Source of the DNA: Acidobacteria bacterium RIFCSPLOWO2_12_FULL_54_10
GTDB taxonomy: Bacteria; Acidobacteriota; Terriglobia; 2-12-FULL-54-10
Assembly: GCA_001767075.1 (NCBI GenBank)
Contig: MEKX01000019.1
Span: forward strand, 2,091 to 57,942
Direction of reading: 5' to 3'
Length of the DNA stretch: 55,852 bases
A model generated the notes under the pieces. It worked only from the letters and a program-made list of their open reading frames with translations, was not told the origin of the DNA and did not search any database. Positions within the stretch are counted from its first letter, which is position 1; each line of letters begins with the position of its first letter. Below are positions 1-55,852 of this stretch, in pieces. The position numbers were made by a program, and so were the translations under genes.

Positions 1-60
1 AATGCTGTTTAGTATCGTGGTGAACCATCGACCCTCAGATATAAATTCAAAAAATTCCAT
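1..60 (-). CDS. atpB: Probable ATP synthase F0 subunit a, N-terminus only (runs off left edge)
   Basis: ATG (cat at 58-60) opens MEFFEFISEGRWFTTILNSI..., immediately downstream of the atpI-like gene; identity rests mainly on position. Confidence 0.45.
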   Translation of the reverse strand, partial: MEFFEFISEGRWFTTILNSI

Positions 61-64
61 GAAA

Positions 65-505
65 TTATTGTTTCCGAAAACCTAAGTAGATTTCGTAAAC
101 CGATTCCGCGAGAATCGCCGCCAGGAACAGGAACAATCCTAAAAAGAAGGCCCGCAGGCTAATCGCAGAATTTTTGAATATAGCATAGCCGGCCAGCCCA
201 ATCAACGCATAGCGGAAAAGAAAACGAGCCATAGCGCCAGCAGCCCCGCGGGAAGCAGCCCCGGTGGACATGGCCTGCGCAATCACATCGACGGCGGTCT
301 TCATCCAGTGGAAGTTCAGCGCGGACAGAGCCGCTCCAATGAGAAATCCTGCGCCCCAATCCAGTCCGCCGAGCAGCGAGCATAATAACGTGCCAACCGT
401 GCCCAGAACAGTCATCGCGCGATAAATGCGGCGGTCAACGCCGCGCAAGAGATTTAATTCAGCCTGGGGGATTTGTGAAAAACCGTTCTCTTGCTCTGCT
501 GACAT
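65..505 (-). CDS. atpI: ATP synthase subunit I-like membrane protein
   Basis: Small multi-TM protein (TVLGTVGTLLCSLLGGLDWGAGFLIGAALSALNFHWMK) between atpZ-like and atpB-like genes. Confidence 0.7.
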   Translation of the reverse strand: MSAEQENGFSQIPQAELNLLRGVDRRIYRAMTVLGTVGTLLCSLLGGLDWGAGFLIGAALSALNFHWMKTAVDVIAQAMSTGAASRGAAGAMARFLFRYALIGLAGYAIFKNSAISLRAFFLGLFLFLAAILAESVYEIYLGFRKQ

Positions 506-508
506 GGG

Positions 509-724
509 CTAATCCGAATTTCTGGAGGCGACTTTGTAGATTTCCAGGAAGCCAGCCACGATGCCTAAAATGAGAAAAACGATATAGAGGAATGTAGTGT
601 GGAAAAAACGGTCGAGCAGCACGCCGATGAAATAACCGGTAACGGTGGTGGCGGGCAAAGCAATGCCCAGCGAAGCGTAATCGCCGAATTGCGCCCAGGC
701 GGACCGTTTCTTGGAGGTAGCCAT
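509..724 (-). CDS. atpZ: AtpZ/AtpI family F0F1 assembly protein
   Basis: MATSKKRSAWAQFGDYASLGIALPATTVTGYFIGVLLDRFFHTT...; two TM helices; start placed at the internal ATG (724) of the 110-aa track ORF. Confidence 0.7.
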   Translation of the reverse strand: MATSKKRSAWAQFGDYASLGIALPATTVTGYFIGVLLDRFFHTTFLYIVFLILGIVAGFLEIYKVASRNSD

Positions 725-776
725 AAGACCAGGGATCGAAAGGCGGCAGAAAGGACGCGCCCTGACTGAAATCTTA

Positions 777-2249
777 TTATCGCAGAATGGACAGAACGGT
801 GCTACCGGCAAACTGGATGAAAGGCTCCGGATAGAGACCAATCAGAATGGTCATGGCCGCCGTGACGCCCAAAGCAATGCGGATGCCCGGCGAAAAACTT
901 AGTTTCTCCTGGTCGACCGGCTCGCGCATGAACATGACCGCAACGATTCGGAAATAATAATACAAAGCGACCGCCACATATAAGACCGCGATGACCGCGA
1001 GCGTGATATGGCCGGTTTCAATCAGCGAGAGGAAAATAAAATACTTGCCGAGGAAACCCGCCGTGGGGGGAATCCCGGCGAGAGAAAGCAGGAAGATGAG
1101 CATCAAGACGGCGGCCGTGGGACATTTGTACATCAGTCCAGCCATGTCGTCGATCTCATCGCCGATGAGGTCGCGGCGGCGCAGGGCAACAATCACGGCA
1201 AATGCGCCCATGTTCATGAACGTGTAAACAAGGAAGTAGATGGCGATGCCTTTCATGCCCGTCTCGTTGCCGGAAACCAAGCCGAGCAAAAGATAACCGG
1301 CGTGAGAAATGGCTGAGTAGGCCAGCAGCCGTTTCACGTTGGACTGGCTGATGGCAGCGAGATTTCCCAACGTCATGGTGGCAATGGAAACGCCGACCAA
1401 CAGCGGCAGCCATTCCTCGCGGGCGCTGCCCAGCGGGACCAAAAACATCCGCAACAAGAATGCGAAAGAGGCGGCCTTGGGGCCCACCGACATGAATGCC
1501 GTAACCGAAGTTGGCGCGCCTTCATAAGCGTCGGGAAGCCATTGGTGGAAGGGCACGGCGCCCACTTTGAAGAAAAGTCCGGCGGCAATGGCCGTAATAG
1601 CGATCAGAACCAGCGGATCACCCGCAGGCCGGGCGGCGAGGGAGTCGGCGATGACATTGAGGTTGGTGGAACCGCTCATGCCATACAACAGCGACATGCC
1701 ATAGGCCAGAATGCCGGAAGAAAAAGCTCCCAGCAGCAGATACTTCAAAGCAGCTTCATTGGAGCGGCGGTCGCGGCGGAGAAAACCAGTCAGAATATAA
1801 ACGGACAGCACCATCAGCTCGAGGGCAATGAACAGAGTCACCAAATCCATTCCCATAACCAGAACCATCATGCCCACCGCGGCAAACAGCATAATCGCGT
1901 AATGCTCGCCGTGGTGCTCCTGCTCAATTTCGAGATAGCGGATGGCGATGAGAATGGCAATGGCGGATGAAATCAGGAAAATCCAGGAAAAATAAATGGC
2001 AAAGCGGTCGAGAACGACGGCGCCGCGAAAGGCTTCAATCTGAGCAACGCCCTGAGCCGCCATTTCGGACTGAATCAGCCAGAGCTGCACGGCGGCGAAC
2101 GCCAACCCGACCAACGCAGTGACGGCATTCATGTATTTATGCTGCTGGTCGAGAAAAAGGTCTGTCAGCATCACACCGATGCCGAACAGGGTGAGCAGGA
2201 TCACCGGCTTCAGGACTAGGAAGTCAATGGGTGAAAAGTATTCGTTCAT
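777..2249 (-). CDS. nuoN: NADH-quinone oxidoreductase subunit N
   Basis: 490-aa proton-pumping antiporter-like subunit, last gene of the nuo run. Confidence 0.93.
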   Translation of the reverse strand: MNEYFSPIDFLVLKPVILLTLFGIGVMLTDLFLDQQHKYMNAVTALVGLAFAAVQLWLIQSEMAAQGVAQIEAFRGAVVLDRFAIYFSWIFLISSAIAILIAIRYLEIEQEHHGEHYAIMLFAAVGMMVLVMGMDLVTLFIALELMVLSVYILTGFLRRDRRSNEAALKYLLLGAFSSGILAYGMSLLYGMSGSTNLNVIADSLAARPAGDPLVLIAITAIAAGLFFKVGAVPFHQWLPDAYEGAPTSVTAFMSVGPKAASFAFLLRMFLVPLGSAREEWLPLLVGVSIATMTLGNLAAISQSNVKRLLAYSAISHAGYLLLGLVSGNETGMKGIAIYFLVYTFMNMGAFAVIVALRRRDLIGDEIDDMAGLMYKCPTAAVLMLIFLLSLAGIPPTAGFLGKYFIFLSLIETGHITLAVIAVLYVAVALYYYFRIVAVMFMREPVDQEKLSFSPGIRIALGVTAAMTILIGLYPEPFIQFAGSTVLSILR

Positions 2250-2280
2250 AAGAGTCGGCGTATCATCCTATCCTTGCCGC

Positions 2281-3861
2281 CTATTGGGCGGCCGGAGCGG
2301 CTTGCTCAGCACCCTCTGTATTCGCTTCCGCAATCGGCTCGGGCGGCACATATTCTTTGGCTGCGTAGTAATCCGGGCGCACGCGCTGGACAATCTTTTG
2401 TACCGGTTTTTCCAGGATCGTGAAATAAGGCTTCGGATAAAGGCCGATCCAGAAGGCCCAAATAATCAGCGGGACCAGGGTCATGACCTCGCGGAAATTC
2501 AGGTCTTTGAGCACTTTATTTTCAGGATTATCGAGCGTGCCGAACATCGTGCGCTGGTAGAGCCAGAGCAGGTAGGCGGCGCCGAGGACAATGCCGGAGA
2601 CACCGAAAGCCGCCCAGACCCAGTTTTCTTCGTAAGCGCCTTGCAGGATAACAAACTCACCGATGAAGCCATTCAGAGTGGGCAGTCCTAGAGACGACAT
2701 TGCAATGATCAAAAACAGGGTGGCGTAAACCGGCATGACGGTGGAAAGGCCGCCGAATTCTGAAATTTCCTTAGTATGGCGGCGCTCGTAGATGATGCCG
2801 ACGATCAAGAAGAGCGCGCCCGTGGAGATGCCGTGGTTGATCTGCTGAATCAAGCTACCGGTAAGACCGTTGGGATTCAGAGCAAAAATACCCAAAGTGC
2901 AAAAGCCCAGGTGGCTGACCGAAGAGTAAGCGACCAGCTTCTTCCAGTCCTTCTGCATCAGCGAAACCAGCGCTCCGTAAATAATGCCGATGATGGAGAG
3001 CGTGACCATCGCCGTCACGATGCGATCATCGCGCGACGCATCGGGGAGCATGGGCAGGGAGAATCTCACGAACCCATAAGTTCCCATCTTCAGCAAAACG
3101 CCCGCCAGGATCACGGAACCTGCGGTGGGAGCCTGCACGTGGGCGTCGGGAAGCCAGGTGTGGAAGGGGAACATGGGAACCTTGATCGCAAATCCTACAA
3201 AAAAAGCCAGGAACAGCCACAACTGCAAATTGAGCGGCATATTCAGGTTCTGCAAGGTGACGACATCGAAGGAATAAACGCCGGTCTGCGAATGGTTCCA
3301 GAAATAAATGGTCAGGATGCCGAGCAGCATGAGCACGGAACCGACCAACGTATATAGGAAGAACTTAATCGCGGCGTACAGCTTCTGCGGTCCGCCCCAG
3401 ATGCCGATGAGGAAGTACATGGGAACGAGCATCACTTCCCAGAAAACGTAAAAGAGGAAGAAGTCGAGCGACATGAAAACGCCCAGCATCCCGGCCTGGA
3501 GGATGAGTATGTAAACGTAGAATTCCTTGACGCGCTCCGCGATGGACGACCAGGAGCAGAGGATGGCGATGAACCCGAGGACGGTGGTCAGCATGATGAG
3601 CAGAAAACTGATGCCGTCGATGCCGAGAGAGAAGCTGGCGCCGATGGAGGGAATCCAATCCACTTTTTCCGTAAATTGGAAATCGCCAATCGAACTGTCA
3701 AACCAGAAAACCAGCGGGAGCGAGATCAGGAAGCCGGCAAACCCAATGATATTTGCCGTCCAGCGGATCAGGTTGGTATTCCCGCCCGGAAGCAACATCA
3801 GCAAGATGGCCCCCGCAAGGGGGAAGAAAAGAATGATGCTTAATATATGCTCGTGAAACAT
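2281..3861 (-). CDS. nuoM: NADH-quinone oxidoreductase subunit M
   Basis: 526 aa; HTWLPDAHVQAPTAGSVILAGVLLKMGTYGF motif typical of NuoM. Confidence 0.95.
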   Translation of the reverse strand: MFHEHILSIILFFPLAGAILLMLLPGGNTNLIRWTANIIGFAGFLISLPLVFWFDSSIGDFQFTEKVDWIPSIGASFSLGIDGISFLLIMLTTVLGFIAILCSWSSIAERVKEFYVYILILQAGMLGVFMSLDFFLFYVFWEVMLVPMYFLIGIWGGPQKLYAAIKFFLYTLVGSVLMLLGILTIYFWNHSQTGVYSFDVVTLQNLNMPLNLQLWLFLAFFVGFAIKVPMFPFHTWLPDAHVQAPTAGSVILAGVLLKMGTYGFVRFSLPMLPDASRDDRIVTAMVTLSIIGIIYGALVSLMQKDWKKLVAYSSVSHLGFCTLGIFALNPNGLTGSLIQQINHGISTGALFLIVGIIYERRHTKEISEFGGLSTVMPVYATLFLIIAMSSLGLPTLNGFIGEFVILQGAYEENWVWAAFGVSGIVLGAAYLLWLYQRTMFGTLDNPENKVLKDLNFREVMTLVPLIIWAFWIGLYPKPYFTILEKPVQKIVQRVRPDYYAAKEYVPPEPIAEANTEGAEQAAPAAQ

Positions 3862-3915
3862 CCTCGTTCAGTCCTTTTCTCTCTCCAGGAGAGCCAGATT
3901 TATCATGCGCAAACG

Positions 3916-5973
3916 TCAGCCCAGCAGGAAATAACTCATAAAGATCAGAATACCAAACAGAATGAACAGCGCAGATCCCTGCACCAAACCGGTTTGCAGC
4001 AGCCGCACCGGATAAGAAAGCACCCGGACCGCAAAAGCGCTGGCGCGCACAAAACCATCGATGACCCAGGTATCCCACCAGATGGAAGCGCGGGAGAATA
4101 GGCGAGTGAGCCAGGCCGAGCCATTTACGCCACCGTCAATGACGCTCGAGTCAAAGCGCCACAAGGCATTGCCGCCGCCTTTGCAAAAGCCTTCCACTAA
4201 ATATTTATTGTAAAACTCATCCACATAATATTTGTTCTGGAGCACGCGGTGGATTCCGCTGAAATTCGTAGCCAGACTTTCTGATGCAGCGGGATTCTTC
4301 AAGAAGAAGTAATAGGCCAGAAAAACGCCGAAACAGGCTACGGCGACCGACAGACCCATGAACATATACTCCTGCGCATGGCTGGCTGCAAGCTCCGCCG
4401 CATGCCCCCCGGCTGCCAGAATGTGATGCGACGGCTCAAACACCGGCTCCAGCCAATGTTCCAGGCGATTGCTTCCGCCCAATGCAGCAGGCCAGCCGAT
4501 CCAGCCACCGATGGCGGATAGCACGGCGAGCACTATCAGCGGGATGGTCATCGACTTGGGTGATTCGTGAATATGGTGCTCAACATGGTGGTCGACGCGT
4601 GACTTGCCAAAAAATGCAAGAAACACAAGACGCCAGATGTAGCAAGCCGTTAAACCAGCGGTAATAAAACCAATCATCCACAATAGCCAGCTAATTCCCA
4701 CGCTGCTATTCCAGGTTAGCCAGAGAATCTCATCCTTGCTGAAAAAGCCAGCGAAGGGAGGCAATCCGATGATGGCTAGCGAGGCGACCATGAACGTTCC
4801 GTAGGTGACCGGGATTTTGTTTTTCAGCGCACCCATTTTGTACAAATCCTGTTCACCGGAGAGAGCGTGGATGACGCTGCCAGCGCCCAAGAAGAGCAGG
4901 GCTTTGAAAAAAGCGTGGGTCATCAAGTGGAAGATGCCTGCGCCGAAAGCGCCGACACCGCAGGCCAGAACCATGTAGCCCAACTGGCTGACAGTGGAAT
5001 AAGCGAGAACCTTTTTGATGTCGTTTTGCGCAATGCCGATGGTGGCGGCAAACAAGGCGGTAAAGGCTCCGACGCTCGCTACCACAGCCATGGCATCCGG
5101 CGACAGGGTATAGAGAACGTTGGAGCGGGCAATCATGTAAACACCGGCGGTCACCATGGTGGCGGCGTGGATCAAGGCGCTGACGGGCGTGGGGCCTTCC
5201 ATGGCATCAGGCAACCAGACGTAAAGAGGGAATTGCGCGGACTTACCCATAGCGCCAACGAACAGGCCAAGCGCGATGAGGGTGAACACGGGATCGCCAA
5301 TAGAGAAGTGGCCGCTCGCTGCTTGCTCCGTGACACTGGTAAAACGAAGCGTGCCGAATGTGGCCAAAATGAGAAACATCCCCAGAACGAAGCCGCCGTC
5401 ACCGATCCGATTGACGACGAAAGCCTTCTTGCCAGCGTCACCCGCAGATTTCTTGTGGAAGTAGAAACCGATCAATAGGTAGGAGCACAACCCTACACCT
5501 TCCCAGCCGACGAACAAAAGGAGGTAATTATTCCCCAGCACCAGCGTCAGCATGGAGAACATGAAGAGATTCAGATAACCGAAGAAACGATAATAGCCGC
5601 CTTCATGCCCCATGTAGCCGACCGAGTAAACGTGGATGAGGAAGCCGACCCCCGTTACCACGAGCACCATGACAGAGGACAAGGGATCAAGCAGGAAGCC
5701 CCAGTCGGCGCCGATGCGCGACATGTCGCCATTGGCCATATGGAAACCAGCGCTGGGCAGCCAAGTGTAAAGAATCTTTTCGTAGCGGCGCTCAGCGAGG
5801 CCGGAAAGTTGCATCACCGCGCCCAACGCGAAAATAAAAGAGATCAGCACAGAACCAGGGCAGATGATGCTCACGATTTTGTTCGGGAGCTTCTTGCCGA
5901 ACAACAGCATAATCAGCGCCCCGGCAGCGGGGAACAGCGGGATGAGCCAGATGGATTCCAGAAAGTTCATCAA
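3916..5973 (-). CDS. nuoL: NADH-quinone oxidoreductase subunit L
   Basis: 685 aa; YVWLPDAMEGPTPVSALIHAATMVTAGVYMIAR motif typical of NuoL. Confidence 0.95.
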   Translation of the reverse strand: MMNFLESIWLIPLFPAAGALIMLLFGKKLPNKIVSIICPGSVLISFIFALGAVMQLSGLAERRYEKILYTWLPSAGFHMANGDMSRIGADWGFLLDPLSSVMVLVVTGVGFLIHVYSVGYMGHEGGYYRFFGYLNLFMFSMLTLVLGNNYLLLFVGWEGVGLCSYLLIGFYFHKKSAGDAGKKAFVVNRIGDGGFVLGMFLILATFGTLRFTSVTEQAASGHFSIGDPVFTLIALGLFVGAMGKSAQFPLYVWLPDAMEGPTPVSALIHAATMVTAGVYMIARSNVLYTLSPDAMAVVASVGAFTALFAATIGIAQNDIKKVLAYSTVSQLGYMVLACGVGAFGAGIFHLMTHAFFKALLFLGAGSVIHALSGEQDLYKMGALKNKIPVTYGTFMVASLAIIGLPPFAGFFSKDEILWLTWNSSVGISWLLWMIGFITAGLTACYIWRLVFLAFFGKSRVDHHVEHHIHESPKSMTIPLIVLAVLSAIGGWIGWPAALGGSNRLEHWLEPVFEPSHHILAAGGHAAELAASHAQEYMFMGLSVAVACFGVFLAYYFFLKNPAASESLATNFSGIHRVLQNKYYVDEFYNKYLVEGFCKGGGNALWRFDSSVIDGGVNGSAWLTRLFSRASIWWDTWVIDGFVRASAFAVRVLSYPVRLLQTGLVQGSALFILFGILIFMSYFLLG

Positions 5974-5974
5974 T

Positions 5975-6283
5975 CTACCATTTCATCAGATCAATTTCGT
6001 CCGCGTTCACGGTTTCTTTATTACGGAACAGGGCAATAATAATGCCGAGACCGACAGCCGCCTCCGCCGCGGCATCCACGATTACAAAAACGGCAAATGC
6101 CTGGCCAGACATATTCATCAATTGATTCGAGAAAGCCACCAGATTGATGTTGACAGCATTCAAGATCAGCTCAATGGACATCAAGATAATGACGACATTG
6201 CGGCGCGTGAGAACCCCGATGGTTCCGATGGAAAACAGCGCCGCGCTGAGCATTACGTAATGTGCTGTTGTGATCTCGGGCAT
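5975..6283 (-). CDS. nuoK: NADH-quinone oxidoreductase subunit K
   Basis: 102 aa; three TM helices; [26 protein letters not shown]. Confidence 0.95.
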
Positions 6284-6322
6284 GTCTGAATCTCTAGGTT
6301 GGAAAGAATCCCGAACCCTTAT

Positions 6323-6838
6323 CTATATCTCCTTCTTGGCCATAAGCACAGCGCCCAAAATTGCCACAAGCAAAAGCAGAGAAGCGATTTCAAATGGAAG
6401 CAGGTAATCCTGAAATAACGCTACCGCCATTAACTCCGTATTGGGTTTGAGAGCACCCTGGCCCGGCTCAGCAAAAGCGAAGGAGCCAGCACCCCGCATG
6501 AGGAAGAATCCGAATTCGACCAGAACAACCAGGGTGCAGATTAAAGCGAGGCTCCACTGCCGGTTGAACTGCCGCTGCTTGGCGGCTTCGTCGAGATTGA
6601 CCAGCATGATGACGAACAGGAACAGAACCATGATGCCGCCGATATAGACAAGAATCTGGACTGCGGCGAGGAACTCCGCGTTCAGATGCAGGTATAAGCC
6701 AGCCACGCCCATGAGCGTAACGACCAGCCAAATGGCGCTGTGCACGGCGTTTCGGCGCGTGATGGTCATGATGGCGCCGCCAAGAATGACGACCGCCAGC
6801 ACATAGAAAAACAAACCGTTTAATATCGACTCAGGCAT
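6323..6838 (-). CDS. nuoJ: NADH-quinone oxidoreductase subunit J
   Basis: 171 aa; AVQILVYIGGIMVLFLFVIMLVNLD motif. Confidence 0.93.
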   Translation of the reverse strand: MPESILNGLFFYVLAVVILGGAIMTITRRNAVHSAIWLVVTLMGVAGLYLHLNAEFLAAVQILVYIGGIMVLFLFVIMLVNLDEAAKQRQFNRQWSLALICTLVVLVEFGFFLMRGAGSFAFAEPGQGALKPNTELMAVALFQDYLLPFEIASLLLLVAILGAVLMAKKEI

Positions 6839-6859
6839 CCAACGCTCTCAAAAATTGCC

Positions 6860-8035
6860 TCAAAATAAAATCATGACGATAGCGGTCACAATCACATTCG
6901 CCATCGCCAACGGAATCAGCCAGCGCCAGCCGATGCGCATCAATTGGTCGTACCGGTAACGCGGCACCGTGAAACGAATCCAGATGAAAGTGTACAAGAC
7001 CAGGAATACTTTCAGCACAAACCAGAATAGACCCTGCACCCAGTCCAATACCGCAGGAACGAGAAACAGCAAGCCGATCAGAGCGCAAACGGCTCCCAGC
7101 CCCGCCAAGCCCATTTTGTCGATCGGACGGCGCTCCCTGGATGCGCCAAGAAAGACGAAAAAAGCAAGCACGAACATGGCGAGGATGGGAGCATAGTTCA
7201 GGAAATCCAGAAGGCGGACATTCGGGAACGGCCGCAGCCATCCGCCCAGGAAAAGCGTGACGGCAATCGAAGAAACCACCACCATGTTGGCGTACTCCGC
7301 GAGGAAATAGAGGGCAAAGCGGAATCCGCTGTATTCGGTGTGGTAACCGGCGACGATTTCCGATTCCGCCTCTGGCATATCGAAGGGAGTGCGGTTGGTT
7401 TCAGCCAGCGCGGCGATGAAGTAGATCACAAAGGCAACCGGCTGGTAAAAGATAAACCACATTTGCTGTTCAAGCTGAGCGTGCACCATTTGTTGCATGC
7501 TGAGAGTGCCAGCGACCATCAATCCGCCGATGAGAGCGAAGCCTAATGCCACTTCGTAGCTCACCAATTGAGCCGTGGAGCGCAGCGCGCCCAACAGCGG
7601 GTAATGGCTGTTGGAACTCCAGCCGCCCAGGATGATGCCTAGGATACCGACCGAGGTGATCGACAATAGGAATAAAAGACCTACGTTGGTGTCGGCGACG
7701 AAGAAATATTTGCTAAAGGGGACCAGCGAGAGAGCTACCAGGGCCGTCACAACGGAAATGACGGGCGCCAGCCAAAAGACCATGCGGTCCGCTTTGGCGG
7801 GGATGATGTCTTCTTTGATCAGCAGCTTTACCGCGTCCGCTATGGGCTGTAGCAACCCATGCGGGCCAACGCGCATGGGACCCAAGCGAACCTGGATATC
7901 CGCCATCACCTTGCGCTCCAGCAAAACGATGTAGCCGGCAATGAGCGGGAAAACGGCGACTAAGATAACGATGTAAAGCGCTGGCAGAACAAATGGTTCG
8001 ATGGAAGGAGGGAATGAAAATGGCAACTCAGTCAT
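6860..8035 (-). CDS. nuoH: NADH-quinone oxidoreductase subunit H
   Basis: 391 aa; LLERKVMADIQVRLGPMRVGPHGLLQPIADAVKLLIKEDIIP motif. Confidence 0.95.
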   Translation of the reverse strand: MTELPFSFPPSIEPFVLPALYIVILVAVFPLIAGYIVLLERKVMADIQVRLGPMRVGPHGLLQPIADAVKLLIKEDIIPAKADRMVFWLAPVISVVTALVALSLVPFSKYFFVADTNVGLLFLLSITSVGILGIILGGWSSNSHYPLLGALRSTAQLVSYEVALGFALIGGLMVAGTLSMQQMVHAQLEQQMWFIFYQPVAFVIYFIAALAETNRTPFDMPEAESEIVAGYHTEYSGFRFALYFLAEYANMVVVSSIAVTLFLGGWLRPFPNVRLLDFLNYAPILAMFVLAFFVFLGASRERRPIDKMGLAGLGAVCALIGLLFLVPAVLDWVQGLFWFVLKVFLVLYTFIWIRFTVPRYRYDQLMRIGWRWLIPLAMANVIVTAIVMILF

Positions 8036-8065
8036 CCTCCCGCTTTAAGGAAATACTCCAGAATG

Positions 8066-9190
8066 TCACCGGTCCACTTCTCCTAATACGATATCGATCG
8101 TTCCGATGACTGCGACCACATCGGCAATCAAGAGGCCGCGGACCATGCGATCCAAAGCCTGAAGGTTGACAAAGCTGGGCGGACGAACTCGCACCCGATA
8201 GGGCTGCGTACTGCCATCACTGACAATGTAATAACCCAGTTCACCCTTGGGAGCTTCGATGGAGTGATATACCTCACCGACGGGAGGCTTTATGACCTTG
8301 GGAACTTTCCCGATGATCGGGCCGGCGGGCAGACGGTCAACGCCCTGGCGGGCGATGCGCAAAGACTGGCGCATCTCCTCCATGCGGACCAAATACCGAT
8401 CATAGGTATCGCCGTTCTCGCCGGTGGGTATGTCAAAGTCCATTTCCTCGTAGGCAGCATAAGGCATGGCTTTGCGGATGTCCCATTTAACTCCACTGGC
8501 GCGCAGGACGGGGCCGGTTACGCCAAAATCGATGGCTTCGTCCGCCTTCAAGATGCCCACGCTTTTGGTCCGTTCCAGCCAAATGCGGTTGTTCGTCAAA
8601 AGCATTTCGTATTCATCCAGCCTGCCCGGAAACGTATCGCAAACCGCTCTGACTTGCTCCTCGAAGCCATTGTAGGTTTCGTATTGCAACCCGCCGATAC
8701 GGAAAGCATGGGTCGTCAGGCGAGCGCCGCAATAATTCTCGAATATTTTAAGAATTTCTTCGCGCTCACGAAAACAATAAAACAGCGGAGTGATGGCGCC
8801 GATGTCCAGCGCATGGGTTCCCAGCCAAAGCAAATGGCTGGTAATGCGATTCAACTCGGTGAGGACGGTTCGAACATACTTGGCGCGCGGCGGAACCTCA
8901 ATGGCCATCAGTTTTTCCACTGCTTCGCAATAGCCGAGGCCGTTGGAAACAGCCGCGACGTAATCCATGCGGTCCACATAGGGAGCAAACTGCATGTACG
9001 TGCGGTTTTCCGCGATCTTCTCCACACCGCGGTGCAGGTAGCCGATGACGCATTCGGTACCCAAAATCTTTTCGCCATCCAGCTTGAGGATGACGCGCAG
9101 AACCCCGTGCGTGGAGGGATGCTGCGGCCCCATGTTGATGACCAGCTCGTTGGCATCCAGAAATGTCGAAGTTGGGGAAGTCTCGATCAT
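8066..9190 (-). CDS. nuoD: NADH-quinone oxidoreductase subunit D
   Basis: 374 aa; [22 protein letters not shown] motif. Confidence 0.96.
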
Positions 9191-9254
9191 GCGATCATCG
9201 TCTCAAATCGTCTAAAAGTTGGAGCAATCCCGTCAACAACAGAAAAAAAACGGC

Positions 9255-9848
9255 TTACTGGCCGCTTTGAATATGCAAATTTTCCTGCACCCACTTCACA
9301 TCCTGCTGCAAGATGCCGTAATCCTTCCGCAAGGGAAATCCCTGCCATTCATCCGGCAGCAAAATCCGCTTGAGGTTGGGGTGATGATCGAAGTGGATGC
9401 CGAACATGTCGTAAACTTCGCGCTCCATCCAATCGGCCGTGATCCAAACCGGCACAACGCTTTCGAGCGACTCCGTCTCGCCCACAGGGACTTTCAGGCG
9501 AACCCGCTCATTGCGCTTGAAGGAGTAAAGCTGATAAACCACTTCAAAACGTTTTTCTTTCTGAGGATAATCCGCAGCCGTCAAGTCCGACAGAAAGTCA
9601 AATTTAAGTTCTGATTTAAAGAAATGCGCTACCGGCAGAATGCTTTCTCGCGGAACTATGATGAGGTTTTGCCCGCGAAAACTGAAAGCTTCCAAGTCGA
9701 CGCCGGGGAATGATTTCCTGAGTGACTGAACAACCTCACTATCCCACGGCTCCATTGCAGGAGCTGCGGGAGCGGCTGGGTTTGCGTGACCGCCAGCAGG
9801 AGCCGCAGGCGCGCCAGCCCCTTCTTCCTTTTTTTGTTCGTCTGCCAT
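9255..9848 (-). CDS. nuoC: NADH-quinone oxidoreductase subunit C
   Basis: ADWMEREVYDMFGIHFDHHPNLKRILLPDEWQGFPLRKDY motif; start placed at MADEQKK (9848); Ala/Pro-rich N-terminus. Confidence 0.92.
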   Translation of the reverse strand: MADEQKKEEGAGAPAAPAGGHANPAAPAAPAMEPWDSEVVQSLRKSFPGVDLEAFSFRGQNLIIVPRESILPVAHFFKSELKFDFLSDLTAADYPQKEKRFEVVYQLYSFKRNERVRLKVPVGETESLESVVPVWITADWMEREVYDMFGIHFDHHPNLKRILLPDEWQGFPLRKDYGILQQDVKWVQENLHIQSGQ

Positions 9849-10065
9849 TACGATCTGAAACCGGCCCGCACTGTCTGGACTATAGAAAAACCTAGAACCT
9901 ATGATTTTTAACACAGCGAAGAAATCAGTGTCAACGTAGAAAAGTCATCGCAGAATAGGGATTTCTATTTATTTCAACCCGATGTTGCTGCCAAAAATCG
10001 AGAAAGCCTCTGAAAATGGCACAATGCAAGAGACAAAAATATTGATGAAAAGCATCCTTGCGTAA

Positions 10066-10479
10066 TCAAACTCTTTGCCGCACATGACTGCGGATGAACT
10101 CAACAATGGTTTGCAGGGGAGTTCCAGGCTGAAAGATGCCTGCGACTCCAACCGCCTTCATCTGCGCAATGTCGGAGTCGGGAACAATCCCGCCGAGCAC
10201 GACAAGAACATCGTCCATCTTGTTTTCTTTCAGCAGAGCCACGACACGCGGAACAATGGTCGTATGCGCTCCGGATAAAATGGAAAGACCGATCACATCT
10301 GCGTCTTCCTGCAAAGCAGCGGTCACGATCTGATCGGGAGTCTGGCGCAGGCCGGTGTAAATAACCTCCATGCCAGCATCCCGCAGCGCGCGGGCGATGA
10401 TCTTTGCTCCTCGATCATGGCCATCCAAACCCGGCTTGGCCACAATCACCCGGATTCTTTTTTCTTCGCTAGTAGGCAT
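10066..10479 (-). CDS. Stand-alone cobalamin-binding subunit of a methylmalonyl-CoA mutase-type enzyme
   Basis: 137 aa; [39 protein letters not shown] contains the B12-binding DxHxxG motif. Confidence 0.93.
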
Positions 10480-10679
10480 ATTTGATGTTGCTGCTTGTCT
10501 TAGATATGAATTTTCATCATAGGTAAGCTATATGGCCATGTCAACAAATGCTGTCTGTTTGCGGAGCAACAGATCAGCATGGCGGAGGCATCTGATCTGG
10601 TAGACTCTAAAGAGTTCGTAATGTTAGCTGAGAAACGCTTGTGCGTTTCAAAATAAAATAAGCAACACCAGGGCTCAAA

Positions 10680-12614
10680 ATGAAACATTGGATTCGCAAT
10701 CGCTGCCTTCTTCTGATCCTGCCGATATTTTTTTTGCTTTTGACTTCACAATTTAGCCAGGGACAAAACGACGCTCAAATGAAACTGGAAATGCTGAATG
10801 CATATCCAGAAATCATTTTGGTCAATGGCAAAATTTACACGATGGATGGGCAACTCAGGCAAGCTCAGGCACTGGCCGTGAAAAATCGCCGCATTATCGC
10901 GCTCGGCACAAATGACGAAATCCGGCGGCTCGCCGGGCCAAAGACGGAAATTGTGGACGCCAAGGGCAGAACCGTGCTTCCAGGCTTGATCGACAGCCAC
11001 ACGCATCCTCCGCTGTGGGCCGTTGAGCACTGGCTGGGAGCGAATGGCGATTTCGCGGCGAAGCGTTACAACGATCCTCAGTTGCAGATTTTTTACGCCA
11101 AAGGCAATGACCAAGTTACGCTGCTGCGCGAATTGGAGCGGATCGTGCGGGAGAGGCAGCAAGTTCTTAGCCCAGACAAGTGGATTTGGGTGAATCTGTT
11201 CGGAGGCAAGAGCTTGGTGGAATCGCGCAAGATCGTCTATCCGCTGATGCCCCGGCCGGGCGCGAGCGTCGGAACCGGCGTGGTGATCACGCGACAGTTT
11301 TTGGACACGCTGGCGCCGAATCATCCGCTGATCCTCATGACCGGCGAGGTCACAGGGCCGTCGTTCTCCAACACGCGAGCTAAAACAGAGATGGAAAAGT
11401 ACTTGGTCAGCGGAGACATGCTGCAAATTCAAGCGCGGGCAGCCATCGTCTTCGACATTTTTTTTCGCAACCGAACAGCCGATGCCGCCGATTTCCTAAA
11501 GCGCGAATTGCTGGAGTGCCTGGCGGCGCAGGGGATCACCAGCTTTGCGAATGATTACTCCGGTTCATATTCCACGCTGAAGATTCACAAATACTTGGAA
11601 GCTCACGATGATCTGCCGGTGCGCTGGGCGTGGTGGTTCGGAGGCGCGCCCGCGCTGCCCGGCAGCAATCAGGACCCCGATCCATTCGCTTACTACTACA
11701 CGCTGGGGGATTTTCAGTCCGTGGGCAGCGACTACATATGGAACGTTGGCGTGGCGAACCAGACCTGGGAATGGGGACCGCAAGGCAAAGGGGGTATCGG
11801 CACCTGTACCGAGGCCACTCCGCTGCCAACTGCGAATCCGGCGGAATTATATATGCCCTGCGAAAAGATGATGCCTAATTTGCAGCAATACGGAGGGTAT
11901 AAGAATATCCAAGCGGCATTGCGCCTGGGTTTGCGGGTGGGGTATCTGCACCACTATAGCGACGGGACGCTGGACGCGCTGGTGAAAATGCTGGATGACG
12001 AAATCGCCGCGGGCCGCACGACATTGGAGCAGGCGCGGGCACTGCGCATCGGCACCGAACACAACCCCATGATCCGGCCCGATCAGATCGCCAAGATCGC
12101 CAAATATGACATACGGCCTGGACTCAACGGCTACCAGATTCAGGGCGACATCAAAGGCGGAGCTTTCTTGAAAAATTACGGCGACCGTTATATGTCCTGG
12201 ATGGTGCCGATGAAAAGCCTAGTGGATGCGGGCGTCCATCCAGTGCTCAACACCGACATTCATTTGCACAAAGTGCCACCGGAGTCCAAGGACAACGATT
12301 ACCCTTCAGAATGGGACGGCAATTTCTGGGCGTTCTTTGAGTTCTTTGTTACACGCAGGCTAACCAGCAACGGTCCAGCCTTTAATCCTAAAGAAGCGAT
12401 GGACCGCGTGAATTTGATGAAAGCGGCAACTGTTTGGGGTGCAGAGCAAGTGCTGAACGAAAAAAATATAGGTTCGCTGGAAGTGGGGAAGCTCGCCGAC
12501 TTCATCGTGATCGACAAAGATTACTTCACGATCCCGGAAAATCAGATTCACAGCATCAGGACGCTATTAACTGCGGTGGGTGGGAGAGTGGTGTTTCGGG
12601 ATAATGGTTATTGA
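10680..12614 (+). CDS. Exported amidohydrolase family protein (YtcJ-like)
   Basis: Signal peptide; VLPGLIDSHTHPP; GKLADFIVIDKDYFTIPENQI. Confidence 0.85.
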   Translation: MKHWIRNRCLLLILPIFFLLLTSQFSQGQNDAQMKLEMLNAYPEIILVNGKIYTMDGQLRQAQALAVKNRRIIALGTNDEIRRLAGPKTEIVDAKGRTVLPGLIDSHTHPPLWAVEHWLGANGDFAAKRYNDPQLQIFYAKGNDQVTLLRELERIVRERQQVLSPDKWIWVNLFGGKSLVESRKIVYPLMPRPGASVGTGVVITRQFLDTLAPNHPLILMTGEVTGPSFSNTRAKTEMEKYLVSGDMLQIQARAAIVFDIFFRNRTADAADFLKRELLECLAAQGITSFANDYSGSYSTLKIHKYLEAHDDLPVRWAWWFGGAPALPGSNQDPDPFAYYYTLGDFQSVGSDYIWNVGVANQTWEWGPQGKGGIGTCTEATPLPTANPAELYMPCEKMMPNLQQYGGYKNIQAALRLGLRVGYLHHYSDGTLDALVKMLDDEIAAGRTTLEQARALRIGTEHNPMIRPDQIAKIAKYDIRPGLNGYQIQGDIKGGAFLKNYGDRYMSWMVPMKSLVDAGVHPVLNTDIHLHKVPPESKDNDYPSEWDGNFWAFFEFFVTRRLTSNGPAFNPKEAMDRVNLMKAATVWGAEQVLNEKNIGSLEVGKLADFIVIDKDYFTIPENQIHSIRTLLTAVGGRVVFRDNGY

Positions 12615-12629
12615 TTTATTTCTCGCAGT

Positions 12630-12905
12630 TTAACCCCCCGCCTCGATAAATGCGTCGATGACGCGAGGCTGCTCAAGGTAGTGCGCGACAGCGTATTCCG
12701 CCAGCAGATGGGTTTCGACTTCGATGAGCGCCGCGCACCACTCGCCTTCTAAATGCGGGGAAGCTGCGGAATGATCGCAGGGGCCGCTTGAGCCGAGATC
12801 GGGACCGAACTCTCCGCCGAGAACATCAGAGAAGTGCTGCAATTCTTCCCACGCCTGGTTGCCGTAGGTTCCACTGAGATTTATGCGCAAACGGACGCGA
12901 TGCAC
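12630..12905 (-). CDS. Hypothetical protein (GTG start), possibly a remnant
   Basis: 91-aa ORF filling the gap between convergent amidohydrolase and ilvD; no recognised family. Confidence 0.35.
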   Translation of the reverse strand: MHRVRLRINLSGTYGNQAWEELQHFSDVLGGEFGPDLGSSGPCDHSAASPHLEGEWCAALIEVETHLLAEYAVAHYLEQPRVIDAFIEAGG

Positions 12906-12973
12906 GGAATCCCCAACAACGGCGATTTTTCTCGCCGAAAATAAAAGCAGGATTAATTACATTAGAAAATGCG

Positions 12974-14653
12974 TTATCGGCAAATTGCGCCTTCCGATGC
13001 CGAAGAGACCAATTTGGCGTACTTGGCCAAAGCGCCGGTTGTATACTTCGGGCTAGGCTGCTTCCACTTGGCCAGGCGTTTCTTGATTTCGCTGTCGCTC
13101 AAAGCCACGGATAGTTCGCCATTCACGGCATCGAAAGTAATGCGGTCGCCTTCCTTGAGAGCCGCAATCGGCCCACCGACAAAGGCCTCTGGCGCAACGT
13201 GACCAGCCATCAAACCGTGCGTAGCGCCGGAGAAACGGCCATCGGTCATTAAGGCAACCTTATCGCCTAATCCCTCGCCGATGATGGCGCCCGTTACGGC
13301 CAGCATTTCGCGCATTCCGGGACCACCCTTTGGGCCTTCATAGCGAATGACCACGATATCCCCTGCCTTGACTTTGCCATTGAGAATCGCCTTCATGGTG
13401 GCTTCTTCGCCATCGAAGACGCGGGCGGGACCTTCCAGTCTCAAGTTCTTTACGCCTGCGGTTTTCACGACAGCGCCTTCGGGCGCGAGGTTGCCTTTTA
13501 GGACTACCAGCGTTCCGGTGGGCGAAATGGGTTTAGAGACAGAATGAATTACGTTCAATGTATTGGTAACCTTGATGCCTTTCAGATTTTCCTTCAGAGT
13601 TTTCCCAGTAGCGGTGATGCAGTCGCCATGGAGCAGATTGGCATCCAGGAGAATCTTCATCAGCACCTGCACGCCGCCAGCCTTGTAAAAGTCAGCCATA
13701 ACGTACTGACCGCCGGGACGCATGTCGGCGATGTGCGGTGTGCGGCGGGTGATTTTATTAAAGTCGTCAATGTTCAGCGGAACTCCCGCTTCACGCGCGA
13801 TCGCCAGCAAGTGGAGAACGGCGTTGGTGGAACCGCCCGTGGAAACAACAACCGTGATAGCGTTTTCAAATGCTTTGCGCGTCAGGATGTCGCGCGGGCG
13901 AATCTCCTTTTCCAACAGGTTCAGCACGGCTTCGCCAGCGCGGAAACTGGCCTCCTGCCGGCGTTCATCGACCGCGGGAATCGCAGCCGAACCGGGCAAT
14001 GCGAGACCCAATGCTTCAATAGCCTCCGCCATGGTGTTTGCCGTGTAAAGACCGGCGCAAGAACCAGCGCCAGGACAGGCCACGTGCTCAAGAGCATTCA
14101 ATTCATCCGATGTCATCTTGCCCCGTGCATGAGCGCCGACGGCCTCAAAAACATCCTGGATGGTGACGTCCTTGCCGCAATAGGTTCCGGGCAGAATACT
14201 GCCGCCGTAAAGGAAGACTCCGGGAATATTCAATCGCGCCAGAGCCATGACCATGCCGGGCAGACTTTTGTCGCAACCCGCGATGGTCACCAGGCCATCG
14301 AAGCGTTCCGCTAAAGCCATCAACTCCACGGAGTCGGCGATGACTTCGCGGCTGACCAGCGAGGCTTTCATGCCTTCATGGCCCATGGCAATAGCATCGC
14401 TGACCGCGATGGTGCCGAACTCAAACGGCGTGCCGCCCGCTGCCGTGACTCCTTCCTTTGCTTTCTTGGCCAAGTGACCCAGGTGGAAATTGCACGGCGT
14501 AATCTCATTCCAACTGGAAGCTACACCGATGTGCGGGCGCGCGATCTGTTCATCCGTGAAACCCATGGCGTGGAACATGGCGCGATGCGGCGCGCGTTCG
14601 GGGCCTTCCGCGACTTGCCAGCTTCGATGCTTCATCTTGCGGTTAGTTTTCAT
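12974..14653 (-). CDS. ilvD: Dihydroxy-acid dehydratase
   Basis: 559 aa; [44 protein letters not shown]. Confidence 0.97.
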
Positions 14654-14806
14654 CTATCACCTCGAATGGGCCGGAGAAGAAACACCTGGATTTGCAATTT
14701 CCGAGGTTCTCTCATTGGCGGATTATGATTCGGTTTCAATCACTTTGAAAAAGATCAGTATAGCGCAAAATAGCGCAAACAGGGGGCGCGATGGATTTCA
14801 GGCACA

Positions 14807-16918
14807 TCAGTGATCCCCGGTCAGTTGTCGGCTTAAATCCAGCGGGTCGGTGACGGGCTGCTGGCATGCATAGTTGCGGCAGACATAGGCGGCAGGTTTG
14901 CTGCTGATCATCTGCTTCCCAGCAAGCAATGGGACACGCGAAATAATGGTATCTGCAGATGAATTCGACGGGTCGAGCAACACGACCAGCCTATTTGGCA
15001 AATGCTGCCTGTAAACTACTTGCCGCAATTCCTGCGTGCGGGGATCATCCAGCGGACCGACAATCGCAATTTCCTTATAACCCTCGTGCCATGTTTCCAA
15101 CCCGCTCAAAAAACGCTCATGCCCGAACGGCGATTGTGTGGCGTTGCCGCTGAACAAGCTCAGGATGGCCCCGGCTTTATCTCGATAGTCGTGTTTCCCG
15201 AGCAACTGCGCCATACGCAGCAGGTTTCCGATCATGACGGAATTGCCGGATGGGATCGCACTGTCTCCCGCCAATTTGCTCCGCAGAATCAATTTCTCAT
15301 GATCCGATGCGGTGAAGAAAAATCCTCCGTCCTGATCATCCCAATAGAAACGAATGGCGATTTCGAGGAGCCGCTCCGATTCGTTCAACCAGGAAATGTC
15401 GCCGCTTACTTCAAATAAAGTGATCAGACCGTCGATCATAAAGGCGTAATCGTCCACATAGGCCGTCAAATGGGCCTTGCCGCTTCGGTAGGAGCGAAGC
15501 AAGCGCCCGTCGTTCATCATGCGGTTGAGAAGAAAACGTGCTGCTTGTGACGCGGCATCGAAGTATTTCCGCTCATTCAGAACCGCAGAACCAGCAGCTA
15601 AGCTGGAAATCATGAGGCCGTTCCACGCGGCGAGTATCTTGTCGTCGAGGGCTGGTTTGACGCGCGCTTCCCTGACCATGAACATCTTGGCGCGGGCGGC
15701 CTGCAACCGCTGTTGAAGCTCCTCCGAGGCGATCTCTAATTGCTGCGCTGTCTCATTGAGTGGCCGCAGGACGCGCAGAATATTTTTTGGACCAGCGGGT
15801 ACGTGAGCATCTCCCGGGTGGTCCCAATTGCCCGCTGATGAAATATCGAAATGGGCAGCAAACAACCTTGCTTCATCTTCTCCAAGCGATTGTTGAATCT
15901 CATCGAGCGTCCAAAGATAAAACTTCCCTTCCATCCCTTCGCTATCGGCGTCCTCGGCAGAGAAGAAACCGTCCTCTTCGCTCCTCAGGCACCTAAGAAC
16001 ATAGTCATAAATTCCTTTGGCTGCTTCCGCAAAATCTTCTCGGCCTGTTATCTGAAAACCTTCGAGGTAAATCGAGCTAACCAAAGCCTGGTCGTAAAGC
16101 ATTTTCTCGAAATGAGGAACGTGCCATAAAGGGTCGGTGCTGTAACGGTGAATGCCGCCGCCCAATTGATCGTGGATTCCTCCCTGCCCCATTTTTGTAA
16201 GGGTTAATTCCACGGGGGCCAGGAACTCGTGATTGCGGGTCTTCCGATATTCCCGCAGAAGCAAGCTCATGGACATGGACGGAGGGAACTTATTGGAACC
16301 GCTAGAAACGCCTCCGTGCTTAGGATCGTATACGCGCGTCATCTGCCAAGCCGCCATCGATACAGAATCGCGTGTGGCGATACCACTCTGCATGGGGGAA
16401 TGCATTTGCTGCAAAGCATCAGTCACCCGGCTTGCGTCCATGGCTATTTCCTGGCTGCGCTCTTTCCACAAACCGGCTACGCGCAACAGTACGTTTTTGA
16501 AACCTGGCCGCCCGTAATAGTCATCGGGGGGGAAGTAAGTCCCTGCGAAGAATGGCCGTCCGTCGGGCGTCAGCCAAACACTCATTGGCCAGCCGCCTTG
16601 TCCACGAGTGAATAAAATCGTCGCGTTCATGTAGATTTCGTCGAGGTCCGGGCGCTCCTCGCGGTCCACTTTCACTGGAACAAACAGATCATTCAACACT
16701 TGCGCCACTTCTTCGTTTTCAAAACTCTCGTGCTCCATCACATGGCACCAATGGCAGGCCGAATATCCAATACTCAAGAAAATCGGCTTGTTGTTTGCGC
16801 GAGCTTCTGCGATAGCTTCGGGTCCCCACGGAAACCAATTCACGGGATTATGCGCATGCTGAAGTAGATAAGGGCTAGTTTCGTGGATGAGACGGTTGGT
16901 GTGCTTTGGATGATTCAT
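14807..16918 (-). CDS. Thioredoxin domain-containing protein (DUF255 / YyaL / SPATA20-like)
   Basis: 703 aa; [39 protein letters not shown]. Confidence 0.93.
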
Positions 16919-17237
16919 AAAATATTTAGCCTTTGCTATCAGCCTGACATCGGGTTGGCGATCTTCGCAAACAAGTGAAGTACGAAAAGCGGACAGCAGA
17001 ATAAATTGCTATGTGAGGATTTTTTGTTCTGCAGAGAAGCTGGCCTATTATGTTGTAACCAGACCGCTTCCGTTCGATTATTTATTTCGGAGAACGGGCT
17101 TGAAGATCAAATGCGGTGCGTGCAAATGAGAAGCAATTGGCTCGTAAATGGCAATCCATCCATTGTTTCCTGAACTTAAACCATAGGCCAAACTGGCGGT
17201 CAGCAAGACGATGCCACCGCCAGTCAGCCCAAATGCT

Positions 17238-17636
17238 TTATTTCCGACTGTCCTTCATTGCCAGCCGTCCACCAAAAAGCGTGGAAAATACCACGTTGAA
17301 TCGCTTGATGGATGCATCATAAGGCGTGCTCACTTTGAAATCTGATACTCCATCGGCAGGAAGGGGATCCTTCGCGAGTTTACCCTTAACAACTTGAACA
17401 CTTTTGCCGCTAGCATCCTGGAAATCGATGGCTACATCCACGCCTTCTACAGGGCGACCGGAAATGTTCTTGACTTGCCCAACCAATTCGAGGCTGGTTT
17501 GGGTCGCGGAAACCTTAGCCGATAGCAATTCAACCTGGGTTCGCTGCTGAGTTACGCCGTCCCGAGAAAACAACAAAATTGTTGTCAGCAATACAATCAG
17601 AAATGCCCAGTTCGGAACGACTGTTTTATTTGCCAT
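17238..17636 (-). CDS. FxLYD-type domain-containing small membrane-anchored protein
   Basis: N-terminal TM helix followed by a compact beta-domain (LELVGQVKNISGRPVEGVDVAIDFQDASGK). Confidence 0.6.
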   Translation of the reverse strand: MANKTVVPNWAFLIVLLTTILLFSRDGVTQQRTQVELLSAKVSATQTSLELVGQVKNISGRPVEGVDVAIDFQDASGKSVQVVKGKLAKDPLPADGVSDFKVSTPYDASIKRFNVVFSTLFGGRLAMKDSRK

Positions 17637-17830
17637 CTTTCCTCCTTCTCAGAATATGACACTCTTGCTACCTGGTATCAGAATACCAAAACCTTATGAT
17701 ACTTTTACATCTCAATTTCCAGGGTCAGCGTAACATCTCAATTTCATAATCTCAACTTAGAGTTGAATTATATCAGGTCTTTGTACTGTTTATTGTAGCT
17801 TGATACTGGTTAAAAGATAATGGAAGCACC

Positions 17831-18250
17831 ATGGCAACTGCTCCCCTGCTTAAACAAAGTACCACAGGGAGTCTAGAGCGTTCCATCGGGTTTTTCACGG
17901 CCACCTGCGTGGTTATTGCCAATGTGATCGGAGTAGGAATCTTTACTACGCCGGGATTCTTAGCACGCGATTTAGGAAGCCCGTTTGCTGTGCTGTCGAT
18001 CTGGGTTTTGGGGGGTGTTCTTGCAATCGCAGGCGCATTATCCTATAGCGAACTTGGCGCAGAGGATCTCGCTCAAATAGTTAAGACGGGTTGAAATTGT
18101 CTATTGTACCTGCCAGGATACTTCAAGACTAAAGAATTTAGCCGCAACTTTGTTGCTCTTTCCGTGTTGCTGATTGTATGGCTGTTTAATGTAATCCATA
18201 TGATTTGCGCAAGTCCTGAAACCATTTTTATCAGCTACCAGTCCAATTAA
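17831..18250 (+). pseudogene. Truncated APC-type amino acid permease remnant with in-frame TGA (18092-18094)
   Basis: Codons 1-87 give a permease N-terminus (SLERSIGFFTATCVVIANVIGVGIFTTPGFLARDLGSP...ALSYSELGA); the same frame stays open after TGA to TAA at 18248-18250. Confidence 0.65.
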
Positions 18251-18301
18251 CTAAGCAGCCACTCTCGAAAGGAAATCATAGTAAGAACGAGTAAAGCCAG
18301 A

Positions 18302-20989
18302 ATGAAAAATAAAATTTTGATGGGTTCCCTGGGTATTGTATTTGCTATTTATCTCTTGCTTGTGCCAGACGCGGCCTGGAGCCAGATTGCATTCCGCGGT
18401 CGAGTTCTGGATGGGAGCGGAGCTTCGATCCCGGCTGCTACAGTTTCCATTTACTCAGGAGATGCAGTCGCAGGACAAGCGGTGACGGCAACCAATGGAG
18501 AGTTTTCCCTTTCAGTTGCGGTGGGAGAATACCGAATCGAAATTGCAGCAACGAATTTCCAAAGCTACTCCGAGACCATTCGAGTCAGCAGCGGCATGAA
18601 ACCGCTGAATGTCACGCTCCGCCTGGCGACGATGCAACAATCGGTGGACGTGCAAGAGGAGCCGCTGTCGATTGCGCTGGAATCGGACCGCAACATAGGC
18701 GTACTAGTGCTCGACCAGGAAACAATAAAGGACCTGCCGGACGATGAGCAGGAACTTGCCGATATTCTGCGGGAGCTGGCTGGGCCTGGTGCCGGGGGAG
18801 AAGCCGAGATAGTGGTGGATGGTTTCACCGGCCAAAACGCCCCTCCGAAAGACCAGATTCAGGAAATTCGCATCAACAGCAGCCCCTTCAGCGCCGAATA
18901 CAGCCGACCGGGCCGGAACCGCATAGAAATCGTCACCCGCCCTGGAACAGGCTTGCTGCGGGGGAATTTGGCGTTTAACCTGCGAGACGAATCCCTAGAT
19001 GCCCGCCGGGCCATGGCGAATTTCAAGCCTCCCTACCAGCAGAGGAATTTCCGGAGCAATTTCAGCGGGCCGCTGCTGAAAGACAAGCTCTCGTTTTCCC
19101 TTTTCCTGATGCGGTCCGACCAGGAAAACAGCGATACAATTCAAGCCCTGACACCAGAGGGGGAAGCGCTTTCCCAAAGCGTGGTGATCCCTGCCGACCG
19201 CCGCATGTACAATGTCCGGCTACAGTACATGATATCGGACAGGCATACGCTGGATCTCAGCTCGGAATTCGGATCGAACGTCCGCAAGAACCAGGGTGTG
19301 GGGGGATTCACGCTGCCGGAAAGGGCGTCGGAGTCAAGCTCGCGGGATGGGGAATATCGCATCCGCGAGACCACGGTTCTATCTTCAGGAACGCTGCATG
19401 AAACCCGCTTCCAATACAGCCGCGATTCGTCTTCATCGAATCCATTGACCGATGCGCGGGCGATCAATGTGCTGGATGCCTTTCGCAGCGGGGGAGCGCA
19501 GAATCGCGCCAACCAGACCACCAACAGCTACCAGTTCGGAAACCTCTTAACGAACTCCAGGGAGAAACTTACACTGAGGGCAGGATTCCAGGGCAACTAC
19601 CAGCAACGAAGCACACGGTCAGAAGAAAATTTCCTGGGCACTTTCGTCTTTTCGGATCTGGCATCCTACCTGGCGGGCAAACCGACGACGTTTACGATCA
19701 ACAGCGGCAATCCGGTTTTGGATTTCAACCAATTTGAGATGGGTTTGTTCGTCCAAAACGATTGGCGGGTGACGCAAAAGTGGATGCTTTCCTTCGGGCT
19801 GCGGTATGAAGCGCAGACCAATAGCGGCGACAAGAATAATCTGGACCCACGAGTTAGTTTCGCTTACAGCTTGGGCAACGGAACCGTCCTGCGAGGCGGC
19901 GCGGGAATGTTCCATCAGCGGCTGGAGGGAGGAACGGTGGAGTCATTGATGCGCCTGGACGGCACTCGGCAACTGCAAACTGTAATCAGCTCTCCGTCGT
20001 ATCCTGATCCTTTCGCAGGGACCGGTGGCCAGAGCACGATTCCGTCGTCGCTTCGGGTCCGTGCGGATGATCTGGCGCAGCCCTATACCGTAAATTCGTC
20101 GCTATCTCTGGAAAGCCGTCTATCTGCCGCGACGACCATTTCCGCAACCTATGAGTTGATTCGCGGTATTCACCTGCTCCGCAGCCGCAACTTGAATGCC
20201 CCTCTGCCGGGCCAGACCGTCCGGCCAGACCCCTTGCGAGGCAATATCGAATTGCTGGAATCGACAGCGACTTCCACGTCGCACGCGCTCCATTTACGCT
20301 TGAACCAGCGTTTCGGGCCAATGTCCTTTTTTGGCAATTATTCGCTTTCCTCGAATCACAACAACACCGACGGACCCTTCAGCCTCCCTGCCAGCAACTA
20401 CGACCTGCGCAGCGAATGGGGACGGTCGCCGAATGACCAGCGGCACCGTTTTTCGATGGGCCTGACCTCAAGGCTACCGTGGAATATCAGTTCCAACCTC
20501 CGGGCGCAGGCAAACTCCGGAGGGCCGTTCAACATCACCACGGGATTCGACGACAACGGCGACACGCTGACGAATGACCGTCCTGCGGGATTTTCCCGGA
20601 ACTCCGGCCAGGGGCCTGGATTTTTTGATATGGATTTGAGCTTTACGAAAACGATTCCGCTGCGACGCACTCAGGAATCGAGCGCCGGACGCGGAGGCTC
20701 ACAGAATCCGCAAGCGGGGGGATTCGGTGGAGGACAGAGTTTCCAAGGAGGACCGGGATTTCAGGGTGGAGGAGGGTTCCCAGGCGGTGGACCGGGATTT
20801 CCGGGCGGCGGAGGCGGGGGCGGACGTTCCAGCGGGCCGACGGTGGCGATTACCGCCAATATCAACAATCTTCTGAACCACACGAACTTCACGCGCTTCA
20901 ACGGGGTTTTGACTTCGTCCTTTTTTGGACGGGCGAATTCGGTCCGCAATCCGCGCGAGATTGAAGTTGGGTTGCGGTTCAATTTCTAG
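18302..20989 (+). CDS. Oar-like / TonB-dependent receptor-type outer membrane protein with carboxypeptidase-regulatory-like N-terminal domain
   Basis: Signal peptide; RGRVLDGSGASIPAATVSIYSG; plug-like region; C-terminal beta strand ending EVGLRFNF. Confidence 0.88.
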   Translation: MKNKILMGSLGIVFAIYLLLVPDAAWSQIAFRGRVLDGSGASIPAATVSIYSGDAVAGQAVTATNGEFSLSVAVGEYRIEIAATNFQSYSETIRVSSGMKPLNVTLRLATMQQSVDVQEEPLSIALESDRNIGVLVLDQETIKDLPDDEQELADILRELAGPGAGGEAEIVVDGFTGQNAPPKDQIQEIRINSSPFSAEYSRPGRNRIEIVTRPGTGLLRGNLAFNLRDESLDARRAMANFKPPYQQRNFRSNFSGPLLKDKLSFSLFLMRSDQENSDTIQALTPEGEALSQSVVIPADRRMYNVRLQYMISDRHTLDLSSEFGSNVRKNQGVGGFTLPERASESSSRDGEYRIRETTVLSSGTLHETRFQYSRDSSSSNPLTDARAINVLDAFRSGGAQNRANQTTNSYQFGNLLTNSREKLTLRAGFQGNYQQRSTRSEENFLGTFVFSDLASYLAGKPTTFTINSGNPVLDFNQFEMGLFVQNDWRVTQKWMLSFGLRYEAQTNSGDKNNLDPRVSFAYSLGNGTVLRGGAGMFHQRLEGGTVESLMRLDGTRQLQTVISSPSYPDPFAGTGGQSTIPSSLRVRADDLAQPYTVNSSLSLESRLSAATTISATYELIRGIHLLRSRNLNAPLPGQTVRPDPLRGNIELLESTATSTSHALHLRLNQRFGPMSFFGNYSLSSNHNNTDGPFSLPASNYDLRSEWGRSPNDQRHRFSMGLTSRLPWNISSNLRAQANSGGPFNITTGFDDNGDTLTNDRPAGFSRNSGQGPGFFDMDLSFTKTIPLRRTQESSAGRGGSQNPQAGGFGGGQSFQGGPGFQGGGGFPGGGPGFPGGGGGGGRSSGPTVAITANINNLLNHTNFTRFNGVLTSSFFGRANSVRNPREIEVGLRFNF
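20715..20830 (+). repeat. Imperfect Gly-codon repeat tract within the OMP gene
   Basis: ggaccgggatttc at 20750-20762 and 20789-20801 (39-bp period); encodes GGFGGGQSFQGGPGFQGGGGFPGGGPGFPGGGGGGG. Confidence 0.8.
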
Positions 20990-21035
20990 GCCGTTTTTAC
21001 AGTTGCTATGTAGTGGGCGTGAGAGGGTGATTTCT

Positions 21036-21165
21036 GTCGCCCTTCCGGGGCTTGCGGGTTTAATTGCTCTTGTTCCCACGGCTCCCCCCCCCAGCACATC
21101 GGAATGTGCCAGGGACCCCGGTATTGAGCCGTGGGCTAGACTCTTGCGCCCCATCCGGGGCTAAA
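21036..21165. repeat. REP-like extragenic palindromic element
   Basis: cccacggctc 21075-21084 / gagccgtggg 21126-21135; nested gcacat-cgga-atgtgc 21094-21109; flanking gcccttccggggc and gccccatccggggc motifs. Confidence 0.6.
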
Positions 21166-21296
21166 CTTGAATAGTTATACATCAACGGTGGGTGGTCGCT
21201 CCCTAAACGAGATCTATATGTCGTTTAGTATCGCGGCTCGGATTCGGAATCTTGCGAGTCTACACAATTTGGGAAAATGGTATAGAGAGGCAATCC

Positions 21297-22073
21297 ATGC
21301 GAAGAAAATGGCTTCGGGTTCTGATAGTTCTGGCGTTTGTGATTCCGGCGGTGGCGCAGGAGGGGGATTTTGAAGGGGACGGGGACGACCCGGCTGACAT
21401 CTTTGGAGGCTACGGGGACAGCTCGGGCCAGCAGGGCCAGAGGGGGAATAATCCCCAGGGCAACCCGCTGGCGCAGTTCGACGAAGTGCTCGGCCAGGCA
21501 GGAATACCTCTCAGCGAGGAGCAGCGAACATTGCTCACCGCCAAGATGGAAGAACAGCGGAAAAGTATGAGGGAAGCAATTCCGGGAGGGGGACCGGCGG
21601 AAGGCCAGCGCGGAGGGCCAGGGAGCGGCCAGCCGGGAAGAGCTGGTGCAGGTCCAGGCGGGCGGCGGGGCAGTGGAATGCCGACGCAAATGGCGAACCG
21701 CATGGAAGCCTTCCAGGAAAGCCTGCTTTCCATTCTGACACCCGATCAACAAAAAGTCTGGAAGGAATACCAGACGGCAGAAATCCGGAGGCGGGGAGGG
21801 TATCCGGCACTGCGATTAATGCTGGAAGAAGCAGGAAGCCCGCTCAGCGAAGAACAGGCATTAGCCGTGCAATCCGAATATCGTGATTATTTCGATCAGC
21901 GACGCGCGCTGCGCCCGGCAGTTAGCAGTCAGGCGGATGCAGCCCAACCGGATGCAGCAAAGTTGAAGGAGATGGAAGATCAGCACCTTTCGCGATTAAT
22001 AAAACTGCTGAACGCCGAGCAACGCAAAGCGCTGATTGAGTCGCGAAGGAAGGAAACCAAAGGATCAAATTAA
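21297..22073 (+). CDS. Secreted Gly/Gln-rich protein with two LTxxQ-like (Spy/CpxP-like) helical repeats
   Basis: Signal peptide MRRKWLRVLIVLAFVIPAVAQ; AGIPLSEEQ...ILTPDQQ and AGSPLSEEQ...LLNAEQR; agagagg upstream of ATG 21297. Confidence 0.7.
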   Translation: MRRKWLRVLIVLAFVIPAVAQEGDFEGDGDDPADIFGGYGDSSGQQGQRGNNPQGNPLAQFDEVLGQAGIPLSEEQRTLLTAKMEEQRKSMREAIPGGGPAEGQRGGPGSGQPGRAGAGPGGRRGSGMPTQMANRMEAFQESLLSILTPDQQKVWKEYQTAEIRRRGGYPALRLMLEEAGSPLSEEQALAVQSEYRDYFDQRRALRPAVSSQADAAQPDAAKLKEMEDQHLSRLIKLLNAEQRKALIESRRKETKGSN

Positions 22074-22373
22074 AGACGAGCTATCCGTGCCCGTTTCAGG
22101 ACTTGAAAGGCTAATCCGAAGAGATTTCAAGAATTGGGAATCGGAGGGCGTAAAATCCGTGCTGATGTTCTGCTCTACGATATCCTCCTGGTCCTGAGTC
22201 AAATCCTCGCGGCGGTTGAAACCGATGGTGGCTTCGAGAATAAGAAAGACATCGTAACCGGCACTCTTAATATTGGCGATGGCCTCAGAAATCGGCTCGG
22301 AATCGGTCAGGGAATCATTAATCGCTGCGCCAAGATCTTTCATCAGATGCTTCAGATTGTCATCCAATTCCAT
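22065..22373 (-). CDS. Small acidic hypothetical protein
   Basis: 102 aa from MELDDNLKHLMKDLGAAINDSL...; soluble, helical. Confidence 0.65.
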   Translation of the reverse strand: MELDDNLKHLMKDLGAAINDSLTDSEPISEAIANIKSAGYDVFLILEATIGFNRREDLTQDQEDIVEQNISTDFTPSDSQFLKSLRISLSSPETGTDSSSLI

Positions 22374-22645
22374 AGCGCCCCTTCCGATGCGGTAGCATCC
22401 TGACACTGCCCGATATCTCGTAATGCCCTGAAATCCATTGTAGTGGATTTTGAGGAAATGTGCATAGATATAGAAAACCGCCAGCAAGGAGAATCATTTT
22501 CTCCGATATGGAATTTTTTTGTAAATGTAAAGGACGGCTTGATGATGAGCCGCCAACCTGTCGGCTAATTGGTCAGCGGGACGCTGGAGCTACTTGCGGG
22601 GGATACTATCACCTATTCTGAAACCGGCGGCCTATAACCGAACGA

Positions 22646-24745
22646 TTATGGCGCGACAGCAATGGTTACTGTATTGCTGGTTTGCCCCTCGAATGTGGTG
22701 AGTTGCAAGGAGACCGTGTTTCCTGTGGGTAGGCCGGCAGGCAACTGAATGTTGAGCTGATACAGGCCTACGAAAAATGGAGCCAGGCCAGCAAACAGGA
22801 CATTGGCCGCGGGGATTGCAGTTCCACCAATACGGACAGCAGGCTTGTTGACCATTTGCGGGACTGGAGCGCCATTCATTACAGGAGCGATACCGCTGGG
22901 GAAGGTGGGAGTAACCGATCCAAGTCCAGAGCAGTAAACAACAATAACATCACCTGCATTAGCAGGGCGCACTACACGGCCCGCAACACTGCCCGCCGGA
23001 GCGGCAATGATATCGTCATTGCCAATCAAAACAGCGCCTTGATCGGGATTGGTGGAAGGAACTTCGAAAATTCCCGGAGCCGTGGGGCTGAGAGTCACAT
23101 TAATGGTGTTGCCAGCAGCACCGGGACCTGTGAAGACGGTGATGTCGGCGGAGGAACCAGTGATTTCATAAGGGATCACCGCGTTGATCTGCCCTGGGCT
23201 TACAAACATGAGCGGCGCGAAACGGTTTCCGACTTTAACGCTGACCCCACCAAGCCAAGTGGGCAATGGACGTGCCACAGCCTCTTCCAAACCATTGCTG
23301 CCTTTTCCGAATGCCAAATCCGAACCGCCGATAGAAAAAATAGTACCGGGAGCGAGAGTGGTTCCAAAACCTGCGCCTTCACGGACCGGCAAACCGACGG
23401 TGGGATTTACCGTGGCGATGACGCCGCCGGGAGCAGCGGAGGTAGAGGTAGCATTGCTGAGGGTCAAATTTGACGGGCCTAAAGCAGCAGAAGCGCTGAG
23501 CGTGAGATTCGCTTCTCGGAATGGCTGGCCGTTCTGCAATGTGCCGCCGGAAGTAGCGCCCGCGGAGAGTCCTGTACCTGCAAAAGAAAAGTTGGAATCA
23601 CTGGTCAAGTTCGTGCCGGTTACCAAAACGCGGTGGGTTTTGTTGCGAGGCAGATGAAGTGGGGAACCGGAAGCCGTTATAGAGTTCCCGATGATCAGGC
23701 CGAGCAATTCGATATTTAACTGGCTGGCGGCGTTAGCGGGGAGGACGACATTCGCCGTGGCTCCTTGTCCGGCAGCCAAAGCAATCGAGGTGGGATTGGC
23801 CTGGCCACCTAAAAACGTTGTAGCAAAATTGTTATTGCCATCAACATAGTAGCTGTTTGGCCCCGGCCAGCCGTTGGAGAGAGAAATTGGTCCATCGAGC
23901 GGTTCAACCAAAACGCGGTACGTGCCCGGCGGCAAGCCGCCCAGAACATAGTCTCCTGTTGCGGTGGTTAGCTGTGAAGCAACAGGAACGCCTCCGGTCT
24001 GGCTGACCGCGACGACGTGAGCAGACTTAACATTGGTTCCGGTAGAGGTTGTCACCTTGCCGGAAATCGTGCTCGTGCTGGGCGCAAAAGTCTGCACAGG
24101 GTAGACTGTGGCGATGGTAATCATGTCATCGGACTGAAGGTCTCTGCTGGCGATGCCGGTACCCGACTCCCCAAACGGATTCATCATTGAACTGAGAATG
24201 CCACTATGATCGAGGCCGAGCAGATGGCCGATTTCGTGAATGGCGACAGCGACGAGGTCAGTGGCATTGTTCGCCCCGACGGGCGTAAAGTTTCCAGCCG
24301 TACGGCTGAAAACAATATCCACATCGACAATTCTGGTGCCGCTGGCGGCGGTAATGGCGGCAGCCAATACTCCCGTGGGAAGAGCCCCAGAAGAATCTTG
24401 AAACGTAACTAAGTTTACGCCATCGTTTGGATTGGCGTTGACCAGTTGTTTATTGAGAGAGCATTCTGATTCAAGAGGACCAAAAACAATTGCCGCTCCG
24501 GAAGCTTGAGTCCAGGTGCGGAAGGCGTCATTGATAGCGCCCAACACAACGAGCTGCTGGAGTTCTCCCGTAAAACCAGATACTCCGCCCGGATTGACGG
24601 CGCAGGAAATTGGCATGCCTTGCCATCGGACTGGCTGTCCTTGTGAATTAACAATAAAGGAACCAGCGTTAGCAAGATTAGGAAAGAACGAGAAGGCGAG
24701 AAGAGATGAGACGAGAACCAAAGCGCGGGAGTCTGTGATTTTCAT
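22646..24745 (-). CDS. Secreted matrixin-type zinc metalloprotease with carboxypeptidase-regulatory-like domain and TIGR03437-like C-terminal domain
   Basis: Signal peptide; AIHEIGHLLGLDHSG (HExxHxxGxxH) and SSMMNPF Met-turn; C-terminal PAVRIGGTAIPAANVLFAGLAPFFVGLYQLNIQLPAGLPTG. Confidence 0.9.
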   Translation of the reverse strand: MKITDSRALVLVSSLLAFSFFPNLANAGSFIVNSQGQPVRWQGMPISCAVNPGGVSGFTGELQQLVVLGAINDAFRTWTQASGAAIVFGPLESECSLNKQLVNANPNDGVNLVTFQDSSGALPTGVLAAAITAASGTRIVDVDIVFSRTAGNFTPVGANNATDLVAVAIHEIGHLLGLDHSGILSSMMNPFGESGTGIASRDLQSDDMITIATVYPVQTFAPSTSTISGKVTTSTGTNVKSAHVVAVSQTGGVPVASQLTTATGDYVLGGLPPGTYRVLVEPLDGPISLSNGWPGPNSYYVDGNNNFATTFLGGQANPTSIALAAGQGATANVVLPANAASQLNIELLGLIIGNSITASGSPLHLPRNKTHRVLVTGTNLTSDSNFSFAGTGLSAGATSGGTLQNGQPFREANLTLSASAALGPSNLTLSNATSTSAAPGGVIATVNPTVGLPVREGAGFGTTLAPGTIFSIGGSDLAFGKGSNGLEEAVARPLPTWLGGVSVKVGNRFAPLMFVSPGQINAVIPYEITGSSADITVFTGPGAAGNTINVTLSPTAPGIFEVPSTNPDQGAVLIGNDDIIAAPAGSVAGRVVRPANAGDVIVVYCSGLGSVTPTFPSGIAPVMNGAPVPQMVNKPAVRIGGTAIPAANVLFAGLAPFFVGLYQLNIQLPAGLPTGNTVSLQLTTFEGQTSNTVTIAVAP

Positions 24746-24757
24746 TGATGATGACCC

Positions 24758-25324
24758 TTACTGATTCGCCGTGGGCTGGTTTTGCCTGACAGCCGATCTT
24801 CTTATTTGGCGGAGTAACTGCGGCAACTGACGACTGGTGACTGGAGCTTGCAGGCCCAAGAAAAGCGGGGTTCTAGCAGAGCCGAGTGGGATGCTGCGAC
24901 TTACGCTTTTCAAGCCGGTAACTGGATCGGTTATGACGGGGAGGTTGCCTTGCTCGAATCCAGTAACCTGCCGCAAACCTTGGGGCGAGGTCCAGACAAA
25001 GAAGACAGCTTCCTGGCCTGCTGTGAACTGAGGTACGCCGGAGACGATCATCGCCATTCCTTCCAGTTCGCCGCCAGGCTCGTGAAGTTGAAAAACCGGA
25101 CCGAGATTGCCTTTTAGATACTCCAGAGCCTGGACGTCATAAACCGTGTAAATCATGGTTCGCGCCGAGTTCCATTCCACATGGCTGGCAAGGACATTGC
25201 CATAAACAACCGTTTGTGACTCTTCGGTCAAATCATCCAAGGCAAGTAATTCATAAACAGTTGCCCTAGCAGAGAAGGTGAGCGCAAAAGCTATCAACAG
25301 AAAACCAACCCGATGTCGCAACAT
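24758..25324 (-). CDS. Secreted hypothetical protein, likely cotranscribed with the metalloprotease
   Basis: Signal peptide MLRHRVGFLLIAFALTFSARA; 188 aa; ends 12 nt before the metalloprotease start. Confidence 0.7.
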   Translation of the reverse strand: MLRHRVGFLLIAFALTFSARATVYELLALDDLTEESQTVVYGNVLASHVEWNSARTMIYTVYDVQALEYLKGNLGPVFQLHEPGGELEGMAMIVSGVPQFTAGQEAVFFVWTSPQGLRQVTGFEQGNLPVITDPVTGLKSVSRSIPLGSARTPLFLGLQAPVTSRQLPQLLRQIRRSAVRQNQPTANQ

Positions 25325-25485
25325 TACTTCCCTCCCTCAGTCATATCGGAAACTCGCATCGAAGCCATGAGCCATTAAAAGACAAAAGAAAGCCTGGCAT
25401 TTAATCCTTTCCGATGCTCAAGGAGAGACATTGGGTTAGAACAAAGCCAGGCTCGTAATCCAGGCATCCCTGCACGAGGATGCAA

Positions 25486-26187
25486 TTAAGGCGTAGTGGC
25501 CGGAGTTGTCGCAGCGGGAGCTGGCTGCGGGGCCGGCGTGGTTGCTGTAGTCGCACCCGATGGCGCAGTCGCTGCGGGTGCTGCGCCGATTTGCGCCGAG
25601 GTCTGATCGTAAAGCTCCATTATTTTCTCGGTAATGTCGATGGCTGCATCGGCATAGAGAATGGGGCTTTGAGAGACATCAAGAACTAATTGATAACTGT
25701 TCTTTTTCGCATAGTCGGTGACAACGCCCATCATCTTGCGTCCGATCTCGTTGACGGCATCCTGTTCGGCCTGCTGGAACTCCGAGGTGGCATCCTCATT
25801 GGTCCGATTGAAGGCCTTTGTTTTATCGTCAATGGAACGAAGCAGACGAGTTTTGGCATCTTCGCTCAGCATATTATCTTGCGTGCGCAATTGGTTTTGC
25901 AGATCAATAATTTCCTTCTGCTGTTTTTCCAATTCCGCCCGCTTTGGTGCGAATTTGTTCTGGAGCTCTTTCGCCGCCGACTGTCCTTCGGTGCTTTGGG
26001 CGATAGCCGCCTGGATATTCATGATCGCCAATTTGGGCGCCGCGTTCTGAGCGAAAGCGCTGATGCCCAAGGTCAAGCCGAGAACGAGCCCGATTGCTGG
26101 AATTGCTGTTTTCACCGAACCTCCTAAGACGGATATTTTCCCCGCCATACTTTCACACAGACTAGTCATCATATTTTTATTCAGCAT
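25486..26187 (-). CDS. OmpH/Skp family periplasmic chaperone
   Basis: Signal peptide; KLAIMNIQAAIAQSTEGQSAAKELQNKFAPKRAELEKQQKEIIDLQNQL coiled coil; Ala/Thr/Pro-rich tail. Confidence 0.85.
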   Translation of the reverse strand: MLNKNMMTSLCESMAGKISVLGGSVKTAIPAIGLVLGLTLGISAFAQNAAPKLAIMNIQAAIAQSTEGQSAAKELQNKFAPKRAELEKQQKEIIDLQNQLRTQDNMLSEDAKTRLLRSIDDKTKAFNRTNEDATSEFQQAEQDAVNEIGRKMMGVVTDYAKKNSYQLVLDVSQSPILYADAAIDITEKIMELYDQTSAQIGAAPAATAPSGATTATTPAPQPAPAATTPATTP

Positions 26188-26241
26188 ATTTTTTACCGTC
26201 TCTGATTCATTTTGCTCAAAATCATAAAACTCATTCGGATA

Positions 26242-27093
26242 CTACTTCTTCAGTTCCAAGGACTTCATCTGCCGGTCCTGAATATCGAGCTTGGATTTCA
26301 AGAATTTCGGATCATTGGCGTTCAACATAATGGCTTTGTCGATGTTCTTGAGTGCCTCTGAGTAATTCTCCTTACGTGCATGAGCTACTGCAATGCTGTA
26401 GAAAGTTTCGGCATCGTTGGGATTGATCTTGAGCATGGCTTCGTAAGTCTTGAGCGCCGTATCCAAATCGCCTTTATCCGCCGCCTGGATGGCCTGCCGG
26501 TCCAAAGCCATGATGTGCACTTGAGGCACCAGCTTTTCAAATTTTGCAGCATCCAGCTTTGCAGCCATGCTAATCGATTTGAGAGCTTCGTCAGCGTTCC
26601 CTAAGCCTGCATATCCCGCAGCCAAAATGTAATAAGAATCTCCGATGCCAGGCAGCACCTCAACGGCGCGCTTACCCTTCTCAACGGTTTCGGGAAACTT
26701 ATTTTGCTGAAGCATGCCCATGCCATCTTGTAAAAGGGATTGAGCATACGCGGGGGTGGGAACGATATGCGCGCAGGTTTGCTCCGCATTTCCAGAGAGA
26801 CTAATGTGCGCTGATTTGCTGGGTATTCTCCCCTCAACGACAGCGTAAACCTGATAGGCCCCGTCATCCATGCCTTTGAACAAAACCACGCCCTGCTCGT
26901 CCGTCTTCTCTTTCTTTTCTTTGCTATTTTCCACGCTAACGAGAACGGCCTGCGCCTTTTCGAGGGGCTTTCCAGTTTCATCCGTAAGCGTGCAGCGCAA
27001 GTTGCTTTTTGCTGACGCTGGTACCGCCAGAATGGCGGCTATTGCTATGGCGGCAAAACCGCCGATTATTTTTTGAAACCTTTCCTGAGTCAA
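26242..27093 (-). CDS. Secreted protein with N-terminal carboxypeptidase-regulatory-like domain and TPR repeats
   Basis: Signal peptide; LRCTLTDETGKPLEKAQAVL; TPR-like LKTYEAMLKINPNDAETFYSIAVAHARKENYSEALKNIDKAI. Confidence 0.8.
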   Translation of the reverse strand: MTQERFQKIIGGFAAIAIAAILAVPASAKSNLRCTLTDETGKPLEKAQAVLVSVENSKEKKEKTDEQGVVLFKGMDDGAYQVYAVVEGRIPSKSAHISLSGNAEQTCAHIVPTPAYAQSLLQDGMGMLQQNKFPETVEKGKRAVEVLPGIGDSYYILAAGYAGLGNADEALKSISMAAKLDAAKFEKLVPQVHIMALDRQAIQAADKGDLDTALKTYEAMLKINPNDAETFYSIAVAHARKENYSEALKNIDKAIMLNANDPKFLKSKLDIQDRQMKSLELKK

Positions 27094-27173
27094 TTCCCTT
27101 TCCTCCTACTGAGTTATTTCAGAATCCGGTCTTTAGCTAATTTCTTGTCCTTTGCCACAAACTTACGAACCGC

Positions 27174-28718
27174 TCATGGAAGAAGTTGTGGCATCTCCGT
27201 TATGGCTTCCCGAGCAATTATAACCTGAGGGTCTGCTTCCACTTCAGCGCGATTCCCCCTCTCCATACCATATACCAGATTAAATATTTCCATCTCAATG
27301 CGCATTTTCAAATAACCCTGGTTGCTCTTCCAATCCAGCGGCGGAACGCGCACGTCTGCTTCCGTTAAATATTGCAGAAAATCGGACATGATCCGATCAT
27401 CCGCGGCAAAATCCTGCGCAACTTTGCCAATGCGCTCCAGGCACTTCTGGGCAAAGTTGATATAAGCAGTACTTTGATCCAGCCAAACAGCCCAGTCGGA
27501 TAATTGCCATGAGGAAGCGATCTGATCGGGGTGAACGCCTCCAGATGAACTAAGAGATCGTCCCCGTTCACTTAATACCCCATGCACTTCATTTTTAAGG
27601 ATACCAGCCAAAGCCGTGTCCGGCAAGGGGCGTTGTACAGAACGTCCCTTGGGGGTAAAATGGCGAGCCGTTGTTAAAACCAGCGCGGTTCCCTCACTTA
27701 AAGGCAAAACCGACTCAGCCACCCCTTTTCCAAAACTGGGCTGCCCTAAAATCCAGGCCCGGTCAAACTCCTGCAAAGCAGCAGCTAGGATTTCGGAGGC
27801 GCTAGCAGAGCGCTCATTGATGACGACAACAATCGGGACGACAGGAAATGCCGGGTCGGAAGAAACTCGATACTCCTGGCCGGGAATCGACCGACCCCGC
27901 AGGCTTACAACCAAACTACCTTTCGGGAGAAATAATCCAGCGATGTCGACAGCAGCGTCCAGCGAGCCTCCCGGATTGTCCCGCAGGTCAAGAATAATCC
28001 CGGTGAGTTTCTTGTTCGCCTGCCAAGATTCTAAAGCAGAACGAATTTCCTGCGAAGTGGCTTGTTCCATTCCGCTAATATGCAGATAACCGATGCCCGG
28101 TTCCAACAGAAACACGCGATCCACAGCCGAGCTTTCCAACTCGGCGGGGTTCAACTCGAAATCCTCTGCGACTACCTTGCCACTGCGCAGTACAGATAAT
28201 GACGCCTTCCCTTTTTTTGCGTCCTGCAATACCTGAAGCAATTCCTGCAAGTTCAGATTAGCGATCCGTTGTCCATTGATGCGAAGTATACGGTCTCCTG
28301 GACCTAAACCAGCTCGCGAAAAGGGAGTTTCCGGCAGAGCTTGCAAAACCAGAACTTGTCCTGACTGAATACTGAGAACCGCTCCAAAACCTTGCTGCAC
28401 CCCGCGCTGCTGGTCTTTAAGACCCCCAAACTGATCCGCATCAAGGAATACGGAAAATGGATCGAGGCTTGCTAATGCGCCACGGATAGCACCTTGATAA
28501 ATCGTGGTCTGAGGATCGATGGGGTCGGCAAACTGGGTAGCGAGGAGGTGATAGACCTTTGTAATCATTTCCAAACTTTTTTGGATTTCTACATTTGTTG
28601 TCTGCGTATTCGCCGATTTGGGAATTTGGGCTGCAATGGGCGTGGAATGCACCAGTAGTATAATTGCTGTCGCTGTCCATATCAGGCGCTGTATTCTTTG
28701 TACTGCCGACCTTTGCAT
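27174..28718 (-). CDS. S41 family C-terminal processing peptidase
   Basis: PDZ (GFGAVLSIQSGQVLVLQALPETPFSRAGLGPGDRILRINGQ); catalytic region NERSASASEILAAALQEFDRAWILGQPSFGKGVAES. Confidence 0.92.
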   Translation of the reverse strand: MQRSAVQRIQRLIWTATAIILLVHSTPIAAQIPKSANTQTTNVEIQKSLEMITKVYHLLATQFADPIDPQTTIYQGAIRGALASLDPFSVFLDADQFGGLKDQQRGVQQGFGAVLSIQSGQVLVLQALPETPFSRAGLGPGDRILRINGQRIANLNLQELLQVLQDAKKGKASLSVLRSGKVVAEDFELNPAELESSAVDRVFLLEPGIGYLHISGMEQATSQEIRSALESWQANKKLTGIILDLRDNPGGSLDAAVDIAGLFLPKGSLVVSLRGRSIPGQEYRVSSDPAFPVVPIVVVINERSASASEILAAALQEFDRAWILGQPSFGKGVAESVLPLSEGTALVLTTARHFTPKGRSVQRPLPDTALAGILKNEVHGVLSERGRSLSSSGGVHPDQIASSWQLSDWAVWLDQSTAYINFAQKCLERIGKVAQDFAADDRIMSDFLQYLTEADVRVPPLDWKSNQGYLKMRIEMEIFNLVYGMERGNRAEVEADPQVIIAREAITEMPQLLP

Positions 28719-28896
28719 GAATTACAGCCTCTCCAGCGCACTTCGTAAGGTTCACCTTGCATACCATTTGAAGTAAAACAATGAGGAATGGTTGCCAAAC
28801 GGACAGCAAGTTATTTACTACCGTGCATTTGCCAAATTTGACGCGTAATAGATAGAATCGTCAAGCAAGATAAAATTGCGCCCTATTTAGAAGCTA

Positions 28897-30066
28897 ATGG
28901 AAACAAACATCCCTTTCATCCATTTGAAATCGCAATACGCATCGATCCGCGAAGAAGTCGAAGCCGGCATTCACAAAGTCCTGGAGCGGCAATCGTTCAT
29001 CCTGGGTGATGAAGTAAAAGAAATGGAAGAACTCATTGCACGGCTGCATAACTGCGCCCACGGCGTGGGCTGCGCTTCCGGATCGGACGCTTTATTGCTT
29101 TCACTGCTGGCCTTGGGAATAGGGCCGGGAGACAAAGTGATTGTTCCTTCCTTCACTTTTTTCGCCACAGCCGGTTCGGTGGTACGAGCCGGAGCGACTC
29201 CGGTATTTGTGGATATAGACCCGCGCACGATGAATATTAGTCCCAGCACGGTTGAGCAAGCTTTGGCAGACCATGACCAGAAGGACATAATCAAGGCGAT
29301 CATTCCTGTACATCTTTATGGACAATGCGCTGACATGGATCGTTTGTTAAGTCTGGCTAAGCAGCACTCGCTGCCTGTGGTCGAAGATGCTGCGCAATCG
29401 ATTCTGGCGCGGTACGGCGGGCGTCCGGCGGGGTCCATGGGCAACTGCGGCTGTCTGAGCTTTTTCCCTACAAAAAATTTGGGTGGGGCGGGCGACGGCG
29501 GCATGATTCTCACGAATGACTCGAAATTGGCGGAACTATTGCACCTGCTGCGGGACCACGGCGCTAGGGAAAGAAATTTTCATATTTTGGCGGGAATCAA
29601 TAGCCGATTGGACACGCTGCAAGCAGCCGTACTACTGACGAAGGCCAAACATCTTCCCGGATGGACTGAGCAGCGACAGCAAAAGGCCGCATTCTATCAG
29701 AAACTGTTTCTGGGCGCAGGGATTTGCGATCCCGATGCAGTTTATCCAACGGCTAAATTTCCTGTCGTGCTGCCTTACACGCAACCGGGGAATTACCATG
29801 TGTTTAACCAATACACTTTGCGTGTTGCGCGAAGGAAGGAGATGGCAGATTATCTGGCGTCGCATGGCATTGGAACAGCCATATATTACCCGCTGCCGCT
29901 GCATCGGCAACCTGTATTCTCCTGCCTGAACTACGCAAACGATGCCTGTCCAGAAAGCGAGCGGGCGGCGAGCGAAGTGCTATCCATACCGATCTACCCG
30001 GAACTTTCTGATGAACAACAGGCCCAAGTAACAGGCTGTATCAATAAATTCTACTCGTCACGCTAG
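28897..30066 (+). CDS. DegT/DnrJ/EryC1/StrS family aminotransferase
   Basis: 389 aa; VGCASGSDALLLSLLALGIGPGDKVIVPSFTFFATAGSV; VEDAAQSILARY; SFFPTKNLGGAGDGG. Confidence 0.95.
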   Translation: METNIPFIHLKSQYASIREEVEAGIHKVLERQSFILGDEVKEMEELIARLHNCAHGVGCASGSDALLLSLLALGIGPGDKVIVPSFTFFATAGSVVRAGATPVFVDIDPRTMNISPSTVEQALADHDQKDIIKAIIPVHLYGQCADMDRLLSLAKQHSLPVVEDAAQSILARYGGRPAGSMGNCGCLSFFPTKNLGGAGDGGMILTNDSKLAELLHLLRDHGARERNFHILAGINSRLDTLQAAVLLTKAKHLPGWTEQRQQKAAFYQKLFLGAGICDPDAVYPTAKFPVVLPYTQPGNYHVFNQYTLRVARRKEMADYLASHGIGTAIYYPLPLHRQPVFSCLNYANDACPESERAASEVLSIPIYPELSDEQQAQVTGCINKFYSSR

Positions 30067-30151
30067 GGAGAGAACGAGCTTCTAAGGTGTGTTGGCGGGA
30101 TGTATGATGAGATGGAGTGCGATCGGTATCCGATAGCAGACTGCATCGATT

Positions 30152-31132
30152 ATGAATTTGCGAGACAAAATCCTGAATCCCGCCTGCCCGCTTGTCTTCT
30201 ATGAATTGATCCCGCCTAAACTGGGAGACAGCGCGGAACTGGAGCGATTGATAGAAACTTGCCGGGCCCTTTCTGGAAAAGTGGATGCGATCAATATACC
30301 GGAAATCGTGGAAGAGACCCGCTGGGGAGCCGGCGGGAAGAAAACGCCAGAGCGTTTGGAGCCGCGGAGATTTGGAAGCGAGATTCAATCCGCCACAGGC
30401 TTAGAAACGATCATCAACAGGATCACGGTTAGAGAATCCGAAGCATCACAGCGCAAATGGCTGCAGGAATGTTATCAGGACTACGCAATTCGCAATCTAA
30501 TTCTGGTGGGAGGGGAGTCCAGTGATATTCCCTATCCTGGTCCAAGCGTTGAGGCCATGGCGAAATGCGCGCGGGAAGAGAAACTGGATTTTCTGCTGGG
30601 CGGGATTACCATTCCAAGCCGCTCCAGAGAAGGCACGCGCATCAGGGATAAACACCAGCAAGGGGTTGCATTCTTCACGACCCAGGTGCTGCTGGATTCC
30701 AATGACATCGTCGACCTGATCCAGGATTTGAATGGAATTGACGTGCGCATCATGCTCAGCCTGGCGCCTGTCAGCAATGTGCGTGATCTTCAGTTTCTGA
30801 AACACCTGGGGGTGGACGTGCCCAATAACGTGATGTGGGCTATTGAACAAGCTGGGGGAACTGAAAAAGCGTTAGAGAAATCCATTGCACTGGCCACCGG
30901 CATTCTGACCGACGTTTTTAATAATCTGCCCGAGCACCCGCCCGCATTGGGGATCAACATCGAGCAGATCACGCGACGGAATTTCCATGCCGCTCTTCAA
31001 TTGCTGGAACAGATTGCGCCATTTTACAGGAGACATGTGCAGGCGCGTTTTCCGGCAGAAGGCAGCAGATGGCAATCCGAACATCTATTCGGACCTGCAA
31101 GAAGAGATCGGTCATCGCAATCGGCAGAATAG
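30152..31132 (+). CDS. Methylenetetrahydrofolate reductase-like (MetF-like) protein
   Basis: 326 aa; VFYELIPPKLGDSAELERLI; NLILVGGESSDIPYPG; GVDVPNNVMWAIEQAGG; GINIEQITRRN. Confidence 0.75.
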   Translation: MNLRDKILNPACPLVFYELIPPKLGDSAELERLIETCRALSGKVDAINIPEIVEETRWGAGGKKTPERLEPRRFGSEIQSATGLETIINRITVRESEASQRKWLQECYQDYAIRNLILVGGESSDIPYPGPSVEAMAKCAREEKLDFLLGGITIPSRSREGTRIRDKHQQGVAFFTTQVLLDSNDIVDLIQDLNGIDVRIMLSLAPVSNVRDLQFLKHLGVDVPNNVMWAIEQAGGTEKALEKSIALATGILTDVFNNLPEHPPALGINIEQITRRNFHAALQLLEQIAPFYRRHVQARFPAEGSRWQSEHLFGPARRDRSSQSAE

Positions 31133-31221
31133 TGGAAAATCGTAAGGGATAAAGGAATGCCTTTGTCCGCTATCGCTGAATTAATGGAAAAGATTCAATA
31201 ACGCAGTGCTGGCAGCAGAAG

Positions 31222-31368
31222 TTATTGTTTCTGTTTAGACATTTCCCGGCGGTCAATTTCACTGCGTCGGCTCTCGGAACATCGCCGATCGGTTCCAATG
31301 TATTTCCTGGAAGACCTTCGGCGGTCCGATCCTCTGCGGTCCTGCTTGGTACGGTTATCGTTGATCAT
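31222..31368 (-). CDS. 48-aa Arg-rich 'DRR'-repeat microprotein (not in supplied ORF track)
   Basis: ATG at 31366-31368 to TAA at 31222-31224: MINDNRTKQDRRGSDRRRSSRKYIGTDRRCSESRRSEIDRREMSKQKQ; AGGA 8 nt upstream of ATG. Confidence 0.6.
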   Translation of the reverse strand: MINDNRTKQDRRGSDRRRSSRKYIGTDRRCSESRRSEIDRREMSKQKQ

Positions 31369-31516
31369 GGCCTGTTTCCTATTCTGATATGGTATGGAAC
31401 CGCCACCATAAATGAAGCTGGCAAATTCCGCATGGAATAAAACCCGGATTATATACGATTACGGCAGGAAAAGTCAGGGGGGCAAATGCAGCAGGTGGTT
31501 CCGTTAGCAGACTAAA

Positions 31517-32014
31517 CTACCAAGAACTGTAGGGTTCGCCAGACAGGCTATTCAGAGATGAGCCACTATGCACATCCACGAGGCCCGGCGATAATTGATC
31601 GGGACTCATCAGAACGGTATCTTCAAAAACAGGTTCCCATGTTGTATTGGAGCCGGTAAAAGGGTCATTCGGGAGCTGGCGAATATATCCCTCGCTAACC
31701 AAATTCTCAAGGTCCTGCGGCGCCTCTTGTTTATCGAGCGTGTACTGATCAATCAACGAACGCATGGTGAAAAGATTATCCCTGAGAACGGCTTCTTTAG
31801 AGCTAATAATGGAATTGCGGTAGATCGGAGCGGCAATGGAAATCAGGATCAAGATGATCGATATTACAACCACCAATTCGATGAGCGTGAATCCGCGCTG
31901 AGAGCGTGATTCCTGTATAAGCTTCCGTCTGGCACGCGCAAGAAAACCACTTGGGAATAGGCGAATGCAAGACCGACAAGTCTTTTTAGCAGATGCTGTC
32001 TGAAATTTCACCAT
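31517..32014 (-). CDS. Type II secretion/type IV pilus-like major pseudopilin (GspG-like)
   Basis: RGFTLIELVVVISIILILISIAAP prepilin motif; C-terminus VDVHSGSSLNSLSGEPYSSW. Confidence 0.9.
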   Translation of the reverse strand: MVKFQTASAKKTCRSCIRLFPSGFLARARRKLIQESRSQRGFTLIELVVVISIILILISIAAPIYRNSIISSKEAVLRDNLFTMRSLIDQYTLDKQEAPQDLENLVSEGYIRQLPNDPFTGSNTTWEPVFEDTVLMSPDQLSPGLVDVHSGSSLNSLSGEPYSSW

Positions 32015-32478
32015 TCGGAATACCTGCTGTCATCAAGCGCTTCGCCCTGACTTCTGGAATAAACATCGTATACATTCTGGCCGCCCCAGCCCGTAGAATC
32101 GGGACGATCCTGGTAAGACCTTAAACCCCATTCCGTGGAATTGGTCATGGGATCGCGGGGAATTCGGCGCAGAAACTTGAGAACCTTGCCGTCCGGTGAA
32201 TTCGCCATCGGAATCCCTTCCACCAGCGCTTCAAGGTCAGGCGGGTAGCCTTCCGTCATCAACTCCACTTGAATCAAACCGCGATCAGCAGAATCTTTGT
32301 ACCGGTCAATCGCTTCGCGAATCTCCCGCAGAGCATAACGAAGCTCCTTCTCGCGCTCCCGCTTGACTTGTACTCGTGCCAATGGCAACGCAGCTACGGA
32401 GAGAATAGACAAAATGGCCGCAGCAACAATCAGCTCGATGAGCGTTAATCCATTTTCTTGTGATTTCTTCCGAATCAA
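32008..32478 (-). CDS. Type II secretion-like pseudopilin (GspG-like)
   Basis: NGLTLIELIVAAAILSILSVAALP prepilin motif; C-terminus YDVYSRSQGEALDDSRYSEW. Confidence 0.9.
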   Translation of the reverse strand: MIRKKSQENGLTLIELIVAAAILSILSVAALPLARVQVKREREKELRYALREIREAIDRYKDSADRGLIQVELMTEGYPPDLEALVEGIPMANSPDGKVLKFLRRIPRDPMTNSTEWGLRSYQDRPDSTGWGGQNVYDVYSRSQGEALDDSRYSEW

Positions 32479-32497
32479 CCGCTATGCCCTCAATGCA

Positions 32498-34753
32498 TTA
32501 TTGGACAGTGACTGTTGCCTGTGTCCCAGGGACGGGAATTTTCGAACTGGATGAACTGCCAACCAACGATGAAGTGATCTGCAATGGCGAAACGCCAGAC
32601 TGCGCAGCTTGGAAGATCAGGACAGCGAGCGTGCCTTGCCCGGATACTGGTTCGCTCTTTGGCGGACGAGATAACGTTACCTGCAACTTCCCAGAATTTT
32701 CTTCTGCTCTCTCAACGATGGTTACCGGCTGGTTCCCTTGGCCAAGGAAACCGCCGCTGGATACGCGCAACAATTGTAATATCGCCGGGTCGTATTGAAC
32801 TTCTAGAGAAACAGTGGAAACGTCATTCGCATTTTCGACCATCAGAGGCAACTCGACCGTCTCACCAGGCTTTGGGTTCGCGACTGGATTATTCAACAGG
32901 AGTTTCGCGCCGGGACCGGGTACTTGCGCAGGCGTATCTACCGGGGAAGCTGGTGTTTCCACCGGAACATTTTCCCCGACCGCTAGCGGAGGCTGTGTGA
33001 GCCGTAATCTTACCGACCCTTCGGTTCCGGTATCCAGCGCCATCCGGTTGAGATCGGAAATTTCCATGCGGCGGACCACATAAGGACGGAGGACGATGAG
33101 AATTTCATTTTCAGCAATCGTGTCACTCACATTGGAAAACAGATACCGGAGCAATGGAATAGAAGACAGTCCGGGAATGCCGCTAACGGATTCCACGGTT
33201 TGCCTCTGGAAAATTCCGCCCAGGATATTGATTTCGCCTTCTTTCAAGCGGATGTCATGTTCAATGACGCGCTGCCCGATGACCGGCTGCGTAATGCCGC
33301 CGATGTTCTTCTCATTGGTGACGGCTGAAATTTCCACTCGAACCTTCAAGGTGATTTCACGCTCGGCGTGAACCTTGGGCGTGATGTCGAGATTCACGCC
33401 GACATCGGTGTATTGAAATTGCGTTTGCACAAGCGAGCTTACGACGGCTCCGCCGACACCGGGCTGATAACTGCCCGTAGCAATTGGGATGCGGTCGCCG
33501 ATGCGCAAAGTAGCCTTTTGACCATCAGAGGCTCGAATTTCCGGTCGCTGGAGAACCTTACTGTTGGCATCGCTCATCAGAGCGTTTAGCTGAGCCCCGG
33601 GGAGGATGATGGAAAAATCCGCTGCACTGAGTGAACCCAGGCGGTTCAGAGGTAAGTTAGGGCTCGTGGTCTGACTAGTTCCGGTTCCGGTTGTGCTGCC
33701 GCGAGGCGTCGGGTTAATCGACGTTGAGATGCCTGCCCCGCCGGAAGAAGTAGGGAAGAATCCTAATCTTTGCGCTTCATCACGGCGGATTTCCATGACC
33801 GCGACATCCACAACGACCTCAGGCTTTGCCTTATCAATATCACGAATGATTTTTTCAGCCAGCGCGACTTTGTCGGGGGTATCGCGCACTAAAATAGCAT
33901 TCATGGAATTGATCTGCTGAATGCGGCGGGTTTCCAGCAAAGTGCGAATCGCTGTAACCACTTCCGTCAATTCCTGGGGCGTGATGGTATTCGACAAATA
34001 AAATGTCTTCAGAACCTGCTGCTCCTGCTCACGGCGCTTGACCGCGGTGTCTGGTATGACCAGAATGGTATTGCGAGTCAGCGTCTTCCAGAATGATTTC
34101 GAAAGCAGTGAGAGCTGGTCCAGGGCCTCTTCCAAGGTCACATTTTCCAGTTCTACAGTCACCCGCTGGGCGGTAAAGTCCGGGTCAAAAAGAACATTTA
34201 TGCCGGCAAGACGACCGATGGTTGTATAAACGATTTTACTGTCGTTAGTTACCCTTAAGTTAATTGGCTCCCTTGATAAAGGAATCAGCAAGGGAGGCCC
34301 CTGAGCGTCCTCAACTGAAGGCATCCCCTCATCAATTGCAGGAGGATTACTCTGCGCTTCGATCAATTCCCTGGTGCGGTCCATTTCCTGCTGAGCAGCC
34401 GGATTGGTGGTGTCGATTTTGGCGGCTGTTTCAAATTCAGCCAGAGCTTCCTGCAAGCTTCCTTGCAAGCGCAGATCAAATCCGCGCTCCATATGCAATT
34501 GCCCAGCAATAAATCGAGCGCGGCGATAAGCGATATCGAACTGCGGGTTGCTAGGGTCAACTTGAAGTGCTTTTTCATACTGGGCAAAAGCTTCATCAAA
34601 ATCCTGCCTAGCCTCGGCTTCGCGCCCTCTATTGAATTCCTCATCACCTTGTGCGGCAAAGGCCAGAGACGAGAATCCGCATGTCAGTAACAAGGCAAGA
34701 CAGACTACGTTAAATATTTTGAATCTATCTCGCTGAAACCATTGCATCGGCAT
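32498..34753 (-). CDS. Secretin (GspD/PilQ-type) with N-terminal TPR region and C-terminal cohesin-like domain
   Basis: TPR (EFNRGREAEARQDFDEAFAQYEKALQVDPSNPQ); secretin core; C-terminal PVANPKPGETVELPLMVENANDVSTVSLEVQYDPAILQLLRV. Confidence 0.9.
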   Translation of the reverse strand: MPMQWFQRDRFKIFNVVCLALLLTCGFSSLAFAAQGDEEFNRGREAEARQDFDEAFAQYEKALQVDPSNPQFDIAYRRARFIAGQLHMERGFDLRLQGSLQEALAEFETAAKIDTTNPAAQQEMDRTRELIEAQSNPPAIDEGMPSVEDAQGPPLLIPLSREPINLRVTNDSKIVYTTIGRLAGINVLFDPDFTAQRVTVELENVTLEEALDQLSLLSKSFWKTLTRNTILVIPDTAVKRREQEQQVLKTFYLSNTITPQELTEVVTAIRTLLETRRIQQINSMNAILVRDTPDKVALAEKIIRDIDKAKPEVVVDVAVMEIRRDEAQRLGFFPTSSGGAGISTSINPTPRGSTTGTGTSQTTSPNLPLNRLGSLSAADFSIILPGAQLNALMSDANSKVLQRPEIRASDGQKATLRIGDRIPIATGSYQPGVGGAVVSSLVQTQFQYTDVGVNLDITPKVHAEREITLKVRVEISAVTNEKNIGGITQPVIGQRVIEHDIRLKEGEINILGGIFQRQTVESVSGIPGLSSIPLLRYLFSNVSDTIAENEILIVLRPYVVRRMEISDLNRMALDTGTEGSVRLRLTQPPLAVGENVPVETPASPVDTPAQVPGPGAKLLLNNPVANPKPGETVELPLMVENANDVSTVSLEVQYDPAILQLLRVSSGGFLGQGNQPVTIVERAEENSGKLQVTLSRPPKSEPVSGQGTLAVLIFQAAQSGVSPLQITSSLVGSSSSSKIPVPGTQATVTVQ

Positions 34754-34920
34754 ATGGCGAAACCTCGCTCTAAAGGCCCGGACAATATCTTTTCCGGCAG
34801 GGGGTGTGGACTTACCTTCTCGGAATTTTACCATAGTTATCGAGCACACCCCTTATGTATTATCGGCATAGCGAGCCTGTCAACCCGTTTCCGAGAAAAG
34901 CACATAGAAACTAAAAGATA

Positions 34921-35952
34921 TCATAGAGATGCAGTTGGGAGATGGGCAGAAGCTGGACGAGGTGATCGATTCGGCTCATCCAACAAGTGGCAGGAGACCC
35001 ATCTTTCTGAGCCATAAGCTTTCAAAGCAGGATGCTCAATTCTACATCGATCAAAAACATAGGGGCAGCGCGGGTGAAATGGACAACCTGGAGGCTTGCT
35101 CAAAGGGCTTGGCACATCGCCTCGGAGAACAATTCTAGTCTTCAAACGTTCTTTTTCCGGATCGGGAATGGGGATCGCGGAAATCAATGCTTCGGAATAA
35201 GGATGCCAAGGATTTGAAAATATTGCGGTCGCGGGACCCGTTTCGACGATTTCTCCAAGGTACATTACGGCAACACGGTGGCTGAGCAGAGAAACCAAAC
35301 TCAAGTCATGTGAGATAAACAAGAAACTCAACCGGAGCGTCGCTTGCAGTTCTTTCAACAAGGTGACGATTTGCGCCTGGACAGAAACATCCAATGCGGA
35401 AGCAGGCTCATCAGCGACGACCACAGCAGGGTTTAGCGCCAAAGCGCGGGCGATGCCAATACGCTGGCGCTGCCCGCCACTGAACTCGTGTGGATATCGG
35501 TTCATGGCGGAGGCATCCAGCCCAACCGTTCCCAGCAATTCCCTCACACGGACTACTAACCCCTCCGTGCGGCCGAAGTTGCGCAGCGGTTCGGCCACGA
35601 TGTCCCTGACCGTCATGCGAGGATTCAGCGAGGAATAAGGGTCTTGAAAGACCATCTGCAATTCGCTGCGAACTTGTCGCAAAGGTTCACCTTCCATAAC
35701 CGCCAAATCACGACCGCGAAAAAGAATTTCCCCTGAATGCGGGCGGAAGAGGCGGACGATAGCGCGAGCCAGCGTGGATTTGCCGCAGCCGCTTTCCCCC
35801 ACCAAACCTAAAGTTTCGCCTTGCTGTAGAGAGAAACTTAAGTTGTCGACAGCCCGGACCTCTCGCTGACTGCCAGCAGATTTTTTGCCATGGTAAGGGA
35901 AATAGACCCTTAGATTATTTACTTCAAGTAATGGAGAGGTTGAATGCATCAT
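34921..35952 (-). CDS. oppF: Oligopeptide/dipeptide ABC transporter ATPase (OppF/DppF-type)
   Basis: Walker A GESGCGKST, LSGGQ-like FSGGQRQRIGIARAL, oligopeptide C-terminal CPFHPRCPYVFDRC. Confidence 0.93.
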   Translation of the reverse strand: MMHSTSPLLEVNNLRVYFPYHGKKSAGSQREVRAVDNLSFSLQQGETLGLVGESGCGKSTLARAIVRLFRPHSGEILFRGRDLAVMEGEPLRQVRSELQMVFQDPYSSLNPRMTVRDIVAEPLRNFGRTEGLVVRVRELLGTVGLDASAMNRYPHEFSGGQRQRIGIARALALNPAVVVADEPASALDVSVQAQIVTLLKELQATLRLSFLFISHDLSLVSLLSHRVAVMYLGEIVETGPATAIFSNPWHPYSEALISAIPIPDPEKERLKTRIVLRGDVPSPLSKPPGCPFHPRCPYVFDRCRIEHPALKAYGSERWVSCHLLDEPNRSPRPASAHLPTASL

Positions 35953-35961
35953 TGATCACAA

Positions 35962-36957
35962 TTACTCGGATACTGGATTCTGTCCCTTCTCTATATCGAC
36001 CCAGCAACTGGCCTGATGCCCTGGTCCGAAGGATATAAGAGGAGGAGATTCCTCAAGGCAACGATCCATGCGGAATGCACAACGATCAAAAAATGAGCAG
36101 CCACGGGGGAGACAAGTGAGATCAGGGGGCATTCCCGGAATAGGCTGAACCGATGGTTGCATATCGCCGGGCCTGGGGAGTGTTTTCAGCAACGCAAGCG
36201 TATAGGGATGACGCGGATGAGCGAACAAATCGGTTGTTTTTGCATACTCAACGACTCGACCGGAATACATGACTGCTGCGTGATCCGCCATGCCTGCGAC
36301 GATTCCCAGATTGTGTGTGATGAGCACAATCGCAGTGCTGAATTCACTTTTGATGTGCGTGAATAAATCGAGCACCTGCGCCTGGATGGTTACGTCCAGT
36401 GCGGTGGTTGGCTCGTCTGCAATCAGGAGACTAGGATTAGCGATTAACGCAGATGCGATCATAACGCGCTGCCTCATGCCTCCGCTGAAACGATGAGGAT
36501 AATCTTCCAACCGGCTGGCGGCGTCGGAAATTCCCACCTTTTCCAAAATACCGACGGCCCGATCCAAGGCTTTATTGCGGCTAATCTTTTCATGAACCAG
36601 CAACGTCTCGGCGACTTGATCGCCAATCCGCAAGAAAGGGTTTAAGGAAGTCATGGGGTCTTGAAAAACTATGCCAATGCGCTTGCCGCGGATATTGCGC
36701 AACTTTTGCAATGGCATCTGCAACAAATCCTGGCCTTCGAATATAATTTCGCCAGAAACGGTTTTGCCAGGAGGCGGAACCAAGCGCAGCACCGAGAGGA
36801 AAGTGACACTCTTGCCGCTGCCGCTTTCGCCGACGATGCCCAGGGTCTCTCCGGGGCGGACTTCCAGGCTAACATCGTCTACGGCGCGGGCAATTCCCGA
36901 ACGCGTAAAGAAATATGTTTTCAGACCCTGAATGGAGAGCACTGCATCGACTGACAA
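35962..36957 (-). CDS. oppD: Oligopeptide/dipeptide ABC transporter ATPase (OppD/DppD-type)
   Basis: Walker [38 protein letters not shown]. Confidence 0.93.
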
Positions 36958-36966
36958 AACAACTCC

Positions 36967-37866
36967 TTAGTCATGGCGTTGGCGCGGGTCCAAGGCGTCA
37001 CGCAAACCATCGCCCAAAAAATTGAGCGCGAATAAAACAACTGCCAAAGCTATCGCAGGGAAGAACACCAGCCAGGGAAATAATCCCATCACGCCTGCGC
37101 CGTCGCTGATGAGCGTACCCCAGCTTGAGCGAGGCGGCTGCACACCCAATCCGAGGAAACTCAGGAATGCTTCTTGTAGAATCACCGACGGAACCGTCAA
37201 TGTGGCATAAACCACAATCGGACCCGCCATGTTGGGCAGCAAATGCCGGAAGAGAATGCCGATATCGTTTGTTCCAGAGACCCGCGCAGCTTGGATGAAT
37301 TCAGCGTTTTTGAGAGAAAGAACTTGTCCGCGCACGATGCGAGCCATGGTCAGCCATTGCACCAAACCCAGGGCGACAAATAGCATCAATATGCTGCTCG
37401 AGAAAAACACGAGCAAAATAATTACCAGGAACAGGTAAGGCAGCGAGTAAAGAAGGTCCACAAAGCGCATCATTAACTCGTCAGTCCGACCGCCACGGTA
37501 ACCTGAAATCGAGCCGTACAAAACACCGATTACAAGGCTGACCAATGTGCCGACCACACCAACGGCGATGGAAATTTGCCCGCCATAAAAACAACGGCTT
37601 AGCAAATCCCGGCCCAATGTATCGGTGCCCATCCAGTGATTCCAGCTTGGCGCGGAAGCGCCCAGGCGCAGTTCGATTTGATCGTATGGGTAAGGGGCAA
37701 TCCACGGCGCAAGAATCGTTGATAAAAGAACGGCTCCCAAAGCAATCGCGCATGTCATCATCCACGGATCGCGGCTCAGGCGTGACCAGACCACGGCGCG
37801 GGGGCTGAGGCTAGAGATGACAGGGTCCGGCGCTAGTTGTGGAATCGAGGCCACTCTGATTTTCAT
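36967..37866 (-). CDS. oppC: Peptide ABC transporter permease (OppC/DppC-type)
   Basis: HWMGTDTLGRDLLSRCFYGGQISIAVGVVG; start set at MKIRVASIP (37866). Confidence 0.93.
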   Translation of the reverse strand: MKIRVASIPQLAPDPVISSLSPRAVVWSRLSRDPWMMTCAIALGAVLLSTILAPWIAPYPYDQIELRLGASAPSWNHWMGTDTLGRDLLSRCFYGGQISIAVGVVGTLVSLVIGVLYGSISGYRGGRTDELMMRFVDLLYSLPYLFLVIILLVFFSSSILMLFVALGLVQWLTMARIVRGQVLSLKNAEFIQAARVSGTNDIGILFRHLLPNMAGPIVVYATLTVPSVILQEAFLSFLGLGVQPPRSSWGTLISDGAGVMGLFPWLVFFPAIALAVVLFALNFLGDGLRDALDPRQRHD

Positions 37867-37889
37867 CCTCCGCAAGAAATCCGACTTGC

Positions 37890-38858
37890 TCAACGATATT
37901 CGATGCGCGGGTCCAACACGCGGTAAAGAATGTCCACGACCAAGTTCGCGCCGATCAGCAAAACGGAATAGAAGAGCACCGTGCCCATCACGGTTGTGTA
38001 ATCCCTGCTGAAAGCGCTCTCGACAAAAAACCGGCCAAGGCCGGGAATGGCGAATATCTTCTCGATGACAATCGAGCCAGTAGTCAGGTCGGCGACGGCA
38101 GGCCCTAAAAAAGAAACAACCGGCAGCAGACCGCCATTCAAGGCGTGCCTCCACAAAACGCGGAACTCTCCCGCGCCTTTTGCTCGCGCCGTGCGAATGT
38201 AATCCTGATCAAGAATCTCCAGCATTTCCGTTCGGGTCAGGCGCGCGATGTATACGGAATATGGCAATGCCAAAGTGATCGCCGGCAGCACAAGCTGAGA
38301 AGGCTCCCCCCACAGGGCAGGCGGGAACCAATAAAGCGTCAGCGAAAAAACGAAGATGAGCATAGGTCCGACGACGAAAGTTGGCAGAGAAATGCCTAAC
38401 ATAACGACAGACATCGTCAAGCGGTCAAGAACTGCCCTGTGCTTAACGGCTGCGAAGACCCCGGCCGGAATGCCCAGCAGCAAAGCAATGACCAGTGCTG
38501 CCAGACCTAACTGGAGACTCACCGGGAAGCCCTCGCGGATGATGTCATTTACGGTTCGTTCGGGATACTTGTAGGAAGGCCCTAAATCCAGTCGAAGCAG
38601 GCTACTCAGGTATCGGCCATATTGAACCAATAGTGGCTGGTCGAGGCCATATTTGGCTTGAAGGTTTGCTTGAATCTCCGGAGGTATAGCTCGTTCTGAA
38701 AGGAACGGGCCTCCAGGGGCGAGGCGGAGAATGAAAAAAGTGGTGGTGGCAACAAGAAAAATCACCGGAATAGAGATAACGATTCGCCGCAAAATAAACT
38801 TCGTCAACGAACTTCTCCTCCGGACGGCTGATCCCTGGACCATTGCTGGTCGATCCAA
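37890..38858 (-). CDS. oppB: Peptide ABC transporter permease (OppB/DppB-type)
   Basis: FILRRIVISIPVIFLVATTTFFILRLAPGGPF; RTARAKGAGEFRVLWRHALNGGLLPVVSFLG. Confidence 0.93.
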   Translation of the reverse strand: MDRPAMVQGSAVRRRSSLTKFILRRIVISIPVIFLVATTTFFILRLAPGGPFLSERAIPPEIQANLQAKYGLDQPLLVQYGRYLSSLLRLDLGPSYKYPERTVNDIIREGFPVSLQLGLAALVIALLLGIPAGVFAAVKHRAVLDRLTMSVVMLGISLPTFVVGPMLIFVFSLTLYWFPPALWGEPSQLVLPAITLALPYSVYIARLTRTEMLEILDQDYIRTARAKGAGEFRVLWRHALNGGLLPVVSFLGPAVADLTTGSIVIEKIFAIPGLGRFFVESAFSRDYTTVMGTVLFYSVLLIGANLVVDILYRVLDPRIEYR

Positions 38859-40495
38859 ACTTCATTGAGAGGATAGTGATCCAAGGAGTTCGGGAAAAAG
38901 CCCCGGATGTAGGGTTTAAGCAGCGAGTTGCTGGCGGATGTATAGATCGGCATTACAGGAGCTTGATACATCAGGATCGCCTCGCTGCGTTGCAGAATTT
39001 CCATGCGCTTGCCCGCGTCTGTCTCCTGGCGGGCCAACATAGTCAACCGATCGTATTCGGAGTTTTTCCAACCAGTGTGGTTATTGCCGTTGGTGCTCTC
39101 CATCAAATCCAAAAATGTTGTGGGATCAGGGTAATCCCCGATCCATCCCGAGCGCGCTATTTGGTACTCCAAATTGGTGAGTGATTTGAGATAGGAAGCC
39201 CACTCTTCATTGCGCAACGTGACATGAATATTGAGATTTTCTATCCACATTTGCTGGATAGATTCCGCAATTTTTTTATGGCTTTCCAGCGTATTGAATA
39301 GAATTTCGATTTCTGGAAATCCCTGCCCGCCGGGATATCCCGCTTCGGCAAGCAACCGCACAGCCTCTTGTGGGTTGTACTCTTCGGCAGGCGGGGATTG
39401 ATAATTTGGAAAGCCGAGTGGAACGAAGTGCGCTCCTGGTATTTGCCCTCCACGCAGCAGGTCATCGGTAATTGCCCGGCGGTTTACCGCCAGCGACAAA
39501 GCCCGTCGCACCAGAGGGTTGTCGAGCGGCGGCTTGTTGACGTTAAAAGAATAATAGTAATTAGCCAGGTATGGGGTGGATGCGAAATCACGGAATGATT
39601 TGAGATGAGGAACATACTCGGCGGGGAAATAGCTTGGGAGCCAGTCGACCATGCCCGATTCATACATATTCGCGGAAGTGTAATTGTCATCCACTGAGTA
39701 AGCAATGATTCTATCCAGCCGGACTTTATCGCGGTTCCAGTAGCGTGGATTCGGAACAAATTCAAAGCGCGCATGACTTTGATGCTCCGACAATAAAAAA
39801 GGGCCGTTGCCGACGATATTTTCCGGCGCAGTCCAGCGCACGCCATGTTTTTCAACGATGTGCGACGGAACAGGAAATAATGTAACGAAAGAGGTCAGGA
39901 AAAGAAAATAGGGCGTGGGCTGACGCAGGCGAACTTCCAGGGTGTAATCGTCCAGCGCGCGAATGCCAAGCAATGACGGGTCTGAGATGCGGCCTTGATT
40001 GAATTCCTCACCGTTCACCAGGTGATAGAGATGACTTGCGTAACGGGAAACAGTAAGTGGAGCCAGAACACGCGTCCAGGAATACACAAAATCCTTTGCC
40101 GTCAGCGGGCGGCCGTCGGACCATTTTGCGTTCGTGCGAAGGTAAAACTTATAATTCAGGCCATCGGGAGAAATATCCCACCGTTCAGCAACGCCAGGGA
40201 TCTGCGCGAGTGTTTTAGGGTCGGTATTCGTCAACCCCTCAAATAGCAAACTAGCAATGCGACCGTCGAGTTGCCCGACAATCAACGCAGGGTCCACATA
40301 CTCCGGCTCCGCGCCATTATTGAACCGAAAAACATTTCCTGAAGACGGTTCCGTCTTGCCATAATATTCGCCCTGCTGACGGCAACCGCTGCTGGCTGCA
40401 AGAGATGCCGCCAGCAACAGCACTAGGAAAGAATCCACGTTGGGTGATAGTCGGCTCAATTTTCCTCTGAGAAATGAAATCCGCCTACTGCGCAT
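38804..40495 (-). CDS. oppA: Peptide ABC transporter substrate-binding lipoprotein (OppA-type)
   Basis: Lipobox LAASSGC; SBP5 features; start set at MRSRRISF (40495). Confidence 0.92.
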   Translation of the reverse strand: MRSRRISFLRGKLSRLSPNVDSFLVLLLAASLAASSGCRQQGEYYGKTEPSSGNVFRFNNGAEPEYVDPALIVGQLDGRIASLLFEGLTNTDPKTLAQIPGVAERWDISPDGLNYKFYLRTNAKWSDGRPLTAKDFVYSWTRVLAPLTVSRYASHLYHLVNGEEFNQGRISDPSLLGIRALDDYTLEVRLRQPTPYFLFLTSFVTLFPVPSHIVEKHGVRWTAPENIVGNGPFLLSEHQSHARFEFVPNPRYWNRDKVRLDRIIAYSVDDNYTSANMYESGMVDWLPSYFPAEYVPHLKSFRDFASTPYLANYYYSFNVNKPPLDNPLVRRALSLAVNRRAITDDLLRGGQIPGAHFVPLGFPNYQSPPAEEYNPQEAVRLLAEAGYPGGQGFPEIEILFNTLESHKKIAESIQQMWIENLNIHVTLRNEEWASYLKSLTNLEYQIARSGWIGDYPDPTTFLDLMESTNGNNHTGWKNSEYDRLTMLARQETDAGKRMEILQRSEAILMYQAPVMPIYTSASNSLLKPYIRGFFPNSLDHYPLNEVWIDQQWSRDQPSGGEVR

Positions 40496-40688
40496 TAGAA
40501 ATAAACTTGCATAGTTTAGAATGTTTGCCAAGCTGGTTCCAATGTACCTCGCCATGCTCCGATTGCCAAGCAGAATACTTCTGCCACAAGGCCTGATATT
40601 GGCTGCATATGCTATGATCGCAATGAGTATCGATAATGAGATATTGTTCTGCACAGCAGTAAATCAGCAGACTCGCCGGGCCAATTCA

Positions 40689-41147
40689 ATGGAAGAAAAA
40701 GACCTATCAGTCAATCGACCAGCGGGGCATCTATATCACCTGCTGGAGCGGTTCGAGGCTGGATTGGAACTCGCCGGAACCGAAGTGAAGTCTATCCGTA
40801 AAGGCGGAGCGAACTTAAAAGATAGTTACGCAACAATCCGTGAAGGAGAGGCCTGGCTGATGAATTGCCACATCAGCCCTTATGCATATGGCAATCGGGA
40901 AAACTCCGACCCGTTGCGCAAACGCAAGCTGCTGTTGCACCGCGAAGAAATCCGGCGATTAACCGGTAAAGTTGAACAGCGCGGTCTGACGCTAATACCG
41001 ACTCGGCTGTACTTGAAAAACGGACGGGTTAAATGTGAATTTGCGTTGGCCAAAGGCAAAAAACTCCACGATAAACGAGAGACGGAACGCCGCAAAACCG
41101 CTGACCGCGAGGCTCGCCAAGCGATCAAGTACCGCAATCGTGGATGA
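40689..41147 (+). CDS. smpB: SsrA-binding protein
   Basis: NRPAGHLYHLLERFEAGLELAGTEVKSIRKGGANLKDSYA; KGKKLHDKRETERRKTADRE; start at ATG 40689. Confidence 0.95.
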   Translation: MEEKDLSVNRPAGHLYHLLERFEAGLELAGTEVKSIRKGGANLKDSYATIREGEAWLMNCHISPYAYGNRENSDPLRKRKLLLHREEIRRLTGKVEQRGLTLIPTRLYLKNGRVKCEFALAKGKKLHDKRETERRKTADREARQAIKYRNRG

Positions 41148-41189
41148 GTTGTGACCGCAATAGAATTGCGAAAGGAATAAATACATAAC

Positions 41190-42353
41190 ATGAAGATCAT
41201 TATCGTCGGCTATGGACGTGTTGGGAAACAGATTGTGCGCCTGTTGGCTGGGAAAAATCACTCCATCGTGGTCATTGATAAAGACCGGCGGTCGATGGAG
41301 AAGGAACCACTGCAGCCTGGTCTGCGCATGATGGCAGGCGACGCCGTGGATCCAGACTTGCTCCGCCAAGCGGAAGCAGAAAACGCAGACGTTCTGCTGG
41401 CGCTGACCCGTGAGGAGAACACGAATCTGATGGTGGCTCAAACAGCACGACTTGCCTTTAAGATACCTAAAGTAATTGCCATGGTTTATGATCCGCAGCG
41501 GGAAAGCAGCTTTCACACAGCAGGGATTGACACGTTGCAAATTACCGTATCAGGCGCGGAGCTGCTTAGAGCACAAATTGAAGGAAACGGACCGTTGACT
41601 GCCCAAGACCTCTTAAGCGCAATGGCCAAGGATTCGGCCGCAGTGGACAATACGGTCTATCCCGTGCCACCGAGGAAGTTTTCAAGCTCTGGTCCCTACT
41701 ACGTCATCATCATGGGTGGCGGAAAAGTTGGGTATTTTCTCGGGCGGACGCTGTTGGAAGAAGGCCACGAAATATCCATCATCGAAGCCAATCAGGAAAT
41801 CTACGGACTTGTTTCGCATCAATTGGATTGTCCGGTAATTCTAGGAGATGGCACATCGCATAAAACATTGGAAAAGGCCGGAGCCAGCCGTTGCGATCTG
41901 TTCGTGGGCGTCACGAATCATGACCAGGATAATTTAATAGGATGCCAGGTCGCCCGAAGGGAATTTGGCGTTCCAAAAACGATAGCGCGGGTAAAGAATC
42001 CGAAGAACGAAAGGATCATGCGCGAACTGGGCGTAGACGTAACGGTTAGCTCCACAGCAATCATTAGCTCTCTGATAGAAAGCGAGCTGCCGCTGCATAA
42101 GATTCGGACTCTGCTAGACCTGAGAATTGGCAATTTGGAAATCATGGAATATGCGCTGGATGGAACATCCCCGGTTGTTGGGCAGCAAATCCGCAATCTG
42201 ACCATGCCCCCACATTGCAACCTCGTGACGATCCTCCGAGGGGGGGATGCGATCGTTCCTCGCGGTGACACTTTGTTTCAGGCAAGTGATGTGATACTTG
42301 CTTTAGCTGACCGCGCGGACGAAGGCGCATTAAGGAAATTACTGCTCGGTTGA
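41190..42353 (+). CDS. TrkA-like potassium channel/transport regulator, two RCK_N units plus one C-terminal TrkA_C
   Basis: Two Rossmann motifs (IIIVGYGRVGKQIVRLL and VIIMGGGKVGYFLGRTLLEEGHEISIIEAN). Confidence 0.9.
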   Translation: MKIIIVGYGRVGKQIVRLLAGKNHSIVVIDKDRRSMEKEPLQPGLRMMAGDAVDPDLLRQAEAENADVLLALTREENTNLMVAQTARLAFKIPKVIAMVYDPQRESSFHTAGIDTLQITVSGAELLRAQIEGNGPLTAQDLLSAMAKDSAAVDNTVYPVPPRKFSSSGPYYVIIMGGGKVGYFLGRTLLEEGHEISIIEANQEIYGLVSHQLDCPVILGDGTSHKTLEKAGASRCDLFVGVTNHDQDNLIGCQVARREFGVPKTIARVKNPKNERIMRELGVDVTVSSTAIISSLIESELPLHKIRTLLDLRIGNLEIMEYALDGTSPVVGQQIRNLTMPPHCNLVTILRGGDAIVPRGDTLFQASDVILALADRADEGALRKLLLG

Positions 42354-42391
42354 TGTGGAGAATAAAATACTTTCAAATTTCCAGGAATTCT

Positions 42392-43396
42392 TTAGAGGGG
42401 AACTTCGATAGTTTCCAGTATATTTTTAAGGATCGATTCGGCTTGCTCAGACTTTTTGAGTGTGGAAGAATAACGCGAATTGACTACCATGCGATGCGCG
42501 AAAACGGGCAGCACCAGACGCTTAAAATCGTCCACGATACAATAGTTTCTGCTTTCAAGAAAAGCCAATGCCTGCGCAGCGCGGTGGAGAGATTGAGAAC
42601 CTCGCGGGCTGACACCGAGAGAAAGATTTTCGTGCGAGCGAGTTTTGGCAACGATGGTTAGCATGTAATCCACGAGCGAAGACTCCACGCTAACGGTCGA
42701 AACGGCTTTTTGCCATTGGTGGATTTGCTGGCTTGTGGCTGCCGGTTCCAACGATTCAAGACCATTCCAGTGGAGATCCGATTTTAGGATTTCTCTTTCG
42801 GCTTCCTTGTCCGGATAACCCATCCGGATGCGCATTAAGAAGCGGTCCAACTGCGACTCAGGCAATGGATAAGTGCCGTGATGCTCAATTGGGTTCTGCG
42901 TAGCAACCACCATGAATGGCTCCGGCAACTTGTGAGTCGTGTTATCCACGGTGACTTGCCGCTCATTCATCGCTTCGAGCAGAGCACTCTGCGTTTTCGG
43001 AGTGGTGCGATTGATTTCGTCCGCTAGCAGTATGTTCGTAAAAATAGGGCCTGGTTTGAATTCAAAAGCTTCCGTGTGCTGGTTATAGACGGAAACGCCG
43101 ACAACATCGCTAGGAAGCAGATCGCTGGTAAATTGAACTCGCTGAAACTGACAATTCACCGAACGAGCCAGCGTATGGGCGAGCGTGGTTTTTCCAACCC
43201 CTGGGACGTCCTCGATCAGCAGATGCCCACGAGCCAGAAGAGCCACCAATGTAAGCTGAACGGCTTCGCCATTGCCGCGTATAACACCGCGCAGAGCCAG
43301 TTCCAGATTTTTCAACGGACCGGTAAACTCCGTTACCGAAGTTGATGTTTGGCGGATTGAATGATCAATCAAAGAAACTTTCTCCATGCCAGCCAT
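42392..43396 (-). CDS. MoxR family AAA ATPase
   Basis: GHLLIEDVPGVGKTTLAHTLA; GPIFTNILLADEINRTTPKTQSALLEAMNERQVT; ATQNPIEHHGTYPLPESQLDRFLMRI. Confidence 0.95.
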   Translation of the reverse strand: MAGMEKVSLIDHSIRQTSTSVTEFTGPLKNLELALRGVIRGNGEAVQLTLVALLARGHLLIEDVPGVGKTTLAHTLARSVNCQFQRVQFTSDLLPSDVVGVSVYNQHTEAFEFKPGPIFTNILLADEINRTTPKTQSALLEAMNERQVTVDNTTHKLPEPFMVVATQNPIEHHGTYPLPESQLDRFLMRIRMGYPDKEAEREILKSDLHWNGLESLEPAATSQQIHQWQKAVSTVSVESSLVDYMLTIVAKTRSHENLSLGVSPRGSQSLHRAAQALAFLESRNYCIVDDFKRLVLPVFAHRMVVNSRYSSTLKKSEQAESILKNILETIEVPL

Positions 43397-43426
43397 AGTG
43401 GAATCCGCCCCTGGTGCAGAAAATCA

Positions 43427-43502
43427 TGGTGGGCGATACAGGACTCGAACCTGTGACTTCCACCGTGTGAGGATGGCACTCTACCGACTGAGTTAATCGC
43501 CC
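43427..43502 (-). tRNA. tRNA-Val (anticodon CAC), CCA encoded
   Basis: GGGCGATTAACTCAGTCGGTAGAGTGCCATCCTCACACGGTGGAAGTCACAGGTTCGAGTCCTGTATCGCCCACCA; 7-bp acceptor stem; loop CTCACAC. Confidence 0.96.
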
Positions 43503-43597
43503 GTCTAATGCAACCATTTCATTCTATCCAATGGAAGAGCTTCAGCAAAGAGGTTCCAGAGCAATTCATGGAATTTGAAGCCTAATATTTTATTTTT

Positions 43598-46162
43598 TTA
43601 CGGTTTTGACTGATCCGACTCTCCCCTGAATACTCCGAAAATGCGTCCGAAAAAACCTTTTTTCTTGGGTTGAGAAGTCTCTATTGCCGGTTCTTTTGCG
43701 GGCGCACTGGAAACGACTGGAGACGGTTCTTCCGGAGGAGGAGCTGACGCAACAACTGGTTCGATAACCGTGATGGGCGGCAAACTTGCAATGGAAGGAA
43801 GCGGAGTCGCTCGCGGCGCCGGGGGTATGTAATGCCGAGGGCAAAAAATTTTGGGTTCAGTGCCAGCGATAAAGTATTCCGTAGAGCGATTCTTGCATTC
43901 CGGAGTGGCTAGCGCATTGGTGTCAGGATCGATCTCCACGGCAACAATTCCGGGCGGGGGAATCGCCGGGCGCACATCGCTATACTGCGGAAGAGCGACC
44001 GCGCGTTTCATGAATTCCGTCCAAATGGGTAACGCTGAAGAAGCTCCGCTTAATGGTAATTCTTCATTCGAGTCGTATCCGACCCAAACGATACAGATCA
44101 GGTTTGACGTGTAACCGGCAAACCAGCCATCGTGCGAAGTTCCAGTTTTGCCAGCTACGGGAGCGGTAAATCCACGAGAACGAACGCCTGCCCCGGTTCC
44201 CCGGTTCACAACATCCTCCATGAGATTCGTTACAAGAAATGAAATTCGCGGGTCCAGCACTCTGGTTGCTTTTGGCGTCGCTTGCGAAAGCATCGTCCCA
44301 TTTCGGTCTCGCACTTGGGAAATCCAGAAAGGATCTAAGTGGACACCGCCGTTGGCAAAGACCGTATAGGAGCCTGCAATTTCAAGCGGCTGAACTTCAT
44401 AAGCGCCGAGAGCCACCGCGGGGGTCGGCTGTATTTTCAAGTTCATGCCGGACCTTTGTGCGAGGTCAACGATGTTTTCGTAGCCCACCATTTGAGCCAG
44501 TTTTACGGTGCTCACGTTAAGAGAGCGCCGGAGTGCGTATCGCAGAGTAACATTGCCGTAAAACTCATCACCATAATTACCCGGTGTGTACGTTCGCCCA
44601 TCGTAAACAAAAGTAGTAGGTTCATCCTTTATTTGAGAAATTGAAGTCCAGGGTGGACCGACAGAACCAGAAATCCCGGTCCCCAAAGCAGCGGCGTATA
44701 CAAAAGGCTTGAATGCAGAACCCGGCTGCCGTAGCGCCAAAGCACGGTTCAACTGGCTTAACCCATAATCCCGGCCGCCAATCAAAGCCTTAAGAGCACC
44801 GGTTCGAGGATCTAATGCAATCAGAACTGCTTCGACCTGAGGTTCCTGCTGATTTGACCCATCCTTATTAGCTGCTGATTGTCTGCCTCTACGCGGGCGC
44901 CGGAACCCTGCCAGCCGTTCATCTACCTCAGCTAATCCAACTCTGAAAGCTTCCACCGCAGCACGCTGCAAATCCAAATCAATGGTTGTATGGATGCGGA
45001 AGCTCTGCGAGGCTAAGTCTTCTTCGGTATAGCTTCCCAGCAGTTGGTCACGAACCATGTCAACAAAGTGGGGGGCTTCACTGGCAATGGCCTGACGAGG
45101 AGTAGCGCCGAGCGGTGCGTTCTTAGCTTCATCCCGTTCAGCAGGCGTAATAGCGCCCGTGTCTGCCATGAAATTCAATACCTGGTTTCTGCGGCTGATT
45201 GCACGTTCGGGATTGCGATAGGGCGAGTAAAGGTTGGGTCCCTGAATGATGCCTGCAAGGAATGATGATTCTGGAAGCGTTAAATCCCGTATATCTTTAT
45301 TAAAGTAAGCCTGGGCGGCTTCGCCTACTCCGCTAATGGTGAAACTGCCCCTTTGCCCCATGTAGATCTTGTTGCAATAGTATTCGAATATATCCTGCTT
45401 GCTCAATCTCCTTTCCAATTGGAAAGAGACCAAGGTTTCTGCTAATTTCCGTTTCCACGTTCGTTCGGAGGAAAGAAAAAGGCTGCGGGAAAGCTGCATG
45501 GTGATCGTGCTTGCGCCTTGCCGGACACTGCCAGCGCGAATGTCAACATAAGCGGCCTTCAATATGCGCAGATAATCGACTCCAGAGTGCTCAAAAAACC
45601 TGCGATCCTCAATTGCAAGAATGGCGCTAACTAAATGGCGCGGGATGTCATTAAAAACGACCAGCCGCCGTTTTTCCCGGCTCCTGTCGAAAAGATTGGT
45701 GATGAGCAAAGGATCAAGACTATATTCGCCTCTCGCAAAGTGGTCATTTACAGAGACTATGCTGGATATCCGGTTTTCAGAAAAACCAATTTCTGCAGCT
45801 TCAGGGGAAAAGTAGGAGCTAGGGCCGGGCATAATCTGGATTGCACGGGGAATCACCTTGTACGATCCAGTTGGATTGCTAGCGGCATCGCTAAACCCCG
45901 CCTGACGCAAATAGGAAATCAAATCTTCGCGGGAGATACCCTGACCCAATCGGAGCTTTTTAGGAGCGGCATAAATATGGGCTGCCGGCAGAAATACCGG
46001 ACCCTGCAAACGCAAGTCGATGAGACGCGAATAGCGGACGTAATAATATGTAAAAACCGAAGTACCGGCGATGGCCCCCGTTAAAATAAGAACCAGCAAT
46101 ATCAGCCAGAGGGGCCTGAAAGGAGAGGCTAACCACCATGTGCGCTTGATTTTTACCCGCAT
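43598..46162 (-). CDS. Bifunctional class A penicillin-binding protein (PBP1A/1B-like)
   Basis: Glycosyltransferase motif IEDRRFFEHSGVDYLRILKAAYVD...QGASTITMQLSR; transpeptidase RQPGSAFKPFVYAAAL, GKTGTSHDGWFAGY. Confidence 0.95.
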   Translation of the reverse strand: MRVKIKRTWWLASPFRPLWLILLVLILTGAIAGTSVFTYYYVRYSRLIDLRLQGPVFLPAAHIYAAPKKLRLGQGISREDLISYLRQAGFSDAASNPTGSYKVIPRAIQIMPGPSSYFSPEAAEIGFSENRISSIVSVNDHFARGEYSLDPLLITNLFDRSREKRRLVVFNDIPRHLVSAILAIEDRRFFEHSGVDYLRILKAAYVDIRAGSVRQGASTITMQLSRSLFLSSERTWKRKLAETLVSFQLERRLSKQDIFEYYCNKIYMGQRGSFTISGVGEAAQAYFNKDIRDLTLPESSFLAGIIQGPNLYSPYRNPERAISRRNQVLNFMADTGAITPAERDEAKNAPLGATPRQAIASEAPHFVDMVRDQLLGSYTEEDLASQSFRIHTTIDLDLQRAAVEAFRVGLAEVDERLAGFRRPRRGRQSAANKDGSNQQEPQVEAVLIALDPRTGALKALIGGRDYGLSQLNRALALRQPGSAFKPFVYAAALGTGISGSVGPPWTSISQIKDEPTTFVYDGRTYTPGNYGDEFYGNVTLRYALRRSLNVSTVKLAQMVGYENIVDLAQRSGMNLKIQPTPAVALGAYEVQPLEIAGSYTVFANGGVHLDPFWISQVRDRNGTMLSQATPKATRVLDPRISFLVTNLMEDVVNRGTGAGVRSRGFTAPVAGKTGTSHDGWFAGYTSNLICIVWVGYDSNEELPLSGASSALPIWTEFMKRAVALPQYSDVRPAIPPPGIVAVEIDPDTNALATPECKNRSTEYFIAGTEPKIFCPRHYIPPAPRATPLPSIASLPPITVIEPVVASAPPPEEPSPVVSSAPAKEPAIETSQPKKKGFFGRIFGVFRGESDQSKP

Positions 46163-46183
46163 GAAAGAATTTTCAGCAACGGG

Positions 46184-46561
46184 TTACTTCTTTGTAATTA
46201 GCTGATTACCCGCAGCTGGATCGAATTCCAAAACTACTTCCCGAACCAGTAGATCAACGGGAATTTCATATTGGACTGCGATATTGACAGTGCCACTGCC
46301 TCTGCTCACGGTAACTTGGCTGGGATCAAGTTCAATGCCTATTTCGGAGGCTTGACTGATGACAGCACTGCGGATGTCATTCTCGCTTATTTTGTTGTAA
46401 GTCACCGTGCGCGCCAAGTCATCAAGGGCATTTTGGAATTGAAAATTATTAATGTAAGGCGGTAAGAGACGTAACGCTGCAAAAATGATGACAACGACAA
46501 ATAGTAGGCTGATGATTGCAGAGACTGTTAGAGCCCCACGCTCTGGCAAATTTCCACGCAT
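46184..46561 (-). CDS. Small membrane-anchored protein (DUF4845-like)
   Basis: RGALTVSAIISLLFVVVIIFAALRLLPPYINNFQFQNALDDLARTV; start at MRGNLPERG (46561). Confidence 0.55.
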   Translation of the reverse strand: MRGNLPERGALTVSAIISLLFVVVIIFAALRLLPPYINNFQFQNALDDLARTVTYNKISENDIRSAVISQASEIGIELDPSQVTVSRGSGTVNIAVQYEIPVDLLVREVVLEFDPAAGNQLITKK

Positions 46562-46844
46562 TGGTCTAATTTGAGAGTATTGTATCCCGTGACCAGAATA
46601 TCCGACTATTCGCCGGAGTCGATCACTTAGCAACGCAGCTTGCACCTTTGTCATACATTTATCACACAAATTCTACAACTTATATTATGTTATCACCCGG
46701 CAAACCACTTGTCGAGATATGCCTATTCCCTCGAAATTGAGGTTCCTTTTAAGTAACAGTCGCAAAGCAGCTTGAAGAAATTCGACGGGACCTGGCTAAC
46801 CTCGATGGTTGCCCGTCTTTCCGGCTCAGGTTAGTATAACAGTC

Positions 46845-48326
46845 ATGAATAATACGAAGACAAAAAGCTCTCCTAATCAAAAAATCACTCCCAGATCACA
46901 AGACTTTGCCCGCTGGTATCAGGATGTAATCCTGCAAGCGGATCTGGCGGAACCAGCGGAAGTGGTGAAGGGCTGCATGGTCATTAAACCCCATGGCTAT
47001 GCCATTTGGGAAGCCTTGCACGCTGAATTAGACGCGAGGTTCAAACAAACCGGTCACAAGAATGCTTATTTTCCTCTGCTGATTCCTGAAAGCTTCTTGA
47101 AGCGCGAAGCGGAACATGTGGAAGGGTTCGCGCCGGAGTTGGCTGTGGTCACAATCGCGGGCGGCGAAAACTTGGAGGAACGGTACGTCATTCGGCCGAC
47201 ATCCGAAACGATCATCGGGCATTTCTTCGCCCGTTGGATCAAGAGCTGGCGGGATCTGCCCCTGTTGATAAATCAATGGGCCAATGTAGTACGCTGGGAG
47301 TTACGAACCAGAATGTTTCTTCGAACCACGGAATTTCTCTGGCAGGAAGGTCACACCGCACACGCTACGGAGCAAGAAGCGCACGAAGAAACCTTGCGGA
47401 TGCTAAACGTGTATGCCGATGTTGCCGAGAACGTAATGGCCATGCCGGTTATCCGTGGCGTAAAGACAAAGGCTGAAAAATTTGCGGGAGCTGCTAAATC
47501 CTATTGTATTGAAGCAATGATGCAAAACGGGCTGGCACTCCAAGCGGGAACCAGTCATGAGCTAGGACAAAATTTCGCCAAGGTTTTTGAAATCCGTTTC
47601 CAAAGTCAGTCTGGAAATCTGGAATACGTTTGGCAAACAAGCTGGGGCGTGAGCACCCGACTGATCGGCGCTCTGGTGATGAGCCACTCCGACGATCGAG
47701 GCCTTGTGTTGCCTCCGAAACTTGCTCCGATTCACGTGGTTGTGATCCCTATCTATCGAAAAGATGAAGAACGTGCGCTTGTGCTAGATAGAGCAAATCG
47801 AATTGCCGATGAGTTGAAGCAGGATGGGCATAAGGTGCAAGTAGATGATCGTGACGGTTACACGCCCGGCTCCAAATTCTTTCATTGGGAACAAAGAGGA
47901 ATTCCGCTTCTTTTGGAGATCGGTCCTCGCGAGGTGCAGAGCGACAGCGTAGTGATGCGCCGTAGAGACGAGGATAACAAGCAGTCTCAGCCGGTTTCCG
48001 GTTTGCGCCAGAGCGTCCGGGATGTGATGAACCAGATGCAGGCGGATTTACTGCTAAAAGCGCGGAAGAGGTTGGATGACAATACCGTGCAAGCTGACAG
48101 CTTTGATCAGGTGAAATCGATCCTGGAAGGAGTCACCTCGGAAAAAGGCGGCGGCAAGTTCATCGCAGCTCACGTGAAGGATGATCCGCAATGCGATGCC
48201 AAACTGAAGGAAATTAAGGCGAGTGTTCGTTGCATTCCATTGCATGATGCTTATGACGGCCCTGGGACTTGTATTATCACCGGTGAGCCAACACCGCAGA
48301 GGGTGATCGTCGCCAAAGCCTATTGA
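46845..48326 (+). CDS. proS: Prolyl-tRNA synthetase, archaeal/eukaryote-like type
   Basis: [87 protein letters not shown]. Confidence 0.95.
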
Positions 48327-48751
48327 GTAAAAGTTCCATGGAAGTTAAATTCTCAACACAGGGCTTCAATGAGGTTGTAGACATCACATCTGCGGTCCAA
48401 AAAGCGATTCTGGAAAGTGACACCAAGGATGGTGTGGCTCATCTTTTTGTCATCGGTTCGACGGCAGCGATAACCACCATCGAATACGAACCAGGCGCTG
48501 TAGCTGACCTCAAGCGCGCGCTCGATCAAATAGCTCCTATGGACGCCGTCTATGCCCACAACGAAGCTTGGGGCGACGGCAATGGGTATGCGCATCTGCG
48601 TGCGGCGCTGCTCAAACCAGACCTTTGCGTACCTGTTCGAGATGGCAAACTGTTGCTGGGCACCTGGCAGCAGATTATTCTGATCGATTTCGACAACCGG
48701 CCACGGCAGAGAACCGTTTTCATCACAATGACCGAAGCAATTCGTCGATGA
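48323..48751 (+). CDS. yjbQ: YjbQ family (UPF0047) protein, secondary thiamine-phosphate synthase-like
   Basis: [71 protein letters not shown] start overlaps proS stop (ATG alternative at 48338). Confidence 0.88.
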
Positions 48752-48779
48752 ATAAATACTATTTTATCCATCAAGAGAA

Positions 48780-49667
48780 ATGAGAGCCAGCGCGATGACA
48801 GACTGGCTGCCAACACTCGACCCTTATTGGGAAGCGCGCCAAGCGGCTCTTGAAGCCATTAATAAAGATCGCCGGAACGCAAATTTGCCGCTTGTAGAGT
48901 GGGACCAGTTAGCTGCGCAGGTGGCAGACTACCACTGCCAAGAAATGGCTGGGCATGGATACATTGCCCATTGGAATCTACGCGGCCTGTTGCCCCACCA
49001 TCGTTATCATTTCGCCGGAGGTGGCGATCATATCGCGGAAAACAGTTCCCGTCTGACGGTGATTTCGTCCAATCCATTCCCAATTTCCGCAGAGCCCAAG
49101 CAGATTCGCAATTATCTTATTCAAGCGCATGAAGGCTTTATGGCGGAAAAGCCGCCGATTGATCTTCATCGCATAAATGTTTTAGATCCCAGTCATACAC
49201 ATGTCGGAATTGGATTTGCTGTTTCCGGTCGCGAATTGCGAATGTCTCAATTATTCGTTAACCGCTACGTAAAACTTGCAGCGCTTCCCAAGGAACTCCC
49301 CATAGGCGCAGTCCGCGTGGAAGGTGAAATGCTGCGAAAGGATTTCGGTCCCTACTACTGCATGTTATTTTCGGAAGGGAATCCCGTAGCGCGAACTCCA
49401 CAGGAACTGAATCTAACCTATTCATACAGCGATACGGAGGGCGAGGAAGCAGGCAAGGTGCCGCCTTGGGACATGGAGTTCAGTCCACAATCTGGTCGTT
49501 TCCGTTTCTCCATTCGGATCAGGAATCGTCAACCTGGGTACTATCATTTATTGATTTGGGTACGAAATAAGGTCCGCGAGATTCCCTACCGCTTGTATCC
49601 TGGCGTGAAAGCTGCTGCCGATACGAAAGATGCAATCCCCTGTGCTGGGTGGGTCTTCCAAGCGTGA
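48780..49667 (+). CDS. CAP/SCP domain-containing protein with C-terminal extension
   Basis: INKDRRNANLPLVEWDQLAAQVADYHCQEMAGHGYIAHWN...DHIAEN...THVGIGFA. Confidence 0.8.
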   Translation: MRASAMTDWLPTLDPYWEARQAALEAINKDRRNANLPLVEWDQLAAQVADYHCQEMAGHGYIAHWNLRGLLPHHRYHFAGGGDHIAENSSRLTVISSNPFPISAEPKQIRNYLIQAHEGFMAEKPPIDLHRINVLDPSHTHVGIGFAVSGRELRMSQLFVNRYVKLAALPKELPIGAVRVEGEMLRKDFGPYYCMLFSEGNPVARTPQELNLTYSYSDTEGEEAGKVPPWDMEFSPQSGRFRFSIRIRNRQPGYYHLLIWVRNKVREIPYRLYPGVKAAADTKDAIPCAGWVFQA

Positions 49668-49707
49668 AGCCGGTAATCTAAAATTGCAGCAGCCTCTGCA
49701 ACTTGCT

Positions 49708-50661
49708 TCAATTCGCTGCGTGCCGGCCAAGATTCTCTTTGTACCACTGAACCGTACGCCGCAAGCCTTCTTCAAATGCGATTTGCGGTTCGTATGCCAG
49801 GCTTTTGCGCGCTAACTCAATGTCCGCTAACGAGTCGCGGATGTCGCCGGCTCTAGGATCTGCGTAAATCGGCTTTACTTTAGTTCCGAGAATATTCTGC
49901 AAAAAGTCCAGGACTTGATTCAGCGTGTGGCTCGCTCCCATGGCAATGTTAAAAACTTTGCCGGAAACATTCGGCGCTTCGCTTGCTAGCATACAAGCAT
50001 GAACAGCATTATCGACATAAGTGAAATCCCGCGACTGCTCACCGTTGCCATAGATTGTTGGTGGCTGGCTGCGAAGTAATGACGTTATGAATCGTGATAG
50101 CACGCCCGAATACGGAGAATTTGGATCTTGGCGGGGACCAAAGATATTGAAGTAGCGCAGGCTCACAGTTTCCAAGCCATAGACTTTGGCAAATACGCTG
50201 GCATAAAACTCTCCGGTAAGTTTATTCACCGCATAAGGCGACAAAGGATTCGGCGGCATAGATTCTAGTTTCGGCAATGTGGGCGTATCCCCGTAAGCCG
50301 ATGAGGAAGCTGCGTAGATCACCCGCTTAACCTTGGCGTCACGCGAAGCAAGCAAAACATTCAGCGTTCCATCAATGTTCACCGCGTTGCTTGTTTCCGG
50401 GTCCTCCACGGAGCGAGGCACGGAGGGTATCGCGGCATGATGGAATACATAATCTACCCCGTGGAAAATAGGTTGCAGGCGTTTCAGGTCTCGGATGTCT
50501 GCTTCGAATAGTTCAATGTTAGAAACGTCGGGCGGCAAATTATCTCTGCAACCTGTAAGGAAATTATCCACGATGCGAACGCTGTGGCCCCGCAAAACAA
50601 GTTCTCGCACCAGCGCCGAACCGATGAAACCAGCGCCTCCAGTGACTAAGCAGATCGCCAT
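49708..50661 (-). CDS. NAD-dependent epimerase/dehydratase (UDP-glucose 4-epimerase-like)
   Basis: CLVTGGAGFIGSALVRELVLRGHSVRIVDN; SSSAYGDTPTLPKLESMPPNPLSPYAVNKLTGE (YxxxK). Confidence 0.94.
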   Translation of the reverse strand: MAICLVTGGAGFIGSALVRELVLRGHSVRIVDNFLTGCRDNLPPDVSNIELFEADIRDLKRLQPIFHGVDYVFHHAAIPSVPRSVEDPETSNAVNIDGTLNVLLASRDAKVKRVIYAASSSAYGDTPTLPKLESMPPNPLSPYAVNKLTGEFYASVFAKVYGLETVSLRYFNIFGPRQDPNSPYSGVLSRFITSLLRSQPPTIYGNGEQSRDFTYVDNAVHACMLASEAPNVSGKVFNIAMGASHTLNQVLDFLQNILGTKVKPIYADPRAGDIRDSLADIELARKSLAYEPQIAFEEGLRRTVQWYKENLGRHAAN

Positions 50662-50784
50662 GACTATTTGTTTTCACCTTTGTGATTTGCTAAATAATCC
50701 CATCAATTAGTTTGTAATAATGTATTCTAGTTCGGAAAAAGCCTGTTTTTTGCGCGATAAAAATGTTTCTGCTATCATCCAGCC

Positions 50785-53700
50785 ATGCCTGGAAATCAGT
50801 TCGTTCATTTGCATTTGCACACCGACTACAGCTTGCTCGACGGCGCTTGCCAAATCCCGGCCTTGGTCGAACAAACTATAGCCTATGGAATGCCGGCGGT
50901 TGCCGTCACAGATCACGGGAACCTTTTTGCTGCGGCGGAATTTTACAAAACCGCCAAAGCGCGCGACATTAAACCGATCATCGGCTGCGAGGTTTATGTT
51001 TCCCAAAAAGGCCGCCACACGCGCAGCGAATCGGATCATTATAACCATTTAATTCTCCTGTGCGCGAATGCCGAAGGATACAGCAATCTCGTCAAATTGG
51101 TTACGGCAGGATACTTGGAGGGTTTTTACTACAAGCCGCGCATCGACAAGGAACTTTTGGCCCAACATGCCAAAGGACTGATCGCCCTGTCCGCTTGCCT
51201 ACGGGGGGAAGTAGCGGAAGCGCTTCTTGCCGACAACGGACACGAAGCCTTGCGCGTAGCTGGGCAGATGCAAGACATTCTCGGAAAAGAGAATTTCTAT
51301 CTGGAAGTTCAGGACCAAGGGCTGGAACAGGAAAAACGCATCAATCCGAATCTGGTCTCCCTATCGCGTCAGTCGGGCATTCCTCTTGTTGCCACCAACG
51401 ATTGCCATTATTTACGCCAGGATGACGCCAAAGCGCACGATACTTTGTTGTGCATTCAGACGGGCCGCACCATAAGCGATGAAAAACGTATGAGGTTTTC
51501 TACGAACCAGTTCTATATGAAATCCTGCGAAGAAATGATGCAAGTATTTTCCGAAATCCCGGAAGCCGTGATCAGAACAATGGAAGTCGCCGATCGGTGC
51601 AATTTGAAGCTAGAAAAAATGACTGATCCCTTCCCCGCTTTTGGAGTGCCCGCTGGTGAGACGATCGACAGTTATTTTGAAAAAATCTGCCGCCAGGGAT
51701 TCGCAGGACGCCGCCATAAACTCGCAGAGTTGGAGAGAACCGGGCGACTCCGCCGAAACCTCGGCGAATACGAAGAGCGGCTGGACCTGGAAATTCGCAT
51801 GATCCAGCAGATGAAATTCCCTGGTTATTTTTTAATTGTCTGGGATTTCGTGCGTTTCGCCAAGGAGGAGCGTATCCCCGTAGGACCGGGGCGTGGGTCT
51901 GCTGCGGGAAGCCTGGTTTCCTACTCGCTGGGAATTACGGATATTGACCCTTTGCAACACAATTTACTTTTTGAGCGATTCCTAAATCCTGAACGTATTT
52001 CACTGCCTGATATCGATATAGATTTTTGCATGAACCGTCGCCAGGAAGTGATCGATTACGTCACAAGAAAGTACGGCAGGGAGAACGTAGCGCAGATTAT
52101 TACTTTTGGAACTATGGCCGCGAAAGCTGCAATCAAGGATGTAGCCAGGGCCATGGAAGTTCCCTACGGCGAAGCAGACCGAATCGCTAAATTAGTTCCG
52201 AACCAGTTGAATATCACCCTGGAACAAGCATTACAACAATCTCCGCAGCTCGCAACTCTAATTGAGCAAGATGCTAAAGTGAAGGAGCTGATGGAAGTCG
52301 CACAACGACTGGAAGGCATGGTCCGTCATGCTTCGACCCATGCAGCAGGAGTTGTGATCTCTCCGAAGCCGCTCTCCGAAATCGTTCCGCTTTATAAGAC
52401 GAACAAAGATGAAATCGTCACGCAATACGACATGAACGGTTTGGAAGCCGTGGGCTTGCTGAAGATGGATTTCCTCGGTTTAACCACCCTAACCGTAATT
52501 GACGATGCGGTGAAGTTGATCGAAGCCTCACGAGGAGTACACCTGGACCTGGATGAGATACCTTACGACGACCCGGCTACGTACGGAATATTTTCCAAAG
52601 GATTGACGAGTGGAGTATTCCAGTTCGAATCCAGCGGCATGCGCGATATCCTGCGTCGTTACCAACCGACGCAGCTCGAAGATCTGACGGCACTGAACGC
52701 GCTTTACAGGCCAGGGCCGTTGCAAGGCGGAATGATCGACGACTTTATAGCGCGCAAACATGGGCAAAAACCAATTGTTTACGATTTACCAGAGCTTGAA
52801 GAGATACTCTCTGAAACCTACGGCGTAATCGTTTACCAAGAACAGGTCATGCAGATCGCAAACCGCCTTGCTGGATTCTCGTTAGGCCAGGCGGACCTGC
52901 TTCGAAGAGCGATGGGAAAGAAGAAGCCGCAGGAGATGGCTGCTCAAAGAGAGAAATTCATCGAGGGTGCCGACACGCGCGGCTATCCCAAGAAGAAGAT
53001 CGTCCGCATATTCGACTTGATGGAGCAATTTGCCGGTTACGGTTTTAATAAATCTCATTCGGCAGCATATGCCGTTCTTGCTTATATTACGGCATACTTG
53101 AAAGCCCACTACCCTGTTGAGTTCATGGCATCCTTGCTAACCAACGAAATGGGCAATACGGATAAAGTTGTGCAGTACATCAACGAATGCAGGGAAATGG
53201 GAATCCAGTTGCTGCCTCCGGATATACAGACCGGCTTCTGGTATTTTACGCCGGCCGAAAATGCAATCCGTTTCGGACTCGGCGCAATTAAAAATGTGGG
53301 CCGCAACACAGTGGAAGGCATCATTGCAGCCCGCGCAAGTTCTGGAAGATTTACTTCGTTATATGATTTCTGCGAGCGCGTTGACCCACGGCTCATCAAC
53401 AAAAGAGTCATGGAAAGCTTGATCCAAGGCGGCGCGATGGATTGCTGGGGTTTCAACCGCGCCCAATTGTTTGCAGCGATCGACCGGGCGATGGAATCCG
53501 GACAAACGCAACAACGTTCGCGAGATTCCGGCCAGCACGCATTATTCGGTGTTTCATCGCAAGATTCATCCGCACCAGAACTGCCTGCTGCTGCGGATTG
53601 GGACGAACATCACTTGCTAGCCGCTGAAAAAGAGGTGCTGGGATTTTATATCAGTGGTCATCCGTTGCGGAAGTACGAGTCGAAACTTCGGGATTTGGGA

Positions 53701-54234
53701 ATCACCGAAACCATTAAGCTCCAAGAGATGATTTCCCAAACGGAAGTCACCGCTGCCGGAATCCTGGTCGGCATTAAGACAGCCCGTAGCAAGAGAGGGG
53801 AACTTTGGGCAACCGCCGTGCTCGAAGACCTGAAGGGATTGGTTGAACTGCTGGTCTTCCCGGAATCCTATCGGCGGCTGAATGATCTGCTGCAACTGGA
53901 CAAGATAGTCTTTGTCCGCGGGCGTCTGCAGGCCGAAGAGAATGCTCCCGTCCGTATCGTGGTTTCCGACCTGCAATTGCTGGACAAGGTGGAGCCTTCC
54001 CTTCCCTCCGCGGTAGTGATCCGTGTCCGGTTAGGTGGGAAGAATGGCCGAATCGCTGAGCGGTTACTGGAGCTTTTCAACGAAAAACCGGGCGACGCGA
54101 TGGTGCGGTTGGAATTGATTCATCCGGAAAAATTCGAAGCGTTGCTGGAGCCTGACCACAGAATCCGGGCAGATGCGGAATTCGTATCCCGAGCAAGAGA
54201 TATTTGCGGTAGAGACTCCGTGCGGCTAATCTAG
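50785..54234 (+). CDS. dnaE: DNA polymerase III alpha subunit
   Basis: 1149 aa; FVHLHLHTDYSLLDGACQI PHP motif; GPGRGSAAGSLVSYSLGITDIDPL; SLPDIDIDFCMNRRQEVIDY. Confidence 0.97.
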   Translation: MPGNQFVHLHLHTDYSLLDGACQIPALVEQTIAYGMPAVAVTDHGNLFAAAEFYKTAKARDIKPIIGCEVYVSQKGRHTRSESDHYNHLILLCANAEGYSNLVKLVTAGYLEGFYYKPRIDKELLAQHAKGLIALSACLRGEVAEALLADNGHEALRVAGQMQDILGKENFYLEVQDQGLEQEKRINPNLVSLSRQSGIPLVATNDCHYLRQDDAKAHDTLLCIQTGRTISDEKRMRFSTNQFYMKSCEEMMQVFSEIPEAVIRTMEVADRCNLKLEKMTDPFPAFGVPAGETIDSYFEKICRQGFAGRRHKLAELERTGRLRRNLGEYEERLDLEIRMIQQMKFPGYFLIVWDFVRFAKEERIPVGPGRGSAAGSLVSYSLGITDIDPLQHNLLFERFLNPERISLPDIDIDFCMNRRQEVIDYVTRKYGRENVAQIITFGTMAAKAAIKDVARAMEVPYGEADRIAKLVPNQLNITLEQALQQSPQLATLIEQDAKVKELMEVAQRLEGMVRHASTHAAGVVISPKPLSEIVPLYKTNKDEIVTQYDMNGLEAVGLLKMDFLGLTTLTVIDDAVKLIEASRGVHLDLDEIPYDDPATYGIFSKGLTSGVFQFESSGMRDILRRYQPTQLEDLTALNALYRPGPLQGGMIDDFIARKHGQKPIVYDLPELEEILSETYGVIVYQEQVMQIANRLAGFSLGQADLLRRAMGKKKPQEMAAQREKFIEGADTRGYPKKKIVRIFDLMEQFAGYGFNKSHSAAYAVLAYITAYLKAHYPVEFMASLLTNEMGNTDKVVQYINECREMGIQLLPPDIQTGFWYFTPAENAIRFGLGAIKNVGRNTVEGIIAARASSGRFTSLYDFCERVDPRLINKRVMESLIQGGAMDCWGFNRAQLFAAIDRAMESGQTQQRSRDSGQHALFGVSSQDSSAPELPAAADWDEHHLLAAEKEVLGFYISGHPLRKYESKLRDLGITETIKLQEMISQTEVTAAGILVGIKTARSKRGELWATAVLEDLKGLVELLVFPESYRRLNDLLQLDKIVFVRGRLQAEENAPVRIVVSDLQLLDKVEPSLPSAVVIRVRLGGKNGRIAERLLELFNEKPGDAMVRLELIHPEKFEALLEPDHRIRADAEFVSRARDICGRDSVRLI

Positions 54235-54303
54235 TATGGTTGGATTATATGAATAGCGTGCTGTTAATCATTAGCAATACACGATAGTACTTGGATAATA
54301 ACC

Positions 54304-55269
54304 ATGGCATTTAATGCAGATAAAGCGCGCCGCGAATTAGAAAAAATATTGCGTGAGATCGATGCCCTCGGTAAATCTCATCCTGGCTCGGCAACAGAAA
54401 AACAGATTGGAAAATTGTCCGGGCAGATTCATCAACTCAAGTCTGAACTCACTGCGCACGTCACTCCATGGCAGCGAGTGCAATTGGCCCGGCATCCCCA
54501 GCGCCCCCACACCTTAGACTACGTGCAAATCCTGTTTCAGGACTTCACGGAAATCCATGGCGACCGCTCGTTTGGAGATGATCCAGCCATGATCGCGGGC
54601 ATGGCTTGGTTCCAGGGGCAGCCTGTAACGGTGATTGGTCACCAGAAAGGTCACATCACGCAGCAAAAACTAGAACGCAATTTCGGAATGCCCAAGCCGG
54701 AAGGCTATCGGAAAGCGTTGCGTGTTATGCAAATGGGAGCCAAGTTCCATCGACCCGTAATCAGCTTCGTGGATACACCCGGCGCTTATCCTGGCATTGA
54801 CTCCGAAGAACGGGGACAGGCGGAAGCAATTGCTCGCAATCTGCGTGAAATGGCGCGCCTTCCCGTACCTATCGTGGTGGTTGTCACCGGAGAGGGTGGT
54901 AGCGGAGGAGCATTGGCTATCGCAGTCGGCGATAGGATACTGATGCTGGAAAACTCTGTTTATAGCGTTATTTCGCCAGAAGGCTGCGCTTCAATCACAT
55001 GGCGGGATAGCACCAAAGCGGAACTTGCGGCAGACGCCTTAAAAATGACGGCAGAAGATCTGAAATCGGCGGGGATTATTGACGAAGTAATTCCAGAACC
55101 ACCTGGCGGCGCACACGGTGACCATGCAGCAATGGCTCACTTGTTGGAAGTTAGCCTTAAAACTGCCCTGCAAGAATTACAGCAGCTCCCTGCCGAAGAG
55201 ATGCTGGAGATGCGCTACCAAAAATTCCGCCGTATGGGACAGTTCATTCAGGAAAATCCCTCTGCTTAG
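54304..55269 (+). CDS. accA: Acetyl-CoA carboxylase carboxyltransferase subunit alpha
   Basis: HPQRPHTLDYVQILFQDFTEIHGDRSFGDDPAMIAG; FVDTPGAYPGIDSEERGQAEAIARNL. Confidence 0.97.
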   Translation: MAFNADKARRELEKILREIDALGKSHPGSATEKQIGKLSGQIHQLKSELTAHVTPWQRVQLARHPQRPHTLDYVQILFQDFTEIHGDRSFGDDPAMIAGMAWFQGQPVTVIGHQKGHITQQKLERNFGMPKPEGYRKALRVMQMGAKFHRPVISFVDTPGAYPGIDSEERGQAEAIARNLREMARLPVPIVVVVTGEGGSGGALAIAVGDRILMLENSVYSVISPEGCASITWRDSTKAELAADALKMTAEDLKSAGIIDEVIPEPPGGAHGDHAAMAHLLEVSLKTALQELQQLPAEEMLEMRYQKFRRMGQFIQENPSA

Positions 55270-55371
55270 TTTCGGCAGGATTGTGCGCGCGATGGGATGA
55301 TCCAGCACTTTGTTCGCGGGCGATCAACTCGCCGTTTTTTCACCCATCCTGCGAGGAGATTTTTCCTGACA

Positions 55372-55852
55372 GTGATCTCCATCATCATCCCTACCCTTAA
55401 TGAAGAGACTTCGATTCGAAAAACGCTTGAGTCTCTGATGCGCACGGACGGAAGATTTGAAATTCTTGTAACAGACGGCAAGAGCGATGATTCGACAAAA
55501 GCGATAGCATCCAAGTTTTGCCGCGTTGTTACTTCTCCGCGAGGGCGTGGTTTGCAAATGAACTGCGGGGCCTCTGTAGCCCGAGGTGATGTCCTTCTTT
55601 TCCTGCACGCTGACACGGTGTTTCCACCGAATGGCATCCGTGCAATTGAACGGATCATGGAGAATCCACTAATCATTGGGGGCAACTTTGACATCCACTA
55701 TGAGGGCGGCAAGTTCTCAAGCCACGTCTTTACTTTGATCAATCGCTGGCGGCGGCGCTTCGGAATTTTCTATGGCGATTCAGGAATCTTTGTGCGCCGG
55801 GAGGTTTTTGATCGTCTCGGCGGATTCCAACCATTGCCGCTGATGGAGGATT
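55372..55852 (+). CDS. Family 2 glycosyltransferase (TIGR04283-like), GTG start, partial at right edge
   Basis: VISIIIPTLNEETSIRKTLESLMRTDGRFEILVTDGKSDDSTKAIASKFCRVVTSPRGRGLQMNCGASVARGDVLLFLHADTVFP; absent from ORF track; gaggaga upstream. Confidence 0.85.
   Translation, partial: MISIIIPTLNEETSIRKTLESLMRTDGRFEILVTDGKSDDSTKAIASKFCRVVTSPRGRGLQMNCGASVARGDVLLFLHADTVFPPNGIRAIERIMENPLIIGGNFDIHYEGGKFSSHVFTLINRWRRRFGIFYGDSGIFVRREVFDRLGGFQPLPLMED

Follow-up and report, generated by a model that had tools for sequence, protein, structure and literature searches.

What does a secreted helical protein do when its gene lies directly behind that of an outer-membrane receptor? We met this arrangement in a stretch of 55,852 nucleotides, referred to here as the window, which is part of a 2.9 Mb metagenome-assembled genome; Acidobacteria gp5 MAGs are among the class relatives of this source genome. 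A sequence-only reading of the window had proposed that the protein consists of two Gly-linked units resembling the periplasmic chaperones Spy and CpxP, and that it serves the neighboring receptor, which has a Gly-rich turn of its own, as a chaperone or accessory factor. The features on which the argument rests are as follows; residue numbers are those of the two-unit protein.

18302-20989 (+): Oar-like outer-membrane receptor (895 aa), composed of CarboxypepD_reg, plug and OMP_b-brl_4 barrel (Pfam; barrel trees)
18635-18661 (+): TonB-box-like segment QQSVDVQEE of the receptor (alignment, motif scan), with no counterpart in fused receptors
18734-18976 (+): plug core of the receptor (alignment); its first half is missing from single-unit fusions
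20663-20836 (+): Gly-rich turn of the receptor, 58 aa, with approximate limits set by motif
21297-22073 (+): the two-unit gene, encoding a secreted Spy/CpxP-like protein of 258 aa (open reading frame, homologues, class-wide profile matches)
21297-21359 (+): signal peptide MRRKWLRVLIVLAFVIPAVAQ, read from the sequence, with a predicted cut after AVA or AVAQ
21462-21794 (+): unit 1 (AlphaFold; hhalign to unit 2 and to a Spy/CpxP profile), with helices 57-67, 74-94, 128-144 and 149-166 and motifs LSEEQ (72-76) and LTPDQ (147-151)
21579-21686 (+): Gly/Arg-rich insertion, residues 95-130, between helices 2 and 3 of unit 1 (sequence; AlphaFold)
21795-22070 (+): unit 2, from an invariant GG (167-168), with helices 168-178, 185-205, 220-237 and 240-256 and motifs LSEEQ and LNAEQ (238-242) (AlphaFold, pLDDT 80; hhalign; Pfam Metal_resist, E 1.3e-4, below cut-off)

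The open reading frame, its signal peptide, both proposed units and the LTPDQ and LNAEQ motifs were thus recovered as the sequence-only reading had described them. The signal peptide as read has no lipobox and is followed by a disordered Gly/Gln-rich stretch, unit 1 and unit 2. AlphaFold, working from shallow alignments of 3 to 4 rows, modeled the protein as two sets of four helices, mostly at pLDDT 80 to 90, with the Gly-rich parts disordered, and gave four helices at a mean pLDDT of 80 for unit 2 alone. The description of a Gly-linked tandem had to be corrected: the Gly-rich stretch sits within unit 1, between helices 2 and 3, and the units abut directly at the invariant G167-G168. This insertion is modeled as disordered (pLDDT below 50 at residues 96-129), and it is short in a paralogue (L109). 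Each unit carries two LTxxQ-type motifs, one before helix 2 and one between helices 3 and 4, and Q76, Q151, Q187 and Q242 are invariant in nine homologues. Homologues with 52 to 56% identity occur in two other genera of the family to which the source genome belongs.

Profiles of the individual units, built from 12 free-standing homologues, bore out both the duplication and the proposed kinship. Unit 1 matched unit 2 with an hhalign probability of 97.2 (E 3e-11), and the column-shuffled and reversed profiles used as controls for this repeat stayed at or below 0.4. Against a comparison profile made of Spy, CpxP and Acidobacteria LTXXQ proteins retrieved with them, the two units each reached 93% (E 3e-7 for unit 1, E 2e-7 for unit 2; all these E-values are single-comparison values), with column-shuffled controls at most 1.6% and reversed profiles at most 1.9% across all hhalign comparisons. 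Judged by these profiles, the two units are homologous to each other and the protein is related to the Spy/CpxP family, which is known for ATP-independent chaperone activity and a cradle-shaped dimer. In the alignment of unit 2, LSEEQ lies opposite LTDAQ of Spy and LNAEQ opposite LTPEQ; each unit would therefore be the equivalent of one complete Spy monomer, and the protein that of two monomers covalently joined.

Searches with single sequences were less sensitive. Pfam scored PF13801 at 22.6 bits (cut-off 29.2) and PF07813 at 12.3 bits (cut-off 24.3), and the only PDB match was ZraP, both in the single-sequence search (E 0.06) and in the profile search (E 0.13), each too weak when taken alone. 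The proposed check of the fold against Spy gave a mixed picture. Four helices per unit were modeled, and 10 of the 43 Foldseek matches of the unit-2 model among 350,000 chains, top matches included, were chains of ZraP, CnrX, NccX or Spy; none of these was significant alone (best E 2.2), and the whole-protein model had no significant match. A Spy-like four-helix fold of the units is likely on these models.

We searched 399 genomes of the class with profiles and then read the neighborhoods of the matches. There were 14 free-standing two-unit genes, and 12 of them, belonging to two families, lay directly downstream of an Oar-like receptor gene on the same strand (the window, G001, G004, G066, G030, two each in G008 and G048, G023, G060, where the gene is frameshifted, and G036, where it is split over two contigs). 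Both exceptions were in G072, whose two copies are unlinked to a receptor. The spacing between receptor and two-unit gene ranged from a small overlap to about 300 bp and is 307 bp in the window. This survey had been set beforehand as a refuting test of the receptor-accessory idea, and the association with such outer-membrane proteins held in other genomes.

Several other elements of the window surround this gene pair. Repeat-like DNA lies at positions 20995-21190 between the two genes; bases 1-58 and 130-180 of this segment recur separately at about 15 other places in the genome, and it contains inverted arms, for example CCCACGGCTC/GAGCCGTGGG. Behind the two-unit gene, at about 22065-22373 (-), lies a small gene of about 100 aa (MELDDNLKHLMKDLGAAINDSLTDSEPI...) that is syntenic after the receptor in family f1, with or without a two-unit gene (L112, L167). 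It is followed by genes for a secreted metalloprotease of the matrixin type, which carries CarboxypepD_reg and TIGR03437, the Solibacter C-terminal domain (22646-24745, -), and for a Skp/OmpH-like periplasmic chaperone (25486-26187, -), the latter 3.4 kb from the two-unit gene; the neighborhood in G001 (L112) is similar to the region of this Skp/OmpH-like gene.

The weak matches of our first search for relatives were the front ends of long open reading frames, in which the unit is part of the receptor itself. More than 20 intact frames, mostly of 800 to 1000 aa and from two classes, encode a signal peptide, one or two units and a barrel, and a profile of the fused units turned up more of them in a different class of this phylum, in 4 of its 193 genomes, and recovered the window gene in the source genome (E 6.5e-5). 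We rejected an origin as assembly artefacts, given intact frames in many genomes and two classes; three entries of the first list (L012-L014) were left out as apparent chance Gly-rich matches. Pfam detected the OMP_b-brl_4 barrel in all ten fused receptors tested and the helical unit in none of them, so this architecture is easily overlooked. One contig (L090, G016:C61, 2589-11530) carries three two-unit fused receptors in tandem. With a unit fused to receptors of the same barrel clade and a gene directly behind the receptor in most free-standing cases, the receptor-accessory idea gained support from two sides.

The receptor in the window has a CarboxypepD_reg front end and an OMP barrel, with Pfam matches to PF13620 (E 7.9e-13) and PF25183 (E 3.6e-61). 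Its plug gave no PF07715 match at E 1, and the plug core can be aligned across the clade; by alignment and motif scan, SVDVQ behind the CarboxypepD domain resembles a TonB box. When the fused receptors were aligned with it, their units stood in place of CarboxypepD and the TonB-box-like segment; in receptors with a single unit, the first half of the plug was missing as well. A motif scan matched the aligned segment in 8 of 10 adjacent receptors (NVEVI in L114 and VVDAG in L116 fell outside the pattern) and produced two matches in 20 fused ones, namely, YLTVEQ, which is the unit's own motif, and a short segment behind a signal peptide. Such a short motif is weak evidence alone, and the argument is carried by the alignment. 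In Oar of Myxococcus xanthus, the CarboxypepD extension is dispensable for PopC secretion and the plug and TonB box matter (PMC6434023), which makes the missing TonB-box-like segment the strangest part of the fused receptors.

Since the adjacent and fused receptors had been found through the helical unit, we also searched by the barrel alone, scoring the five best candidates per genome. Matches extended down to 295 bits, and the next group began at 286 bits. A tree of 57 barrels, based on the barrel only, placed all adjacent and fused receptors in one clade of 42 (support 100/99). A unit was present in cis or next door in 35 of the 40 scorable members, two others being unscored because of incomplete front ends; no unit was seen at 11 sister-group receptor loci or at 30 other Oar-like loci of the source genome. 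A clade barrel was present in every one of the 11 genomes that have a free-standing two-unit gene. Because of the relatedness of the genomes, neither the clade counts nor the genome counts are independent. The trees of the two-unit protein and of the receptor were concordant in their well-supported groups. Several receptors of the sister group (L173-L182) have neighbors that, by names guessed from their sequences, are ABC-transporter-like and kinase- or phosphotransferase-like; this conserved context is unlike that of the partnered receptors. Oar-like OMP_b-brl_4 proteins or fragments, of which there are at least 30, take up a large share of the source genome (G000) considering its 2.9 Mb.

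Five clade receptors were found without an adjacent or fused unit (G002, G005, G006, G036:C131 and G072:C249). In G005 and G006, the receptor is directly followed by the gene that in the window comes after the two-unit gene, and no two-unit remnant was seen at the site. The partnerless receptors are nested among partnered ones in the barrel tree, which suggests that the two-unit gene was lost, with gain as the alternative. We thus conclude that the link of the two-unit gene to the receptor is real, though non-obligate.

The Gly-rich turn of the window receptor, also part of the sequence-only reading, is indeed present. From the strand order, we infer that it is the last periplasmic turn of the receptor. 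Measured by motif, with automatic and approximate limits of which a few are misplaced, it spans 31 to 88 aa in adjacent receptors, is shorter in fused ones and covers about 3 to 30 aa in most other Oars; within it, a motif of the F(A/V)(E/D)PQRGG type is common to gp5 receptors. The turn is not strictly linked to the partner, because three family members without a two-unit gene (G002, G005 and G006) keep it, and we dropped it as a firm claim for a docking site.

Pairing in trans or in cis, as seen in some soil Acidobacteria, points to a dedicated helper or gate for the channel. With moderate confidence, we regard the two-unit protein as a dedicated periplasmic Spy-like partner, that is, a holdase or assembly factor of the adjacent Oar-like receptor; periplasmic location, physical binding, a pseudo-dimer and chaperone activity are what we infer for it. 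The protein would be exported to the periplasm by its signal peptide, and its two four-helix units in one chain would probably form the covalent counterpart of the Spy dimer. Most likely acting as holdase and assembly factor at the periplasmic face, it may bind unfolded or flexible periplasmic parts of the receptor, such as the plug segment and the Gly-rich turn, and keep them from aggregating, or stabilize them, while the barrel is being inserted and afterwards. Related receptors carry this unit as an N-terminal domain of their own. Spy of E. coli binds and protects outer-membrane proteins, keeping them in a dynamic state, and can stand in for Skp and FkpA (PMC8546600), which makes a tandem Spy-like protein devoted to one receptor a natural reading. 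The partnerless receptors weigh against it, because a client-specific chaperone should rarely be lost. So do the two homologues in G072 with no receptor next to them and the Foldseek searches, in which no match reached significance. The permanent fusion of unit and receptor is as compatible with a structural or gating part as with a chaperone.

It is accordingly possible, if doubtful, that the units are a gating or docking subunit which replaces the TonB-coupled front end and acts as a periplasmic lid or part of the plug once the channel is mature; the window protein would do so in trans, the units of fused receptors in cis. The position of the fused units, with half of the plug gone in single-unit forms, agrees with such a role, as does the fact that a fused domain remains with the mature receptor. 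Yet the window receptor retains its own CarboxypepD, TonB-box-like segment and plug, three close relatives have the receptor without a partner, and the roles known for Spy-like proteins are those of chaperone or sensor rather than gate. A bolder version, which we think rather improbable, is that barrels of this clade have swapped their TonB-coupled front end, with CarboxypepD, TonB box and half of the plug, for a Spy-like module, turning a chaperone fold into a built-in gate or coupling domain, the window protein being that module in trans.

Signaling offers another possibility. At six gp5-type loci, an ECF sigma factor and a TM-anchored LTXXQ protein are encoded upstream; where the anti-sigma position was read, it holds a protein of 114 to 119 aa, which at one locus is DUF5056-like with a score below cut-off. 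Five of these loci continue with the receptor and then the two-unit gene, and at the sixth, in G072, the two-unit gene follows alone. The anchored protein is a strong LTXXQ homologue (hhalign 98.4%), and CpxP, ZraP and CnrX are established regulators. The unit might thus be an adaptor through which the condition of the receptor, or of unassembled barrels, is signaled to the ECF sigma factor via the membrane-anchored CnrX-like protein, and the gp5 layout suggests autoregulation by the state of the envelope. We nevertheless consider the adaptor unlikely, as no such operon was found beside the window gene, its family-f1 relatives or any fused receptor examined. The operon without a receptor (L111, G072:C105, 4450-7908: ECF sigma factor, small protein, TM LTXXQ protein and two-unit gene) adjoins a diaminopimelate-decarboxylase-like gene.

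Two further readings were weighed. The protein might be a metal protein or a general chaperone for envelope stress that is functionally unconnected with the receptor. Its family is known for general chaperones and metal sensing, and the source genome has a separate LTXXQ protein (G000:C22); the fusions and the joint phylogeny with the receptors make this very unlikely. Metal binding is improbable on composition, with 1 His and no Cys in the window protein and 0 to 2 His and 0 or 1 Cys in each of 12 homologues, and we ruled out metal sensing on these counts. Hardly probable at all is that the protein is cargo which the receptor exports, on the model of PopC and Oar in M. xanthus, where secretion of PopC requires Oar (PMC6434023). 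The two-unit gene does come after the receptor gene, but a unit that also exists as a receptor domain is unexpected for secreted cargo, and the two-unit protein is kin to Spy, whereas PopC is a protease.

Spy-like proteins are usually regarded as metal sensors or as chaperones for stress in general; the present one is tied to just one clade of receptors, both in trans and in cis. Among the papers listed in searches of the open-licence literature, none described a TonB-type receptor that is fused to or paired with a Spy-like domain, and a 2019 survey of the front ends of TonB-dependent transporters lists five architectures, none with such a domain (PMC6434023). The two-unit protein and its receptor are a natural pair for asking how periplasmic chaperones choose their outer-membrane clients, and the fusions raise the question of whether a TonB-type barrel can still work once a chaperone fold has taken the place of the TonB-box-like segment and of half the plug.

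Compared with known systems, the window receptor resembles Oar-type TonB-dependent transporters (PF13620 plus barrel) in its CarboxypepD_reg domain, TonB-box-like segment and OMP_b-brl_4 barrel; its clade differs from them in having a putatively dedicated Spy-like partner and in fused members that lack CarboxypepD and the TonB-box-like segment. The gp5 operons are like CnrYXH-type ECF systems in combining an ECF sigma factor and a TM-anchored LTXXQ protein with a small protein at the place of an anti-sigma factor, but they are linked to a receptor and a two-unit protein instead of a metal efflux pump, and this layout does not occur beside the window gene. CnrX, NccX and ZraP (Metal_resist, PF13801) provide the top single-sequence Pfam match and the best, albeit weak, structural matches of unit 2, and gp5 genomes have an ECF operon with a TM-anchored relative; unlike them, the window protein is almost free of His and Cys, has no membrane anchor and shows no evident metal site. 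With Spy and CpxP (LTXXQ, PF07813), finally, it shares a signal peptide, a small, predicted all-helical unit and two LTxxQ-type motifs per unit in matching places. It departs from them in having two units per chain, a Gly/Arg-rich insertion in unit 1 and a score below the Pfam cut-off, in being tied to one receptor clade and in existing also as a domain of the receptor itself.
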